Shown here one piece after another: positions 1 to 64,000 of a stretch of DNA of 64,000 nucleotides. The first letter of the stretch is position 1; the number at the start of each line of letters is the position of its first letter. This stretch comes from Sphingomonadales bacterium Ga0077559 (GTDB taxonomy: Bacteria > Pseudomonadota > Alphaproteobacteria > Sphingomonadales > Sphingomonadaceae). Made by a program: the position numbers and the translations under genes. The notes beneath the pieces are model-generated. The model had not been told where the DNA came from. It was given only the letters and a program-made list of their open reading frames with translations, and ran no database searches. Location: NCBI GenBank assembly GCA_001464315.1, contig LNFK01000031.1:1-64000 (forward strand), written 5' to 3'.

Positions 1-662
1 GGAACCACCGCGATGATTTCGACATTGTTGACCGTCGTCGGACAGCCATAGAGACCTGCGCCTGCGGGGAATGGAGGTTTCAGGCGAGGTTGGCCCTTTT
101 TGCCTTCAAGGCTTTCTATCATCGCGGTTTCTTCACCGCAGATATAGGCGCCAGCGCCGCGATGGACGAAGACGTCGAAATCATAGCCCGACTTCGCGGC
201 GTTTTTGCCAAGCAGTCCCGCCGAATAGGCTTCAGCAACTGCCTTTTCGAGAACTTTGGCTTCGAAAATATACTCGCCGCGAATGTAGATATAGGCCGCC
301 CGCGCACGCATCGCGAACCCGGCGATCAGCGCACCTTCGATCAGCTTGTGCGGATCGTGGCGGATGATTTCGCGGTCCTTGCAGCTGCCGGGCTCGGATT
401 CATCGGCGTTGATAACAAGGAAATTGGGGCGTTCGGGCGTCGGTGCCTTGGGCATGAAGCTCCACTTCATTCCCGTCGGGAACCCCGCGCCGCCACGTCC
501 GCGCAGGCCAGAGGCTTTGACTTCATCGATTATCGCGTCCTGCCCAACCTTCATGAGGTCGGCAGTCTTGTCCCAATCGCCTCGCACCTGCGCTGCTTTC
601 AGGCCGAAGTCCTGATAGCCGTAGAGGTTGGTAAAGATGCGGTCTTTGTCCTGCAGGCTCAT
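1..662 (-). CDS. nuoF: NADH-quinone oxidoreductase subunit F (N-terminal part, cut by window edge)
   Basis: NuoF is the peripheral-arm subunit of respiratory complex I that binds FMN and NADH and passes electrons from NADH into the iron-sulfur chain. Reading the minus strand from the ATG at 662 gives about 220 residues that match the family start, including the glycine-rich FMN/NADH loop [10 protein letters not shown] and the downstream [12 protein letters not shown] segment. The C-terminal half, with the 4Fe-4S cysteines, lies beyond position 1. The start codon overlaps the stop of the tiny upstream gene as ATGA, so it is probably translationally coupled. It is the last visible gene of the nuo operon. 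Confidence 0.95.
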
Positions 663-796
663 GCGATGCCTCCAAGCAGAAACCAAGCCGCACCTGCGAT
701 CAGCAGTCCGATGACGGCGAGTTTAACAATGCCTGTCAGCAACTTCCAGGCGATGAAAACGGCGACCAGCACTCCGATGAGCGGCAAGAATTCCAT
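659..796 (-). CDS. tiny hydrophobic protein between nuoE and nuoF
   Basis: This 45-codon frame begins [20 protein letters not shown] and is almost entirely hydrophobic, enough for one long or two short membrane helices. Its ATG overlaps the nuoE stop (TGATG at 794-798) and its TGA overlaps the nuoF start (ATGA at 659-662). It therefore fills the gap between two core genes exactly, as expected of a real translationally coupled gene. I do not recognise a family. A small accessory or assembly factor of complex I is possible, but that is inference from position only. Confidence 0.6.
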
Positions 797-1464
797 CAAT
801 ATTCCCCCCGATAGTCATGGTTGCTTTCAACCATCGCCTGCAGACTAGTCGGCCCACCATAAGGTTCGACCGTGTGCCGTCCGGGCAATTGCGTGCCGAT
901 CTTGGGCTGCTTGCCATCGGCGAGATCGGCGAGGATGCCGGTCATGCTGTCGTAATCGAGGTCTTCATAATTATCGTCATTGATCTGCACCATTGGTGCC
1001 GACGCGCAGTTGCCGAGGCATTCGACTTCGGACAAAGTAAACATTCCGTCGGGCGTAGTCGCGCCCTTGACGAGGCCACGGTTCTTGCAGGCCGCGATGA
1101 TATCATCGGACCCGCGCAACATACACGGCGTTGTGCCGCACACTTGCACATGGAATCGGCCAACGGGTGCAAGATTGTACATGGTGTAGAAGGTCGCGAC
1201 CTCATAGCAACGCATGTACGGCATGCCGAGATACTGCGCGACATACTCGATCACCGGCACCGGCAGCCAGCCCTGAGTTTGCGTTTCATCACCCACTTGC
1301 CGCTGGGCAAGATCGAGCAACGCCATTACCGCCGATTGCTGACGCCCGGCGGGGTAACGGCCGATGTAAATATCAGCCTTCGCCTTATAATCCGGAGCAA
1401 AGGAAAAACCGCCCCACTTCGCGCGGGTTTCGGTTTCATCTGGTAAATGTGCTGCGTCAGCCAC
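796..1464 (-). CDS. nuoE: NADH-quinone oxidoreductase subunit E
   Basis: NuoE is the thioredoxin-fold subunit of the complex I NADH module and carries the off-pathway 2Fe-2S cluster N1a. The 222-residue product has the four expected cysteine ligands at about 109, 114, 149 and 153 (CGTTPC and CLGNC). The helical N-terminal segment ends in MRCYEVATFYTMY, typical of the family. The chosen start is a GTG at 1464 that overlaps the preceding tiny gene by 8 nt. The length is at the long end of the family because of a C-terminal tail of about 40 residues after the cluster domain. Confidence 0.95.
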   Translation of the reverse strand: MADAAHLPDETETRAKWGGFSFAPDYKAKADIYIGRYPAGRQQSAVMALLDLAQRQVGDETQTQGWLPVPVIEYVAQYLGMPYMRCYEVATFYTMYNLAPVGRFHVQVCGTTPCMLRGSDDIIAACKNRGLVKGATTPDGMFTLSEVECLGNCASAPMVQINDDNYEDLDYDSMTGILADLADGKQPKIGTQLPGRHTVEPYGGPTSLQAMVESNHDYRGEY

Positions 1465-1639
1465 GGTTCAGCCCTCTTTCGACATAACGACCAACATAAA
1501 GGCCAATAGTCGCTGCAGCAGAAATCGAAAGGACGTCTTTCACCGTCGCAGTACCATGAAAGACAACGAGATAAGCAGCAACACCGGATGCAAAACCTGC
1601 CAAGGCCAGCACGAGGATCAAAAGTTCGCGCAATATCAC
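1457..1639 (-). CDS. small membrane protein between nuoD and nuoE
   Basis: This 60-residue product ([20 protein letters not shown]...) has a strong N-terminal hydrophobic helix and a second one around residues 34-50, ending with charged residues (YVERGLNRG). It starts with GTG at 1639 inside a GTGA overlap with the nuoD stop and ends 8 nt inside nuoE, so it looks coupled to both neighbours. No family is recognised. Its conservation inside nuo operons of relatives would decide whether it is a true complex I-associated peptide. Confidence 0.6.
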
Positions 1640-2154
1640 CGGTCACACTCCCCGAACACGATATCGAGCGCGCCCAAAATCGCGGTGGTATCGGCCAGCA
1701 TATGTCCGCGCGACATGAAATCCATCGCCTGCAAATGCGAGAAGGCGGTCGGGCGGATCTTGCAGCGATAGGGTTTGTTGGTGCCGTCCGATACCAGATA
1801 AACGCCGAATTCGCCCTTGGGGCTTTCGGTCGCAACATAGACGCTGCCAGCGGGAACCTTGAAGCCTTCGGTGTAGAGTTTGAAATGGTGGATCAAAGCT
1901 TCCATCGACTGCTTCATCTCGGCGCGCTTGGGCGGCACGATCTTGCGGTCATCGCTGCATACCGGTCCTTCGGGCATTTGTTGCAGGCACTGTTTCATGA
2001 TGCGGACCGACTGGCGCACTTCCTCGACTCGAACCATGAACCGGTCATAACAATCGCCGCGTGTGCCGACGGGGATGTCGAAATCCATCTTGGCGTAGAC
2101 GTCATAGGGCTGTGACTTGCGGATATCCCAAGCGATACCAGCACCGCGGATCAT
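1636..2154 (-). pseudogene. nuoD: nuoD, C-terminal part, separated from the N-terminal part by a frameshift
   Basis: This frame carries the C-terminal 172 residues of the 49-kDa quinone-site subunit of complex I, starting [20 protein letters not shown] and ending with the family C-terminus (DIVFGECDR). Reading the same frame upstream of the ATG at 2154 adds Q-G-F-S-G-P, the expected conserved lead-in (GFSGPM). The true reading frame therefore continues beyond this methionine until about position 2172, where it loses contact with the N-terminal half. It cannot function alone. Either the gene is broken by a small deletion or the assembly is wrong here. Downstream coupling to the 60-residue gene (GTGA) is intact. 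Confidence 0.85.
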
Positions 2155-2819
2155 CGGGCCAGAAAAGCCCTGGCGATATCGACATTGCGTTGTTTGAAAA
2201 TGCGGTTGTCGGCAACGAGCGCAATTGCGTCTTCGAACAGGCGCGGCATCCGCTCATCAAGCCAGTCGGCAATGTCGGTGAGTAGCTTCAACGGCACGTC
2301 CTGATGCACGCCGCCGGGGCGAAACCATGCAGCGTGCATCCGTGCACCGCTGGCGCGTTCGTAAAAGCTCATGATATCTTCGCGGATTTCATACAACAAC
2401 AACCCTGGGGTCATCGCGCCAACATCGAGAATGTGGTGCGCGATATTGAGGGTATGGTTCTTGATCCGGGTCAGCTCGGCAAACAATACCCGAAGATATT
2501 GCGCGCGGATTGGCACTTCGAGGTCGAGCAACTTCTCGATTGCGAGCACGTAGGAGTGCTCCATGCACATCGGTGAAGCATAATCGAGCCGATCGAAATA
2601 GGGGAGCGCCTGCAAATAGGTTTTATGCTCGATCAGCTTCTCGGTCCCGCGATGGAGCAATCCGATATGCGGGTCGAGCCGTTCGACGATTTCGCCGTCG
2701 AGTTCCATGACGAGCCGCAACACACCGTGCGCCGCCGGATGCTGCGGGCCGAAGTTGATTGTATAGTTCTGGATGACTTCGTCACCTGTTGTCGGCGCGA
2801 GATCTTGCTGGAGGCTCAT
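2151..2819 (-). pseudogene. nuoD: nuoD, N-terminal part, ends prematurely
   Basis: This is the N-terminal 222 residues of NADH-quinone oxidoreductase subunit D, including [14 protein letters not shown] and the quinone-pocket region. The sequence is normal up to [11 protein letters not shown] (about 2175-2210), then reads ARAFLAR and stops at 2151. In homologues about 11 residues separate VDI from GFSGPM. Here only 5 nt separate the two, so about 28 nt are missing and the frame shifts. The start overlaps the nuoC stop as ATGA (2816-2819). An otherwise intact nuo operon argues that the lesion is either very recent or a sequencing/assembly artefact. Confidence 0.85.
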
Positions 2820-3574
2820 TGCGGCTTCTCCGCCTTAGGCTTGCGAACGGTACGCTTCTTTGCCTCTTCATTAGCGGCAGCGCCTGCCCCGGTCTGTGAA
2901 GGCTTTTCGGTCGTTTTTGGATCATTCACCTGCGGCGGAGTTCCGCGCGGTGGTTCGCCGGACTTGATGACCTTCTCGTCACCCGGCAACGGATAGTCTG
3001 CGCCTTCCCAAGGACTGAGGAAATCGAAATTGCGGAAATCCTGCGCCAACTGGACTGGCTCATATTTCACGCGTTTTTCTTCTTCGGAATAACGCAACTC
3101 GACATAGCCGGTCAGCGGGAAATCCTTGCGCTGCGGATGGCCGGTGAAGCCATAGTCGGTAAGAATACGGCGCAAATCGGTATTGCCCGAAAACAGCACG
3201 CCGTACATGTCGAACACTTCACGCTCGAGCCAGCCAGCGACGGGCCAGATTCCGGTTACCGACGGCACCGGTGTATCTTCATTGGTTGCCACATGGACTC
3301 TGATGCGGTGGTTTTTGGTAAGACTCAAAAGGCAATAGACGACCTCGAAGCGCGGATCGCGGTCGGGCCAGTCGACGCCAGCAATTTCCATCAGCTGTTG
3401 ATAATCGCACTCATCGCGCAACGCCGTCATGACGCTGACTATCGCATCACGCTTCACGAAAAGCGCTACTTCGCCGAAATCCTCCTCGACCGTAACCAAA
3501 TCCCGGCCAAGCGCCTTTTTTATCGCAGCAACGGTACCTTTGGGCTTTTCAATAAGAGGCGCAGAATGGTTCAC
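2816..3574 (-). CDS. nuoC: NADH-quinone oxidoreductase subunit C
   Basis: NuoC is the 30-kDa subunit of the complex I connecting module. The 252-residue product has the family signature, with [14 protein letters not shown] around residues 115-128 followed by the [21 protein letters not shown] block. After about residue 200 there is an extra low-complexity tail of some 50 residues rich in Pro, Lys, Thr and Ala (ending KPKAEKPQ) that the core fold does not need. It starts with ATG overlapping the nuoB stop by 4 nt and ends overlapping nuoD by 4 nt. Confidence 0.95.
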
Positions 3575-4098
3575 CGTTCAATCGTTCCCGTTCGGCGGAT
3601 TTTACGCTGTAGTTGCATAATACCGTACAATAAGGCTTCAGCGGTCGGCGGGCATCCCGGAACATAAATGTCCACCGGCACAATCCGGTCACATCCACGT
3701 ACAACGCTGTAGCTGTAATGATAATAGCCGCCGCCATTGGCGCAGCTGCCCATCGAAATAACATATTTCGGCTCGGACATTTGATCATACACTTTGCGCA
3801 GCGCAGGGGCCATCTTGTTGCAAAGCGTGCCCGCAACGATCATCACATCCGACTGACGCGGGCTGGCGCGCGGGGCGATGCCAAAGCGTTCGAAGTCATA
3901 ACGCGGCATATAGCCGTGGATCATCTCGACCGCGCAACATGCCAGACCAAAGGTCATCGGCCATAGCGAGCCCGTGCGCGCCCAGTTAAAGAGGTCCTCA
4001 GTCGTGGTGACGACAAAGCCCTTGTCGCTGACTTCGCTGTCGATGTCTTTGAAGAAATCGGCGCCTGGCGCGGTTGGCGTTGGTGCAATCACTCCCAT
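3571..4098 (-). CDS. nuoB: NADH-quinone oxidoreductase subunit B
   Basis: NuoB carries cluster N2, the last iron-sulfur centre before quinone in complex I. The 175-residue product has the adjacent cysteines C54-C55 (GLACCAVEM) plus C119 (MGSCANGGG) and C149 ([10 protein letters not shown]), which together ligate N2. I chose the ATG at 4098 over an in-frame upstream ATG at 4182. GGGAG lies 7 nt before 4098, the residues from there match family N-termini, and the longer form would run 94 nt into nuoA. It overlaps the nuoA stop by 10 nt. Confidence 0.95.
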
Positions 4099-4463
4099 TC
4101 GAGTGCTCCCACTTTCCAAGCGTAAATGAAACCGATAACCAGTTCGAACAGAAACAGCATCATGGTTCCCCAGCCCACCCAACCAGTTTCACCAAGGCTC
4201 ACCGCCCAGGGAAAGAGGAACGCAGCTTCGAGATCGAAGATGATGAATAGGATCGCGACGAGGTAGAAGCGCACGTCGAACTGGCTGCGCGAATCCTCAA
4301 ATGCCGGGAAGCCGCATTCATATTCGGCAAGCTTCGCCTCGGTAGGCTGATGCGATCCCGTAAGCCGCGAAACGCCCATCGGCAGAAACACAAACGCCGA
4401 CGACAAAAGCAGCGCCACCACAAGGAATAGCAGTATGGGCAAATATTGCGACAAATCAGTCAA
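4089..4463 (-). CDS. nuoA: NADH-quinone oxidoreductase subunit A
   Basis: NuoA is a three-helix membrane subunit at the junction of the complex I arms. The 124-residue product has hydrophobic helices at roughly 8-29, 65-86 and 97-117. It has the loop cysteine in YECGF (residue 50), which lies near the quinone channel in the family, and the acidic pair in [11 protein letters not shown]. It is the first gene of the operon. The promoter should lie in the 80 nt between it and the next gene on the right (4464-4545), where I see no clear sigma-70 match. Confidence 0.96.
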
Positions 4464-4545
4464 AATCGGACTCGCTTTTGAGGGCGTTAAACTGCGGCAC
4501 CTCTAGGGGCATGAACGGCCTGCCGCAAGGCCCGAGACGCGCTTT

Positions 4546-5382
4546 TTACGTCGATTTTGCTGTTAAATTAAGCGCACCGACTAACAGTTTATGCAACTTG
4601 CTGTGGAGGATGTCGTTTGCGGCCAAAACCTGGACGTCGGCAATATGCGGACTGCGACCACGATAGTCGGTGACAAAGCCCCCTGCCTCGCGGACCAGCA
4701 GGCCTCCCGCCGCGCTATCCCAAGGTGAAAGACCGCTTTCCCAAAAGCCATCATAGCGGCCCGCCGCGAGCCATGCGAGGTCGAGGCTCGCTGCACCGAA
4801 GCGACGGATTCCTGAAACTTGCGGCCCGATTGCGGCGAAAATCTTCGACCATTCATCAAAATCGCCATGGCCTTTATAAGGCGTGCCCGTGGCAATCAGT
4901 GCCTCGTTCAATTGCCGCCGCGCCGATACGCGCAGACGCTTGTGCCCGAGATAAGCTCCCTTGCCGCGCTCTGCCCAAAAGCTTTCGTCGGTTATCGGAT
5001 TATATACGAGCCCGGCAAAGATATCGCCCCAGCCAGACCCGTCTGGCTTCGGGTCCTGCACAGCAATGGAGATCGCAAAGTGCGGAATGCCATGTAAAAA
5101 GTTAGTCGTGCCGTCCAATGGATCGACAATGAAACGCGGCTTACCTTCCGCGCCCGCAATTTCGCCGCCCTCTTCCATAAGGAAGCCCCAATCGGGACGC
5201 GCGATTTCGAGTTCGCGGAAAATCGTGTCTTCAGCGCGCTCGTCGGCTTTCGAAACGAAATCCGCAGGCCCCTTTTGCGAGACCTGCAGTTGTTCGATCT
5301 CGCCAAAATCGCGACGCAATTTGCCGCCCGCCTTACGCGCGGCTTTTTCCATGATGGTCAAAAGACCGGTTAAGGCTGGCAT
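4546..5382 (-). CDS. suhB: inositol monophosphatase family protein
   Basis: This 278-residue product belongs to the Mg-dependent, lithium-sensitive phosphatase family (inositol-1-phosphatase, SuhB, CysQ). Metal-binding motifs are visible: EEGGE at about 70-74, DPLDGTTN at 87-94, and WDSAAGGLLVREAGG near 221-235. In bacteria SuhB acts on inositol phosphates and also takes part in rRNA antitermination; which role applies here cannot be told from sequence. Its start overlaps the efp stop by one base, so the two are probably cotranscribed. Confidence 0.88.
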   Translation of the reverse strand: MPALTGLLTIMEKAARKAGGKLRRDFGEIEQLQVSQKGPADFVSKADERAEDTIFRELEIARPDWGFLMEEGGEIAGAEGKPRFIVDPLDGTTNFLHGIPHFAISIAVQDPKPDGSGWGDIFAGLVYNPITDESFWAERGKGAYLGHKRLRVSARRQLNEALIATGTPYKGHGDFDEWSKIFAAIGPQVSGIRRFGAASLDLAWLAAGRYDGFWESGLSPWDSAAGGLLVREAGGFVTDYRGRSPHIADVQVLAANDILHSKLHKLLVGALNLTAKST

Positions 5383-5945
5383 TAGTCGGCCTTCCGGACA
5401 TATTCCCGGGCATAAACATCGACTACAATGCGCGTGCCAGCGCCGATAAATGGGGGCACCATTACGCGTACCCCGTTATCGAGTATTGCTGGCTTGTAGC
5501 TTGACGACGCGGTCTGGCCTTTGACCACTGCATCGGCCTCGACAATCATCGCCTCGATCTGGTCGGGCAAGGCGACCGAAAGTGCTTCATCGTCATACAT
5601 TTCCATGACAACATCCATGCCGTCCTGAAGGAATGCCGCTGCGTCACCCAACAGGTCGCTTGGCAAAGTTACCTGATCATAAGTTTCCTTGTCCATGAAC
5701 ACGAGATTATCGCCCTCAGCATAAAGGAATTGAAAATCCTTTTGGTCGAGCCGAACCTTTTCAACGCTTTCAGCCGAGCGGAAACGGATATTGTTCTTGC
5801 GGCCATCGCGCAGATTTTTAAGTTCGACCTGCATATACGCACCGCCCTTGCCAGGCTGGGTATGCGCCGTCTTAACGGTTTTCCAGAGTCCGCCTTCATA
5901 TTCAAGGATGTTACCCGGCTTGATTTCAACCGCGTTGATTTTCAT
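5382..5945 (-). CDS. efp: elongation factor P
   Basis: Elongation factor P relieves ribosome stalling at polyproline stretches. The 187-residue product has the three beta-barrel domains of the family, and the tip loop reads QPGKGGAY. K33 sits where the modified lysine of E. coli EF-P lies; the modifying enzymes are not in this window. The C-terminal domain ends [17 protein letters not shown], typical for the family. The ATG at 5945 is the only reasonable start. It overlaps suhB by one base. Confidence 0.96.
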
Positions 5946-6025
5946 GAGATCACTCGCTTAACAGATGGAAAGAGCAAGCGCGCTAAACGCGCCGTTGGAC
6001 GCGGCCTTTAGCGGCGGTGGCGCAA

Positions 6026-6649
6026 TTAGGCAAGCAGGGCGTTGAATGCCTTCACTGCTTCACCAGGGCCTTTGGGATGATTCCATACAGCACTGCTCAC
6101 CGCGATAAAATCCGCGCCGGCGTCAATCAGCGGCTTTGCGTTATCCGGCGAGATCCCGCCGATGGCAACGCAAGGAATTTCGGTCACAGTAGACCATTTG
6201 ACGACCGTTTCGAGATCCGCGACATGATCGACCTGCTTTGTGCTGGTCGGATAGAATGCGCCGAATGCGACATAATCGGCCCCGGCTTCGGCAGCTTCCA
6301 TCGCGAGGTGGCGGCTGTTGTGGCAGGTGACACCAATCTGCGCGTCACTACCGAGCGTTTCGCGCGCCTCGCGCACATCGCCGTCGCCCTGCCCCAGGTG
6401 GACGCCATCGGCCTTGATCCGTTTGGCGAGAGCGACGCTGTCGTTAACAATGAAAGCTACGTCATGCGCGACACAAATCGCCTGCAACGGCTCGGCAAGC
6501 GACGCAGCCTCATGCTGGTCGATGCCTTTCACGCGAAACTGAAACGCGGCGACGGGACCGGCAGACAGTGCCGCCTCTAACATTGCAGGAAATTCTCCGC
6601 CAACTTCGAGGGGCGAGATCAAATATAGTTGGCAGCCAAATTCATTCAT
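6026..6649 (-). CDS. thiE: thiamine-phosphate synthase
   Basis: ThiE joins hydroxymethylpyrimidine diphosphate and thiazole phosphate to make thiamine monophosphate. The 207-residue TIM-barrel protein shows QFRVKG near residue 37 (phosphate and Mg binding), NDSVALA, GVHLGQGD, GVTCHN and the phosphate-binding IGGISPDNA near the C-terminus. It is separate from the pyrimidine kinase gene thiD, which lies at 46769-47911. No thiamine riboswitch signature is visible upstream. Confidence 0.92.
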   Translation of the reverse strand: MNEFGCQLYLISPLEVGGEFPAMLEAALSAGPVAAFQFRVKGIDQHEAASLAEPLQAICVAHDVAFIVNDSVALAKRIKADGVHLGQGDGDVREARETLGSDAQIGVTCHNSRHLAMEAAEAGADYVAFGAFYPTSTKQVDHVADLETVVKWSTVTEIPCVAIGGISPDNAKPLIDAGADFIAVSSAVWNHPKGPGEAVKAFNALLA

Positions 6650-6672
6650 GCCGCGCTCTTAGCGAGGCTTCA

Positions 6673-6709
6673 GGCTGGCGGCAAATGTCTTACGCACTTG
6701 CCGCCAGCC
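6673..6709. terminator. 12-bp perfect hairpin downstream of fda
   Basis: A perfect 12-bp inverted repeat (GGCTGGCGGCAA at 6673-6684, its complement at 6698-6709) with a 13-nt loop lies 12 nt past the fda stop and 24 nt before the thiE start. There is no T-run on either strand. It may terminate or attenuate the glycolytic operon or protect its 3' end. Calling it a terminator is inference from position. Confidence 0.5.
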
Positions 6710-6720
6710 CCTCTCCAAAC

Positions 6721-7608
6721 TCAGGACGCCGAAGCAGCCGCGATTTCGCTGATTGCGCCGCCAAGCGATGCGTTAAACTCGTCATCGTCCATCTGATGAC
6801 GTAAATCTTCAAGCAAAGCACGGCTGAAGCTTGCAATCATGCCTTTGTTTTTTGCCAGCTCGGCGCAAGCTTCTGGTCGGGCATAGCCACCTGACAGCGC
6901 CACGACGCGCAGCACACGCGGATGCGCGACCAATGAATCGAACATACCCGCCTCTTGCGGGATCGAGAGTTTCAGCATGACTTTAAGATCGCCTGACAGC
7001 GCATCGAGCGTTTTCAATATCTCGTCGCGCAATATCGCATCGCATTGCGCACGTTCGGCGCTTTTGATGTTCACCTCAGGCTCGATAATCGGCATCAGAC
7101 CGTGTGACAATATTTGTTCAGCAACTTCAAACTGCTGCTTGACGATTGCGGCAATTCCGGTTGGCGATGCGAGATTGATGACCGAGCGCATCTTCGTGCC
7201 AAATATGCCTTTGGCCCTTGCGCGGTCCAGCAATGCTCCAAGGTTGGGCATAGGCTTCATCATCTGAACGCCGTCAGCTTCGTCTTCCAAACCCTTGTCG
7301 ACTTTCAGGAACGGCACAACGCCGCGCTCCCACAACACCGCTGGAACCGGCTTGCCGCCAGCTTCCCCGTCCATCGTGCGCTCAAACAATATCGCGCCAA
7401 TGACTTTCTCGCCATTGAAGCAAGGCGAAGTAATGATGCGACTTCGCATATCGTGGATGAGTGCAAACATTTCTTCGTCATTGGTAAAAGCGTCTTCGCC
7501 TATGCCATAGCCTTTAAGCGCCTTGGGCGTTGAACCGCCGCTTTGGTCCAGCGCCGCGATAAAGCCTGGCGCGGTTTCGATTTTCTCAAGCATCTTTGGG
7601 TCGTGCAT
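6721..7608 (-). CDS. fda: class I fructose-bisphosphate aldolase
   Basis: This 295-residue protein is a Schiff-base (class I) aldolase that cleaves fructose-1,6-bisphosphate to dihydroxyacetone phosphate and glyceraldehyde-3-phosphate. Family features are AALDQSGGSTPKAL near residues 19-32, the lysine in FLKVDKG near 100, IEPEVNIK near 180 and VMLKLSIPQEAG near 210, and a glycine-rich phosphate site (ALSGGYA). It is the last gene of the tkt-gap-pgk-fda block, with 77 nt between it and pgk. That gap holds a 12-bp perfect palindrome (7635-7646), a possible operator. Confidence 0.92.
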   Translation of the reverse strand: MHDPKMLEKIETAPGFIAALDQSGGSTPKALKGYGIGEDAFTNDEEMFALIHDMRSRIITSPCFNGEKVIGAILFERTMDGEAGGKPVPAVLWERGVVPFLKVDKGLEDEADGVQMMKPMPNLGALLDRARAKGIFGTKMRSVINLASPTGIAAIVKQQFEVAEQILSHGLMPIIEPEVNIKSAERAQCDAILRDEILKTLDALSGDLKVMLKLSIPQEAGMFDSLVAHPRVLRVVALSGGYARPEACAELAKNKGMIASFSRALLEDLRHQMDDDEFNASLGGAISEIAAASAS

Positions 7609-7685
7609 TCTTGTTCATCCTGCATTTGGTCGAGGCATACGTATGCATCTTTGGTTAAAAAACGGAGCCATTGGCCCTGATCAAA

Positions 7686-8882
7686 TTAGTTTATTTGAAG
7701 TGCGTCAACTCCGGGCAAAGGCTTACCTTCCATCCATTCGAGGAAAGCTCCGCCAGCGGTCGAGATAAAGGTGAAATCGCCGGTCACGCCGGCATGCGCC
7801 AACGCTGCAACGGTGTCGCCCCCGCCTGCAACCGAAACTAGCGAGCCTTCCTTGGTCAGCGCAGCAGCCGTTTTGGCCAAAGCAACGGTAGCCGCATCGA
7901 AAGGCGGAATCTCGAACGCACCAAGCGGGCCGTTCCATACCAAGGTGCAGCAGTTCTTGAGTACATCGGCCAACGCCTCGACTGCGGCGGGGCCGACGTC
8001 GAGGATCATTTCGTCCGCAGCAACCTCATGCACATTGACTGTTCGGATTGGTGGATTTGCGCGGAATTCGAGTGACGTCACGACGTCATAGGGCAGATGG
8101 ACGGTGCATCCGGCTTTGTCCGCCGCCTCCAATATGGAGTTCGCGGTATCCGCCAGGTCATGCTCACACAGCGATTTGCCGACATCTATGCCGCGCGCCG
8201 CCAAAAATGTGTTCGCCATGCCGCCGCCGATGATCAGATGGTCGACTTTGGTTACAAGATGGGTCAGCACGTCGAGCTTTGACGATACTTTGGCACCCCC
8301 TACCACTGCCGCGACGGGATGCTCCGGATTTCCAAGCGCAGCTTCCAGCGCCTTGAGTTCGGCCTCCATCGAGCGTCCGGCATAAGCGGGAAGGATATGT
8401 GCCAGGCCTTCGGTGGACATATGCGCGCGGTGCGCCGCCGAGAAGGCGTCGTTGACATAAAAATCGCCATTGGCGGCAACAGCTCTCGCCAATTCGGGAT
8501 CATTGTTCTCTTCGCCTGGCCAAAAGCGGGTATTTTCCAGAAGTGCGATATCGCCATCGGCAAGTATCCCAACCGACTGCGCAACCACATCGCCCGCAAT
8601 TTCCGGCACGAACATAATTTCGCGGCCCAAAACATCTTGCAATGTATCGAGCACCATCGAAACCGACATTTCGCTGTGTTTGGCACCCTTTGGACGGCCA
8701 AAGTGCGCTAGTAACAGGACTTTCGCGCCTTTATCTGACAGTTCAAGCACGGTCGGCAACAACGCCTGCAGCCGAGTATCATCGGTAACTCGCCCGTCGG
8801 CCATCGGCACATTCAAGTCAACACGCACCAATGCGCGCTTGCCCCTGATGTCCCCCAAGTCGTCGAGCGTGCGAAATGCCAT
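7686..8882 (-). CDS. pgk: phosphoglycerate kinase
   Basis: Pgk interconverts 1,3-bisphosphoglycerate and 3-phosphoglycerate with ATP synthesis. The 398-residue product shows the N-terminal RVDLNVP signature, the substrate-binding block HFGRPKG, the [11 protein letters not shown] segment, and the C-terminal nucleotide-binding WNGPLGAFE and [13 protein letters not shown] take the ATG at 8882, two bases after the gap stop. The frame stays open up to 8942, but the extra 20 residues lie inside gap and are not family-like. Confidence 0.96.
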
Positions 8883-8884
8883 GA

Positions 8885-9892
8885 TTACAGCAGCTTTCCG
8901 ATAACACCTGCGGTATCGACCATGCGGTTCGAGAAGCCCCATTCATTGTCGTACCAGCTTAAAACGCGGACCAGCTTGCCGTCGATCACCGAAGTTTCGA
9001 GGCTGTCGATGGTCGAGCTTGCGGGGCAGTGGTTGTAATCAATCGAAACCAGCGGCTCATCTGAATAAGCGAGAACGCCCTTCATTGCGCCTTCTGACGC
9101 GGCTTTCAGCAGAGCGTTCACTTCTTCAACGCTGGTGTCTCGCTTCGGCGTGAAGGTGAGGTCAACGATGCTGACATTGGGCGTCGGTACGCGGATAGCC
9201 GAGCCGTCGAGCTTGCCTTTCAGTTCGGGCATCACTTCACCGACGGCGCGCGCGGCGCCGGTTGTCGTCGGTATCATCGACATGGCGGCGGCACGCGCGC
9301 GGCGCATGTCGTCGTGGATTTGGTCGAGGATTTTCTGATCGTTGGTATAGCTGTGGATGGTCGTCATCAGCCCGCGCTCGATGCCGATTTCATCGTTCAT
9401 CACCTTTGCAAGCGGCGCGAGGCAATTGGTGGTGCAGCTGGCGTTCGAAACGATTACATCGTCTGACGTCAAGACGCCGTGATTGACGCCGAACACCACG
9501 GTTTTATCAACATTTTTCCCCGGAGCGGAGATCAACACGCGCTTCGCACCTGCTGCCAAATGCTTTTCTGCACTGGCACGGTCTGTAAAGAAACCGGTAC
9601 ATTCGAGCGCGATATCGATGCCATTTGCCGCATGCGGCAAGTTCGCGGGATCCCGCTCTGCAGTCACATGGATGCGCTTGCCGTTGACGATGATATCGTT
9701 GCCGTCGGCTTCCACCGTACCGGGGAAAGGTCCATGGACACTGTCACGCTTGAAAAGTAGCGCGTTCGCCTTGGCAGGAGCCAAATCGTTAATCGCCACA
9801 AGTTCAAGATCATGATCGTCGCGCTCCAAAATGGCGCGTGCCACAAGTCGGCCGATTCGGCCAAATCCGTTAATTGCTACTTTGACAGTCAT
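8885..9892 (-). CDS. gap: glyceraldehyde-3-phosphate dehydrogenase, type I
   Basis: Phosphorylating GAPDH of glycolysis/gluconeogenesis, 335 residues. The NAD-binding start [16 protein letters not shown] is typical. The catalytic cysteine C153 lies in [11 protein letters not shown], and [15 protein letters not shown] is present near the C-terminus. The aspartate in AINDLAP suggests NAD rather than NADP preference. It sits between tkt (12 nt upstream) and pgk (2 nt downstream), so the three are very likely one transcript. Confidence 0.97.
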
Positions 9893-9903
9893 GTAAGCTC
9901 CTA

Positions 9904-11862
9904 TCAGCCCAATCTGGCGATGATTTGAGGGGTAATTTTATCAGGCGTCAGCCCGAAATGCTCGTAAAGTGCGTCAATGGGTCCCGATGCGCCGAAGCTA
10001 TCGATTCCGAACCGGAGGCCGTCGCCGACATAGCGCTCCCAACCCATGGTTGTGCCTGCTTCGATCGAAACACGCAGCGGACCTGCTGGCAATACTTCAG
10101 CCTTATACGCGGCAGTCTGCGCATCAAAACGTGCCCAACTCGGCATAGAGACTACGTCGGCGCCGATACCATGCTCTTCGAGCCGGTCAGCAACCGAAAT
10201 GGCGAGCGAGACTTCCGAGCCGGTTGCAACCAACACCACGCGGCGTGCGGCATTTGCCGTGCGCAGCGTATATCCGCCTTTAGCCGACATATTCGCACTG
10301 ATATCGGTGCGCAGTTGCGGCAAATTCTGGCGGGACAGAGCGAGCAAGGATGGGCGATCTGCGGTTTCAATCGCCAAGGCCCAGCATTCTGCGGTTTCTA
10401 TCGTGTCACAGGGGCGGAAAACATCGAGGTTGGGTATCAGGCGCAACGACATGATTTGCTCAATTGGCTGGTGCGTGGGGCCGTCTTCGCCAACGCCGAT
10501 GCTGTCATGCGTCATCACGTAGATGACCCTTGTTTCCTGCAATGCCGATAAGCGGATAGCAGGACGGCAATAATCGGAGAAGATGAGGAAGGTGCCACCA
10601 TACGGTATGACCCCACCGTGCAGCGCCATGCCGTTCATGGCCGCCGCCATACCGAATTCACGGATGCCATAATTCACATAGCGACCCGAATAATCGTTTT
10701 TGTCCAATATGTTGGTTGAAGGTGTTTTGGTAAAGTTTGAACCGGTGAGATCAGCAGAACCTCCGAGCAATTCGGGAATATCTGCGGTTGCCGCGACAAG
10801 CGCGATTTCCGACGCTTTCCGCGTTGCTATTTTCTGCGGGGCGGCGATCAACCCTTCGAGATGGGGCTTGAGCCAAGCACTATCGGGATTACCCGCCATT
10901 GTTGAAACAAATTCGGCGCCTTTGGATGATGCACCCAAGCGCTGTTTCCAGGCGGAGTGCGCCTCTTGACCTGCCTGCCCTGTAGCTCGCCATGCCCCCA
11001 ATATGTCGGCTGGAATTTCAAAAGCGGGGTACGGCCAGGAAATGGCATCGCGCGTCGCAACGATCTCGTCTTCGCCGAGCGGGCTGCCATGCGGGGCTTT
11101 CGTGCCCTCTTTATTGGGTGATCCTTTGCCGATTAATGTGCGACAAGCTATCAAAGACGGACGATTGTCTTCCATAGCATTCTTAATAGCACGATCTATA
11201 TCATTGAAATTATGTCCATCACATGCTTCGACATGCCAACCACTCGCAGTATAACGCGAAGGAATGTCTTCGCTGGTAGACAGGGTCGTCGCACCGTCGA
11301 TCGTAATCTTGTTATCGTCCCAGAACACGATCAACCGCCCGAGACCAAGATGTCCTGCAAGGCCGACTGCTTCGTGGTTGATGCCTTCCATTAGGCAACC
11401 ATCGCCAGCCACCACCCATGTCCGATGATCGACCAGATCGTCGCCAAAGCGCGCATTTAAATGCCTCTCGGCTATCGCCATACCGACTGCCATGGCAAGC
11501 CCTTGTCCTAATGGTCCGGTGGTGCACTCAACACCGTCGATCAGGAAATTCTCGGGGTGTCCGGCGCACGGGCTGCCTAATTGCCGGAAATTGCGAATGT
11601 CTTCAATTGTTGGGCTATCATAGCCGGATAGATATAACGTCGCATAAGCCAGCATTGATCCGTGACCGGCAGATAGAACGAAACGGTCACGGTCGGCCCA
11701 ATCAGGCGCTTTTGCATCGAATTTCAGATATTTGGAATATAGTACAGTCGCAACGTCGGCCATGCCCATTGGCATTCCCGGATGTCCGCTATTGGCCGCC
11801 TGCACTGCATCCATTGCCAACGCGCGGATGGCGTTTGCCATCTGTCCGTGATTGACAGTCAT
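9904..11862 (-). CDS. tkt: transketolase
   Basis: Transketolase moves two-carbon ketol units in the pentose phosphate pathway, using thiamine diphosphate. The 652-residue product is full length. It has [15 protein letters not shown] at the start, the ThDP/Mg motif [13 protein letters not shown] near residue 155, the pyrimidine-domain active-site [15 protein letters not shown], and a C-terminal domain ending with the family's [14 protein letters not shown]-like tail. It leads the block tkt-gap-pgk-fda. The promoter should lie within 11863-12087, which separates it from divergent genes. Confidence 0.97.
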
Positions 11863-12087
11863 CTTTCCGTCCCCTTTTTCAGACCCGAATACCCAAAGAA
11901 TATGGGCATAAAAGATTGCAGGCCGGACTATCCCGAGTCGCCGATGCGCACCCTTTGCGGAGCGAACATGCTTGCGTCAAGCCAAAGGCTTTGCATTTCA
12001 ATTGGAAGCGCTATCATTCTGGACTTGGAAGTAGAATTGCCAAAATCTCCAAATTTGTTAAACAGTCAAAACAACAGGGAGTAAACT

Positions 12088-12279
12088 ATGGCGCAACAAC
12101 GGCTAATCCAGGCAATCGGCAGAATTGAACGTGCTTTGAACCGCCTTGAACGCATGCCCGCATCTGCTGCCCAAAACGGCGACGGCGGCCAACTTGCCTC
12201 AAAGCATGACGCGCTCAAAGCCGAAACCCGGGCAGCGATCCGCGAACTTGATGCAATTCTTGCGAATGGTGCGAACTAA
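12088..12279 (+). CDS. small coiled-coil protein upstream of zapA
   Basis: This 63-residue product (MAQQRLIQAIGRIERALNRL...) is helical with heptad-like spacing of Leu, Ile and Ala, consistent with a coiled coil. GGGAG lies 7 nt before the ATG, and the stop overlaps the zapA start (TAATG). The tight coupling and shape suggest a partner of ZapA or a ZapA/ZapB-like accessory in divisome assembly; that is inference. I do not recognise a named family. Confidence 0.75.
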   Translation: MAQQRLIQAIGRIERALNRLERMPASAAQNGDGGQLASKHDALKAETRAAIRELDAILANGAN

Positions 12280-12599
12280 TGGCTGATGTAAGACTGTCGA
12301 TCGCGGGCCGTGAATATATCGTGACATGCAAGAATGGCGAAGAATCCCGTTTAATGGCACTGGGCGCCATGGTGGACGAAAAAGCCCGCGAGGCTGGCGG
12401 TCCGTCTGGAGGCCTGAACGAAAGCCGCCTGCTGCTGTTTTCGGCTTTGCTGCTCGCTGACAAATTGCACGACAATCCTTCCGGCAATGTTGCATCCGCT
12501 ATAAAAAACGATACCGATCCGGCGGTCGAACAAGCCGCAGAAACACTAGAGAGATTAGCAGACCGGTTGGAAAGTTTGGCGCTGCGGCTTGAGAATTAA
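12279..12599 (+). CDS. zapA: cell division protein ZapA
   Basis: ZapA binds FtsZ and bundles its filaments in the Z-ring. The 106-residue protein has the family pattern. The N-terminal globular part reads VRLSIAGREYIVTCKNGEE, with Asp, Lys and Ala in the following LGAMVDEKAREA. A long amphipathic helix fills the C-terminal 40 residues (QAAETLERLADRLESLALRL) and forms the tetramer coiled coil in the family. Position directly ahead of 6S RNA and the folate cyclo-ligase is the usual proteobacterial arrangement. Confidence 0.92.
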   Translation: MADVRLSIAGREYIVTCKNGEESRLMALGAMVDEKAREAGGPSGGLNESRLLLFSALLLADKLHDNPSGNVASAIKNDTDPAVEQAAETLERLADRLESLALRLEN

Positions 12600-12619
12600 G
12601 ATATCTGCGCTATATTGAT

Positions 12620-12783
12620 CGTGGCGGGACTGCCCGGCACGAACTGATGAGAACATCCCTGAGGCGATTATTTATCTAAGGGAGCTGTCCCTGTTTGGAT
12701 CCTGGTCCAGACTAAACGGCGCCCACCTGACGTTTTGGCGTCAGAGGATATTCCGGGAAACGACCCATGGTGGTTCCGCTAAC
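12620..12783 (+). ncRNA. ssrS: 6S RNA
   Basis: The 206-nt gap between zapA and the folate cyclo-ligase gene is the standard location of 6S RNA, which binds RNA polymerase sigma-70 holoenzyme and mimics an open promoter. The sequence has closing-stem halves GCGGGAC (12624-12630) and GTTCCGC (12773-12779). Between them are segments typical of alphaproteobacterial 6S RNA (GAACATCCCTGAGGCGAT, GGAGCTGTCC, GGCGCCCACCTGACG). Exact ends are estimated from the closing stem. A covariance-model match would confirm it. Confidence 0.82.
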
Positions 12784-12805
12784 GACTTGAGGACTGAATT
12801 CGGAC

Positions 12806-13369
12806 ATGGATACCGACAAAGCAACCATGCGCCGTACGTATCGCCAAAGGCGTGATGAATATGTGCGCTCATTAAGCGATCAAGACCGCCATGTCGCTTT
12901 TTCGCAAGTCCCCACCCCGCTGGGCGTCCATCTCCGTGCAGGATGCACAGTAGCAGGCTATATCGTCAAAGACAGCGAAGCAAGCCCGCAAGCCCTGCTA
13001 GAGGCCGCGCATGAACGCGGTTGCAATATCGCGTTGCCGCATGTCACCAGTCGTCTCGCGCCAATGCGATTCCTGCGTTGGCGGCCAGGTGACCCGCTCG
13101 TATCGGGAACATTTGGCTTGATGCAACCGGCAGCGGATGCCGAGCCGGTCTCACCCGACGTGGTTCTTGTCCCGCTTGTTGCATTCGACAGCCGCCTAAT
13201 GCGGCTGGGTCAAGGTGCTGGCCATTATGACCGCGCGCTCAGCCTCTTGGCCGACGCTACCGCCATCGGAATTGCATGGTCTGTTCAGCATGCGCCTGCC
13301 ATCGAAGCCGACCCATGGGATATCCCGATGGACGCCGTTTTAACCGAAAAATCCTGGATAACGTTATGA
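12806..13369 (+). CDS. fau: 5-formyltetrahydrofolate cyclo-ligase
   Basis: This 187-residue enzyme converts 5-formyl-THF to 5,10-methenyl-THF using ATP. Recognisable features are the basic N-terminus (RRTYRQRRDEY), the middle block ALPHVTSRLAPMRFLRW, and the C-terminal substrate/ATP site VPLVAFDSRLMRLGQGAGHYDRAL. That block corresponds to the family LxGxGxGYYD motif, with minor changes. Linkage to 6S RNA and zapA is conserved across proteobacteria. The stop overlaps the next gene as ATGA. Confidence 0.92.
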   Translation: MDTDKATMRRTYRQRRDEYVRSLSDQDRHVAFSQVPTPLGVHLRAGCTVAGYIVKDSEASPQALLEAAHERGCNIALPHVTSRLAPMRFLRWRPGDPLVSGTFGLMQPAADAEPVSPDVVLVPLVAFDSRLMRLGQGAGHYDRALSLLADATAIGIAWSVQHAPAIEADPWDIPMDAVLTEKSWITL

Positions 13370-13602
13370 ACCAGAACTCCCCCACCCCTAGCTGGCGCAA
13401 ACCTGCAGGTATGTTCGCGATATTGCTACTGATCTGCGTGTGGGTCTTCGTGATTGTGAGCCTGTCGAATTATATAGACCAAATCCACATATTGGCCCAG
13501 GCCGTGGTGTACCTGGTTGCCGGCATAATCTGGATTGCGCCGCTAAGGCCGCTCATGATCTGGATGGAAACCGGCTCGTTCCGAGCACCCCACGAGGACT
13601 AA
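13366..13602 (+). CDS. DUF2842 small membrane protein
   Basis: This 78-residue protein has two predicted membrane helices (about 14-35 and 42-58), followed by the family-like PLRPLMIWMETGSFRAPHED tail. It matches DUF2842, a short alphaproteobacterial membrane family of unknown function. The ATG at 13366 overlaps the preceding stop by 4 nt (ATGA). An in-frame upstream ATG at 13276 would extend it inside the folate gene and lacks support. Confidence 0.82.
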   Translation: MNQNSPTPSWRKPAGMFAILLLICVWVFVIVSLSNYIDQIHILAQAVVYLVAGIIWIAPLRPLMIWMETGSFRAPHED

Positions 13603-13614
13603 CCTCAAAAAGGG

Positions 13615-13691
<77 letters not shown>

Positions 13692-13947
13692 TTAAAGCGG
13701 TGGAGGCGCACTAGAAGCGGCGCAAGATTCTGTCAACGAACTTTCTCGGTGAAATTCCCCAAGCGCCAAATTCTGACGGCGCTGACGTCAGCATCCACTA
13801 CCAGAAACAGTTGATGAAGCAGACCGAATTTTACAAATTGTTACGCATTATCTCATATTATATTGTATTATAACATATAGTTAGGTTGGTTAACGACCAC
13901 ACGCTGGGTTAACCGTTTCTTGACATTGTGCTGGTATAAATACGGGC

Positions 13948-14958
13948 ATGATAACTGACCAGACCATATTCCCGCGCGCAAATTTCGCCATCCGCCGACT
14001 ACCCTTTGCGGCTGTCGCATGGGCAATGCTGACCGTAAGTTCCCCCGCCTTTGCGGCAGGCACGCTGGCCGGAACCGATATCGATAACATCGCCGAGGCG
14101 ACATATGACACGCCATCGGGACCGGTAACGATCCAATCCAATCTCGTGCGCATCAAGGTCGACGAGTTGCTGGATGTGACCGTGGTCACCACCGATCCGG
14201 GTGACATCACGACCGCGCCTGGTGCTACCGGCAATGTACAAACATTCCGAATTACCAACACCGGCAATGGCGAAGAAGCCTTCCGCCTGACGGCAAACAC
14301 CGGCATTGGCGGCGATGATTTCGATCCCACGCTGACGCAAATCGTACTCGATACTAATGGTAACGGTGTTTATGATCCCGGCGTTGACACGGTCTATGTC
14401 GCAGGATCGAATGATCCGCTGCTTCAGCCCGATCAAAGCATCATTGCCTTTGTCATTACCAGCACGCCTGTCACCGTTACCAACGGCAACCGAGGTACCA
14501 CTGGATTAACCGCAGTTGCGGTGACCGGAAGCGGAGCGCCCGGCACCAGCTTTGTCGGCGCGGGCCAAGGCGGCGGAAACGCCGTTGTCGGCACCACGGG
14601 CGCCGACGCGGATGCCAACAGCTTTCTTGCTGTTCAGGCAGCATCGCTGGCGCTCGTCAAATCGGCGACGATCGTTGATCCTTTCGGTGGAAACCGCCCG
14701 GTACCAGGCGCCGTTATCACCTACAGTTTAGTAGCAACCGTTTCCGGGGCAGGAACGCTCAATAATCTCGTCCTTACTGACCCTATTCCCGTTGGCACTG
14801 CCTATCAGACTGGGTCGCTGACGCATGAGGCCGCATCGTTGACCGACGCCGCAGATGCCGACGCTGGCAACTTTAATGGCACTCGGATTAGCGTTGCAGC
14901 CGGCAATGTACCTGCCGGGCAGACCAGAACCATAACGTTCAGAACGGTTATCCAATGA
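13948..14958 (+). CDS. exported DUF11-type repeat protein with Ca-binding-like loop
   Basis: This 336-residue protein begins with a likely signal peptide (cleavage near SSPAFA-AG, about residue 36) and is then Thr/Ala/Gly/Asp-rich with beta-strand character. Residues near 131-143 read DTNGNGVYDPGVD, a DxNxNGxxD calcium-binding-like loop. The C-terminal 90 residues resemble a DUF11 (CARDB-like) domain (LVKSATIVDPFGG..., GAVITYSLVAT, VLTDPIPVGTAYQTGSL) and include DAADADAGNF, which recurs in the third gene of the cluster. It is the first of four consecutive genes for exported proteins. The function is unknown; a surface or matrix role is inferred. Confidence 0.82.
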   Translation: MITDQTIFPRANFAIRRLPFAAVAWAMLTVSSPAFAAGTLAGTDIDNIAEATYDTPSGPVTIQSNLVRIKVDELLDVTVVTTDPGDITTAPGATGNVQTFRITNTGNGEEAFRLTANTGIGGDDFDPTLTQIVLDTNGNGVYDPGVDTVYVAGSNDPLLQPDQSIIAFVITSTPVTVTNGNRGTTGLTAVAVTGSGAPGTSFVGAGQGGGNAVVGTTGADADANSFLAVQAASLALVKSATIVDPFGGNRPVPGAVITYSLVATVSGAGTLNNLVLTDPIPVGTAYQTGSLTHEAASLTDAADADAGNFNGTRISVAAGNVPAGQTRTITFRTVIQ

Positions 14959-15431
14959 TGAAATCACTCATAACCGCAATAATTGCGTTGATGGTCGCAA
15001 TGCTCGGGGTTTCGGCGCACGCCGCAACCCCGCTGCAGCTTTCAAGCAATGTCTTTGTTGAAAAGCAAGTCGTTCGCGCCGACGGCACCCGGACGGTTGT
15101 GCTCGAAAAGCCCAACTTGGTTTTGCCCGGTGATAATCTGGTGTTTGTGGTCAAATATCGCAACGTCGGCACGGCCACGGCCAATAATTTCGTCGTCACC
15201 AACCCGCTGCCGCAGGCGGTTGCTTTCAACGGCACATCCGACGGTACCGAAATTGTTTCGATCGATGGTGGATTAAAGTGGGGGGCGTTGAAAACGCTGC
15301 GCATGGCGAACACCGATGGCACTTCGCGCGCCGCACAGCGCGGCGATGTAACCCATATCAAATGGAACTTAAATCAACCGCTTACCGCAGGCGCGGAGGG
15401 CAAATTGATCTTTCGTGGAATCGTCAAATGA
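14955..15431 (+). CDS. exported DUF11-type protein, single domain
   Basis: This 158-residue product has a clear signal peptide (LITAIIALMVAMLGVSAHA-A, cleavage near residue 23-24) and one DUF11-like beta domain. Family-like segments are KPNLVLPGDNLVFVVKYRNVGTA, FVVTNPLPQAV and a C-terminal GAEGKLIFRGIVK. It starts in an ATGATG whose first ATG overlaps the preceding stop, so it is coupled to the first gene. Such domains usually occur as tandem repeats in cell-surface proteins; a free-standing exported copy could be a subunit or pseudopilin-like component, which is inference. Confidence 0.8.
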   Translation: MMKSLITAIIALMVAMLGVSAHAATPLQLSSNVFVEKQVVRADGTRTVVLEKPNLVLPGDNLVFVVKYRNVGTATANNFVVTNPLPQAVAFNGTSDGTEIVSIDGGLKWGALKTLRMANTDGTSRAAQRGDVTHIKWNLNQPLTAGAEGKLIFRGIVK

Positions 15432-15502
15432 TTTTCGCGGGACCGTCTCGATTGCGGCGGAGTGGGCGCAATCATTTAAGTAGTGCAACAGGAGTAGCAA
15501 GC

Positions 15503-16618
15503 ATGACCAGTAAGCTAAAGCTTCTCAGCGCTTCGTCCGGATTTGGCTTGATGCTGGCTTTTGCGAGCCCTGCATATGCTCAGAATACCGACGCGAATAC
15601 GCTGATTACCAATAACGTTACCGTCAACTATCAAGTCGGCGGTGTCGCGCAAACGCCAATCGCGGCGCAAGACAATTTTCGCGTCGACCGTAAGATTTTG
15701 TTCTCGGTAGCTGAAAAGACAGCAACGGGTACGACTACGGTAACTTCTGGCCAGCAGGACCAGATCACTGCCTTTACGATCGTTAACAGCTCGAACGATA
15801 CCCTTGATTTCTCACTAGCCGCGACCAACACTGCAAACGGCACGACAATCGGCGGCGGACGTGGAACAGACAATATCGACGTCGCAAACTTCGAATATGC
15901 GATTGATACCAATGGTAACGGCATTCTCGACGGGGCAGAGGCATTTGTCGGGTCGTTGACGCTCAACGACATCCTTAAGGGTGGCACGGTCCATGTCTTG
16001 GTTCGCAGCGACATTCCGGTCAGCGCAAACGGTTCGGTTGCCGTTGTTCAGTTGGCTGCAACTGCATTGAACAGCAATGGCACGGCGATTACGGCTGTCA
16101 CCGACGCCACGGCCAATACTGCCGATACGACAAGTGGCACGTTCCAGACGATCTTCGCAGAAGATCTGACGCCTCTACAAGGTAACGCATCGCGCAATGG
16201 CGTTTCGTGGGCATGGGATGACTACACTGTGTCAGCTCCAGTTTTGTCTGTTGCCAAAACGAGCCGTATTATCAGTGACGGTGTCAGTGTTACCAACCCC
16301 AAGGCTGTTCCAGGCGCGGTTGTTGAATACTGCATTTCCGTTGCAAACGGTGCAGGCGGAGCAACTGCGACATCCGTGGCCATTTCCGACCTTGTGCCGG
16401 TGAATACCACTTATGTTGCCGGCTCGATCCGCGTAAACGCAACTGTAACGACGCCGGGGCCGACGCAGACTTGCTCTGGCGGTACGGCAGTTACTGATGC
16501 AGCCGACGCAGATGCCGGTGAATTTGGCACACCTACAGCGAACACCGCTTATGGCGATTTGACCAACATTGCGGCAAGCACGGCAAACGCCATGATTTTC
16601 CGCGTTACGCTGAACTAA
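15503..16618 (+). CDS. exported DUF11-type repeat protein, paralogue-like to the first gene
   Basis: This 371-residue protein has a signal peptide (cleavage near ASPAYA-QN, residue 26), a beta-rich body and a C-terminal DUF11-like domain (VLSVAKTSRIISDG..., AVPGAVVEYCISVANG, ISDLVPVNTTYVAGSI). It shares two features with the cluster's first gene: a DTNGNGILDGAEA calcium-binding-like loop and DAADADAGEF. This suggests duplication or a common ligand. I chose the ATG at 15503, which has AGGAG 8 nt upstream and gives a proper signal peptide; the frame is open further upstream but overlaps the previous gene. Asn, Thr and Ala are strongly enriched. Confidence 0.83.
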   Translation: MTSKLKLLSASSGFGLMLAFASPAYAQNTDANTLITNNVTVNYQVGGVAQTPIAAQDNFRVDRKILFSVAEKTATGTTTVTSGQQDQITAFTIVNSSNDTLDFSLAATNTANGTTIGGGRGTDNIDVANFEYAIDTNGNGILDGAEAFVGSLTLNDILKGGTVHVLVRSDIPVSANGSVAVVQLAATALNSNGTAITAVTDATANTADTTSGTFQTIFAEDLTPLQGNASRNGVSWAWDDYTVSAPVLSVAKTSRIISDGVSVTNPKAVPGAVVEYCISVANGAGGATATSVAISDLVPVNTTYVAGSIRVNATVTTPGPTQTCSGGTAVTDAADADAGEFGTPTANTAYGDLTNIAASTANAMIFRVTLN

Positions 16619-16629
16619 GAAAGAAAATG

Positions 16630-16662
16630 GGCGGCGCGCGGACCTTCCGCCGTCGCCTTTTT
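16630..16662 (+). terminator. hairpin with T5 tail between third and fourth DUF11 genes
   Basis: GGCGGCG (16630-16636) pairs with CGTCGCC (16651-16657) with one G-T, and inner GG/CC pairs can add to it. TTTTT follows at 16658-16662. It looks like an intrinsic terminator or attenuator placed 6 nt before the start of the 1696-residue gene. It may set a lower expression level for the large barrel protein than for the small secreted ones. Confidence 0.55.
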
Positions 16663-16667
16663 CGCTC

Positions 16668-19600
16668 ATGAAGCCATTAACCAAGATAATAATAAAAAGC
16701 GCTGGTGTGCTTGCGGCAGGAACGCTCCTTCCTGTCGCAAGCCTACCTGCGTTTGCGCAAGGTGCGCCGCAAATAATCACCAATACAGCAATGGCCGAGT
16801 GGACCGTGGGCGGACAAACGCTATCGCGGCCGTCCAATACCGTTCAATTCTCAGTTGAAAGTGCGCCTGCGACACCGCCGGTACTATCGCTGTTTCGTTT
16901 TTCCAAGGGCCCTGGTGCATCGCCAGCAGAATTGCCGCCAACGATGTGCACTGGCAGCAATGGACCAACCCCTGTCACTTTCGGCGGGGTCTATTCCGGT
17001 CTGGATACCAATCCCGCCAGCATTTTGCCGGCTACAGCCATTCGCGCGGGCGAACCATTGGTCATTCAGGTCGATCATGCGGCAAAAAACATCAATCCTG
17101 GCGTGATTGATCAGTTTGATGTCGTGATAGCCACCCCCAATGGAGACAGGGAGCGTATTACGCTGACCGAATCTGCCGTTAACAGCGGCAGGTTTACCGG
17201 TTTCATCATGACAAAGGCAGCCCCCCCACCTCCGGTCATCGGCGATTGCGCACTTTCGGTGCGACCCGGTGACACTGTAGACGTCGAAATCGACGATTCC
17301 GGCACGGGAGTCGTCGTTGGGACGCAGCCGGTGGAGATACTGGTCGACCCGTTCGGGGTAAGTTTCGACAGCGGCGATGGCGCGCCGGTAGATGGCACCA
17401 CGGTGACAATTGTGGATGCTACAACGGGGCAGCCTGCCACTGTTTTTGGCGACGACGGCGTCTCGGCTTTCCCCAGTACGCTTGTGACTGGGAGTACGGT
17501 AACCGACAGTAGCGGCAGAATTTATGCTTTTACTTCAGGGTTTTATCGTTTTCCATTTTTGCGACAGGGGACTTACAGGCTGATCGTGACGCCACCTGCC
17601 CCGTATAAATTTCCATCGGTGGCGACACCGGCCGAGCTGGCGCCTTTGATCAGGCCTGACGGCGGTCCGTTCACGATCGCTCCCGGGTCGTACGGAGGCA
17701 CGATTACGCTTTTCGACCCGGCCCCTGTGAGGATAGACATCCCACTCGACCGGCCCGGCGGGGCTTTGAAGCTGAGCAAAGTGACCTCGACAGCTACGGC
17801 TATGCCCGGAGATGTTGTTCAGTACCGCGTCTCAGTGTCCAATCCCGACCGTATACGCAATTCTGGCCCAGTTACGGTGACTGACCGCCTGCCAGCGTCT
17901 ATGCGCTTGCGCCAAAATAGCATTCGTTATCAGGGTGTTAGTATCATTCCCACGGTTACGGCCGATGGCAGCAGTTTCAGTGTTGCCCTGCCCCCATTGG
18001 CGGGCGGTGCTTCTGGCTTGCTCACTTATTTAGCCGAAGTTCGGCAGGACGCGCGCCCCGGCGATGCGATCAACCTTGCATCGGCAGCCGATAATCGCGG
18101 CACGTCCAGCGGTACCGTCGATGCCATCGTGCGCATCGTGCGCGACGGCATTAGCGAACGTTTCACGCTTGTTGGCAGGGTCACCGAAGGCGGATGCACG
18201 CTCGATCCGCGCAAAGCCAATGGCATTCAGGGCGTCCGCGTGATGCTTCAGGACGGCACCTACACCGTCACTGATGACGACGGCCGCTATCATTTCGAAG
18301 GATTGATCCCGGGTCTTCACGTGGTCCAGATCGACCCGGTCAGCTTCCCGCTCGACATGGCACCCATCGATTGCGCGAAGAACACGCGCAGCGCTGGTAA
18401 TGAGATTTCCCGCTTTGTCGAAGGACGCGGCGGCAGCCTGAAACGCGCTGATTTCCGGGCAAAAACTATTCCGGCACGCGCGCCGATCAACAGCAATGCC
18501 AAGCCATTGCCGCCTGCGCCAACCGACGCTGACGCCGCTGGTGCAGAGCGAGACTGGACCGCTGGCCTGACACCCGGAGCCGGATTTGTCTTCCCGGAAA
18601 CCGACTATAACCCGCGCGTCAAGGCGATCCGCATTGCCGTCAAGCATCGCCCGGACCAGAAGGTTCAGCTGTCGCTCAACGGCAAGCCTGTCAGCGCGCT
18701 GAACCTCGACGGTCTGAAGAAAAGCCCTGATGGCACCGTCTTTGTCAGTGTGTGGCGCGGCGTGGTCATCGAGGAAGGTAATAACCAGATTAGCGCCAAG
18801 ATCGTCGATGCCGTCGAAAATGTGGTCGAAACGCTGGATCGCAATGTTTATTTCGCGCTGCCGCCGATCCAGGCGCAGTTCATCAAGGAACATTCGGTAC
18901 TTGTCGCTGACGGTATCACCCGCCCGCGCATCGCGTTTCGCCTTACCGACCGGGCAGGCAAGCCGATCCAGCAGGGCGCAACCGGCGATTTCAGCGTCAA
19001 TGCGCCCTACAGAGCAGCGCTGGACGCCGATGCGGAGCAAGCGAGCCAGTTGAGTGGTCTTGAGCGCGCCAGTGCCGTGTGGCGCGTCCACGACGACAAT
19101 GGCCTTGCCTATGTCGAACTAGAGCCGACGACCGCGTCGGGCACCGTCGCGCTTAGCTTCAATTTCCAAAACGGCCAGACCAAGCGGGAACAGCGTATCG
19201 AAACCTGGCTCGATCCGGGCGATCGCCCTTGGACCGTGGTTGGTTTTGCCGCTGGCACTGTTGGCTTCAACAAGCTTTCCGAAGGCCTAGAGACTCTCGT
19301 CGATGACGACGACCAGTTGAACCTCGACGGCCGCATAGCGCTTTATGCCAAGGGCCGCGTGACCGGCAAATGGCTGATGACGATGTCCTATGACAGCGAT
19401 AAGAAGGAAGATGAAACCCGCTTTGCTGGCGTCATCGACCCGCGCCGTTACTACACGATCTATGCCGACCGCACTGACCAGCGTTATGACGCGGCATCGG
19501 TTCGCCGCCTGTATTTGAAGCTTGAGCGTCCGCAATTCTACGCCTTGTTCGGCGACTATCAGACCGGCATCGACGAGCCAGAACTCGCGCGCTACCAGCG

Positions 19601-21758
19601 CTCGTTCAACGGCATCAAAGCCGAATATCGCAGTGATTCCATCCAGGCGACTGCGTTCGGTTCAGACACGCCATACCGCTATCGCCGCGAAGAAATCCAG
19701 GGCAACGGCTTGTCCGGCCCTTATGCATTGGCTGCACGCGACATCGTTGCAAACAGCGAGCGGATCACCATCGAGACACGCGACCGCCTGCGCGGTGACC
19801 GGATCATCGACAGCAAATCGCTGTTCCGCCATATCGATTATGACATCGATTATCTCGCTGGGACCTTGCGTTTTCGAGAGCCAATATTGTCACGCTCAAG
19901 CGGTCTCGACCCACAGTTCATCATCGCCGAATATGAAATCGACGGCGTTGGCCAGCGCGTTGCCAATGCAGGTGGCCGCGTGCGCTGGACCAGCAAGGAC
20001 GGCAAGCTGCAAGTCGCTGCAACGGGCATCCATGACGAAAGCGACATCGCCAAAACCGATCTGCTCGGCGCTGACATCGTCTACCGTCCGGGCACTGGGA
20101 CCGAGATCCGCGCGGAATTCGCCGGCTCCAGCGGTCAAGCCAAACGCAACAGCGGCGCGACGAGCGCAGGTGGTGCAACCGCATGGTTGGTCGAAGCCGA
20201 GCATCACGACGAAAAGTTCGACGTCCTTGCCTATGTCCGTGAGCAGCAGGCAGGCTTCGGTGTCGGTCAGCAAAACCGCGGCAATATCGGCACGCGAAAG
20301 TTCGGCGTCGATGGCCGGGTGCGCATCACCGAAAAGCTCTCGGCCTCGCTTATCGCCTATCAGGAAGAATTTTTCGGGCAAGACGCACGCCGCCGGGCCG
20401 CGCTTAGCGAGCTTGAATATACCGATGGCGACACGACGTTGCGCGCTGGTCTCACTTACGCAAACGACAAACTGGCGGACGGCACGACCAACACATCCAC
20501 GCTCGCCAAGCTAGGCGCATCGCAGCGCTTTTTCGACAACAAGCTCGAACTGTCGGCACAGACCGAATTCGCGCTGGGCGATCAGGACGACAGCATCGAC
20601 TTCCCTGCCCGCCACAACATCGCCGCGCGCTTCCAGGTCAAAAAAGACATTGCGCTGATCGCCGGATACGAGATCGCCAAGGGCGAGAATATCGACGCGC
20701 GCACAGCACGCATTGGTTTCGACGTCGCGCCTTGGTCGGGCGGTCGACTGCTCAGCAGCATCAACCGTCAGGATATCACAGAATTCGGCCCGCGTACATT
20801 TGCGGCATACGGCCTCGCGCAATCGTTCAAGATCAGCGAAAAATGGTCGGTCGACTTCACGCTGGACGGTAACGAGACGATTGGCGGCTTCGACCGCGCT
20901 GATTTGGTCAATCCCGACCAGCCAGTGGCCTCAGGTGGCTTCCTGGGCAGCGATGGCAGCCTGACTGAGGACTTTATGGCTGTTACTGCTGGAGCGACCT
21001 TCCACGGCGATCGCTGGAGCTGGACAGGCCGCGCAGAATATCGCGACGGCGAGATTACCGACCGTTATGGCATCACGACCGCTATCCTGCGCCAGATCGG
21101 CGAAGGACGCGCCGTAGGCGGCCTGCTCAGCTGGTTCCGCGCCAAGGAACAGGGCGGCGCAACCACGACGACCGCACAGGCCGAAATCAGCTGGGCCCAC
21201 CGCCCGGCGGACAGCCAGTGGTCATTCCTCAACAAGACCGAATTTCGTTATGACGCCGTGCGCAATGCTGTTGCCGGCCTTCCCGGCCCGATTGGCGGCG
21301 CAGTTCTTGAAATCGATGGCGACGCCAAATCGCGCCGTGTCATCAACAGCTTGTCGGTAAATTACACGCCAATCGACGATGATGACGGTAATTTCATTGA
21401 GCGCGGCGAATATGCGTTGTTCTGGGGAACGCGCTACGCCACCGACCGCTTTGGCCGCGACGATGTCAAAGGCTGGAGCAACGTCGTTGGCGCTGATTTC
21501 AAGTTCGACCTGTCCGATGTTGCCGATATCGGCGCAGCCGGCACCGTGCGGATTGGCACCAACGGCAAGAACATTGCCTATTCGGGTGGACCAGTACTAA
21601 CCGTGGCGCCGTTCAAGAATGCCAATATTTCATTGGGTTACAATATCGTCGGTTTCGAAGACCGTGACTTCGAAGAGGCGCGATACACCCGCTCCGGGCC
21701 GTTCGTGACCTTCAAGTTGAAGTTCGACCAGAATAGTCTCGCTGGCTTCAAGTTCTAA
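16668..21758 (+). CDS. giant DUF11/SdrD-B-like protein with predicted C-terminal outer-membrane barrel
   Basis: This 1696-residue product has a signal peptide (cleavage near LPAFA-QG, residue 30) and an unassigned region to about 365. A DUF11-like domain follows at about 365-497 (MPGDVVQYRVSVSNP, VTVTDRLPASMRL), then a Cna-B/SdrD-B-like domain at about 504-557 (GIQGVRVMLQDG, DDDGRYHFEGLIPGLHVV). Ig-like segments lead to a long region from about 845 to the end with alternating polar and aromatic strands. The final residue is Phe (SLAGFKF), as in outer-membrane barrels. No Shine-Dalgarno is obvious and a T-tailed hairpin sits just upstream. It is probably the membrane anchor or exporter for the three smaller exported proteins before it. 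I know no characterised homologue. Confidence 0.8.
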   Translation: MKPLTKIIIKSAGVLAAGTLLPVASLPAFAQGAPQIITNTAMAEWTVGGQTLSRPSNTVQFSVESAPATPPVLSLFRFSKGPGASPAELPPTMCTGSNGPTPVTFGGVYSGLDTNPASILPATAIRAGEPLVIQVDHAAKNINPGVIDQFDVVIATPNGDRERITLTESAVNSGRFTGFIMTKAAPPPPVIGDCALSVRPGDTVDVEIDDSGTGVVVGTQPVEILVDPFGVSFDSGDGAPVDGTTVTIVDATTGQPATVFGDDGVSAFPSTLVTGSTVTDSSGRIYAFTSGFYRFPFLRQGTYRLIVTPPAPYKFPSVATPAELAPLIRPDGGPFTIAPGSYGGTITLFDPAPVRIDIPLDRPGGALKLSKVTSTATAMPGDVVQYRVSVSNPDRIRNSGPVTVTDRLPASMRLRQNSIRYQGVSIIPTVTADGSSFSVALPPLAGGASGLLTYLAEVRQDARPGDAINLASAADNRGTSSGTVDAIVRIVRDGISERFTLVGRVTEGGCTLDPRKANGIQGVRVMLQDGTYTVTDDDGRYHFEGLIPGLHVVQIDPVSFPLDMAPIDCAKNTRSAGNEISRFVEGRGGSLKRADFRAKTIPARAPINSNAKPLPPAPTDADAAGAERDWTAGLTPGAGFVFPETDYNPRVKAIRIAVKHRPDQKVQLSLNGKPVSALNLDGLKKSPDGTVFVSVWRGVVIEEGNNQISAKIVDAVENVVETLDRNVYFALPPIQAQFIKEHSVLVADGITRPRIAFRLTDRAGKPIQQGATGDFSVNAPYRAALDADAEQASQLSGLERASAVWRVHDDNGLAYVELEPTTASGTVALSFNFQNGQTKREQRIETWLDPGDRPWTVVGFAAGTVGFNKLSEGLETLVDDDDQLNLDGRIALYAKGRVTGKWLMTMSYDSDKKEDETRFAGVIDPRRYYTIYADRTDQRYDAASVRRLYLKLERPQFYALFGDYQTGIDEPELARYQRSFNGIKAEYRSDSIQATAFGSDTPYRYRREEIQGNGLSGPYALAARDIVANSERITIETRDRLRGDRIIDSKSLFRHIDYDIDYLAGTLRFREPILSRSSGLDPQFIIAEYEIDGVGQRVANAGGRVRWTSKDGKLQVAATGIHDESDIAKTDLLGADIVYRPGTGTEIRAEFAGSSGQAKRNSGATSAGGATAWLVEAEHHDEKFDVLAYVREQQAGFGVGQQNRGNIGTRKFGVDGRVRITEKLSASLIAYQEEFFGQDARRRAALSELEYTDGDTTLRAGLTYANDKLADGTTNTSTLAKLGASQRFFDNKLELSAQTEFALGDQDDSIDFPARHNIAARFQVKKDIALIAGYEIAKGENIDARTARIGFDVAPWSGGRLLSSINRQDITEFGPRTFAAYGLAQSFKISEKWSVDFTLDGNETIGGFDRADLVNPDQPVASGGFLGSDGSLTEDFMAVTAGATFHGDRWSWTGRAEYRDGEITDRYGITTAILRQIGEGRAVGGLLSWFRAKEQGGATTTTAQAEISWAHRPADSQWSFLNKTEFRYDAVRNAVAGLPGPIGGAVLEIDGDAKSRRVINSLSVNYTPIDDDDGNFIERGEYALFWGTRYATDRFGRDDVKGWSNVVGADFKFDLSDVADIGAAGTVRIGTNGKNIAYSGGPVLTVAPFKNANISLGYNIVGFEDRDFEEARYTRSGPFVTFKLKFDQNSLAGFKF

Positions 21759-21773
21759 GCCGCGCAGCCCGCT

Positions 21774-21794
21774 TCCTTCCACGCCAGGGAAGGA
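21774..21794. terminator. short hairpin between convergent genes
   Basis: A perfect 7-bp inverted repeat (TCCTTCC at 21774-21780, GGAAGGA at 21788-21794, 7-nt loop) lies in the 42-nt gap between the barrel gene and the convergent E2 gene. It is followed by TAAGGG rather than a T-run. It could act as a weak bidirectional terminator. Confidence 0.4.
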
Positions 21795-21800
21795 TAAGGG

Positions 21801-23075
21801 TCAGTCGGCAAAGAGCAGAACCGGGGTTTCTATGAGTTTTTTGAGTGCCTGCACGTAGGATGCAGCGTCCCACCCGTCCACGACGCGGTGATCGCAGCTG
21901 ATCGACAAGTTCATAAGTTTGCGTGCCTCGATTGAATCGCCGACAAACATCGGCCGTTCAACGATCTTGTTAGGGCCGATTATAGCCACTTCAGGGCGGT
22001 TTATCACCGGCGTGGTGGCGACACCTCCCAGCGGGCCCAAAGATGTCACAGTGAGCGTTGATCCTGACAATTCCTCGCTTTTCGCGGTCCCGTTCCGCGC
22101 TGCATCGGCCAAACGGCCGATTTCCATCGCTAATTGCCAGATATTGCGGTCCTGAGCATCGCGAATGACAGGGACCATCAACCCAGCGTCCGTCTGCGTA
22201 GCCATGCCCAAGTGGACGGCGCCATAGCGCGTCACAACGCCCGATTCATCGTCAAAGCGCGCGTTTATCATCGGAAATTGCGGAACGCTCTTGCAGATCG
22301 CGACGATTAGCAGCGGCAGCATCGTAAGTTTTGGCTTTGAACCGCGATTTGCATTTAAATCCGTGCGCATTGCTTCGATTTGAGTGACGTCAATTTCTTC
22401 CACATAGGTGAAATGCGGAATGTGACGCTTCGATGCAGCCATATTGTCGGCAATGCGGCGGCGCATGCCGATGACCTTGATCGCCTCGTCTTCGCGTTTT
22501 GCGGATGCCGAAGCGCGGTAGCCTTGGCCTGATCCATAGCTCAAAAACGCATCGAGATCCGCATGGCGTACATGCCCGCCTGCCGTCTTGACGTCAGTCA
22601 AATCAACACCCAAATCCTTTGCACGAGCGCGAACGGCAGGCGATGCGGTAATCGTCGCGGGTGACTGAAGCGCAGGACTTTCCTGCATTTTGGGCACTTC
22701 AGCCTTAACAACTTCAAGCGTCGCCACAGGTTCAGGCGCTTGTGGCACTTCGTCGGCAACTGTTGCCGCGAGGACTGGTTCTGCGGACACCGCGGGTGTT
22801 GTGTGACTGACGTCACTGACGTCACCGACGTCACTCGCCGTTTCGATCTCCACCAGCATGGAACCAATGGCAATCACGTCGCCTGCCTCGCCTGCCACCT
22901 TCGTTACGATGCCCGACACCGGGCTTTCCATTTCGACCGTTGCCTTGTCGGTCATCATGTCGGCAAGCGGCTGGTCCTCTGTGATCATGTCGCCAACCTT
23001 GACGTGCCATGCCACGATTTCCGCCTCGGCTATGCCTTCGCCAATGTCAGGCAGGTTGAATGTAAATTTTGCCAT
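21801..23075 (-). CDS. bkdB: branched-chain 2-oxoacid dehydrogenase E2 (dihydrolipoamide acyltransferase)
   Basis: The E2 core enzyme transfers acyl groups from E1 to CoA. The 424-residue product has an N-terminal lipoyl domain (1-77) with the lipoylated lysine in MMTDKATVEMESP. A flexible Ala/Pro/Val-rich linker (80-140) contains SDV/GDV repeats, and a peripheral-subunit-binding domain spans about 142-178 (SPAVRARAKDLGVDL). The acyltransferase domain has the catalytic SCDHRVVDGWDAA near the C-terminus. Its start overlaps the E1 beta stop by one base. Branched-chain substrate is assigned from the partner genes; E3 is not in the window. Confidence 0.9.
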   Translation of the reverse strand: MAKFTFNLPDIGEGIAEAEIVAWHVKVGDMITEDQPLADMMTDKATVEMESPVSGIVTKVAGEAGDVIAIGSMLVEIETASDVGDVSDVSHTTPAVSAEPVLAATVADEVPQAPEPVATLEVVKAEVPKMQESPALQSPATITASPAVRARAKDLGVDLTDVKTAGGHVRHADLDAFLSYGSGQGYRASASAKREDEAIKVIGMRRRIADNMAASKRHIPHFTYVEEIDVTQIEAMRTDLNANRGSKPKLTMLPLLIVAICKSVPQFPMINARFDDESGVVTRYGAVHLGMATQTDAGLMVPVIRDAQDRNIWQLAMEIGRLADAARNGTAKSEELSGSTLTVTSLGPLGGVATTPVINRPEVAIIGPNKIVERPMFVGDSIEARKLMNLSISCDHRVVDGWDAASYVQALKKLIETPVLLFAD

Positions 23076-24109
23076 CAGCTCGGGTCCTTCATAATCTTGT
23101 CAAACGCACGCGCAAGACGCACCGGTCCTGGGAAATAGGCCCATTCAAGGCTGTGCGGGTAAGGCGTGTCGAATCCGGTCACGCGTTCGATGGGCGCTTC
23201 GAGATGAAAGAAGCAGCGCTCCTGCACCTGCGCCGCGAGTTCGGCGCCAAAGCCACTGGTGCGCGTAGCTTCGTGGACAACCATGCAGCGCCCTGTTTTT
23301 TTTACCGACGCCTCAATGGTTTCGATGTCGAGCGGCAACAGGGTGCGAAGGTCGATGATCTCGGCATCGATGCCGTGTTCTTCGACTACCGCCTTCACCA
23401 CATGTACCATCGTGCCGTACGTCAGGACGGTAACCGCCTGCCCTTCCCGAACGACCGAAGCTTTTCCGAGTTCAATCCGGTAATGCCCTTCAGGAACCGC
23501 ACTACCTTCATGTTTCGACCAAGGCTCGACGGGGCGATCGTAATAGCCGGTAAATGGGCCGTTATAGATACGCTTGGGTTCGAAAAACACGACCGGGTCA
23601 TTATCCTCGATTGCCGCGATCAGCAGGCCTTTCGCATCATATGGCGTCGCTGGAATGACAGTCTTGATTCCGCAAATATGCGTGAATAGGCTTTCGGGGC
23701 TCTGGCTGTGAGTTTGGCCGCCGAATATCCCGCCCCCAAACGGTGAGCGCACCGTCATCGGGCAGATAAAATCGCCTGCCGACCGGTAGCGCATCCGCGC
23801 AGCTTCGCTGACCAACTGGTCAAGCCCGGGATAGATATAATCGGCAAACTGGATTTCAGGAACTGGCCGCAGACCATAGGCGGCCATGCCGACGCCAACG
23901 CCAATGATACCACATTCGGTGATTGGCGTGTCGAACACCCTCGTCTTTCCGTGCTTTTTCTGCAAGCCCGCGGTCGCCCGGAACACGCCGCCGAAATAAC
24001 CGACATCTTCGCCAAGCACGACAACTTCGGGGTCGCGCGTGAGCATGACGTCCATCGCGCTGTTAATGGCCTCGATCATGTTCATAGTTTTGGTTGGAGT
24101 GTCAGACAT
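23075..24109 (-). CDS. bkdA2: branched-chain 2-oxoacid dehydrogenase E1 component, beta subunit
   Basis: E1 beta with E1 alpha forms the ThDP-dependent decarboxylase that acts on 2-oxoacids from Val, Leu and Ile. The 344-residue protein has GEDVGYFGGVFRATAGL near the start, the pyrimidine-domain block TPITECGIIGVGVGMAAYG, and a transketolase C-terminal domain with CMVVHEATRTSGFGAELAAQ. The ATG at 24109 overlaps the E1 alpha stop (TAATG); an in-frame ATG at 24124 lies inside E1 alpha. A separate beta subunit of this length argues for the branched-chain rather than the E. coli-type pyruvate complex. Confidence 0.9.
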   Translation of the reverse strand: MSDTPTKTMNMIEAINSAMDVMLTRDPEVVVLGEDVGYFGGVFRATAGLQKKHGKTRVFDTPITECGIIGVGVGMAAYGLRPVPEIQFADYIYPGLDQLVSEAARMRYRSAGDFICPMTVRSPFGGGIFGGQTHSQSPESLFTHICGIKTVIPATPYDAKGLLIAAIEDNDPVVFFEPKRIYNGPFTGYYDRPVEPWSKHEGSAVPEGHYRIELGKASVVREGQAVTVLTYGTMVHVVKAVVEEHGIDAEIIDLRTLLPLDIETIEASVKKTGRCMVVHEATRTSGFGAELAAQVQERCFFHLEAPIERVTGFDTPYPHSLEWAYFPGPVRLARAFDKIMKDPS

Positions 24110-25395
24110 TATTGCGCCTTCCACTCTGAGCCGAACTTGTCGCGTTGCTCCTCAAGAACTTGCTCGCATTGCTCCTTTAAATGCCAGGGCATATCTTCAA
24201 AAACATCCTCGAACATAGTTTCGAACGAATGGTGGAGGCCGTGCCCCAATATGCCGTTTTTCTCGGCCTCTTTCTGGATTGCCTTCACTTCGTCGGACAA
24301 TTCTGTCGCAAGCGCCAGATGGCGTTCTTCATCCCATTCACCAAGCGCAATGAGATGCGCTTTCAACCGATCGACGGGGTCGCCTAGCGGCCATTCGGCA
24401 TATTCTTCCGCAGGGCGGTATGCATTGGGGTCGTCGGACGTCGAATGCCCCTCTCCGCGATAGGTGAAATATTCAATCAGCGTCGGGCCGTTATTGGTGC
24501 GCGCACGGTTGGCGGCCCATTCCATCGCCGCATATACCGCTAGAACATCGTTACCATCTACGCGTAAACCAGCGATGCCATAGCCTATCGCGCGCGCCGC
24601 GAAGGTCGTACGCTCACTTCCAGCAAAACCTGAAAAAGAAGAGATAGCCCATTGATTATTAACAACCTGAAAGATAACGGGCGCGTTGTAAACTGCGGCA
24701 AAGGTCAACGCGCTGTGGAAATCGCCTTCCGCCGTGGAACCGTCTCCGCACCAGACCGCAGCAATGCGCGTATCGCCGCGCGACGCAGATGCCATCGCCC
24801 AGCCCACGGCTTGCGGATATTGCGTTGTCAGGTTGCCAGAAACGCTGAAAAACCCATAATCCTTGGCCGAGTACATGATCGGCAACTGACGGCCCTTCAG
24901 CTTATCGCCGCGATTTGAATAGATCTGGTTCATCATCTCGATGAGCGGATAATCACGCGTAACTAGAATGCCTTGCTGGCGATAGCTTGGAAAACACATA
25001 TCATCGCGTTGCAACGCCATCGTGGTAGCAACCGATGTTGCCTCTTCGCCATAGGACTTCATGTAAAAGCTGGTCTTGCCCTGCCGCTGCGCGCGAAACA
25101 TGCGGTCGTCAAAGGCGCGCAATGTTAGCATTTTGCGCAGCATCAATCGAAGCTTGTCAGCATCGAGACCAGGATTCCAACTGCCTGTTGCCTCATTGTC
25201 ATCGCCCAAGACCCGCACCAGTCCGTAAGCCAGATTGTGGATATCGGCGGGTATAACCGCCTCATCGGGACGTGCAATCACGTCCACGGGTGGCACAAAA
25301 ACATCGCTGAAATCTGGCTTGTCACCGGGCCGGAACTTTGGCTCGGGCACATGCAGATGCAATGGCGCAAGATTATCCTTTGGGCGCTGCGCCAT
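24109..25395 (-). CDS. bkdA1: branched-chain 2-oxoacid dehydrogenase E1 component, alpha subunit
   Basis: The alpha subunit binds thiamine diphosphate. The 428-residue product contains the ThDP/Mg motif IAAVWCGDGSTAEGDFHSAL near residues 210-230 and the partner segment VVNNQWAISSFSGFAGSE. The phosphorylation-loop region YRGEGHSTSDDPNAYRP is like that of mitochondrial BCKDH. I use the ATG at 25395, with GGAGAG 5 nt upstream; the open frame reaches 25434 but that extension lacks a ribosome site. It is first in the three-gene operon, behind an inverted repeat at 25478-25500. Confidence 0.9.
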   Translation of the reverse strand: MAQRPKDNLAPLHLHVPEPKFRPGDKPDFSDVFVPPVDVIARPDEAVIPADIHNLAYGLVRVLGDDNEATGSWNPGLDADKLRLMLRKMLTLRAFDDRMFRAQRQGKTSFYMKSYGEEATSVATTMALQRDDMCFPSYRQQGILVTRDYPLIEMMNQIYSNRGDKLKGRQLPIMYSAKDYGFFSVSGNLTTQYPQAVGWAMASASRGDTRIAAVWCGDGSTAEGDFHSALTFAAVYNAPVIFQVVNNQWAISSFSGFAGSERTTFAARAIGYGIAGLRVDGNDVLAVYAAMEWAANRARTNNGPTLIEYFTYRGEGHSTSDDPNAYRPAEEYAEWPLGDPVDRLKAHLIALGEWDEERHLALATELSDEVKAIQKEAEKNGILGHGLHHSFETMFEDVFEDMPWHLKEQCEQVLEEQRDKFGSEWKAQ

Positions 25396-25477
25396 ATTGC
25401 TCTCCTCACTCCTTGCGAGCCGTGTCCGACTCACGAACTTTATTGTCAGCGATTGTTATATTATTTCAACTAATCCC

Positions 25478-25500
25478 TTAGGTCAATATGACTGACCTAA
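25478..25500. promoter_or_regulatory. 8-bp inverted repeat upstream of the bkd operon
   Basis: TTAGGTCA (25478-25485) and TGACCTAA (25493-25500) form a perfect 8-bp inverted repeat with a 7-nt spacer, 83-105 nt upstream of the E1 alpha ATG. AT-rich sequence lies between it and the gene. Spacing and symmetry fit a dimeric regulator site for the branched-chain degradation operon. It also lies 8 nt past the thyA stop, but no T-run supports a terminator. Confidence 0.45.
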
Positions 25501-25507
25501 ATGCCCC

Positions 25508-26440
25508 TTACACCGCAACAGGCGCAGAAATATGAGCTTGAGGGGCATAATCGAGCACTTCGAAATCTTCGACTACGAAGTCGAAAATACTGCCCGGGGT
25601 GCGCAGAAGTTTCAATTTAGGCGCGCCCATGGGTATCCGCGCCAATTGTGCTTCAACCAGATCGACATGGTTGAGGTAGAGATGTACATCGCCGCCCTGC
25701 CAAATAAGTTCACCCGCCTGATATCCGCACACCGCCGCCAGCATCCGCGTAAGCAAAGCTGCGGAAAACGCGTTGAAGGCAAAGCCGAGACCGAGGTCGC
25801 ACGAACGCTGAAACAGTATGCAGCTTAGAACGCCATCAGCGACATGAAACTGATAGGTTTTATGGCATGGCGGCAACGCCATCTGATCGAGCTCAGCTAC
25901 GTTCCAGCCTTCGATAATATGCCGCCGTGAACCTGGGTTGTTTTTCAGGCTCTCGACCAGCGCACTGACCTGATCGATCCCCTTATCCGCACGCTGGTAT
26001 AGCCCCTCGCCCACTGGCAGATAACGCGGCCAGTTCACCCATTGCGCGCCGTAAACCGGTCCCAAATCGCCCCATTTCGCAGCAAATTCAGCGCTATCGA
26101 CAATCCGCGCCTCGAAATCCTCTTGCGAAATATCGCTGCCCGTTTCGCGCCGGTAACGGTCGAGCGGCCAGTCGGTCCAAATTCTGACTTTCTGCTGCAG
26201 CAGCGGGCGAATGTTGGTGTTGCCAGTGAGAAACCACAACATCTCGCGCGTGGCGGTCTTCCAGAACACACGCTTGGTGGTGAGCAACGGCACGGCATCA
26301 TCGGCAAGCGAAAACCGCATTGTCGCGCCGAACAAGGCTTTGGTCCCCACGCCGGTGCGATCGCGCTGAACAATGCCCTCAGTCCATATCCGCCGCATCA
26401 GCGACAGATATTGCTCTTCATAATGCGGTGTTTCGCCCAT
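25508..26440 (-). CDS. thyA: thymidylate synthase
   Basis: ThyA makes dTMP from dUMP using methylene-THF. The 310-residue product has the N-terminal DRTGVGTKALFGATMRF, the WPLDRYRRETG insert region, and the catalytic cysteine in ALPPCHKTYQFHV. The dUMP-binding block QRSCDLGLGFAFNAF is followed by GGDVHLYLNHVDL. I take the ATG at 26440; the frame stays open to a TTG at 26476 with no clear reason to prefer it. The usual partner folA is not adjacent. Confidence 0.95.
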   Translation of the reverse strand: MGETPHYEEQYLSLMRRIWTEGIVQRDRTGVGTKALFGATMRFSLADDAVPLLTTKRVFWKTATREMLWFLTGNTNIRPLLQQKVRIWTDWPLDRYRRETGSDISQEDFEARIVDSAEFAAKWGDLGPVYGAQWVNWPRYLPVGEGLYQRADKGIDQVSALVESLKNNPGSRRHIIEGWNVAELDQMALPPCHKTYQFHVADGVLSCILFQRSCDLGLGFAFNAFSAALLTRMLAAVCGYQAGELIWQGGDVHLYLNHVDLVEAQLARIPMGAPKLKLLRTPGSIFDFVVEDFEVLDYAPQAHISAPVAV

Positions 26441-26570
26441 GTTCCGGACGCTAAGCTGACCTAGTGATTCTGGCAACCACCCGGCGATTAACTATTGGCT
26501 TGAAAGGCCAAAGTGCGAGATTTATAGATTACGCGTGGCCCACCGGTAATTGCCTAGTGTGGGCTTGGGT

Positions 26571-26647
26571 CGGGAAATAGCTCAGCCTGGTAGAGCACTG
26601 CCTTCGGGAGGCAGGGGCCGGAGGTTCGAATCCTCTTTTCCCGACCA
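26571..26647 (+). tRNA. tRNA-Pro (CGG)
   Basis: The 77-nt sequence folds as a cloverleaf. The acceptor pairs CGGGAAA with TTTCCCG, the D-arm is GCTC/GAGC with loop AGCCTGGTA, and the anticodon stem CTGCC/GGCAG encloses TTCGGGA with anticodon CGG. The T-loop is TTCGAAT, the discriminator is A and CCA is encoded. It is a stand-alone gene between thyA and the DUF6481 gene. Confidence 0.97.
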
Positions 26648-26709
26648 AATTGGGTTATTTATGGGTGATAGGCATGTTCCGTGTCGCACCGCATATTACT
26701 GGGGTAACA

Positions 26710-27042
26710 TCATTTTTTCCCTTTGCGGTTTTTTCGCGCCGCATATTTGGCATCACGTTCCAGCTTGCGCTCTTCTTCCGTTTTCGAAGCTAAATTCGCT
26801 TCTGCTTCGGCACTTTTTTCAGCTTGTTCGCGCTTTTGCATTTTTTCAAGTTCGCGGGCTGCCAGCTTCTCTTCGCGCGCCTTCGCTTTGGCAGCTTCCC
26901 GGGCTTCAGCAGCTTGACGCCGAATAGCCAATTCCGCTTCGTCGACCGGAGGTTTTGCGCGCAGCTGCTCGAGTGCGGCTTGCTTTGCCTTTTTAGCTAA
27001 TGTGGTACGCTCTTGAAACGATGGCTCTTTGTAGGACGACAT
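26710..27042 (-). CDS. DUF6481 family charged helical protein
   Basis: This 110-residue protein is made almost wholly of Ala, Lys, Glu and Arg and is predicted to be one long helix or coiled coil. The N-terminus YKEPSFQERTTLAKKAKQAAL and the C-terminus ERDAKYAARKNRKGKK fit DUF6481, a short alphaproteobacterial family without known function. The basic C-terminus could bind nucleic acid or membrane. It stands alone between the tRNA and the signalling locus; 27043-27335 upstream holds no recognisable gene. Confidence 0.75.
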   Translation of the reverse strand: MSSYKEPSFQERTTLAKKAKQAALEQLRAKPPVDEAELAIRRQAAEAREAAKAKAREEKLAARELEKMQKREQAEKSAEAEANLASKTEEERKLERDAKYAARKNRKGKK

Positions 27043-27335
27043 AAGTGAACTATTTTCCGATTGATGTGATGTAGCCGCGTTGATGGGCCGTTATGCCCAT
27101 AGAGGCATTGAGCTTTACTTTAAATGGCAAAGATTGATCGGGCAAATCTGAAACCCGAACCAGCATGTCGGAAAACGTCACGAACAAGCTCGGAACACAC
27201 GGTCGCCTTCATCGTGACCATTTAGCGTTTGAGATGCTCTTCAATCTAAACATACTGCGGCTTTCAGCACGCGAGACGGTAGTTGCAAACGTTCTCTTAA
27301 CCATTCCTTGAGGTTCTCTGGGTATCGCGAAGCTC

Positions 27336-29474
27336 ATGCATGCGCGCATTGTCATTGTAGACGATCGATCGACCAACCTGCGCGTTTACGCGCAATATGT
27401 GGCGATGATGGGTCCGGAATTTTCCGCCAAATGTTTCCACAGCGCAGTGGAGGCTCTCAAATGGTTGGAAAATGAACCCGCCGACCTCCTGATTGTCGAT
27501 TATCGAATGCCGGAAATGAACGGCGCGGCGTTTATCAGCAAAATACGCGCACGGACTGTGGGCGCGCATATACCGGCAATCATCATCACCGCACGCCAAG
27601 ACCGAGAGTGCCGGATTAGCGCACTTGACGCAGGCGCGACAGATTTCCTGCAAAGCCCGGTGTCGCACATCGAGTTTCGTGACCGCGCGATCCTGCTGCT
27701 GGGACAGCATCAAAAGCAGCAAGCGTTGAAGCAATCCCTTGCCTCGCCACACAGTCCGCAAAATGAAGACGGGCATGAACGCGAAGGCAAGTCGATGCTT
27801 GAACAGATTATCGACACGACGCCGATCTTGATCAACGCAACCGACCGAAATGGAAAATTTCTTTTTCTGAATTCCTATCAAGCTGCACTTTTTGGACGTG
27901 ATCCCGAGCAGTTGATTGGGCGTTCCATAGCCGAAATAATGGCCCCCGAGTTGGTTGAACGCGAAGTACGACGGAACAATGTCATTTTGGAAACCGGTAT
28001 TTCCATACCAAACTATGAAGAAAAATTCGTCAGCGAAGGAATCGAGCTAACATTCCATTGCAACAAATCGCCTCTGCTCAACAAAGATAATCAGACGATT
28101 GGGATATTGACCACCGGTCTGGATATCACCGCGCGGAAGTTCGCCGAAGAACATCGCGCGCATCTGGCGCTACACGACATGCTCACCGGCCTGCCTAACC
28201 GCACCTTGCTCTCCGAGCGGATGCGGGTCGCCATTGAAAACTGCAATACTACCGGAAAAAATGCCGCGTTGCTGCTTCTGGATCTTGACCGGTTCAAGGT
28301 CATAAACGACACTCGTGGGCATCAAGCAGGCGACATTCTGCTCCGCCAGGTTGCCGAGCGTCTTAGCGCCGTTCTCGATGCAGATGGATTTGCTGCGCGG
28401 ATCGGCGGCGACGAATTTGCTATCATCCTTACCAATCTCGACAATCAGGCCGATGTAGCGACCAGCTGCAGTCAAATCCTGAGCCGGATCGGCGAACCCT
28501 ATTCGATAGGCGGCGTAGAACAGCTTATCGGCGCAAGCATCGGCATTGCGCTTATTCCGGAAGACGGAACCTCGGCGAACGAACTCCTACGTCTGGCTGA
28601 CTTGGCGATGTATGAGGCGAAGTCTTCGGGACGAAACCGTTTCTGCTTTTTTTCACCACGCATGAACCAAGTCGCGCAGCTGAATGCCGGCGTCGAAAGC
28701 GACCTTCGAGAAGCGTTGAATCACGACCAGCTGTTTCTTGAATATCAGCCTATCGTGGATATCGCGACGGGTAATTATGTCGGTCTCGAAGCGCTATTAA
28801 GATGGCAACATCCGGTTCGAGGGCGGCTCGTCCCCATAGATTTTATTCGGGTCGCAAATGATTCCGGGCTCATTGGCCGCATCGGACAATGGGTTGTGGG
28901 CAAAGCATGTGCACAAATTGCCGAATGCGAAGCTGACGGCATCGTGCTCCCCCATATCGCAGTCAATGTTTCGCCAAAACAGTTCCAGTACAGCAATATG
29001 TGCACTGACATTCTGGAGCAGATCGCCCGATATGATATTGCGCCTGGTAAGCTAGCGATCGAAATCACCGAGGAGTTGCTGCTCGACCACAATCAGGAAG
29101 TGCACGAGCAACTTGAACGATTGCGCGATGGCGGCGTGGGTATTTCTATCGATGATTTCGGCACAGGCTATTCATCGTTGCAATATCTGCGAGACTTGCC
29201 GGCCACCCGCCTGAAGATTGACCAAACATTCATTTCGCGGATAGAAAATTCATCGGCTGACCGCGCAATCATCTCTACGATTGCGCATCTCGCGCACGCG
29301 CTTGACATGCGCGTAGTTGCGGAAGGCGTGGAGACCGAAGCCCAATTTGCCTTATTGCGTGCATCGGGCTGTGACGAGGTTCAAGGCTTTCTTTTAGGGC
29401 GGCCGATGTCGGTGACTGATTTGCGCCGACTGTTTGCCAACGGCGGCGCACGTTTCGAAATCGGTGCCAGATGA
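27336..29474 (+). CDS. REC-PAS-GGDEF-EAL response regulator for cyclic di-GMP turnover
   Basis: This 712-residue protein has a receiver domain (about 1-125; D9-D10, acceptor D55 in IVDYRMPEMNG, T85). A PAS domain spans about 152-270, a GGDEF domain 275-440 (intact GGDEF at 357-361) and an EAL domain 450-712 (EAL at 485-487, DDFGTGYSS). Both enzyme motifs look intact, so it could make or break c-di-GMP. The receiver resembles that of RpfG, but the conserved lysine is Ser107 (LQSPV instead of the usual TKP). Its stop overlaps the hybrid kinase start (ATGA). With kinase and RpfF-like synthase it forms a DSF-type locus in which GGDEF-EAL replaces the HD-GYP output of xanthomonads. Confidence 0.88.
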   Translation: MHARIVIVDDRSTNLRVYAQYVAMMGPEFSAKCFHSAVEALKWLENEPADLLIVDYRMPEMNGAAFISKIRARTVGAHIPAIIITARQDRECRISALDAGATDFLQSPVSHIEFRDRAILLLGQHQKQQALKQSLASPHSPQNEDGHEREGKSMLEQIIDTTPILINATDRNGKFLFLNSYQAALFGRDPEQLIGRSIAEIMAPELVEREVRRNNVILETGISIPNYEEKFVSEGIELTFHCNKSPLLNKDNQTIGILTTGLDITARKFAEEHRAHLALHDMLTGLPNRTLLSERMRVAIENCNTTGKNAALLLLDLDRFKVINDTRGHQAGDILLRQVAERLSAVLDADGFAARIGGDEFAIILTNLDNQADVATSCSQILSRIGEPYSIGGVEQLIGASIGIALIPEDGTSANELLRLADLAMYEAKSSGRNRFCFFSPRMNQVAQLNAGVESDLREALNHDQLFLEYQPIVDIATGNYVGLEALLRWQHPVRGRLVPIDFIRVANDSGLIGRIGQWVVGKACAQIAECEADGIVLPHIAVNVSPKQFQYSNMCTDILEQIARYDIAPGKLAIEITEELLLDHNQEVHEQLERLRDGGVGISIDDFGTGYSSLQYLRDLPATRLKIDQTFISRIENSSADRAIISTIAHLAHALDMRVVAEGVETEAQFALLRASGCDEVQGFLLGRPMSVTDLRRLFANGGARFEIGAR

Positions 29475-31972
29475 TTACGTATCTGAAACGGCTTCGCGGG
29501 GACCTTAGCCCGGAACAGGAAATCTTACGAAATCGCCTCGTGATGGGTAGCGTGTCAGGCTTCGGCTGTTACTTTTTTGCCTTTGATGCGGTTATCTTTT
29601 CAGCATTTTTTGCATATCTATCGTTCAACGCGTGCCTTTACGCGATGCAAAAGCGGGAATTGTGGAAGCCCGAAGAAAGATGGTTTGCGGCCATTATTCT
29701 CGACGTCTTGATGGCCTTTGCGGTGATGCTGCGCGAGCCTGAGCACATGTCAATTTTTTACCCACTCGTCTTGTGGATGATTCTGGGAAATGGTTTCAGA
29801 TACGGCGTAAAATGGTTGTTTGTCGCAGCATCTTTGTCGGCCGTCACCTTTGGCATCGTCGTAATGACGACTGCCTATTGGCAGCAGAATTTTTCTTTGG
29901 GCATGGCCCTCGCTCTGGCCCTGGTTGTCATTCCGGCTTATTGCTCCACGCTCATCCGTAAAATATCCCACGCTAAAGAGCAGGCTGAAATGGCGAGCAA
30001 GGCAAAAAGCTACTTTTTGGCCAGCGTCAGCCATGAACTGCGCACGCCGCTTAACGCAATCATCGGTTACGGCAACCATCTCCGCCAGTCCGACATGCCG
30101 CGAGGGCAAAAAGAAATGGTTGAAGCAAGCGTATTGGCGGGCGAGCATCTCCTCAACCTGATTGAACAGCTCATCGAGGTAGCAAAAACCGGCACGGGTT
30201 CGGCGCAGATCAAGACGTCTTCTTTCAGGCCAACCGAATTGATCAGCGAAATTCGCCATATCATGCAGGCACCCGTGCAGGATAAGGGTCTTTCCTTCTA
30301 TCTCCAAGCTGAGCCGCTGAGCGACCGGATGATTGATGGCCCGACCGATGTTCTTCGCAACATATTGTTGAACCTGGTCGGAAATGCAGTAAAATTTACC
30401 GAGGCCGGCAATATCTCGATCAGCAGCGGATTTTGCACACACAAAGGCGAGGAACATATCTGGTTTGAAGTGAGCGATACTGGAATCGGTATCGCGGAAA
30501 CAGCAATTGAGCGAATATTCCAGCCATTCCAGCAAGCTGATGACACCGTGCTGAACCGGTTCGGCGGAACCGGGCTTGGACTTGCGATATGCAAACAGTT
30601 GGTTGAGCAGGTCAACGGGCGAATCTTGGCTGAGAGCAAGCTTGGCCAAGGAAGCAAATTCCGGATCGAAGTTCCGGTAAAATCACTCGAACAATTACCC
30701 GATGATGCAAACGCGTCAGCCGATGTCGTAAACATAATTTCATTCGGCGACTTGCCACCCACACTATTGGCAAGCGCTCAATCGCAAGAAAATGTCATGT
30801 TGCGTCATATTCGTTGCGCCAGTGGCTGCGACCTTGTTCAGGCATTACATGGCATTGATCTGGATAAATACCAGATTGCGCTCATTTCGGAAGAGATGGC
30901 AAAAACTTTGGAGCCCGATGACGCAATATGGGGAATCTTTGCTGAGTCTGCCATCGCGCCAGTTTTGGTTTCGCAGGGCGGTGAAATAGAAGTTGGGGAA
31001 ATCGCGCTGCGTGCGGCATTCGCCTCGATTTTGCCTCCTTCGGCCAATTTTGCAGAGTTGCGCAGTGCGATCCGGATCGGATGCTCGTTTTCAAAGCATC
31101 AAAAATCGCATGTAGACGAGGAGGTTCGCGCAGAGCCGCTTTATTGCTCCAGAAAAATTTTGGTGGCCGACGATAACCGGACCAACCGCAATGTTTTAGG
31201 CGCAATACTGGGCGCGGTGGGACATGTGGTAAAAATGGTTACCGACGGCGATGAAGCGCTTGATGCCCTTGAAAACGAGGAATTTGACGTCCTGCTGCTC
31301 GACATCAATATGCCACGGTTGAACGGTATTGATACGTGCACGATGTGGCGGCAGATTGAAGGCGGACGTCGCCATCTGCCGATTGTCGGGGTGACAGCTG
31401 ATGCTACGGCAGAAACTGAACAACGGTGTAAAATTGCTGGTATGGACCTTCGTATAACCAAACCCGTTGATGCAAAGCTACTGCTGTCAACAATCGAACA
31501 GCTGTGCGGAACTGCCGCACTTGAAGACAAAGCTGTCAACAGCGCTACTGATCCTTTGGATGTTGTCGTACCAATTGTCCGACCGCAGTCTTCGATGACG
31601 GCGGCTATCGACCATGCCCAATTCCAATATCTCCAAAGCATCGGAGACGACGAATTTGTTCGTGGAATGGTCGAAGGCTTTTTGCAAGACGCTGAAGAAA
31701 CACTTGCTCCTCTCCAACAGGCTGTGAACCAGCGTAAAGTTCAAGACTTCCGGTTCTATGCGCACGCAATAAAAAGTTCATGCAACAATATGGGCGCTAA
31801 AAATCTTGCGGAACTATGCGGCCATCTGGAAAAAATCACCGAAGCAGATTTTGATGATCATCGCTTTATCTACCTTGATAAAATCGAGACTGAACTCGCA
31901 AAAGTCATCGCGGCCCTTGATATCCTAGCTGATCGAAGTGTGGATCAGTTGCCCAAACAATCTGTCAGGTAA
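29471..31972 (+). CDS. rpfC: RpfC-like hybrid sensor histidine kinase with REC and Hpt
   Basis: This 833-residue inner-membrane kinase starts with a short cytoplasmic or juxtamembrane stretch (MITYLKRLRGDLSPEQEILR) like that of Xanthomonas RpfC. About five membrane helices lie at 25-160. HisKA carries H188 in SVSHELRTPLN, and HATPase has N305, DTGIG at 336-340 and GGTGLGLAI at 365. A loosely conserved region spans 420-550. The receiver has D567-D568, acceptor D611 in LLDINMPRLNG and K664, and the C-terminal Hpt has H765 (AHAIKSS). The order matches RpfC, the DSF sensor. The likely phospho-target is the adjacent REC-PAS-GGDEF-EAL protein. It converges with rpfF, overlapping it by 8 nt. Confidence 0.85.
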   Translation: MITYLKRLRGDLSPEQEILRNRLVMGSVSGFGCYFFAFDAVIFSAFFAYLSFNACLYAMQKRELWKPEERWFAAIILDVLMAFAVMLREPEHMSIFYPLVLWMILGNGFRYGVKWLFVAASLSAVTFGIVVMTTAYWQQNFSLGMALALALVVIPAYCSTLIRKISHAKEQAEMASKAKSYFLASVSHELRTPLNAIIGYGNHLRQSDMPRGQKEMVEASVLAGEHLLNLIEQLIEVAKTGTGSAQIKTSSFRPTELISEIRHIMQAPVQDKGLSFYLQAEPLSDRMIDGPTDVLRNILLNLVGNAVKFTEAGNISISSGFCTHKGEEHIWFEVSDTGIGIAETAIERIFQPFQQADDTVLNRFGGTGLGLAICKQLVEQVNGRILAESKLGQGSKFRIEVPVKSLEQLPDDANASADVVNIISFGDLPPTLLASAQSQENVMLRHIRCASGCDLVQALHGIDLDKYQIALISEEMAKTLEPDDAIWGIFAESAIAPVLVSQGGEIEVGEIALRAAFASILPPSANFAELRSAIRIGCSFSKHQKSHVDEEVRAEPLYCSRKILVADDNRTNRNVLGAILGAVGHVVKMVTDGDEALDALENEEFDVLLLDINMPRLNGIDTCTMWRQIEGGRRHLPIVGVTADATAETEQRCKIAGMDLRITKPVDAKLLLSTIEQLCGTAALEDKAVNSATDPLDVVVPIVRPQSSMTAAIDHAQFQYLQSIGDDEFVRGMVEGFLQDAEETLAPLQQAVNQRKVQDFRFYAHAIKSSCNNMGAKNLAELCGHLEKITEADFDDHRFIYLDKIETELAKVIAALDILADRSVDQLPKQSVR

Positions 31973-32903
31973 CAGCTTTCAAGCTACGCTGGATCCGACG
32001 TTCCTGTGCATCAGCTAGGCGCTCCATCTTCCGGACATCTACTTCGGTCAAAGTCATAGCAGTCTCTGCCCAGATATTGGTTATCCGCAGCAATTCTTCC
32101 AGCTCGACCGGGCTTGAAACCCGGCGGGCCAAATAAACCGCGCGCTCCGCTGCGAAGCGAGAGCGTCCGCGTTGACAATAGTCGACAATCGCTGCTTCGC
32201 CCTGCCCGTCTTCAACCAGGATGTCCACGATACCGAGTTCGTACAGCTCTTCTGCGGTGTGGATTTTGCCATCGAGGATAAAGCTTTCTGCCATTTTGCG
32301 ACCGACCCTGCGAATGAGGAAACTATATGCGCCCATGCCCGGGAACAGATTGAATATTATTTCCGGCAAACCCATCCGTGCGCTGCGTTCTGCAACAAGT
32401 ATATCGAAAGCCAAAGCATGTTCAAACCCACCGCCCAAGGCATCGCCTTGCACCAGCGCCATTGTGATTATCGGCGCGCCAAATCCGTGCGAATTGGCAT
32501 ATTGCATGCGGACGCATGTTTCAGCGTAGCTGCGCATGGCCGCTAGATCACGCGTACGAATACATTCGGCAAAATGCCGCAAATCGCCGCCAAGATTATA
32601 GATCCCAGGCGTCTTTGATCCGCATACAAAATAGCGCAGATCTTCGGGACCGCCATTAGCCGGCATCGCATAGTTATTCGCGATCCAATCCTGAACCTGC
32701 TGTATTTCTGCACCAAGACTGTAGGTGTAACTCGGCCTGCCGGTCTGGTTCATGAAACACCAGAAAATCTGGTCTTCCTGATCATGCCGGACCGAGATTT
32801 CACGAAAATTTCGCCCAGTAATGGGCACGCCAAGCACACGTTCCTGTAACGCAAGAGTCGTTTTTTCAACAGCGCCATCAATGACGCGGGAGTGGAATGC
32901 CAT
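31965..32903 (-). CDS. rpfF: RpfF-like DSF synthase (crotonase fold)
   Basis: RpfF makes cis-2-unsaturated fatty acid signals (DSF family) from acyl-ACP by combined dehydratase and thioesterase action. The 312-residue product has the crotonase core and the RpfF-specific blocks YNLGGDLRHFAECI, HGFGAPIITMALVQGDALGGGFE (shown in parts) and MGLPEIIFNLFPGMGAYSF. Both catalytic glutamates of the family are present, E161 (GGGFEHAL) and E181 (GLPEIIF). GGGGG lies 7 nt before the ATG. Lying beside the RpfC-like kinase makes ordinary enoyl-CoA hydratase unlikely. Two palindromes at 33016-33046 lie about 115-145 nt upstream. Confidence 0.87.
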   Translation of the reverse strand: MAFHSRVIDGAVEKTTLALQERVLGVPITGRNFREISVRHDQEDQIFWCFMNQTGRPSYTYSLGAEIQQVQDWIANNYAMPANGGPEDLRYFVCGSKTPGIYNLGGDLRHFAECIRTRDLAAMRSYAETCVRMQYANSHGFGAPIITMALVQGDALGGGFEHALAFDILVAERSARMGLPEIIFNLFPGMGAYSFLIRRVGRKMAESFILDGKIHTAEELYELGIVDILVEDGQGEAAIVDYCQRGRSRFAAERAVYLARRVSSPVELEELLRITNIWAETAMTLTEVDVRKMERLADAQERRIQRSLKAVT

Positions 32904-33015
32904 AAAGCCCCCGATAAATCAGTGTATGGCCACCCCAACCACGTTGGATTGATAGCATAAAATACGGAATAACAACGCTAAAAATGGTAAAAGCCCATCT
33001 TTCTCTTCAAAGCTA

Positions 33016-33046
33016 TCCTATAAGTATAGGAATTTTAACGTTAAAA
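33016..33046. promoter_or_regulatory. two adjacent palindromes upstream of rpfF
   Basis: TCCTATA-AG-TATAGGA (33016-33031) is directly followed by the perfect 14-bp palindrome TTTTAACGTTAAAA (33033-33046). They lie in the 148-nt gap between rpfF and the export lipoprotein gene, both transcribed leftward. They could be operator sites for rpfF, or part of the 3' end of the export gene, whose stop is 6 nt away. Confidence 0.45.
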
Positions 33047-33051
33047 GTTCA

Positions 33052-33774
33052 TCAGGGCTGTTGAAGAGCAACGATTATCGGCGTCGTAAGCAACGGTACC
33101 AGCTGCAACGCATCCTTGAACAGCCTGCGGGCCGTTGAATCACCAACAACTACAACGTCATTTGCGAACACTTCGGGATCGCTGTAAATACCACGACGTA
33201 TTGATTTAAGATTATAAAGCGCTGCCATTTTTTGACCGTTTACGGTCCGGAAAATAACAACGTCGTCCAATTTGGCGAACTCGGCAGTGCCTTTTGCGAC
33301 AGCGACCGCGCGCATCAGCGTCATTTTTCCAATTACGGGGTATAATCCTGGCTCGCGAACCTGCCCATCGATCGTGATGACCTGGCTGACGGTTTCTTTC
33401 AAATTTACCGTGACTTGCGGATCACGCACATATTGCCCTCGCAACCGGCTCTCGATTTCTTCCTCAAGCTCTCCCGGTGTTTTACCCGCTGCTTCCAGGA
33501 TTCCTGCAAGCGGAAACGAAATGCGGCCGCCCGCGTCGGTTTGCACTTCCTGCTTGCTCAATTCCTGAATTCCGAAAACATCGATCGTCAGTTTGTCGAA
33601 TGGTCCAATCAAATAGGGACGGTTCTGTTCAAACAAGTCAAGCCTTGTAGGTTCGGGAAGTCCGTCGCTCTCAACGATCTTTACGTCCGATACACTGCCA
33701 GCGCCGCCCAGTTGCGAACCGCCGCACGAGGCCAGCGCAGTTGACAAAAACAGAAGCAAGAATTGGTTGCGCAT
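33052..33774 (-). CDS. polysaccharide export lipoprotein (Wza/GelD-like)
   Basis: This 240-residue outer-membrane export protein has a lipobox (STALAS-C17). A Poly_export domain at about 45-125 contains YLIGPFDKLTIDVFGI, GGRISFPLAG and YVRDPQVTVNL, followed by one SLBB-like domain (ITIDGQVREPGLYPVIGKMTLMRAV). It is shorter than E. coli Wza and lacks the C-terminal helix of the barrel, as in many sphingomonad homologues. I prefer the ATG at 33774, preceded by GGAAG, over the upstream ATG at 33786, which has no ribosome site. Position beside the DSF locus suggests matrix export under DSF control, which is inference. Confidence 0.85.
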   Translation of the reverse strand: MRNQFLLLFLSTALASCGGSQLGGAGSVSDVKIVESDGLPEPTRLDLFEQNRPYLIGPFDKLTIDVFGIQELSKQEVQTDAGGRISFPLAGILEAAGKTPGELEEEIESRLRGQYVRDPQVTVNLKETVSQVITIDGQVREPGLYPVIGKMTLMRAVAVAKGTAEFAKLDDVVIFRTVNGQKMAALYNLKSIRRGIYSDPEVFANDVVVVGDSTARRLFKDALQLVPLLTTPIIVALQQP

Positions 33775-34152
33775 AGGTCTTCCCATTATCGATTGTGAAA
33801 GCCTGCTAGCGAATGGGCGCAGGTAACGCCACCCCTTTTGATGACGGATAAAACGTTTGAAATGGCGGAGAGATAGGCCGCCAAACTATCATCCCGAAAC
33901 GTCACGACGCATCCCCATAATCATCCGGTGATTACCCCTTTTGGATGATGATCGCCCGAAGTCACACCTTGCATTTTTCCGTTTAAATACATTGATGCGG
34001 TAGCATTTTGCTTGGGAAAAGCCCGTTTTTGTGGCGTTTTTTTACAACCGGCGGACATACCTACGGATAATTGCCAATTTATGTAACGCAATTATGTAAC
34101 GCTATGTTTGCAAACCATTGCGTGACACTATCAGCCCTTGGGTCGGCTGGTC

Positions 34153-34195
34153 CCCGGAGCGGCGCGTCGATAACGGCGGCCGCTCCGGGCTGTTT
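34153..34195 (+). terminator. strong plus-strand hairpin with T-run, no assigned gene
   Basis: CCCGGAGCGGC (34153-34163) and GCCGCTCCGGG (34179-34189) form a perfect 11-bp stem with a 15-nt loop, followed by CTGTTTTT. It looks like an intrinsic terminator reading rightward, yet no protein gene on the plus strand ends here; the neighbour to the left is on the minus strand. A small RNA starting near 34050-34100 would explain it. Confidence 0.6.
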
Positions 34196-34328
34196 TTCCA
34201 ATGCCAACATCCTCATGCATCATTGCAATAGCCTTCCCCAGTGTCTAGTTCCATTACCTACAGCTATGAGCTTGTTCTTGGATATGGTGTATCACTGATC
34301 GGGTAAGCTAAGTAAAAACGTTTCAATC

Positions 34329-34352
34329 AAAAAAAACGGCCCCGAAGGGCCG
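34329..34352 (-). terminator. canonical minus-strand intrinsic terminator, no assigned gene
   Basis: On the minus strand CGGCCC-TTCG-GGGCCG is followed by an uninterrupted run of T (complement of the A-run at 34329-34336). The UUCG tetraloop plus U8 tail is a textbook terminator. The nearest minus-strand gene to the right is tRNA-Ser, more than 700 nt away, so a small RNA encoded roughly in 34350-34500 is likely. A second hairpin (34364-34376) precedes it. Confidence 0.75.
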
Positions 34353-34829
34353 GTATGAGTTCTAGGGAAAATCCCTTGGGTCGCACCAATTTTTTTGCCA
34401 TCTCACAACAGTTCTTGCAACGACATTAACCAAACATTTACAGCTGAAAAGGAACTGTATTGTTTTGGGACATGTTGGTCACCGATTCCTATTTTTCGAG
34501 ATGGGCAGGGCGTTGAATGACGCGCGGTACTAATCTGGGAGCACCATAGGGCAACTACAATGCATGGAAGCACGGCGGTCGGTCTACATACTTTTGCGAA
34601 TGCAAAGTGGCTGAGCGACAGCTAGGGGATAACGTGAATACTGGTTTTTGCCGGGTTGGTTGGGATATGGTCGCTGGGCGGGTTTGCTTGGGCCGGCTTC
34701 GCCTATAGCTCCCTTACCTTTCTTATCACCGTGGGTTGGCTAGTCTGGCGAAAGAGCCACTTTCAAAACGTAATTCACAACAGCGAATAACATCCAGATG
34801 AAAATCTTTTATCGCTAGGACGGTCAAAA

Positions 34830-35039
34830 ATGCTTCTGTCAAACACGCAACGATACATGTTGATCGGGATAACCGCCATAATAGCTGTTATGTTATATGC
34901 TCAAATTGACGGAGTGGGGCTAAAGGACTCACAGTGGATGATTGGCCTTGTGATTATCGCCACATTGCTGTTGTCGGCTTTTGCACCACGGAAAGAATGG
35001 GGTTCTAGCAATTTGTCTATCGGGGACCCATTAGGCTAA
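34830..35039 (+). CDS. small two-helix membrane protein
   Basis: This 69-residue product has predicted membrane helices at about 9-25 and 36-52, then a polar tail (APRKEWGSSNLSIGDPLG). AGGACGG lies 8 nt before the ATG. No family is recognised. The start, length and hydrophobic pattern make a real gene plausible, but it has no operon partner, and the tRNA-Ser on the opposite strand follows 45 nt downstream. Confidence 0.5.
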   Translation: MLLSNTQRYMLIGITAIIAVMLYAQIDGVGLKDSQWMIGLVIIATLLLSAFAPRKEWGSSNLSIGDPLG

Positions 35040-35083
35040 CTAATGCCCGAAACGGAATTTTATATAATATTTTCAATGATAAA

Positions 35084-35173
35084 TGGCGGAGAGATAGGGA
35101 TTCGAACCCTAGGTACCGTCACCGGCACGCCGCATTTCGAGTGCGGTGCTTTCGACCACTCAGCCATCTCTCC
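35084..35173 (-). tRNA. tRNA-Ser (CGA)
   Basis: The minus strand gives a 90-nt class II tRNA. The acceptor pairs GGAGAGA with TCTCTCC, discriminator G and an encoded CCA follow, and the D-arm is serine-like (TGGCTGAGTGGTCGAAAGCA). The anticodon stem CCGCA/TGCGG encloses CTCGAAA with anticodon CGA. A long variable arm (CGTGCCGGTGACGGTACC region) precedes a T-loop TTCGAAT. Confidence 0.97.
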
Positions 35174-35304
35174 GCATGTCACAAGGGCTGGTCGGTACCG
35201 GAAATCCGGCGCGCCCGTGCGGCAGAGCGGGGCCAATAACCGAAGTTTTTTGCTTTGCCAAGCGCAAGGTTGATTTGGCCGTGAATTGATATGATATAGT
35301 CCCA

Positions 35305-35652
35305 ATGGAAAACTCTCTCCCCCCTGAAGTGACCGAAGCGCAATTCACCATCGGTGATGTCGTACGCCACCGCATATTCGATTTTCGCGGGGTAGTTTTT
35401 GATGTGGATCCGGTTTTTGCCAACAGCGAAGACTGGTATCAGTCAATTCCGGAATCGGTAAGACCCGCCAAAGATCAGCCTTTTTACCATCTGTTCGCGG
35501 AGAATGCCGACAGCAGCTATATTGCTTATGTCAGCCAGCAGAATTTGCTTTCCGATGTCGAGCATGGCCCGATCGCGCACCCGGGTATCAATGCGGTTTT
35601 TGAAGGCTGGACGGGCAAACGCTATCAAATGAAACGGCTGATGCGTCAGTGA
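35305..35652 (+). CDS. hspQ: heat shock protein HspQ
   Basis: HspQ (YccV, hemimethylated-DNA-binding family) is a small protein that in E. coli acts as a specificity factor for Lon protease. The 115-residue product shows the family blocks FTIGDVVRHRIFDFRGVVFDVDP, PFYHLFAENADSSYIAYVSQQNLL and GINAVFEGWTGKRY. No clear Shine-Dalgarno precedes the ATG. It converges with the diheme cytochrome gene, overlapping by 7 nt. Confidence 0.9.
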   Translation: MENSLPPEVTEAQFTIGDVVRHRIFDFRGVVFDVDPVFANSEDWYQSIPESVRPAKDQPFYHLFAENADSSYIAYVSQQNLLSDVEHGPIAHPGINAVFEGWTGKRYQMKRLMRQ

Positions 35653-36671
35653 GCCGCTGACGGCGGCATCGAAGCGATCCATTCTTCAAGCAGCTTAACG
35701 CCTTCGTCATGCGAAGCAGCACGGCCAAGTTCGGGCATTGCGATTCCGGGATCGACGCTCTTCATCCGGTTGATGAGAATTGAGCGAGCGGGCTTCCCGC
35801 TTTCAACGATAAAGTCCATATCGCCGCTCGCCCTGCCCGCGGCTACCGGACGTTTGCCGATACCATAAGCCGACAGATCCTTCGCCGATCCGTCGAGAAA
35901 TAGCCCGCTATTGCTGGCCGAGCCTTTGGGGGCGTGACAGTGCCCGCAATTCACCCGCAAATAGACATGAGCGCGCTGTTCAAGTGTGCCTGATTTCGTA
36001 TCGTTCCAGATCGCCTCTGCGGGCAATTTTGCAAGCGCCGGATTGTCCTGCAATATCCGCCGCCGGTCGGCATCGAGCATGAAACGCATATTTTGCCAAA
36101 TCGGACCGATAGGCACGACCTGGTCGCCCGATACATGACACTGCTTGCACTGGTTTTTGTTGGGAACGGCGTAACTTATGTCCATATGCGCGCCGTCTGG
36201 CTTGGTGAACGACACCGCAAGCCTTGTTCCGCCAACCCTCAAGTCGGCATCGCTACCGTCCTTTCGCCAGACATAGGGCAAGGCCACCCATCCCTCGGCG
36301 CGGTGCAGCAACAGCCGCGTTTCAATGACCTGTAGTTTGCCATCGCCGGCGGGATAACCAAAGCTCTTGATCAGCGCTGCCCCGACCGGGAAATTCAGCC
36401 TCCCGTCCGCGGCCGCCGAAATCTTTGTGCCCGCAGGCAAATAAATGAAGCGCTGCTTGTCCGCATAGTCCGAAAATAGCGGCGTATTCAACTGATACGG
36501 TATTAATGCACCGGCGGGACGATCGGGCGTGCCGCCGAAAAAACCGAATGCAGACAATGTCGCTGGATTGCTCGCTGAAATAATGCTTTCATCGGCTATC
36601 AGCTTAGCGGGCTGCGCCGCCACTATCGCGCCTGCAAATATCGCCATCGCCGAAAGCAGCAACAGGCGCAT
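35646..36671 (-). CDS. SO2930-family diheme c-type cytochrome
   Basis: This 341-residue exported protein has a signal peptide (MRLLLLSAMAIFAGAIVAAQ) and two CxxCH haem sites: C175-KQ-C178-H179 and C242-GH-C245-H246. The N-terminal half is a beta domain without haem. It matches the SO2930 diheme cytochrome family of Shewanella and relatives, found next to a parallel beta-helix protein as here. The ATG at 36671 lies in a TGATG overlap with that gene; the open frame extends further upstream inside the neighbour. It presumably works in periplasmic electron transfer; the substrate is unknown. Confidence 0.85.
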   Translation of the reverse strand: MRLLLLSAMAIFAGAIVAAQPAKLIADESIISASNPATLSAFGFFGGTPDRPAGALIPYQLNTPLFSDYADKQRFIYLPAGTKISAAADGRLNFPVGAALIKSFGYPAGDGKLQVIETRLLLHRAEGWVALPYVWRKDGSDADLRVGGTRLAVSFTKPDGAHMDISYAVPNKNQCKQCHVSGDQVVPIGPIWQNMRFMLDADRRRILQDNPALAKLPAEAIWNDTKSGTLEQRAHVYLRVNCGHCHAPKGSASNSGLFLDGSAKDLSAYGIGKRPVAAGRASGDMDFIVESGKPARSILINRMKSVDPGIAMPELGRAASHDEGVKLLEEWIASMPPSAAH

Positions 36672-37876
36672 CAGCGGACGGCCGCCTCCATTGCCTCGGG
36701 CATTTTTATTGCGGGAAGTGCCGCCGGGCGCGATGTCGCCGCCGCCAGTGGCCCTGGCTGTGCGGTGGTTGGGTCGGCCTTGATATCGGTCAAGCCAAGC
36801 GAAAGCGCTGGCACGGTGTCCATGACGATCGGAGCCTTGCTTGGGCCACCTGCACCATCCCAGAATATCGCGGGGAAGCTGCCGCCCATAGCGGCGGCGA
36901 TCTCTGCACCGCCTCTGAATTTCGGGTCCCATCCGGCGCGGCCATGCTGATTGTCCCAAATCACAACATTTTGCGGCAACGGATCGTATGTCGGGTCTTT
37001 GTGTTCGAACCGGTATCCAACCACCATGATATTGGTTGTGCCGTTCTCGCCAAGCACATTGTCGAATATTTCGACATTGCGATTCGCCATCACCATCACC
37101 CCGGTTCCGGTCGGAACATTTGCGACGATATTGCCTTTAGGCGCAAAATTGGGAGTCATGTTATCGACAATGATATTGTCGAAGACGCGGACATTTTTCC
37201 CGCCCATTTGCGGCAAGTTGGGGAGATCGAATATAAGTACCCCGCCGGTGTTGTGCGTCGCGATATTGTCGTAGACATCGGCGTCATAGCTGTTCTCGAT
37301 CTCGATACCTGCAACATTCTCGGTCACGATGGAATCTCGCACTATAATATTGCGCGACTGACCGACATATATTCCGGCGTCGGATGCTCCGCGGACAATG
37401 ACGGAATCCACGAGCACGTCCTTGCTCTCGACCGGATATACGCCGTACGCGCCGTTGCTTTCCTTCGGCCCGCCGGTCCATTCGACGCGCAGTTTGTGAT
37501 AGACGATGCGGTCGGCGCCTTTGGATTTGATACCGTCGCCCTTGCTATTTTCGACCGCAAAATCACGCAGGATGACATCATCCGAGGTGACGAGAAGCCC
37601 CTCACCAGCCCCTTGCTGACCCGAAAAATCGAGCACGGTTTCCTTTGCTCCCTGACCTTTGAGCGTAACTTTATTCACATCGAGCGACAGGCCGTCGGTT
37701 AAAACAAATTTGCCCGCCGCAAGCTCGACGACATCACCGGGAACGGCGGATATCAAAGCTTCCTGAAGCCGCTCTTGCGCGCCGTCACCGGGTGCGACAG
37801 GAATCGTCTTGGCAATCAAGGGTTGAACGAGCGCGCACAGGGCTGCGCTGGCGATAGCGATTTTCCTCATCCTCAT
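36671..37876 (-). CDS. parallel beta-helix protein paired with the diheme cytochrome
   Basis: This 401-residue exported protein has a signal peptide (RKIAIASAALCALVQPLIA). Right-handed beta-helix repeats span residues about 60-300, visible as recurring N, V, I and D ladders such as GIYVGQSRNIIVRDSIVTENVAGIEIENSY (broken here into its coils) and GNIVANVPTG. The fold is shared by pectate lyases and alginate epimerases, but no catalytic set is evident to me. Its 3' end overlaps the cytochrome start (TGATG), so the two are coupled. The start is one of two closely spaced ATGs (37876 or 37870). Confidence 0.8.
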   Translation of the reverse strand: MRMRKIAIASAALCALVQPLIAKTIPVAPGDGAQERLQEALISAVPGDVVELAAGKFVLTDGLSLDVNKVTLKGQGAKETVLDFSGQQGAGEGLLVTSDDVILRDFAVENSKGDGIKSKGADRIVYHKLRVEWTGGPKESNGAYGVYPVESKDVLVDSVIVRGASDAGIYVGQSRNIIVRDSIVTENVAGIEIENSYDADVYDNIATHNTGGVLIFDLPNLPQMGGKNVRVFDNIIVDNMTPNFAPKGNIVANVPTGTGVMVMANRNVEIFDNVLGENGTTNIMVVGYRFEHKDPTYDPLPQNVVIWDNQHGRAGWDPKFRGGAEIAAAMGGSFPAIFWDGAGGPSKAPIVMDTVPALSLGLTDIKADPTTAQPGPLAAATSRPAALPAIKMPEAMEAAVR

Positions 37877-37917
37877 GCATGAAGGATGGCCGATTGCGCG
37901 GACGTTGCCAAGTGGCT

Positions 37918-38616
37918 TTAAACGGCCTCGCCCAATATCCAGTCGACGCCTGCGTCGGCATGGATTTCGGTGCTGTCGTAGATCGGCAAGACGTTGGCCT
38001 TGGTATCGACGATCATGCACAATTCGGTGCATCCTAGGACGACCGCTTTGATGCCGTCCTGGTCGATTTCGGTGATGATGCTCTTCAAGGTCCGCTCTGA
38101 ATCGCGCTTCACCTGCCCATGCATCAGCTCTTCATAAATGATCCGGTCGAGATCCTGTACGTCGTCCATTTCCGCAGGCATCAGCGTCACGCCATGCTTC
38201 ACAAGCCGCTGCCGGTACCAATTTTCCGCCATAACATTGGCCGTCCCAAGCAACGCCGCAGATTGAACGCCATCGGCCCTCATTTTTTCGCCGACCGCGT
38301 CGGCGATATGGGTCACGGGAATCCCAACCGCTTCGGCAACGCGGCCGTGGACCTTGTGCATGCTGTTGGCGCAAATCAGAATGGCGGTCGCCCCCGCCTG
38401 CTCTAGCCGTTTTGCTGACGCGATCAGCACATCGGCGACATGATCCCAATCTTGCTCGCTGTTCGCCTTGGCGATGTCGCAAAAATTCAGGCTTTCAATC
38501 AGCAGCGGTGCATTGCAGCTGCCCTCTGTGCGACGCAGAACCTGCTTGTTAATCCGCGCATAATAAAGCTCGGTCGAATACCAGCTCATTCCACCAATCA
38601 GGCCCAATTTACGCAT
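37918..38616 (-). CDS. aspartate/glutamate racemase family protein
   Basis: This 232-residue protein starts KLGLIGGMSWYSTELYY, a hallmark of the YgeA/aspartate racemase branch. The two active-site regions are visible: ICANSMHKV near residue 84, where Ser follows Asn and the usual first cysteine lies at ICAN, and VVLGCTELCMIV near 192, with the second cysteine. GGGGTG precedes the ATG at 38616. The substrate is uncertain: such proteins racemise Asp, Glu or other amino acids. The gene is separate from the beta-helix gene by about 40 nt. Confidence 0.82.
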   Translation of the reverse strand: MRKLGLIGGMSWYSTELYYARINKQVLRRTEGSCNAPLLIESLNFCDIAKANSEQDWDHVADVLIASAKRLEQAGATAILICANSMHKVHGRVAEAVGIPVTHIADAVGEKMRADGVQSAALLGTANVMAENWYRQRLVKHGVTLMPAEMDDVQDLDRIIYEELMHGQVKRDSERTLKSIITEIDQDGIKAVVLGCTELCMIVDTKANVLPIYDSTEIHADAGVDWILGEAV

Positions 38617-38695
38617 ATCATCACCCCTACAGATAATCAAATGCCGCCCCGAAGCATGTCGAGGCGGCGTTTGACTTTCGTTAGCGTGAAGTGAC

Positions 38696-40108
38696 CTAGT
38701 GCTGCAAGGCCTTGACGATATCCTCACACATCTTCTTGGCGTCAGCGAGCAGCATCATCGTCTGGTCCATGTAGAAGACGTCATTGTCAACGCCCGCATA
38801 GCCAACTCCGCCCATCGAACGTTTGATGAAGAACACCGTCTTGGCCTTGTCGACATCGAACACCGGCATTCCGTAAATCGGCGATGTCTTGTCGGTTTTG
38901 GCCGCAGGGTTGACTACGTCGTTCGCGCCAATGATGAAGGCAACGTCGGTTTGGGCAAATTCGCTGTTGATATCCTCAAGCTCGAACACTTCGTCATACG
39001 GCACCTGCGCTTCGGCCAGCAAAACGTTCATATGCCCCGGCATACGTCCGGCAACGGGGTGAATGGCGTATTTCACCGAAACACCCTGCTTTTTCAGGAC
39101 ATCCGCCATTTCACGCAAGATATGCTGCGCCTGAGCAACTGCCATGCCGTAGCCTGGAACGATGATCACGCTTTCAGCCTGCTGCATCATATAGGCCGCG
39201 TCTTCAGCCGAGCCCCGCTTCCACGGACGCTGCTCTTTTGCTGCGCCGCCCGATGCCGCCGCCTCGGCGCCAAAGCCGCCAGCGATGACGCTAATGAAGC
39301 TGCGGTTCATGGCCTTGCACATGATGTAGGACAGGATGGCACCGGACGAACCCACCAGCGCGCCGGTGATGATCATCGCGGTGTTATGCAGCGTGAAGCC
39401 CATCGCTGCGGCCGCCCAACCCGAATAGCTGTTGAGCATCGACACCACGACGGGCATGTCCGCACCGCCGATAGGGATGATGAGCAAGAAGCCGATGAGA
39501 AACGCGAGCGCGGTAATCGTCCAAAAAATCCAAGGGCTTTGGTCGACAGTGAAATAGGCAATGAGGCCCAGGATCGCTGCCAATGTCCCCAGGTTGATCA
39601 CATGGCGAAGCGGCAAAAGGATCGGCGCACCCGACATTTTGCCTGCAAGTTTCAGGAAGGCGATCACCGATCCAGAGAAGGTGATTGCACCAATGGCAAT
39701 GCCAAGACCCATTTCAACCCGGCTGACCGGGTTGATCAGTCCATCCGCACCGTTGATGCCAAACGCTTCTGGGTTCAGAAACGCTGCGGCCGCAACCAGC
39801 ACCGCCGCCATACCGACGAGGCTGTGAAACGCAGCTACCAGTTGCGGCATATCGGTCATCGCAATCTTGCGCGCCGTTACCCAACCAATGCCGCCGCCGA
39901 TAGCAATTGCTCCGAGTATCTCAGGTAAAGCCGCGACCTCATGTGTGATCAATGTCGTCACCACCGCAATCAGCATCCCGGCCATGCCGAAACGGTTGCC
40001 GCGCTGCGACGTTGCGGGCGACGAAAGCCCTCGAAGTGCCAGAATAAAAAATACGCCCGAAATCAAATAAGCGAGCATGACCCACGCGGGTGGAGCAGCA
40101 TGTTCCAA
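38696..40108 (-). CDS. pntB: NAD(P) transhydrogenase subunit beta
   Basis: PntB holds the NADP-binding domain III and most membrane helices of the proton-translocating transhydrogenase. The 470-residue product has about eight helices up to residue 260. The Rossmann-like domain III follows, with IIVPGYGMAVAQAQH, HPVAGRMPGHMNVLLAEA and GANDVVNPAA. I assign a TTG start at 40108: AAGGAG lies 7 nt upstream, one base separates it from the pntAb stop, and the resulting MEHAAPPAW N-terminus looks family-like. The next ATG (40078) would trim ten residues. Confidence 0.93.
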   Translation of the reverse strand: MEHAAPPAWVMLAYLISGVFFILALRGLSSPATSQRGNRFGMAGMLIAVVTTLITHEVAALPEILGAIAIGGGIGWVTARKIAMTDMPQLVAAFHSLVGMAAVLVAAAAFLNPEAFGINGADGLINPVSRVEMGLGIAIGAITFSGSVIAFLKLAGKMSGAPILLPLRHVINLGTLAAILGLIAYFTVDQSPWIFWTITALAFLIGFLLIIPIGGADMPVVVSMLNSYSGWAAAAMGFTLHNTAMIITGALVGSSGAILSYIMCKAMNRSFISVIAGGFGAEAAASGGAAKEQRPWKRGSAEDAAYMMQQAESVIIVPGYGMAVAQAQHILREMADVLKKQGVSVKYAIHPVAGRMPGHMNVLLAEAQVPYDEVFELEDINSEFAQTDVAFIIGANDVVNPAAKTDKTSPIYGMPVFDVDKAKTVFFIKRSMGGVGYAGVDNDVFYMDQTMMLLADAKKMCEDIVKALQH

Positions 40109-40109
40109 C

Positions 40110-40391
40110 TCAGCGCTCCTTCTTCTTGTACATCGCCAGCATGCGCGCCGTGACCGCAAAACCGCCAAAGATATTCACGCTCGCCAATGCCACCGCGATT
40201 AACCCCAGCCACTTAGCCGTAGGAGAACCGCCCGCCGCCGCAGCGATCAGCGCGCCGACGATAATCACTGAAGAAATGGCATTGGTCACCGCCATCAAAG
40301 GCGTGTGGAGCGCGGGGGTGACTGACCACACGACATAATAGCCCACAAAACAGGCCATTACGAAGATGGATAGAATTGATATGAAGTCCAT
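40110..40391 (-). CDS. pntAb: NAD(P) transhydrogenase subunit alpha, membrane part
   Basis: In alphaproteobacteria the PntA subunit is split; this 93-residue piece is the membrane domain. It has three helices (about 3-22, 34-52 and 58-78), and the segment TPALHTPLMAVTNAISS is characteristic. GGGGAG precedes the ATG at 40391. The 3' end (MYKKKER) supplies the AAGGAG ribosome site for pntB. An in-frame upstream ATG at 40421 overlaps pntAa and is not preferred. Confidence 0.93.
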   Translation of the reverse strand: MDFISILSIFVMACFVGYYVVWSVTPALHTPLMAVTNAISSVIIVGALIAAAAGGSPTAKWLGLIAVALASVNIFGGFAVTARMLAMYKKKER

Positions 40392-40401
40392 TATGCTCCC
40401 C

Positions 40402-41532
40402 TCACGCCAAAAGGCGTTCATTCACAACCTTGCCATCCTTGGTCAGACGTATCGCTGCGGTAATTTCATCATCATCAGGCAAAACCGGCTGACCCGCTTC
40501 CTTGTCCCAAAACGCCGAAAGGAAGTTGAAAAGGTTGCGCGCAAACAATGCCGATGTATCCGCCGCCAAATGCGCTGGCGTATTGGCGTAGCCGATAATT
40601 TTTACGCCATGCTTGACCACAACCTCGTCGGGCTTTGAGCCTTCGACATTGCCGCCTTGTGCGACCGCAAGGTCGAAGATCACTGACCCAGCTTTCATCG
40701 TCGCGATCTGCGCATCTGAAATCAAGCGCGGCGCTGGCCGCCCGGGGATCAGCGCAGTTGTGATAACGATATCCTGTTTGGCGATATGGCTGGATACTAA
40801 TTCGGCCTGCGCAGCCTTATATTCTTCGGACATCTCGGTTGCGTAACCGCCGGCGCCTTCACCTTCGATTCCTGCGACATTTTCGACAAAAATCGCCTTT
40901 GCACCCAAAGATTCAATCTGTTCCTTCGTGGCGGATCGCACATCGGTGGCCGACACCTGCGCACCCAAACGCCGAGCTGTTGCTATTGCCTGAAGCCCTG
41001 CAACGCCCACACCCATAATAAAGGCCTTGGCCGCACTCACCGTGCCCGCCGCCGTCATCATCATCGGGAAAGCTCGGCCATAAACCGACGCCGCTTCGAT
41101 AACTGCTTTGTAACCGGCCAAATTCGATTGCGATGACAATATATCCATCGACTGTGCCCGCGTGATGCGCGGCATGAACTCCATGGCCAAAGCTTCGACG
41201 CCGACCATCGCGTATTCATCGACGCGCGTGCGCTGGCCGAAAGGATCGAGACCGGCAACCAGCCAAGCACCGGGCTTCATGCCCTTTAACGCTTTAGGGT
41301 CGGGTCCCTGCACGCCGAGAATGATATCTGCATCTTTCAAGGTCGCAGCCGCAGCGCCGACCGAAGCACCCATCGCCTCGTAATCGGCGTCGCTTACAGA
41401 AGCCGAAAGCCCTGCCCCGGCCTCAACCGCCACGCTAGCGCCAAGCGCAATAAATTTTTTCACCGTTTCAGGCGACGCAGCAACGCGTGTCTCGCCGGCG
41501 GCGGTTTCCTTTAAAACGGCGATTTTCACCAC
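40402..41532 (-). CDS. pntAa: NAD(P) transhydrogenase subunit alpha, NAD-binding part
   Basis: The 376-residue soluble NAD-binding domain I of transhydrogenase is homologous to alanine dehydrogenase. It starts KIAVLKETAAGETRVAASPETVKK. It has the nucleotide-binding GVGVAGLQAIATARRLGAQVSATDVR near residues 173-198 (interrupted here for length), the mobile-loop region, and SVIFDLAVAQGGNVE. The start is GTG at 41532 or the adjacent GTG at 41529. It follows the tiny oxidase subunit IV gene by one base, the usual alphaproteobacterial arrangement. Confidence 0.93.
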   Translation of the reverse strand: MVKIAVLKETAAGETRVAASPETVKKFIALGASVAVEAGAGLSASVSDADYEAMGASVGAAAATLKDADIILGVQGPDPKALKGMKPGAWLVAGLDPFGQRTRVDEYAMVGVEALAMEFMPRITRAQSMDILSSQSNLAGYKAVIEAASVYGRAFPMMMTAAGTVSAAKAFIMGVGVAGLQAIATARRLGAQVSATDVRSATKEQIESLGAKAIFVENVAGIEGEGAGGYATEMSEEYKAAQAELVSSHIAKQDIVITTALIPGRPAPRLISDAQIATMKAGSVIFDLAVAQGGNVEGSKPDEVVVKHGVKIIGYANTPAHLAADTSALFARNLFNFLSAFWDKEAGQPVLPDDDEITAAIRLTKDGKVVNERLLA

Positions 41533-41533
41533 G

Positions 41534-41668
41534 TCAGGCGGCGCGGCTGGCGATGATTGCGACGACCAATATAGTGGTGATTACGGCCGCGATGGTGCCC
41601 CATTTGAATACCGAATTGAACAATGCATAGCTTTGCTCTGCTTGTCCCATATCCTGATGGTCTGCCAT
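41534..41668 (-). CDS. aa3-type cytochrome c oxidase subunit IV
   Basis: This 44-residue peptide (MADHQDMGQAEQSYALFNSV...) has a polar N-terminus and one membrane helix (about 24-41). It matches the bacterial aa3-type cytochrome oxidase subunit IV family, which is regularly found directly ahead of pntAa in alphaproteobacteria. GGAGGA lies 4 nt before the ATG. The rest of the oxidase is encoded elsewhere. It is the first gene of the pnt transcript, whose promoter should lie in 41669-41826. Confidence 0.85.
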   Translation of the reverse strand: MADHQDMGQAEQSYALFNSVFKWGTIAAVITTILVVAIIASRAA

Positions 41669-41826
41669 ATATTCCTCCATAAGCAATTATTCAGTCCAAA
41701 AACGCCTTAACCGCTGAAATTCATATCCTCAAGCCGTTGCGCGAAAGAAAATACTCCACCTGCTTAATCGCGTCTTTACCGTTTCGCGTTACCACAACTT
41801 TCCTTGAACCTAGTCATGGATGGTGG

Positions 41827-43254
41827 ATGCAAGAGCCCGAGACCCGATTGTTGATGCTTGTCGATGATGAGCCGGCGCAGTGCCGGTTGGTGTCGGCCAT
41901 CGCATCGCGTGCCGGTTGGCGCACAGTTTTCGCGCGCGATGCCGAAACCGCGATTGCGATGCTGGGCACGCAGGACGGGATGATGCTCGATGCAATTTTG
42001 CTCGACCAATGGGTCCCGGGGTCCGATTCGGCGTCTTTGATTGCCGAGCTTAAATCACGCCGTCCCGCTTTGCCGATCCTCCTGATGACGGCCATCGGCT
42101 CAAACGAAGCCGCGATCGACGCGATGCGCGCCGGGGCGTCCGATTATATTATCAAACCCGTTGCGGCCGAACGCCTGATCGCGGCGCTCACCATGGCGGC
42201 GGATAAAAGCAAGGAATTCGGCGAACTTCACCCGATGACTGAGAAAATTACGCAGCCGCTGGCATTTGATGAAATCATCGGCTCGGCGCCTGCATTCCGA
42301 ACCGCATTGGCGATTGCAGCCAAAGCGGCCCGCAGCCGCGCGCCGATTTTCATCGAAGGCGAATCGGGTGTAGGCAAGGAAGTTGTGGCCGACGCGATCC
42401 ACGCCGCCAGCCCCCGCTCAAAACTGCCCTTCCTCAAGGTAAACTGCGGTGCGATATCGCCCAACCTGTTAGAATCGGTTCTATTCGGGCACGAAAAAGA
42501 TGCCTTTGCCGGCGCCTTCGACCGGCGTGTAGGCATATTGCAGCAAGCCGAAGGCGGCACGGTTTTTCTCGACGAGGTAGATCATCTGCCACCCGAAACG
42601 CAGGTTCGTCTGGTCCGCTTACTTACACAGAATGAAATACAGCCTTTGGGCGCGGCGCACAGTTACCGTATCGACGTGCGCCTGATTTCGGCAAGTAATC
42701 GCAACCTGACCGAACGACTGGCCAGCGGCGATTTCCGCGAAGACCTGTTCTACCGGCTGAATGTCGTTCAACTGACAATCCCGCCCTTGCGCGAACGCAC
42801 CAGTGATATCCCTGCCCTTGCCCGCCATTTCCTTGGCCGCATGGCCAGCCAGCCTGGTCTACGCAGCCTTGGCATCACCGACGAGGCGCTGACGATGTTG
42901 CGCGGTTATAGCTGGCCAGGCAATGTACGGCAGCTGCAAAGCGCGCTGTTCCGCGCGGCGGTCCTGTGCGAACGCGATGCGTTGACACCCGAGGAATTCC
43001 CGCAAATCTCTGCGGCCGTCGGTGTTCCCGGCAATGGCGGTTCGGCAGGCGCAGGCGCGAATGATGGCATCGGCGTGACATTGTATGAAATCGACGGCAA
43101 TATGCGGTCTTTGGAAGAAATCGAAGCCGACGTCATTCGTCTTGCTATCGGACACTACCGTGGCCGCATGACCGAGGTTGCGCGGCGTCTGGGGATTGGC
43201 CGCTCGACGCTGTACCGCAAGCTGGCGGACCTCGGGATAAGCGACGTCGCTTAA
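41827..43254 (+). CDS. NtrC-family response regulator with degenerate GAFTGA motif
   Basis: This 475-residue protein has a receiver (1-125; D13-D14, acceptor D60 in LLDQWVPGSD, K110). An AAA+ domain spans about 145-385, with Walker A GESGVGKE at 178-185 and Walker B GGTVFLDEVD. A Fis-type helix-turn-helix is at the C-terminus (MTEVARRLGIGRSTLYRKL). The sigma-54 contact loop, normally GAFTGA, reads DAFAGA at 225-230, losing the first Gly and the key Thr. It may therefore not activate sigma-54, or may act otherwise. The frame opens at 41737, but the ATG at 41827 directly precedes the receiver. No kinase gene is adjacent. Confidence 0.87.
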   Translation: MQEPETRLLMLVDDEPAQCRLVSAIASRAGWRTVFARDAETAIAMLGTQDGMMLDAILLDQWVPGSDSASLIAELKSRRPALPILLMTAIGSNEAAIDAMRAGASDYIIKPVAAERLIAALTMAADKSKEFGELHPMTEKITQPLAFDEIIGSAPAFRTALAIAAKAARSRAPIFIEGESGVGKEVVADAIHAASPRSKLPFLKVNCGAISPNLLESVLFGHEKDAFAGAFDRRVGILQQAEGGTVFLDEVDHLPPETQVRLVRLLTQNEIQPLGAAHSYRIDVRLISASNRNLTERLASGDFREDLFYRLNVVQLTIPPLRERTSDIPALARHFLGRMASQPGLRSLGITDEALTMLRGYSWPGNVRQLQSALFRAAVLCERDALTPEEFPQISAAVGVPGNGGSAGAGANDGIGVTLYEIDGNMRSLEEIEADVIRLAIGHYRGRMTEVARRLGIGRSTLYRKLADLGISDVA

Positions 43255-43263
43255 AACTCGAGC

Positions 43264-43680
43264 CTAATTCTTACCCATGATTGCGGTTGTAATCCAGTAA
43301 CCGACGACCGAAGCCGATCCGGTCAAAAACGTACCCCACATGATGTCGAGAACCGTCACTTTGGTGCTCCAGACCTTCATCGTCGCATGGTTGGTCAAAT
43401 CATAGGTCATGTAGCAAAAAAAACCGAGCAGAGCGCCCCAGATCAACGCCGTTTGCCACTTACCGCTCTGCAGCGCGGGACCGACCGCGAAAATCATCAT
43501 CCCGAGAATGTAGAGCAGGTAGAACACCACCGCAGGCCCCATCCGGAACCCGCCCTTCATCATCAACTCGCCGATTTCGGGCTGATAGAGCCGCGTATAC
43601 ATGCTGCGCAGCCAGATGCTGTCTATGGCGGCAAAGGCGATACCTGTTGCGATATAACCGACAATGTATTTGGCAATCAT
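43264..43680 (-). CDS. DUF2177 family membrane protein
   Basis: This 138-residue protein has four predicted helices (about 5-24, 49-70, 77-93 and 110-134). The conserved blocks AAIDSIWLRSMYTRLYQPEIGELM and GFFCYMTYDLTNHATMKVW (residues 18-41 and 85-103) are typical of DUF2177, a family without assigned function. It is convergent with the NtrC-like gene, 9 nt apart, and separate from folP by 78 nt. Confidence 0.88.
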   Translation of the reverse strand: MIAKYIVGYIATGIAFAAIDSIWLRSMYTRLYQPEIGELMMKGGFRMGPAVVFYLLYILGMMIFAVGPALQSGKWQTALIWGALLGFFCYMTYDLTNHATMKVWSTKVTVLDIMWGTFLTGSASVVGYWITTAIMGKN

Positions 43681-43758
43681 GCTTCAGCCCCCGACTACGT
43701 TACCGGGAAAATTGCATCAATCCGGTGAGAGGTCAATGCGGTCAAAGCACCGTAAAAA

Positions 43759-46175
<2,417 letters not shown>

Positions 46176-46190
46176 ACCCGCAAAAATTAT

Positions 46191-46772
46191 TCAGATTAAA
46201 ACCATCTGCGAAACGGGCGCGAAACTTTTGCGGTGCATCGGTGTCGGACCATGTAGTTGCAATGCGTCGAGATGGTCGCGGGTACCATAGCCCTTGTTCC
46301 GTTCCCATCCATATTGATGATGGCGTTTCGCCGCATCGCACATGATGCGGTCGCGATGTTCTTTGGCAATGATCGACGCCGCAGAAATGCACGGCTCGAC
46401 AGCATCGCCGCCGACAATAGCGGTTGCCTGCCATCGCCATTCGGGCCTTCGCCCTTGCGGTGTCAAATTGCCATCAACGAGCACCTGCAACGGATCGCTT
46501 CCAATCTTGGCGCACAGTGCCTCGACCGCCCGCGTCATTGCGAGCATGGTGGCGCCGAAAATGTTGAGCCGGTCGATATCCTCGACATCCACGACACCCA
46601 CCGCCCACTGGCAGCGGCGCTTGATGACCGCCTCAAGCTCAGCACGACGGGCCGCGGTAAGCTTCTTGCTGTCTTCGAGCCCCGGCGGACGCGGCTTACA
46701 TAATACAACTGCTGCCGCCACGACCGGCCCGGCAAGCGGCCCGCGCCCAGCTTCATCGACGCCGGCAATCAT
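46191..46772 (-). CDS. rnhB: ribonuclease HII
   Basis: RNase HII removes ribonucleotides from DNA and RNA primers. The 193-residue product has the DEDD-type catalytic residues: [14 protein letters not shown] at the start, LVDGNLTP near 97, and the downstream acidic and basic residues in [14 protein letters not shown] prefer the ATG at 46772, which overlaps the thiD stop as ATGA; a GTG three codons earlier (46781) is the alternative. Confidence 0.94.
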
Positions 46773-47911
46773 ATCCGCCACGCCGGATAGCGCCGGTTTT
46801 CACCTGCGCTGTACAAGCACACGATGTTCCCCGACGGATCGAACAACCGAGCCTCGCGCCAACCCCAGCTTTCGTCCTGCGGCATTTGTTCGAACGCATA
46901 GCCCTGACTGGAAAGTTCGGTGACCCATGCGTCGAGCCGTTTGCTTTCGAAATAGACGACAGTCGACGTGCCAATGTCATCGCTCGCATGGATCGACAAA
47001 GTCACGCCATTGGGCACTTCGAAGCGGGCATAGCCGTTCGACGGACTATCGACGATCTGTTGCAGCCCGAGCGTTTTATAGAAATCGATCGATGCTGCGT
47101 AATCGCGGCAACCCACCGTTACCTGATTGAGCGAAGGCCCGGACACCATCGCATCTTCGCGCACGAATTGATGCCCCATCGGGCCGTGCCCCAACCCCAG
47201 GCCGGGCGCGTCATGCAATGCAAGGCGCACAAAGAGGCGGGCGCGCTCAACGGCAGTAATGAGCTCCATCCCCTGCCCGAGACCCGCGGCGATCGCGGTT
47301 GCAAGCGTGCACCCCGTCCCGTGCGTGCTGCGCGTCTCTATCCGGTCGCCTGTCCAGACTTCGCTTTGCCCAGGCGCCAGATGCAGTTCGTCGATAATCT
47401 GATCGCCATCGGCATGCCCCCCCTTGACCAACAGTGGAATCCGTCGCGCGAGTAAGGCATCTTTACCGCCCAAAGCCTCAAGCTCAGGAAGGTTCGGCGT
47501 CGTTAGCGTGGCCAAACGCATCAAGCGTTCAAACGCCGAAATCGTGTCGGCATCGGCAAGCACCGCACCGCTTGTGGAGACCATGACGGGGTCAAACACG
47601 ATTGGGCATGACAGTTCTGCCAAGCTGTCCGCGACGGCATGCGCGGTGTCTGCGCTCCCGATCATACCGATCTTAACTGAATCGACGCCGATGTCGCTGA
47701 CCACCGCGGCGATCTGGTCAATCACCATTTGCGTCGGCACCATATGCACTGCATCGACGCCTAAGGTATTCTGCGCGGTGATCGCGGTGATCGAAGTCAT
47801 CGCGTGCCCGCCGAGCATCGTCACGGTTTTGATATCCGCTTGAATCCCAGCCCCGCCGCCGCTGTCAGAGCCAGCGATAATCAGGACGCGCGCGGGTTTG
47901 CCTTCGGTCAT
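46769..47911 (-). CDS. thiD: ThiD pyrimidine kinase fused to a C-terminal VOC (glyoxalase-like) domain
   Basis: Residues 1-255 are a complete HMP/HMP-phosphate kinase of thiamine synthesis: [21 protein letters not shown] (split across residues 8-28), [30 protein letters not shown], and the [15 protein letters not shown] anion hole. Residues 260-370 form a vicinal-oxygen-chelate domain ([37 protein letters not shown]). The 380-residue fusion runs in one frame with no sign of an error. The VOC part could bind a metal, detoxify or regulate; its role is unknown. ATGA coupling to glmM upstream and rnhB downstream places it in the operon. Confidence 0.88.
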
Positions 47912-49251
47912 CGCGCTGCAGCGGCCTTCACCGCGTCGCATATGCTGTCAACCACCCGCTCGACCTGCGCCGCATCGTCGCCTTCGGCCATCACGCGGAT
48001 AACGGGTTCTGTCCCCGACGGACGGATTACCAGGCGGCCTTTGCCCTCCAGTTCTGCTTCAGCATTTGCGATTACAGATTGAACAGCCGCATCTTCAAGC
48101 GGCTTGCCACCCGAAAAGCGCACATTCTTCAAAATTTGCGGCACAGGGTCAAACAGGTGCAACACCTCGCTCGCGGGCTTGCCCTTCTCGACCAGTTGCG
48201 CGAGGACCTGAAGCGCCGCAATCGTGCCGTCACCCGTCGTGGCATGGTCGAGCAAAATCATATGGCCAGACTGCTCACCGCCGACATTGATGCCGAGGCG
48301 GCGCATTTCTTCGAGCACATAGCGGTCGCCTACCTTTGCGCGGATCAAGCGAAGGTCCTGACTCTCCAAATATCGTTCGAGTCCCAGATTAGACATCACC
48401 GTTGCAACGATACCGCCACCGGTCAGTTTGCGGCTGCGGTCCATCGCAGTTCCAAGAAGCGCCATCAATTGGTCGCCGTCCACTACCCGGCCTTTTTCAT
48501 CTACTACGATAAGCCTGTCCGCATCGCCATCGAGTGCAATACCGATATGTGCGCCCGAAGAGATTACCGTTTCCTGAAGCGTCGCAACGTGCGTTGACCC
48601 AACCCTGTCGTTAATATTCTTTCCATTGGGCGTCACGCCGATCGAGGTGACTTTTGCACCCAATTCCCAAATTGCAGTGGGCGCAACCTGGTAGGCTGCG
48701 CCATTTGCGCAATCCAAAACGACATGAAGCCCATCAAACCGTACATGCTCAGGCACAGAAGCCTTGACCGCGTGGATGTAACGACCCCGGCTATCCTCGA
48801 TCCGCAGGGCGCGGCCGATTTCGGGCGCTTCAGCAAGCTTGGCTGGTTGCTCCAAAATTGCTTCAATTGAAATCTCGTCTGCGTCAGACAGTTTGAAGCC
48901 ATCAGGACCGAATAACTTGATACCATTATCTTCATACGGATTATGGCTGGCCGAAATCATCACCCCCAAATCAGCACGCATCGACCGGGTGAGCAGCGCC
49001 ACCGCCGGCGTAGGAATTGGTCCGAACTGCACAACATCCATTCCAACGCTGGTAAAGCCTGCAACGAGCGCGTTTTCGATCATATAACCCGACAGCCGCG
49101 TGTCTTTGCCGATAACGACGCGGTGTCTGTGATTGCCTCGAAGGAAATGCGCACCTGCCGCCTGCCCGACCTTCATCACCATTTCAGGCGTCATCGCGCC
49201 CTGATTGGTGCGCCCGCGTATCCCGTCGGTCCCGAAATATTTGCGAGCCAT
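47908..49251 (-). CDS. glmM: phosphoglucosamine mutase
   Basis: GlmM interconverts glucosamine-6-phosphate and glucosamine-1-phosphate for peptidoglycan and LPS precursors. The 447-residue protein starts [17 protein letters not shown]. It has the phosphorylated serine S102 in [14 protein letters not shown], the Mg site [12 protein letters not shown], and the C-terminal phosphate loop [13 protein letters not shown]. The ATG at 49251, preceded by AGGAAA, is chosen over an upstream in-frame ATG at 49317. It leads the glmM-thiD-rnhB run. Confidence 0.95.
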
Positions 49252-49348
49252 ATAATTTCCTGTCTTTAATCGCGCAAAATCACGAAATACAATCTCCGTT
49301 GTGGCACTCCCTTGCATAGGCGGCGGCGGGCTGGCAAGACCTCATGCT

Positions 49349-50579
49349 ATGTCAAACGCTTCCCGTATTCTTCTCGCTCTCGTTGTCGGCCTAACCCTTG
49401 GCATCTTTGCGACCTCGCAAATACCTTCCGCCGGGAAACAGCTCGACTTCATTCTCGATATTGTCGGCACTCTTTGGCTCAACGGATTGCGCATGACCGT
49501 TGTCCCGCTAGTCGTCGCTTTGGTCATCACCGGAATAGTCAAAAGCGCTGAAGCTGCGCGGGCTGGACCAATGGCGGCCAAAACGATCAGCTGGATCGTT
49601 GCGATGATGATCCTTTCAGCTGCATTGGGAGCGTTGCTGACCCCGCTTTTCTTGTCGCTTTGGCCGATGCCTGCGGAAAGTGCCGCTGCGCTTCGTTCTG
49701 CGCTGACGAGTGTGCCAGCAGTCGCCGAGCAACCACCGCTTCGCGATTTCATTGTTGCGCTGGTTCCGACCAACCCGATCGCATCTGCGGTAAATGATTC
49801 AATCTTACCGCTGCTGATTTTTACACTCGTATTCGCATTCGCCATCACGCGTTTGTCGCAGGAACCGCGCGCCCAGATGTCCGGATTTTTCAGTGCGCTT
49901 GCAGATGCAATGATCATCGTGATCGAATGGGTATTGAAACTTGCACCAATCGGCGTTTTCGCGCTCGCCTTTGTTGTGGGTTCGCGATCGGGCTTGGCTG
50001 CATTGGGGGCGGTAGCGCATTATATCGTGACGGTTTCAATGGTCGGAATTGTCGTCGGCGCGTTTGCATATCCTGTTGCGGTTTTCGCAGGGAAAGTGCG
50101 CTTTACCGACTATGCCCGGCAGATCGCGCCGGTTCAGGCCTTTGCCGTGTCTACCCAGTCTTCACTCGCAAGCCTGCCGCTGATGCTGAAAAAATCGGAA
50201 GCACTTGGCGTAAGGGAATCGACCGCCGGGTTGGTGCTGCCGATGGCGGTAGCATTGCTCCGCGTTACCGGCCCCGCCATGAACCTTGCTGTCGCGCTTT
50301 ATGTGGCGAATTGGTTCGGAATTGAACTCGACGCTTTCGATTATGGCGCCGCCGTCTTCATCGCTGCGCTGACTTCAATGGGCGCGGTCAGCCTGCCCGG
50401 ATCGGTCAGCTTCGTCACCTCTATCGCGCCAATCTGCATCGCACTTGGCATCCCGGTCGAACCGCTGGCCTTGCTAATCGCGGTCGAAACACTACCCGAT
50501 ATTTTCCGCACGACGGGCAATGTCCAGATGGATGTCGCACTTGCCACCGCCATTGAGGCACCCGAAAAGGAGAAAGCCG

Positions 50580-50602
<23 letters not shown>
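49349..50602 (+). CDS. dicarboxylate/amino acid:cation symporter
   Basis: This 417-residue inner-membrane protein belongs to the DAACS (GltP/DctA-like) family, which takes up C4-dicarboxylates or acidic amino acids with sodium or protons. Hydrophobic helices start at about residue 7. Family features include [15 protein letters not shown] (HP1 serine-rich loop), [24 protein letters not shown] (residues about 310-333) and a second re-entrant loop [14 protein letters not shown] take the ATG at 49349; an in-frame ATG at 49301 adds a non-family stretch. It overlaps the next gene by 23 nt. Confidence 0.88.
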
Positions 50603-51571
<969 letters not shown>

Positions 51572-51575
<4 letters not shown>

Positions 51576-52249
51576 GCGTTGATCCAGCGAAAGATACCCG
51601 CACCAAAGGCACCGAAAAAATTATGCGCCCATGTGGCAACCGCCCATAACGCTGTTCCGGCAATCCAGGGTATTGGGCCAATTTTTCCGAGCGATGCAAA
51701 ACGCGGAAAAAAGCTCGTTTGGCGAAGCCATGTGCTCCAGCCAACGCCGATCAACCGCGCTTTTTTACGCTCCTGCGCTTTCGAGCCGACGAGCGCCAGA
51801 AAGATAATGCCGCCACAAAAGATGAAATTATCCATACGCGGAGCGATCGTGACGTGCGCTATTCCCCATAAAGCGAAACCCCACATCATCGGGTGCCGGG
51901 TGACCCTGAACACGCCCAGGGGCTTTTGCGCCGCCAGATTTTCACTCGCCCCGGGAAGCGATGGATTGCGAACCAATGAACCGACAAACAGCACCGCCGC
52001 CAATAAGGTCAGCGCACTTGCTACCGCCCATAGGATATCGCCAACCACCCAATAAGGCGCGTCCTTCGCCGAACTGCGGAATTCGACAATCATCCAGAAA
52101 AACAGCGCCAGCGAAATCACCGAATAAATGGCGGAGAAACCACCGGAACCAAATCTCGCGACCATGCTGGCACGCAATGAATGCGACATCCAAAAATGGC
52201 TGCCGACAAACGCAACTGTCGCCAGAATGAGCATCAGATATTGGCTCAA
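51572..52249 (-). CDS. NnrU family membrane protein
   Basis: This 225-residue protein has six or so membrane helices and the family blocks [12 protein letters not shown] near the start and [20 protein letters not shown] in the middle. NnrU was named from denitrification clusters but is common in non-denitrifiers, as here with no nitrogen-oxide genes nearby; related proteins act in carotenoid isomerisation. It converges with the aldo/keto reductase, overlapping by 4 nt. Confidence 0.87.
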
Positions 52250-52299
52250 ATTGCTTACTCCGGCCCCCGGATTTCTTGCGCTTTCTTCTGATTCAATAT

Positions 52300-53550
52300 T
52301 TACCGATCATAGGCTAGCCGCTGCTGGCGGTTACTAAGCGGTTGTTCGACGCCGTCGATTATCACCGTTGTCGCTGCGCTGGACAGTTCAAGCGGATCGC
52401 CGTCCCAAATGACAACGTCGCCCGCGCGGCCCGCCTTCAGGCTACCCAAGCGGTCCCCAACGCCCATGATGTCGGCAGGTACCGAGCTGATCGACGCGAA
52501 AGCCTCGTCCCAGCTCAGGCCAGTCGCATTTGGCAAACGCTCAAGGCTCACCAGATTGCCCGCATATTGCGTGGTGTAGCGCAACTGGTGCGAATCGCGG
52601 TCATTGATCATACCGATAGCAACCTTAACACCTGCATCTTTCATCCGCCCGATATTGCTTTGCGTTGCGCCGAGCATTTCGAACGAAGCCGGCAAATCAT
52701 TGAGCGCTGATGCGATCACCGGAATGCCAGCCTGCGCCAATTGCGTTGCAACGCGCCAGCCTTCGGTCACGCCAACGAACACCATTTTGATTGTAGGAAA
52801 CTCGCGTTTCAGTTCGATGAGGCGAAGCATATCGTTCGCGCCTTCGACATGGATCAGCAAACGCGTTTCACCGCGCAGTACCGACAATAATGCCTTGGCA
52901 TCCTCGGCCTTCAACAAATCATCGTCAAAGGTGCCGCGACCCGCGGCAAAATCCTGTGCCTCACGCAGCATCGCCCGGAAGTGGAGATGATTGCCCGCAC
53001 GGCTGCCGCCCGATTTTGACGCGCCTTCTTCACCGAACTGGGCAAACTGGAATGCGCGCGGGATGGTAACGGCATCGCTGTCGGCACCAAGATCGGCAAT
53101 CGCGCCCATGCCTGCAAAAATGCTGTTAGCCGCGTCAGGTGCAACCACCGCACGCGTAACGCCCGCCGACCGATTGACCGCAAAAGGCGACCGGAAGGGA
53201 TCGATGGCAGGTGCGATATCGATAGCAGCTGAAAAGCCGCTATTCCCGCCGCTCTTGTCATTGGTGCCGTTGACGGCATCGACCTCGGAAAGGCCAAGCC
53301 TTGTAAATCCGGCGAAAACACCCGGCGTCACCCATTTACCGCTAGCATCGATCTGCCGCGCTCCGGCAGGGATAGCAACACCAGATCCAGCTGCCACAAT
53401 AGTGCCATTGCGTACGACCACTGTGCCACCCTCAATGGGGGCGCTGCCGTCACCGATGACGACCTTGCCGCCCGTAATGGCGATGGTCTCTGCCTGTACT
53501 GGCGCGGTTAGTGCAGCCAGTGCAGCTGCTGTGAAAAGGAAATGCTTCAT
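52300..53550 (-). CDS. amidohydrolase family protein lacking the HxH metal motif
   Basis: This 416-residue exported protein has a signal peptide (FLFTAAALAALTAPVQA, cleavage near residue 20). The amidohydrolase composite fold is evident from ITGGKVVIGDG at the start and SLKAGRAGDVVIWDGDPLE at the end. Where active members read G(L/I)(I/V)DxHxH, this has GVFAGFTRLG (about residues 77-86), so the first two metal ligands are missing. It is coupled by ATGA to the intact paralogue upstream and may be a non-catalytic partner subunit. Confidence 0.85.
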   Translation of the reverse strand: MKHFLFTAAALAALTAPVQAETIAITGGKVVIGDGSAPIEGGTVVVRNGTIVAAGSGVAIPAGARQIDASGKWVTPGVFAGFTRLGLSEVDAVNGTNDKSGGNSGFSAAIDIAPAIDPFRSPFAVNRSAGVTRAVVAPDAANSIFAGMGAIADLGADSDAVTIPRAFQFAQFGEEGASKSGGSRAGNHLHFRAMLREAQDFAAGRGTFDDDLLKAEDAKALLSVLRGETRLLIHVEGANDMLRLIELKREFPTIKMVFVGVTEGWRVATQLAQAGIPVIASALNDLPASFEMLGATQSNIGRMKDAGVKVAIGMINDRDSHQLRYTTQYAGNLVSLERLPNATGLSWDEAFASISSVPADIMGVGDRLGSLKAGRAGDVVIWDGDPLELSSAATTVIIDGVEQPLSNRQQRLAYDR

Positions 53551-54953
53551 TTTACATCTCCTTCACCGGGCTGACCGAGCTCGAAATCGCTCACCGGTCG
53601 CCGTTTTGGATCCTTTGCATCGAACATCAATGCGCCGTCGACCCACACCATTTCGGGCCGCGCATAAACGCTGAGCGGGTTACCGTTCCAAAGCACCACA
53701 TCGGCCATTTTACCGGGTTTCAGGCTTCCGGTCTTATCGCCAATCCCAAGCGCCTTAGCCGGATTATACGTCAGCCACTTGATCACTTCGGCATCGCTGA
53801 TGTTGATCCCCATCCGGCGACCATCGGCCTGCGCCTTGGCGGCTTCCTGGTTCAACCGCTGGATCTGGTTTTCGTCGTCCGAGTGGATAATGACACAAGC
53901 GCCCGTGTTATGAAGGATCGCAGCATTTTCAGGGATCGCGTCATAGGCTTCCATCTTGAAACCCCACCAGTCGGCCCATACTGCCGAGCAAACGCCATTG
54001 TCGCGCAGCAGGTCGGCAATCTTGTAGCTTTCGACCGCATGGTGAAAGGTCGAAACCTTATAACCGAACTCCTTGGCCATATCGAGCACGATGGCCATTT
54101 CATCGGCGCGGTAGCAGTGGTTTTGGATGCTGATGTCGCCATCGAGCACACCAGCCAGAGTTTCCATGCCGATGTCGCGGGTAAAGTCCTTGCCGCTATC
54201 GCGTTTCTTGCGATATTCCTGCGCCTTGATCCATGTCTGGCGGTTCACCGCGACATTGCCCATTCGAGTCGACGGCATCCGGCCCTTGGAACCGTAAACG
54301 CGCTTCGGATTCTCGCCGCAGGCCATTTTCATGCCATAAGGCGCGCCGGGGAACTTCATGCCCTGCACGGTGCGTGCGTAGACATTTTTGAGGACAACCG
54401 AACGTCCACCCATAAGGTTCGCAGAGCCCGGCAGCACCTGCAACGCGGTCACGCCGCCATTGGCCAGCGCGCGGCTGAAACCGGGATCCTGCGGCCAGAC
54501 GCTATGTTCGGCCCAGACTTCAGGCGTCGTAGGCGAAGTTGCTTCATTGCCGTCGCTATGCGCCTCAACCGACGGCGTCGGATAGTCGCCCAAGTGGCTG
54601 TGGATATCGATGATGCCGGGGGTGACATACTTGCCGCCGCCATCGAGCACCGCGACATCGCCGGGAATAGCCGTGTCAGCCCCCCCAACGCTGCTGATCT
54701 TGCCGCCCGACATGAAAACCACGCCATTGTCGATGCGGTTGCCCTCGCCGTCGAAAATGGTGACGTTGCGAATAGCCGTCGCGGTGCCGGGATAAGCCTT
54801 ATAGGTCGAAGGAAACGGAGCTTCGACCTTAGCCGCCGGTTTCGACGGTGCGTCCGACGCCGATGCAGTGTCCGGTTTTTCAGCGGCCGAACACGCCATC
54901 AACATCAAGGGCAAGACAAAGCAAGCGCTGCGAAGTGCAGAAGAAGTGCGCAT
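53547..54953 (-). CDS. amidohydrolase (imidazolonepropionase-like), predicted lipoprotein
   Basis: This 468-residue protein has a lipoprotein-type signal (LPLMLMAC-S, Cys at residue 21) and a Ser/Ala/Pro linker. A full amidohydrolase domain follows, with metal ligands in GIIDIHSHLGDYP, later histidines in IQNHCYRADE, STFHHAVESY and IHSDDENQ, and the C-terminal TGSLKPGKMADVVLWNGNPL. It likely hydrolyses cyclic amides or peptides in the periplasm. It lies between a POT peptide transporter and a second, motif-less amidohydrolase, suggesting a peptide or cyclodipeptide utilisation operon. Confidence 0.87.
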   Translation of the reverse strand: MRTSSALRSACFVLPLMLMACSAAEKPDTASASDAPSKPAAKVEAPFPSTYKAYPGTATAIRNVTIFDGEGNRIDNGVVFMSGGKISSVGGADTAIPGDVAVLDGGGKYVTPGIIDIHSHLGDYPTPSVEAHSDGNEATSPTTPEVWAEHSVWPQDPGFSRALANGGVTALQVLPGSANLMGGRSVVLKNVYARTVQGMKFPGAPYGMKMACGENPKRVYGSKGRMPSTRMGNVAVNRQTWIKAQEYRKKRDSGKDFTRDIGMETLAGVLDGDISIQNHCYRADEMAIVLDMAKEFGYKVSTFHHAVESYKIADLLRDNGVCSAVWADWWGFKMEAYDAIPENAAILHNTGACVIIHSDDENQIQRLNQEAAKAQADGRRMGINISDAEVIKWLTYNPAKALGIGDKTGSLKPGKMADVVLWNGNPLSVYARPEMVWVDGALMFDAKDPKRRPVSDFELGQPGEGDVK

Positions 54954-54955
54954 TG

Positions 54956-56536
54956 TTAACTCCGGTTTGTAGGATGAACGCCAGCAGCCGCTGGCTCGCC
55001 GATTTCCGCAGCACCTTCCAGTGCCGAGTCATCGCGCAGCGTGTCGAGATGCATCAACTTCTTGATCAGCGGCGACACGACCACCACCAAGATCCCGAAG
55101 CCAATCGCATAGAGCCCGATGGTGCCGTAAACCGACATCACCAATTCCTTACCCGCACCTTCGCCGCTCGCATTTTCCGAACCTGTAGCAGATGCGATCA
55201 AACCAGCGGCAAAGTTGCCGGTTGCCGATGCAAAGAACCAGGTGCCCATGATGAGGCTGGCCATATGCGCAGGAGCCAAGCGGTTCATCGCGCTGAGGCC
55301 GACGGGCGACAGGCACAATTCGCCGGTGGTGTGGAACAGATAGATCAGGAAGATGAAGATGACCGGTGTGGCATTTTCCATGCCAACGGCCTCTGCACCC
55401 CATTTGAGGACGAGGAATCCAAGACCTAGCTGCATCATCGCCAGGCCGAATTTAACTGGCGTCGATGGCTCCATTCCCTTGCGGCCAAGCCAAGTCCACA
55501 GTCCGGCAAATAACGGCGCGAGCAACACGATATAAATAGCGTTGATCGACTGGAATACCGATGCGGGCACACCGCCGCGGTCAACATGCCTGTCGGTAAA
55601 CAGGTTGAGCGACGATCCAGCCTGCTCGAACAACGCCCAGAACAGTATCGAACCGAGGATGAGGAACATCGCTGCAAATATCCGGTCGCGATCTTCGGCA
55701 GGGAGCTTTATTACTGCTGTCCCGAGCACATAAAGTACCAAGATACCGCCAGCGACGCCGAGCAGGGAGCCGACAACGGACTGGTTCTGCACCAACCACC
55801 ATACGATAGCGACGGCAACCAGACCTGACAGATAGAGCAGCCATTCGAACTTGATGCCCATTACGGTCGATGACAATTTCGCCGGATCAGACGACTCGCC
55901 GCGTCCGAGCAGCAGCGGCTTGAAGATTACAAAAACGATAAGCCCAAGCAACATGCCGAAACCAGCGGCACCAAATCCGTACGACCAGCCATAAGTTTGG
56001 CCCAGATAGCCGCAAAGTATCGAACCCAGCGCAGCGCCGAGGTTAATGCCCATGTAAAAAATCGTATAGGCACCGTCACGGCGGACATCGGTGCGTGGAT
56101 ATAATTGACCGACGATCACCGAGATGTTCGCCTTCAGGAAGCCCGAACCGACGATGATGAAGGCCAGCGCCAGCCAGAATATGTTGAGCGAAGCAGCATC
56201 CTGCCCGCCATCGCCTTCAAAGCCCATTAAAAAGTGACCAAAGGTGAGCAACACCGCGCCGTATAGCACCGCCTTGCGCTGCCCCAACCATCGGTCGGCT
56301 AGATAACCACCGATAACCGGTGTGATATAGACCAGCGCCGTATAGGCACCATAAATGACGCTCGCTTCGCCGTCAGAATACAACCAATGCTGGGTAAGAT
56401 AGAAAATCAGCAGTGCACGCATGCCGTAGTAGGAAAAGCGCTCCCACATCTCGGCGAAGAATAATACGAAAAGACCTTTGGGATGGCCAAGGAATGTCCC
56501 TGCCGAATCCCCGTCCTGTGCATATGATGATGCCAT
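54956..56536 (-). CDS. POT family peptide:proton symporter
   Basis: This 526-residue inner-membrane protein of the proton-dependent oligopeptide transporter family has 12-14 helices. The signature FFAEMWERFSYYGMRALLIFYL (residues about 27-48, given in part) contains the ExxERF-type proton site. It also has GGYLADRWLGQRKAVLYG, and the second signature FYMGINLGAALGSILCGYLG near residue 150. It is the first gene of a three-gene run with two amidohydrolases, 2 nt ahead of the first, which implies uptake and hydrolysis of small peptides. Confidence 0.92.
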   Translation of the reverse strand: MASSYAQDGDSAGTFLGHPKGLFVLFFAEMWERFSYYGMRALLIFYLTQHWLYSDGEASVIYGAYTALVYITPVIGGYLADRWLGQRKAVLYGAVLLTFGHFLMGFEGDGGQDAASLNIFWLALAFIIVGSGFLKANISVIVGQLYPRTDVRRDGAYTIFYMGINLGAALGSILCGYLGQTYGWSYGFGAAGFGMLLGLIVFVIFKPLLLGRGESSDPAKLSSTVMGIKFEWLLYLSGLVAVAIVWWLVQNQSVVGSLLGVAGGILVLYVLGTAVIKLPAEDRDRIFAAMFLILGSILFWALFEQAGSSLNLFTDRHVDRGGVPASVFQSINAIYIVLLAPLFAGLWTWLGRKGMEPSTPVKFGLAMMQLGLGFLVLKWGAEAVGMENATPVIFIFLIYLFHTTGELCLSPVGLSAMNRLAPAHMASLIMGTWFFASATGNFAAGLIASATGSENASGEGAGKELVMSVYGTIGLYAIGFGILVVVVSPLIKKLMHLDTLRDDSALEGAAEIGEPAAAGVHPTNRS

Positions 56537-56654
56537 CGAGCGAAACCCTCTATTTCTATTGTGTTTTTATACCCCTCCCCGGGGCCGATGCCAGAAACCC
56601 TACCGAAAAAATTGCGGCTGTGAAGAATTATATTGCGCGCGAGCGCAGAAATCG

Positions 56655-57239
56655 ATGAATGACATTGCCATGTTCAATGATTTATCGTCCGTTGCCAAAT
56701 ATCTCGCCACCCGCCGCTCAGGCAAACCGCGCGATATGGTCGCACCGGGGCCGGACATGGCAACGCTCGACCAAATATTGCAAATCGCGATGCGCACGCC
56801 CGATCACGGCAAGCTGTTCCCCTGGCGCTTCGTGCATTTGCATGATCGGATCGCGTTTGCTCAGCTGATGGCGAAAGCCTTTACCGCCGCAAATCCCGAC
56901 GCGAGGCCGTCGCAGGTCGAGGCAGCGGTGGCCCCTGCGCATATGGCTCCGACGCTGATCGCCCTGATGTTCGCGCCGCAACCCAGCGCCAAAATTCCTT
57001 TATGGGAACAGCAGATGAGCGTCGGCGCGGTGGGTATGAACCTGCTCCACTCCGCCCACGCGCACGGCTTTGTTGCAAGCTGGATTACCGGATGGGCCTG
57101 TTACGATGCCAATGTTCGCGCTGCTTTGTGTCAGGACGAAGAGAGCATTGTCGGGTTCTTCTTCATCGGGAGCCCTGCTCAACCGCTCGAAGAACGCCCT
57201 CGACCCGAGCCATCGACCATCATCCGCAGCTGGCCATAA
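56655..57239 (+). CDS. nitroreductase family protein (YdjA-like)
   Basis: This 194-residue flavoprotein-like product starts after a poorly conserved leader and shows RRSGKPRDMVAPGP near residue 20, AMRTPDHGKLFPWRFV, QQMSVGAVGMNLLHSAHAHGFVASWITG (middle of the protein) and FFIGSPAQPLEERPRP at the end. This pattern is that of short YdjA-type nitroreductases, which bind FMN as dimers. The ATG at 56655 has no strong ribosome site. The frame opens further upstream, but that part overlaps the POT promoter region. Confidence 0.85.
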   Translation: MNDIAMFNDLSSVAKYLATRRSGKPRDMVAPGPDMATLDQILQIAMRTPDHGKLFPWRFVHLHDRIAFAQLMAKAFTAANPDARPSQVEAAVAPAHMAPTLIALMFAPQPSAKIPLWEQQMSVGAVGMNLLHSAHAHGFVASWITGWACYDANVRAALCQDEESIVGFFFIGSPAQPLEERPRPEPSTIIRSWP

Positions 57240-57253
57240 GAACCGTATCGTCG

Positions 57254-57311
57254 TCCTGAACTTGTTTCAGGATAACGCACCGCCGATGGTTTTCCTGAAA
57301 CAAGTTCAGGA
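57254..57311. repeat. REP-like inverted repeat
   Basis: TCCTGAACTTGTTTCAGGA (57254-57272) and its exact reverse complement (57293-57311) form a 19-bp perfect stem with a 20-nt spacer, followed by ATGAC. The core TCGTCxTCCTGAACTTGTTTCAGGA is of a kind I associate with dispersed intergenic repeats in sphingomonad genomes. It occurs once in this window, between the nitroreductase and the GntR gene. Each arm is itself nearly palindromic (CCTGAA...TTCAGG). Confidence 0.75.
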
Positions 57312-57365
57312 TGACAAACGACGGCGAGGCCATAAATTTGCAATATTGACGCGCCCTACTGTATT

Positions 57366-57725
57366 ATGGCAGTAAGGCCCATAATGAAAAATGACGCTAA
57401 ACCGGTATATCTCAAACTGCGCGACGTGATCGCCGCCGCGATTCTCGATGGTGAATATAAAGAAGGCGGCATGCTCCCCTCTGTCCGCGCCTTTGCCGCC
57501 GACCAAGGCGCTAACCCGCTGACGGTCGCGAAGGCCTATCAACTGTTTCAGGATAGCGGCTTGGTCGATGTCAAACGCGGCGTCGGGCTTTTCGTCGCAT
57601 CAGGTGCGGTTTCAAAATTGCGCAGTTTTGAGCGCGACCATTTCGTCAAAAATGTCTGGCCAGATGTAAAGGCGCAGATGCAGCGTGCGGGGATTGATCC
57701 CGCAGAATTACTCGCGTTGAGTTGA
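57366..57725 (+). CDS. short GntR family transcriptional regulator (YtrA-type)
   Basis: This 119-residue protein has an N-terminal GntR winged helix (PVYLKLRDVIAAAILDGEYKEG..., LPSVRAFAADQGANPLTVAKAYQ, LFQDSGLVDVKRGVG; residues about 13-80). A short C-terminal helix follows instead of a ligand-binding domain, as in YtrA-type regulators that often control ABC transporters. An alternative ATG at 57384 gives 113 residues. It converges with prsT, overlapping by 18 nt. Its target is not evident. Confidence 0.85.
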   Translation: MAVRPIMKNDAKPVYLKLRDVIAAAILDGEYKEGGMLPSVRAFAADQGANPLTVAKAYQLFQDSGLVDVKRGVGLFVASGAVSKLRSFERDHFVKNVWPDVKAQMQRAGIDPAELLALS

Positions 57726-59615
57726 TAGCGCAGTGACTTTGGCCGCGAGTTCGCGTGCGGCCTTTGGTTGTTTCCCCGAACGCTTCAATATATCGGCATA
57801 AATCCGTGTTACCATCGCGTTGGCAGGTGCAATGCGATATGCGATTGCCGCATATTCGGTAGCCTTTTCCAGTCTCCCTGCACCTGCATAAGCCCGCGCC
57901 AGATTGGCCAGCAGCAGGCTGTCATTATATCCCACCCGCGCCTTCACCCGCTCGAGAAGTTTGATCGCATTGGCCCACAGGCCCGCGTCGAGATTGCGAT
58001 AGCCCGCAAGCCGCAGCGCTGTCAGGTTGGTCGGATTATAGGCAAGATAGGCCGCCAGTGTTTCATCGGCGGCTTTCTGGTCCTCTGCCCGCGACAGTGC
58101 GTCGACAATCCGCAGCATTATTGGTTCGGTAAAGCTGATTGCCCTTGCCTTATCATATGCCGCAATGGCTGCGGGCAGGTTGCCGCGCGCTTCCTCAATA
58201 TCGCCCACGATCAAATGAGCATCGGCAACGCCGGGATTCCGATTTTGTAAGCGGACAGCATTGGCCAGTGCCACATCAAGATCGCCTGCCGCCGCAAGCA
58301 AGCGGATATAAGGCAACACGGCTCGCGCATCATCGGGGTTGCGCCTTGCAGCATCGGCGGCGCCTATTAGCGACATGGGCTCGGGCAATGGTTTTGCCGA
58401 ACGAACAATCGAAATAGCGGCATCATTTAAAGGACCGGTCGCACGCTGCGGCTGGTCGCTTGCGGTAAAGGCGCGGGCGGTTAATATCAGGCTGTAGCTA
58501 TCGGCATCGGGGCGAGCCGCAATTTCGCGAATGACATCAAGCGCATCGAGCGGTTGCCCTGCCCTGTACATCGCTTGCGCCAACAACGTCCGCACCCGCC
58601 GATTACGCGGCTGTTCAGCGAGCAAACGCTGCAACAGGACGACCGTCCGGTTGAAATTGCCGAGCTCATATTCGCAAATGGCATCGAGCAACCTTGGCGC
58701 GGGCATTTCGTTGAAGGTAGATCCTGCTTTAGGCAATATCCGCTTGGCAAGCGCACAGTTCCCGGCACGGGCAGCCAGCACTGCCTGCAGATAAAAGGCT
58801 TTGGCATTGCTGCTGTCGAGCGCGATGATCTTCCGCGCCTGCGCCAGCATATCGCGGTTTCGTCCGGCCTCACCAAGCGTCAGCGCATATTCCTCGAGCA
58901 GCGGCACATCGGTCGCGTTGAATTGCAAGCCGCGCTCGAACCATGGCAATGCCGCGACCACGCCAAATTGCGACCGCATCAACCGGCCGCGAAATTCCAA
59001 AGCGCGGACGTCGTTGGGATTCAGCTTAAGCGCATGGTCGACTGCATCAATTGCACCTTTCTGGTTGGCCAGCACAAAGCGCAATCGGGCAAGATCGGTC
59101 CAGTTGCGGCTGTCATTGGGCGCCAAGCGCATGGCCTCATCAAAACTTTCCAATGCAGAGACTGTGTCGCCTTTGTCCATTTGCACGCGGCCTAATGTGC
59201 GCAAGGCATAGGCGCGGTTGGCCTGCGGAATGGCTGTTTTGGTCAACACCGTTTCGGCGTCAGCGAGCTTGCCCTGCATCCAAAAGGCCTGCCCCTGCAA
59301 ATGCGCAACATCTGTTTCAGGCACGCCTGCTAAAATTGCGCGTTCGAGCGAGGCTTGCGCGGCAGCCCCATTGAATAACGCCAGCTCTACCTCGGCTTGC
59401 GCGACCAACGCTTGTTTAGATTTAGGATCAGCCTTCACCGAATTCAAAAGCGCAACGCGCGCGGCACGCAGATCGCCGGATTTCAGATGCTGTTGCGCTT
59501 CGGCAAAAGCGGTATCGGCATCATCCTTCGGGCTGGCGCGAAGCAAAAACATCCCCGACGCCGAAATTATCAGCACCGCCGCCAATACAATAATGGGCCA
59601 TCGGCGCAGCATCAT
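57708..59615 (-). CDS. prsT: PEP-CTERM system TPR-repeat protein PrsT
   Basis: This 635-residue protein has one N-terminal membrane anchor or signal (RRWPIIVLAAVLIISASGMFLL) and then TPR repeats throughout (for example AVDHALKLNPNDVRALEFRG, ALESFDEAMRLAPNDSR, KLLERVKARVGYNDSLLLANLARAY in part). It matches PrsT, the TPR partner found with PrsK/PrsR in exosortase/PEP-CTERM systems, where it is thought to support exopolysaccharide production or export. It lies 10 nt downstream of prsR in the same direction. Confidence 0.82.
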   Translation of the reverse strand: MMLRRWPIIVLAAVLIISASGMFLLRASPKDDADTAFAEAQQHLKSGDLRAARVALLNSVKADPKSKQALVAQAEVELALFNGAAAQASLERAILAGVPETDVAHLQGQAFWMQGKLADAETVLTKTAIPQANRAYALRTLGRVQMDKGDTVSALESFDEAMRLAPNDSRNWTDLARLRFVLANQKGAIDAVDHALKLNPNDVRALEFRGRLMRSQFGVVAALPWFERGLQFNATDVPLLEEYALTLGEAGRNRDMLAQARKIIALDSSNAKAFYLQAVLAARAGNCALAKRILPKAGSTFNEMPAPRLLDAICEYELGNFNRTVVLLQRLLAEQPRNRRVRTLLAQAMYRAGQPLDALDVIREIAARPDADSYSLILTARAFTASDQPQRATGPLNDAAISIVRSAKPLPEPMSLIGAADAARRNPDDARAVLPYIRLLAAAGDLDVALANAVRLQNRNPGVADAHLIVGDIEEARGNLPAAIAAYDKARAISFTEPIMLRIVDALSRAEDQKAADETLAAYLAYNPTNLTALRLAGYRNLDAGLWANAIKLLERVKARVGYNDSLLLANLARAYAGAGRLEKATEYAAIAYRIAPANAMVTRIYADILKRSGKQPKAARELAAKVTALSTQRE

Positions 59616-59625
59616 TCAGGCCAGA

Positions 59626-60987
59626 TCAGGCCTGCAGGTCGTATTGCTTGAGCAGGTCGTATAAAGTCGGACGACTGATACCCAGCAATTTCGCGGCGCT
59701 AGAGATATTCCCCTCTGTCCGCGAGATCGCGCGTTTGATCGCCTTGCGGTCGGCCGCTTCGCGAGCAGCTTTCAGGTTGAGCAACAATTCGTCATCATCC
59801 TCGTCACCAAAATCGAGGTCATCGGCGGTCACGAATTTGCCGTCGGCCATGATCACCGCGCGTTTTATGCGGTTTTCGAGCTCGCGGACATTGCCCGGCC
59901 ATTTCCACTGGTCAATTGCGCTCATCGCGCTGCTCGACATGCCCTTGATCGACGGGTTCATCTCGCGCGCAAATTTGCTGACAAAATGTTTGGCGAGCAA
60001 AACGGCATCGCCGGTACGCTCGATCAGCGAAGGGATCGCAACCGTCACTTCAGCGAGGCGGTAGTAGAGGTCATCGCGGAAACTTTGCTCGGCAATCATT
60101 TTGTTCAGGTTGCGGTGCGTTGCGCAGACCACACGGACATCGACGGCGATCGACTTTCGCCCGCCGATCCGTTCAAAATTGCGCTCCTGCAAAAAGCGTA
60201 ACAGCTTGACCTGTAAGGGCAGCGGGATATCGCCCACTTCGTCCAAAAACAACGTCCCACCATTGGCAATCTCGATCTTGCCTTCGGTTGTCTTGATCGC
60301 GCCAGTGAATGCACCCTTTTCGTGTCCAAAAAGTTCCGATTCGAGAAGATTTTCCGGAATCGCGCCGCAGTTGATCGCGACAAAAGGCTTGTCAGCGCGG
60401 CCGCTCGCATTGTGCAATCCGCGCGCCAACAATTCCTTGCCGGTGCCGCTTGCACCAAGCAACATCACTGACACATCAGCCGGCGCAATACGTTCGATGG
60501 TGCGGGCCACTTTCACCATTTCTGGCGAGGCGGTGATAATCGATCCGAGCAACAGTTCGCCGCCCGCATCGGGCTTTTGCAGCTGCGCATTTTGCAGTTC
60601 CAACTGGCGCACATGAAAAGCGCGCTTCACGATCAAATGGAGCTCATCGATTTCGACGGGCTTTTGATAAAAGTCCCACGCGCCTGCCGATATCGCGCGC
60701 AACGCGCTTTCACGCGCGCCATGGCCCGATGCGACAATGACTTTCGTGTCGGGCTTTAGCTTGAGCATTTCGTCAAGCAAGGCAAAGCCTTCGGTCACGC
60801 CGTCAGGATCTGGTGGCAGGCCGAGATCGAGGGTGACGACGTCGGGTTCCTCAGAACGCAGCAATGTCATCGCCTCGTCACGGTTGGCGGCGCAGAACAC
60901 CTCGAAATCCTCATAGGACCATTTCAGCTGCTTTTGCAGGCCAAGGTCATCTTCGACGATCAATAATTTTTGTCGTGCTTCGGCCAT
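59626..60987 (-). CDS. prsR: PEP-CTERM-box response regulator PrsR (sigma-54 activator)
   Basis: This 453-residue NtrC-type regulator has a receiver at 1-125 (acceptor D54 in VTLDLGLPPD), an AAA+ domain with Walker A GASGTGKE, an intact GAFTGA sigma-54 contact loop (GHEKGAFTGAIKTTEG) and Walker B GGTLFLDEVGD. A C-terminal Fis helix-turn-helix (SSAAKLLGISRPTLYDLLKQYDL) ends the protein. It pairs with PrsK 2 nt upstream. In PEP-CTERM bacteria PrsR drives sigma-54 promoters of exopolysaccharide and PEP-CTERM genes. Confidence 0.92.
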   Translation of the reverse strand: MAEARQKLLIVEDDLGLQKQLKWSYEDFEVFCAANRDEAMTLLRSEEPDVVTLDLGLPPDPDGVTEGFALLDEMLKLKPDTKVIVASGHGARESALRAISAGAWDFYQKPVEIDELHLIVKRAFHVRQLELQNAQLQKPDAGGELLLGSIITASPEMVKVARTIERIAPADVSVMLLGASGTGKELLARGLHNASGRADKPFVAINCGAIPENLLESELFGHEKGAFTGAIKTTEGKIEIANGGTLFLDEVGDIPLPLQVKLLRFLQERNFERIGGRKSIAVDVRVVCATHRNLNKMIAEQSFRDDLYYRLAEVTVAIPSLIERTGDAVLLAKHFVSKFAREMNPSIKGMSSSAMSAIDQWKWPGNVRELENRIKRAVIMADGKFVTADDLDFGDEDDDELLLNLKAAREAADRKAIKRAISRTEGNISSAAKLLGISRPTLYDLLKQYDLQA

Positions 60988-60989
60988 AT

Positions 60990-63083
60990 TCAGGCAGCCT
61001 CTTCCAATGATCCGTAAGTCCTGTCCTCGCGCGCAACGGGCAAAAGCAATGTGAACGTCGTGCCTTTGCCCAACCGGCTATCGACGCGCAATTGGCCGCC
61101 CATCGACATCGCCAGTGCGCGCGCTTCGTAGGCACCGATGCCAAAACCGCCCTCCTTCGTCGATTCAAAGGGCTTGAACAGCTGATTGGCGATAAAGGCT
61201 TCGCTCATGCCCACCCCGCTATCGGTGATGTTCACTGCGATATCCTTGCCTTGCACGCGGCAGGTTATTCGCACCGGCGATCCGTCGGGCGTCGCCTCGA
61301 TGGCGTTTTGCAGCAGATGGCCGATAATAGTATCAACGCGCGCCGGGTCGGCGACGGCAAAATGGCCAGGCGTCAGTTGCGCATCGACCGGATAGATCAG
61401 CCGCTTGGCATGAACCGCATTCATTACTGCTTCGCCGATGTCGATGGCAAAGGGCTGCGCATGCCGCGATTTGTTATGCTGCGACAGGCGGGCGAGAAGC
61501 TCGTTCATCTTGTCGACCGAAGAACGCAAAGTATCGATCATATCGGCACGAAATTCCGGCTTTTCGGCATGGCGTTCGGCATTGCGCGCCAATATACTCA
61601 GCTGGCTGACCAGATTTTTGATGTCGTGCACGACAAAAGCAAAGCGGCGGTTGAATTGTTCGAATTGCTGGCTTTCAGCCAAAGCCTGCTGGCTGGCCGC
61701 TTCGGCCAGATAGCTTGCCAGCTGCCGACCAACTACGCGCAGCATGTCGAGATCTTCCCAATCGAGCGCTCGCGGCAGGCGCGGCCGTGCGAGCACCACC
61801 AAGCCTGCCAGCTTGCCGAAGTGCACCAGCGGTACCACCGCCCACGCCTGCTGCTCGTCATATAGCCATTGCGGCACAGCGCGCGGGTCGCATCGCTCAT
61901 CGGTGCCGGCGCGTAAATCATCCATCGACAATATATGACCTGTCGATTCAAAAAATGGCATCGTCATCGATGTGACGCAATTGGCCGGGACATCGGCGGT
62001 CGACCAGTTCCAACGGGCCTGTAATGTCAGCCTGCCTTCTTCATCAGGTATCATCAGCAATCCGGCTGGACTTTCGAAGATATCTGCGAGCGATTTGACC
62101 ACGCGTTCGAAAAACGGAGCGGCCTCTTTCGAAGGAAACCCAATCGTGTCGGCAAACCGCATCCATTCCGAACGGTAATCATAGCGATGCTGGAAAAAAT
62201 TCTTGGCAACGATGACATTCAACCAGCTTTTGAAACGGCCGGATGGCAGGATGAGGAGTGCAGCGAGCGACATCGCGAAAATGAGCGTTACCTGTGCAAG
62301 CCGCACATAGGTCCCGCCGATCAGTTGAAGCGCGGTCGCAAGCAGCACCATCCCCAGTAAGTAAATGCCGATAACGACTAAAGAGACCGATTGGAACGCG
62401 ACCGAACGTGAAAGCCTGATCCGCCAGATGCTGTTACGCCGCGCCGCCATCACGAATACCGGCGCGAGCAAGGCTGTTGCAAAGCCGCGCGTGGCCACAA
62501 GCTCCGGCGAGAACTCCGATGTCAGATAGCTGATCGTGTACAGATTGAGGTCATAAGTCCACATCGCCGCCAGCGCTGCCATTGGCAGGCTGATCCCCCA
62601 ACGGGTTTCAGGCGCGGAGACGGTATAGAGATTATGCACCAATACGAGCGCGCCAACCGCGAATATCATGCGCAGCGCGAGACCCGAATGGACGAATATA
62701 TCCGTAGGCGCGCCGGTTGGCATCAACATGGCAACCGCGACATCGCTGGCAAACTGGAACGCCAATACAAGCAGGAGCGCCAGATAGATCATGTTGATTG
62801 TTCGCGGCTGCTGCCGCCCTTCACCGCTGCGCAGCAACGAGAACATGAAGCCAAGCCACGCCAGATTGCGCACGCTTTCAGCGCAAATTGTCGCGAAGCC
62901 ATAAGGTCCGGCAGCTATGGCAGCGATCCCCCAGATCGACGTGAACGCCATCGCCGCGATCAGAATTACCTGCTGGCGGTTGACCGACCCATATTTGTGG
63001 AACAACCAGACCGCCAGGGCGGCAAAGGCAAATCCAACCGCCGCGTGACCCCAAAGAGACAGAAAAACCAAGGCGGCTTCCAT
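60990..63083 (-). CDS. prsK: PEP-CTERM system sensor histidine kinase PrsK
   Basis: This 697-residue kinase has 8 or so N-terminal membrane helices (to about residue 290), a GAF-like domain (about 320-480) and a kinase core with FAVVHDIKNLVSQLS-type H-box near 505. The ATPase part has ITDSGVGMSEAFIANQLF and GFGIGAYEARALAMSMGG. The topology and H-box are those of PrsK, sensor partner of PrsR. The ATG at 63083 overlaps the sugar transferase stop (TAATG); the frame is open to 63104 but inside that gene. Confidence 0.9.
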   Translation of the reverse strand: MEAALVFLSLWGHAAVGFAFAALAVWLFHKYGSVNRQQVILIAAMAFTSIWGIAAIAAGPYGFATICAESVRNLAWLGFMFSLLRSGEGRQQPRTINMIYLALLLVLAFQFASDVAVAMLMPTGAPTDIFVHSGLALRMIFAVGALVLVHNLYTVSAPETRWGISLPMAALAAMWTYDLNLYTISYLTSEFSPELVATRGFATALLAPVFVMAARRNSIWRIRLSRSVAFQSVSLVVIGIYLLGMVLLATALQLIGGTYVRLAQVTLIFAMSLAALLILPSGRFKSWLNVIVAKNFFQHRYDYRSEWMRFADTIGFPSKEAAPFFERVVKSLADIFESPAGLLMIPDEEGRLTLQARWNWSTADVPANCVTSMTMPFFESTGHILSMDDLRAGTDERCDPRAVPQWLYDEQQAWAVVPLVHFGKLAGLVVLARPRLPRALDWEDLDMLRVVGRQLASYLAEAASQQALAESQQFEQFNRRFAFVVHDIKNLVSQLSILARNAERHAEKPEFRADMIDTLRSSVDKMNELLARLSQHNKSRHAQPFAIDIGEAVMNAVHAKRLIYPVDAQLTPGHFAVADPARVDTIIGHLLQNAIEATPDGSPVRITCRVQGKDIAVNITDSGVGMSEAFIANQLFKPFESTKEGGFGIGAYEARALAMSMGGQLRVDSRLGKGTTFTLLLPVAREDRTYGSLEEAA

Positions 63084-64000
63084 TAGCGCGCGCCCTCTGG
63101 CCACAAAACCACACGGATCGTTTGTAACAAGATCAGAAGGTCGAGGAACGGCGTATAATTTTTGGCGTAATAGAGATCATATTCGAGCTTGTGCCGGGAA
63201 TCGTCAATTGAAGCGCCATACGGATAATTGATCTGCGCCCATCCGGTGATGCCCGGTTTTACCATATGGCGTTCGGCATAATATGACAGCTGCTGTTCAA
63301 GGTCTGCGACAAATTCCGGGCGCTCGGGGCGCGGACCGACAAAGCTCATCTCGCCTTTCAGCACATTCCAGATTTGTGGCAATTCGTCGATGCGCACCTT
63401 GCGAATGAAGCTGCCAATCCGCGTGATGCGCGGATCATCTTTCGACGCCCAGACCGCCTTGCCGCCAACCTCGGCATCGTTCCGCATCGAGCGCAGCTTG
63501 ACAACGCTGTACGGCTGACCGAACAGGCCGACGCGGATTTGCCGGTAAAAGGCTGGCCCGTTGCTCTCCAGCTTCACCAGCAGCGCGAATAATATGATGA
63601 CCGGTGCGGTGAAGAACAGCAGCAGCGAGCTGGCCGAGATATCGAACAACCGCTTGGCAATCCCCGACAGACGCCGACCCGACGAAAAGCCGTCGGAGAA
63701 AATCAGCCAGCTAGGGTTGACGCTTTCGAGATCGACCCGGCCCGTTTCGCGTTCGAGGAAAGTCGAGATGTCGTTAACATGAACCCCAGTCGTCTTGATC
63801 CGCAACAGGTCATCTACCGGCAGCGCATTGCGCCGTTCCTCGAGCGCCAGAACGACCTCGCTGGTCCCCAGCTTCACGACATAATCCGATAGATTATAAA
63901 TCGCGCTCCGGTTAATCGCCTCGGGAATGACGCGCTTGTTTTCGTCCATCGCGATATAGCCGACGACAGCAAAACCCGATCCGGGTTTTGCCTCGAGTTC
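63083..64000 (-). CDS. exosortase-associated sugar transferase (partial, N-terminus beyond window)
   Basis: This is a polyprenyl-phosphate sugar-1-phosphate transferase that starts a lipid-linked polysaccharide repeat. The visible 305 residues include a Rossmann-like segment (VGYIAMDENKRVIPE), a membrane helix (SASSLLLFFTAPVIILFALLV) and the catalytic domain: FYRQIRVGLFGQPYSVVKLRSM (in part), RITRIGSFIRKVRIDELPQIWNVL and GWAQINYPYGAS. Its companions prsK, prsR and prsT fit the PEP-CTERM-linked family. The frame runs open through 64000, so the start and the N-terminal helices are off the edge. Confidence 0.9.
   Translation of the reverse strand, partial: ELEAKPGSGFAVVGYIAMDENKRVIPEAINRSAIYNLSDYVVKLGTSEVVLALEERRNALPVDDLLRIKTTGVHVNDISTFLERETGRVDLESVNPSWLIFSDGFSSGRRLSGIAKRLFDISASSLLLFFTAPVIILFALLVKLESNGPAFYRQIRVGLFGQPYSVVKLRSMRNDAEVGGKAVWASKDDPRITRIGSFIRKVRIDELPQIWNVLKGEMSFVGPRPERPEFVADLEQQLSYYAERHMVKPGITGWAQINYPYGASIDDSRHKLEYDLYYAKNYTPFLDLLILLQTIRVVLWPEGAR

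Follow-up and report, generated by a model that had tools for sequence, protein, structure and literature searches.

The locus at 27336-32903 of the window (the whole stretch of 64,000 nucleotides analysed, from Sphingomonadales bacterium Ga0077559) is probably a DSF-type cell-cell signalling locus, an RpfF/RpfC system in which the effector of RpfG has been exchanged. We hypothesize that RpfF (31965-32903) would make a cis-2-unsaturated fatty acid and that the RpfC-like kinase would sense it through its membrane input domain. Phosphate would then pass from H188 to D611 and H765 of the kinase and on to D55 in the receiver of the output protein, whose PAS-GGDEF-EAL part would stand in the position of the HD-GYP domain of RpfG. 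Phosphorylation would shift the balance of this output, in which both the GGDEF and the EAL site are intact, and the shift would most likely favour breakdown of c-di-GMP by EAL; RpfG and RpfR suggest this direction by analogy, as do the two best NCBIfam models of the output, both of them phosphodiesterases (DibA and PRK10060, both below cut-off). The PAS domain between receiver and enzyme would add a second input, and both phosphate and another cue may be required for the output to act. Within this scheme we infer the product, the ligand, the direction of phosphotransfer, the sign of the c-di-GMP change, the phenotype and which effector came first. The domain make-up, the kept relay and catalytic residues, the linkage, the joint presence and the joint loss are read from the sequence, as is the kinship of synthase, sensor domain and receiver with the RpfF/RpfC/RpfG system.

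Layout and distribution of the locus

The open reading frames and their Pfam domains bear out the three-gene RpfF, RpfC and REC-PAS-GGDEF-EAL locus that a sequence-only reading had described at 27336-32903. Its features, with the neighbouring gene, are:

27336-29474, plus strand: output gene, REC-PAS-GGDEF-EAL, 712 aa (ORF list and Pfam)
27348-27683, plus strand: REC of the output, aa 5-116, phosphoacceptor D55 (Pfam)
27795-28139, plus strand: PAS of the output, aa 154-268 (Pfam)
28167-28640, plus strand: GGDEF of the output, aa 278-435, intact motif at aa 357-361 (Pfam)
28701-29405, plus strand: EAL of the output, aa 456-690, intact motif at aa 485-487 (Pfam)
29471-31972, plus strand: RpfC-like hybrid kinase gene, 833 aa (ORF list and Pfam)
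29471-29974, plus strand: membrane input domain of the kinase, about 165 aa
29471-29536, plus strand: N-terminal 22 residues of the kinase, aligned with the DSF-binding sensor of Xanthomonas RpfC
30002-30196, plus strand: HisKA of the kinase, aa 178-242, H188 (Pfam)
30347-30682, plus strand: HATPase_c of the kinase, aa 293-404 (Pfam)
About 30690-31150, plus strand: degenerate second receiver of the kinase, about 150 aa (profile match)
31157-31495, plus strand: REC of the kinase, aa 563-675, D611 (Pfam)
31667-31837, plus strand: Hpt of the kinase, aa 733-789, H765 (Pfam)
31965-32903, minus strand: RpfF-family synthase gene, 312 aa (ORF list, Pfam, tree and fold search), with an ECH_1 domain at aa 126-244 (Pfam)
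33052-33786, minus strand: Poly_export/SLBB polysaccharide export protein, same strand as rpfF and 148 bases upstream of it (Pfam)

Translational coupling of kinase and output had been claimed outright; the ATG of the kinase gene does overlap the stop of the output gene as ATGA, and this junction suggests coupling without amounting to it. The synthase gene converges on the kinase gene, and their 3' ends share 8 bases. The Poly_export gene was present in the stretch of 4 of 19 loci compared (L101-L104), likewise just upstream of rpfF and on the same strand; co-transcription with rpfF is possible. The genus is probably Sphingorhabdus, because the window RpfF is 85% identical to that of a MAG of that genus.

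This kind of locus is found in many other Alphaproteobacteria and is not peculiar to this genome. The trio of synthase, kinase and REC-PAS-GGDEF-EAL output stands at 58 of 118 RpfF-like loci and at 44 of the 80 named loci, which are the best 80 of at least 576 confirmed ones by similarity to the window protein and are therefore biased to close kin. The rest of these best 80 have REC-PAS-HK (8), a kinase with another partner (6), GGDEF-EAL without a kinase (5), HD-GYP (3) or no partner found (14). By NCBI order, the 44 trio loci belong to Hyphomicrobiales (18), Acetobacterales (12), Sphingomonadales (8) and Rhodospirillales (2), with one each in Rhodobacterales, Burkholderiales and Mycobacteriales and one unplaced. 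Cultured carriers of the locus include Novosphingopyxis baekryungensis DSM 16222 (L025). HD-GYP was recognised by its motif; for the other domains, profiles seeded with the domains of the window proteins were used. The 118 loci include duplicate genomes (L083/L157, trio; L081/L112, REC-PAS-HK), and the distinct loci are 57 trio and 9 REC-PAS-HK; counts are stated as computed.

Among 289 sampled Alphaproteobacteria, its own genome included, RpfF was found in 19, the sensor domain in 18 and REC-PAS in 20. RpfF and the sensor domain occur together in 17 of the 289, and all 17 have REC-PAS, which may carry GGDEF-EAL or a kinase. RpfF lacks the sensor in 2 of 19 genomes (G127 and G068), the sensor lacks RpfF in 1 of 18 (G472, 85% complete), and REC-PAS lacks RpfF in 3 of 20. 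Distance matrices correlate at 0.56-0.74 over 58 loci, compared with at most 0.18 in 500 permutations; these correlations and the joint presence may reflect shared ancestry alone.

At closer range, 13 of 41 relatives have full-length RpfF, and these same 13 alone have the sensor domain (E 1.5e-77 or better; next match 1.8e-15); the other 28 have neither. The 25 genomes of the genus divide into 11 with full-length RpfF and sensor domain and 14 with neither. The output is kept without RpfF in G008, G013 and G022, the contig of the last ending at the output. Both G008 and G013 have it at one and the same thyA-adjacent site, and behind it comes a REC-Hpt gene for 314 or 354 aa, joined to it by an ATGA overlap. 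Read by eye against the window, this is the kinase gene from which the kinase core and the greater part of the membrane domain are missing in frame; in G013, part of the phosphoacceptor-histidine box survives with the histidine gone. Output and REC-Hpt look maintained in G008 and G013, the dN/dS between the two genomes being 0.11 and 0.28, respectively; the ratios are limited to this pair because several others gave a saturated or undefined dS. The thyA-E1 tree places losses of RpfF in two clades, one of nine genomes and one made up of G008, G013, G014 and G023, the alternative being a single loss with regain in G024; the placement of G022 is ambiguous. The synthase and the sensor-kinase parts are lost together and the relay tail outlasts them, which would be expected of an input domain that serves the product of the synthase.

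These distributions also bear on the idea of an accidental linkage, in which RpfF would be a metabolic crotonase and kinase and output would answer another cue as a two-component system. The 14 partnerless RpfF among the best 80 named loci would fit it: the side where the partner usually lies is short in 6 of them and at least 9.9 kb in 8, and 3 have more than 9.7 kb on both sides. However, the same trio recurs across orders, RpfF and sensor are present or absent together among the 41 relatives, and the joint loss left the relay tail in place, so we regard accidental linkage as highly improbable.

The synthase and the sensor kinase

The product of 31965-32903 is best described as an RpfF-family putative DSF synthase. 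It scores 353.7 bits against NCBIfam PRK08788 (cut-off 177), and 220.5 bits against the NCBIfam RpfF equivalog, whose cut-off of 550 it does not reach; we therefore name it a family member and not an RpfF equivalog. The equivalog cut-off is narrow, since only 3 of 398 sampled Proteobacteria pass it. The best four PDB sequence matches (7zq7, 3m6m, 5fus and 6dgn) are all named RpfF or DfsA. Both catalytic glutamates, noted already in the sequence-only reading, are present as E161 and E181, the equivalents of what we take to be the catalytic pair of RpfF. Among the 118 RpfF-like loci the first position is always Glu (118/118), and the second is Glu in 116 and Asp in 2.

In the tree, the RpfF-like proteins are separated from two enoyl-CoA hydratases with a support of 100, on a branch of 3.9 for which the tool warned that long branches meet. 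Its rows were 85 of the 118 RpfF-like loci (33 of the 58 trio loci, 10 of the 18 partnerless ones and all other loci) and the two hydratases as outgroup, one of three candidates having been left out for length. Sixty-one rows, the window RpfF among them, form an alphaproteobacterial group (support 94, not starred), and the RpfF of the FI-bearing loci L164-L168 lie outside it. The structure model of residues 33-304 (pLDDT 93.4) was compared with the PDB, and ranks 1-12 were all RpfF-type chains (3m6m, 3m6n, 7zq7, 5fus and 6dgn) with TM 0.90-0.92; the first hydratase came at rank 13, and none exceeded 0.80 TM among the 50 fold matches listed. An ordinary crotonase or enoyl-CoA hydratase is rejected on the tree and the fold search, and the position among enoyl-CoA hydratases that had been named as fatal to the DSF interpretation was seen in neither.

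The hybrid kinase with membrane, HisKA, REC and Hpt parts, said to converge with RpfF, was recovered by both the Pfam domains and the membrane-domain profile. By a crude hydropathy count, the input domain has 4 membrane helices in the window kinase and 5 in a 71%-identical relative (L101). The profile, built from loci L021-L112 and the window without L147-L152, also matches the kinases adjoining HD-GYP genes at L147-L152; of these, L147-L149 look Xanthomonadaceae-like from the RpfF scores of their family. The HisKA and Hpt histidines are kept in 87 of 87 kinases and the receiver aspartate in 86, with one gap. The trio kinases have a degenerate receiver between the kinase core and the receiver, the profile of which matched two gammaproteobacterial receivers at 94% and the kinases' own at 87%, with none for the negative control. 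Of the 9 HD-GYP partner kinases, 4 have an equally long gap there and the other 5 a short one.

Arg15, Asp17, Ser18, Glu19 and Gln22 of the 22-residue sensor of Xcc RpfC are reported to be essential for DSF sensing (PMC5391125). As aligned, the window kinase keeps one of the five, the Glu19 equivalent; because the other 4 are missing, it is called RpfC-like, a putative DSF sensor. Gln22 is found in 8 of 8 aligned HD-GYP partners, in 10 of 10 REC-PAS-HK partners and in 7 of 10 kinases with other partners (Met in 3 of Roseomonas type), and in none of the 58 trio kinases, where the position is Met, Ile or Leu in all 46 outside the genus and Ile, Val or Thr in its 12; these counts exclude the kinase of L151, which has a gap there. 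Within the genus, the Arg15 equivalent is missing in 12 of 12 kinases and the Ser18 equivalent in 11 of 12.

Both patterns speak for the same circuit with another ligand, in which synthase and sensor moved to a fatty acid differing in chain length, branching or oxidation; such a shift would be placed in the REC-PAS-GGDEF-EAL lineage, most of all in this genus. On the other hand, the trio class corresponds to about one tree branch, so that a single inherited change or drift may explain the substitutions, and the Xcc mutagenesis was done in a different background. A change of ligand is therefore rather unlikely in our estimation.

The output protein

A phosphorelay-type receiver on a PAS-GGDEF-EAL enzyme had been noted from the letters alone, and Pfam likewise places REC (5-116) ahead of PAS-GGDEF-EAL. 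Among 61 outputs there is no variation in the acid pair, Asp55 or Thr85; the positions of the GGDEF motif are kept in 58-61 and the examined EAL positions in 60-61 of them, and an I-site Arg was found in 0 of 61. The window output has Ser107 where the KP lysine usually stands. This lysine is replaced by Ser, Thr or Ala in all 78 non-HD-GYP output receivers (58 trio, 10 REC-PAS-HK and 10 others). It is kept in 8 of 9 HD-GYP output receivers (Arg in one) and in 21 of 22 other receivers of the same loci (one gap), a set that includes the receivers of the RpfC-like kinases of L021, L058, L143 and L144 and one likely duplicate pair. With the lysine in 0 of 78, phosphorylation may act unusually or weakly. 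We consider it possible, though tentatively, that the locus represents a distinct Alphaproteobacteria-wide DSF-type branch with a lysine-less, PAS-gated output (phosphate plus PAS ligand), a signal other than the known DSF or BDSF, and a REC-PAS stem accepting GGDEF-EAL, a histidine kinase or none.

In a receiver tree of 70 rows, all rpf output receivers, those of RpfG included, form one group of 46 rows (SH-aLRT 90, not starred, from 115 columns only), to which neither the true controls nor the receivers of the kinases themselves belong. The tree took 20 of the 58 trio receivers and 21 rows labelled as unrelated, of which L051 is really an output and L021 and L058 belong to RpfC-like kinases. 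Because all rpf output receivers group together, the HD-GYP and PAS-GGDEF-EAL regulators have a common receiver and a differing effector. When REC-PAS was used as the query of a structure search, the 50 listed matches were receivers and PAS domains of a generic kind. The genome has EAL at 10 places, and the output enzyme is therefore one of several.

The FI domain of RpfR was recognised in L166 (match to PDB 6dga/6dgn at 2.5e-32). It occurs in none of the trio outputs, and an FI profile made from L164-L168 hits those five only among all ORFs of the loci; the window output has its receiver at the N-terminus, where RpfR has FI. An identification of the output as RpfR is ruled out by the missing domain. 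It might still be that the system is RpfR-like, with direct binding of the fatty acid by the PAS domain and a minor or different role for kinase and receiver. Outside the REC-PAS group, the best matches of the PAS profile are indeed PAS-GGDEF-EAL proteins beside RpfF, namely L153 without an FI domain (E 7.5e-9) and the FI-bearing RpfR-type L164-L168 (3.2e-7 to 7e-4), and the PAS profile comparison gave 97.9%, although a profile match says nothing of ligand binding. However, the weaker RpfR matches overlap the few control PAS domains (6e-4 to 0.4), the relay residues are kept, FI is missing and the receiver groups with that of RpfG, which leaves an RpfR-like system improbable.

The claim that the locus joins the logics of RpfG and RpfR is not supported, for the same reasons, the likeness of its PAS to that of RpfR being weak. 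Since the receiver groups with that of RpfG and FI is absent, the locus is better read as RpfF/RpfC with the HD-GYP effector exchanged, and not as a fusion with RpfR.

Comparison with known DSF systems

Two core DSF pathways, RpfC/RpfG and RpfR, are set out in a review (PMC4504480), and the present locus is a third layout beside them, found across several alphaproteobacterial orders. In the open-access literature, we found neither a REC-PAS-GGDEF-EAL output of a DSF system nor a description of the lysine loss, the absence of Gln22 or the joint loss of synthase, sensor and kinase core. It also yielded no characterised DSF example in Sphingomonadales, in agreement with the sequence-only reading, and absence elsewhere cannot be inferred from it. 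With the matched differences in effector, receiver lysine and sensor residue 22, and with the two natural genomes that kept the relay tail after dropping synthase, sensor and kinase core, the rewiring of a quorum-sensing phosphorelay can be tested directly. Furthermore, the lysine-less receivers permit a direct test of receiver function without the conserved lysine.

The locus resembles RpfF-RpfC-RpfG of Xanthomonas campestris, the rpf cluster of which has been described (PMC3749722), in synthase family, convergent order and receiver group of the response regulator (PMC4504480, PMC3749722, PMC5391125), and its kinase resembles RpfC in having a membrane input domain, HisKA, receiver and Hpt. 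It differs in that the effector is PAS-GGDEF-EAL and not HD-GYP, the KP lysine of the receiver is gone, sensor residue 22 is not Gln (PMC5391125) and rpfB does not adjoin rpfF in the window. The degenerate receiver of the window kinase is absent from the Xanthomonadaceae-like L147-L149, although 4 of the 9 HD-GYP partners have room for it. With RpfF-RpfR of Burkholderia and Cronobacter it has in common the RpfF family and a convergently coded PAS-GGDEF-EAL enzyme (PMC4504480); unlike the window output, RpfR carries an RpfF-binding FI domain, has no receiver and needs no kinase (PMC4504480). Systems of the rpfFCG type also occur in acidophiles (PMC8357829, PMC9040811). Those of Leptospirillum, whose cultures were examined for DSF-family compounds and in which the kinase of L. 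ferriphilum is split in two (PMC8357829), are similar in combining RpfF, RpfC and a receiver output outside the xanthomonads, whereas their output is HD-GYP and their genes run in one direction (PMC8357829).

Effectors on the REC-PAS stem

At 10 of the 118 RpfF-like loci (one genome being counted twice), among them L060, L061, L065, L068, L080, L111, and L112, a histidine kinase replaces GGDEF-EAL on the stem formed by the receiver and PAS domains. Some carriers are Rhodospirillales or Alphaproteobacteria without a placed order, and two come from the same order as the window. In L048, L049, and L057 (Crenalkalicoccus and Roseomonas), the output gene next to the kinase encodes just the REC-PAS stem (253-286 aa), in which no enzyme domain was found. 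Four loci of family f43 (L154, L155, L156, and L171) possess RpfF and the RpfC-like kinase, and no receiver output was recognised beside them.

RpfF lineages and the gene upstream of rpfF

A second alphaproteobacterial RpfF lineage comprised 8 rows of the RpfF tree with a support of 99. It adjoins GGDEF-EAL proteins with 4-6 hydrophobic segments N-terminal of GGDEF in L094, L095, L097 (Parasphingopyxis), L098 (a Sphingomonadales MAG), L099 (Sphingomonas paucimobilis), and L159. At the loci examined, neither an RpfC-like kinase beside this RpfF nor an FI domain (the RpfF-binding domain of RpfR) in its GGDEF-EAL partners was detected, and for two members of the lineage, L161 and L162, no partner was found. 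RpfF of alphaproteobacterial type was also observed in records labelled as a Terriglobia MAG (L033) and a Burkholderiales MAG (L031), which would reflect either contamination or transfer.

In the window, rpfF is preceded by a gene on the same strand:
33052-33786, (-) strand, Poly_export gene directly upstream of rpfF

The same arrangement also occurs in 4 of 19 compared loci, which hints at a link between the signal and polysaccharide export.

An additional kinase and stand-alone sensor-domain genes

A second kinase bearing the RpfC-like membrane domain was observed at L146 (G018, contig C18). Its C-terminus appears receiver-like by eye, and there is no RpfF in the surrounding 14-kb stretch. 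At L041 and L043 (Inquilinus) and at L067, whose Mycobacterium sp. KBS0706 label may be wrong, the kinase and output genes are separated by one or two stand-alone genes of 276-453 aa that match the membrane domain of the sensor. These stand-alone genes can be likened to RpfH of Xanthomonas.
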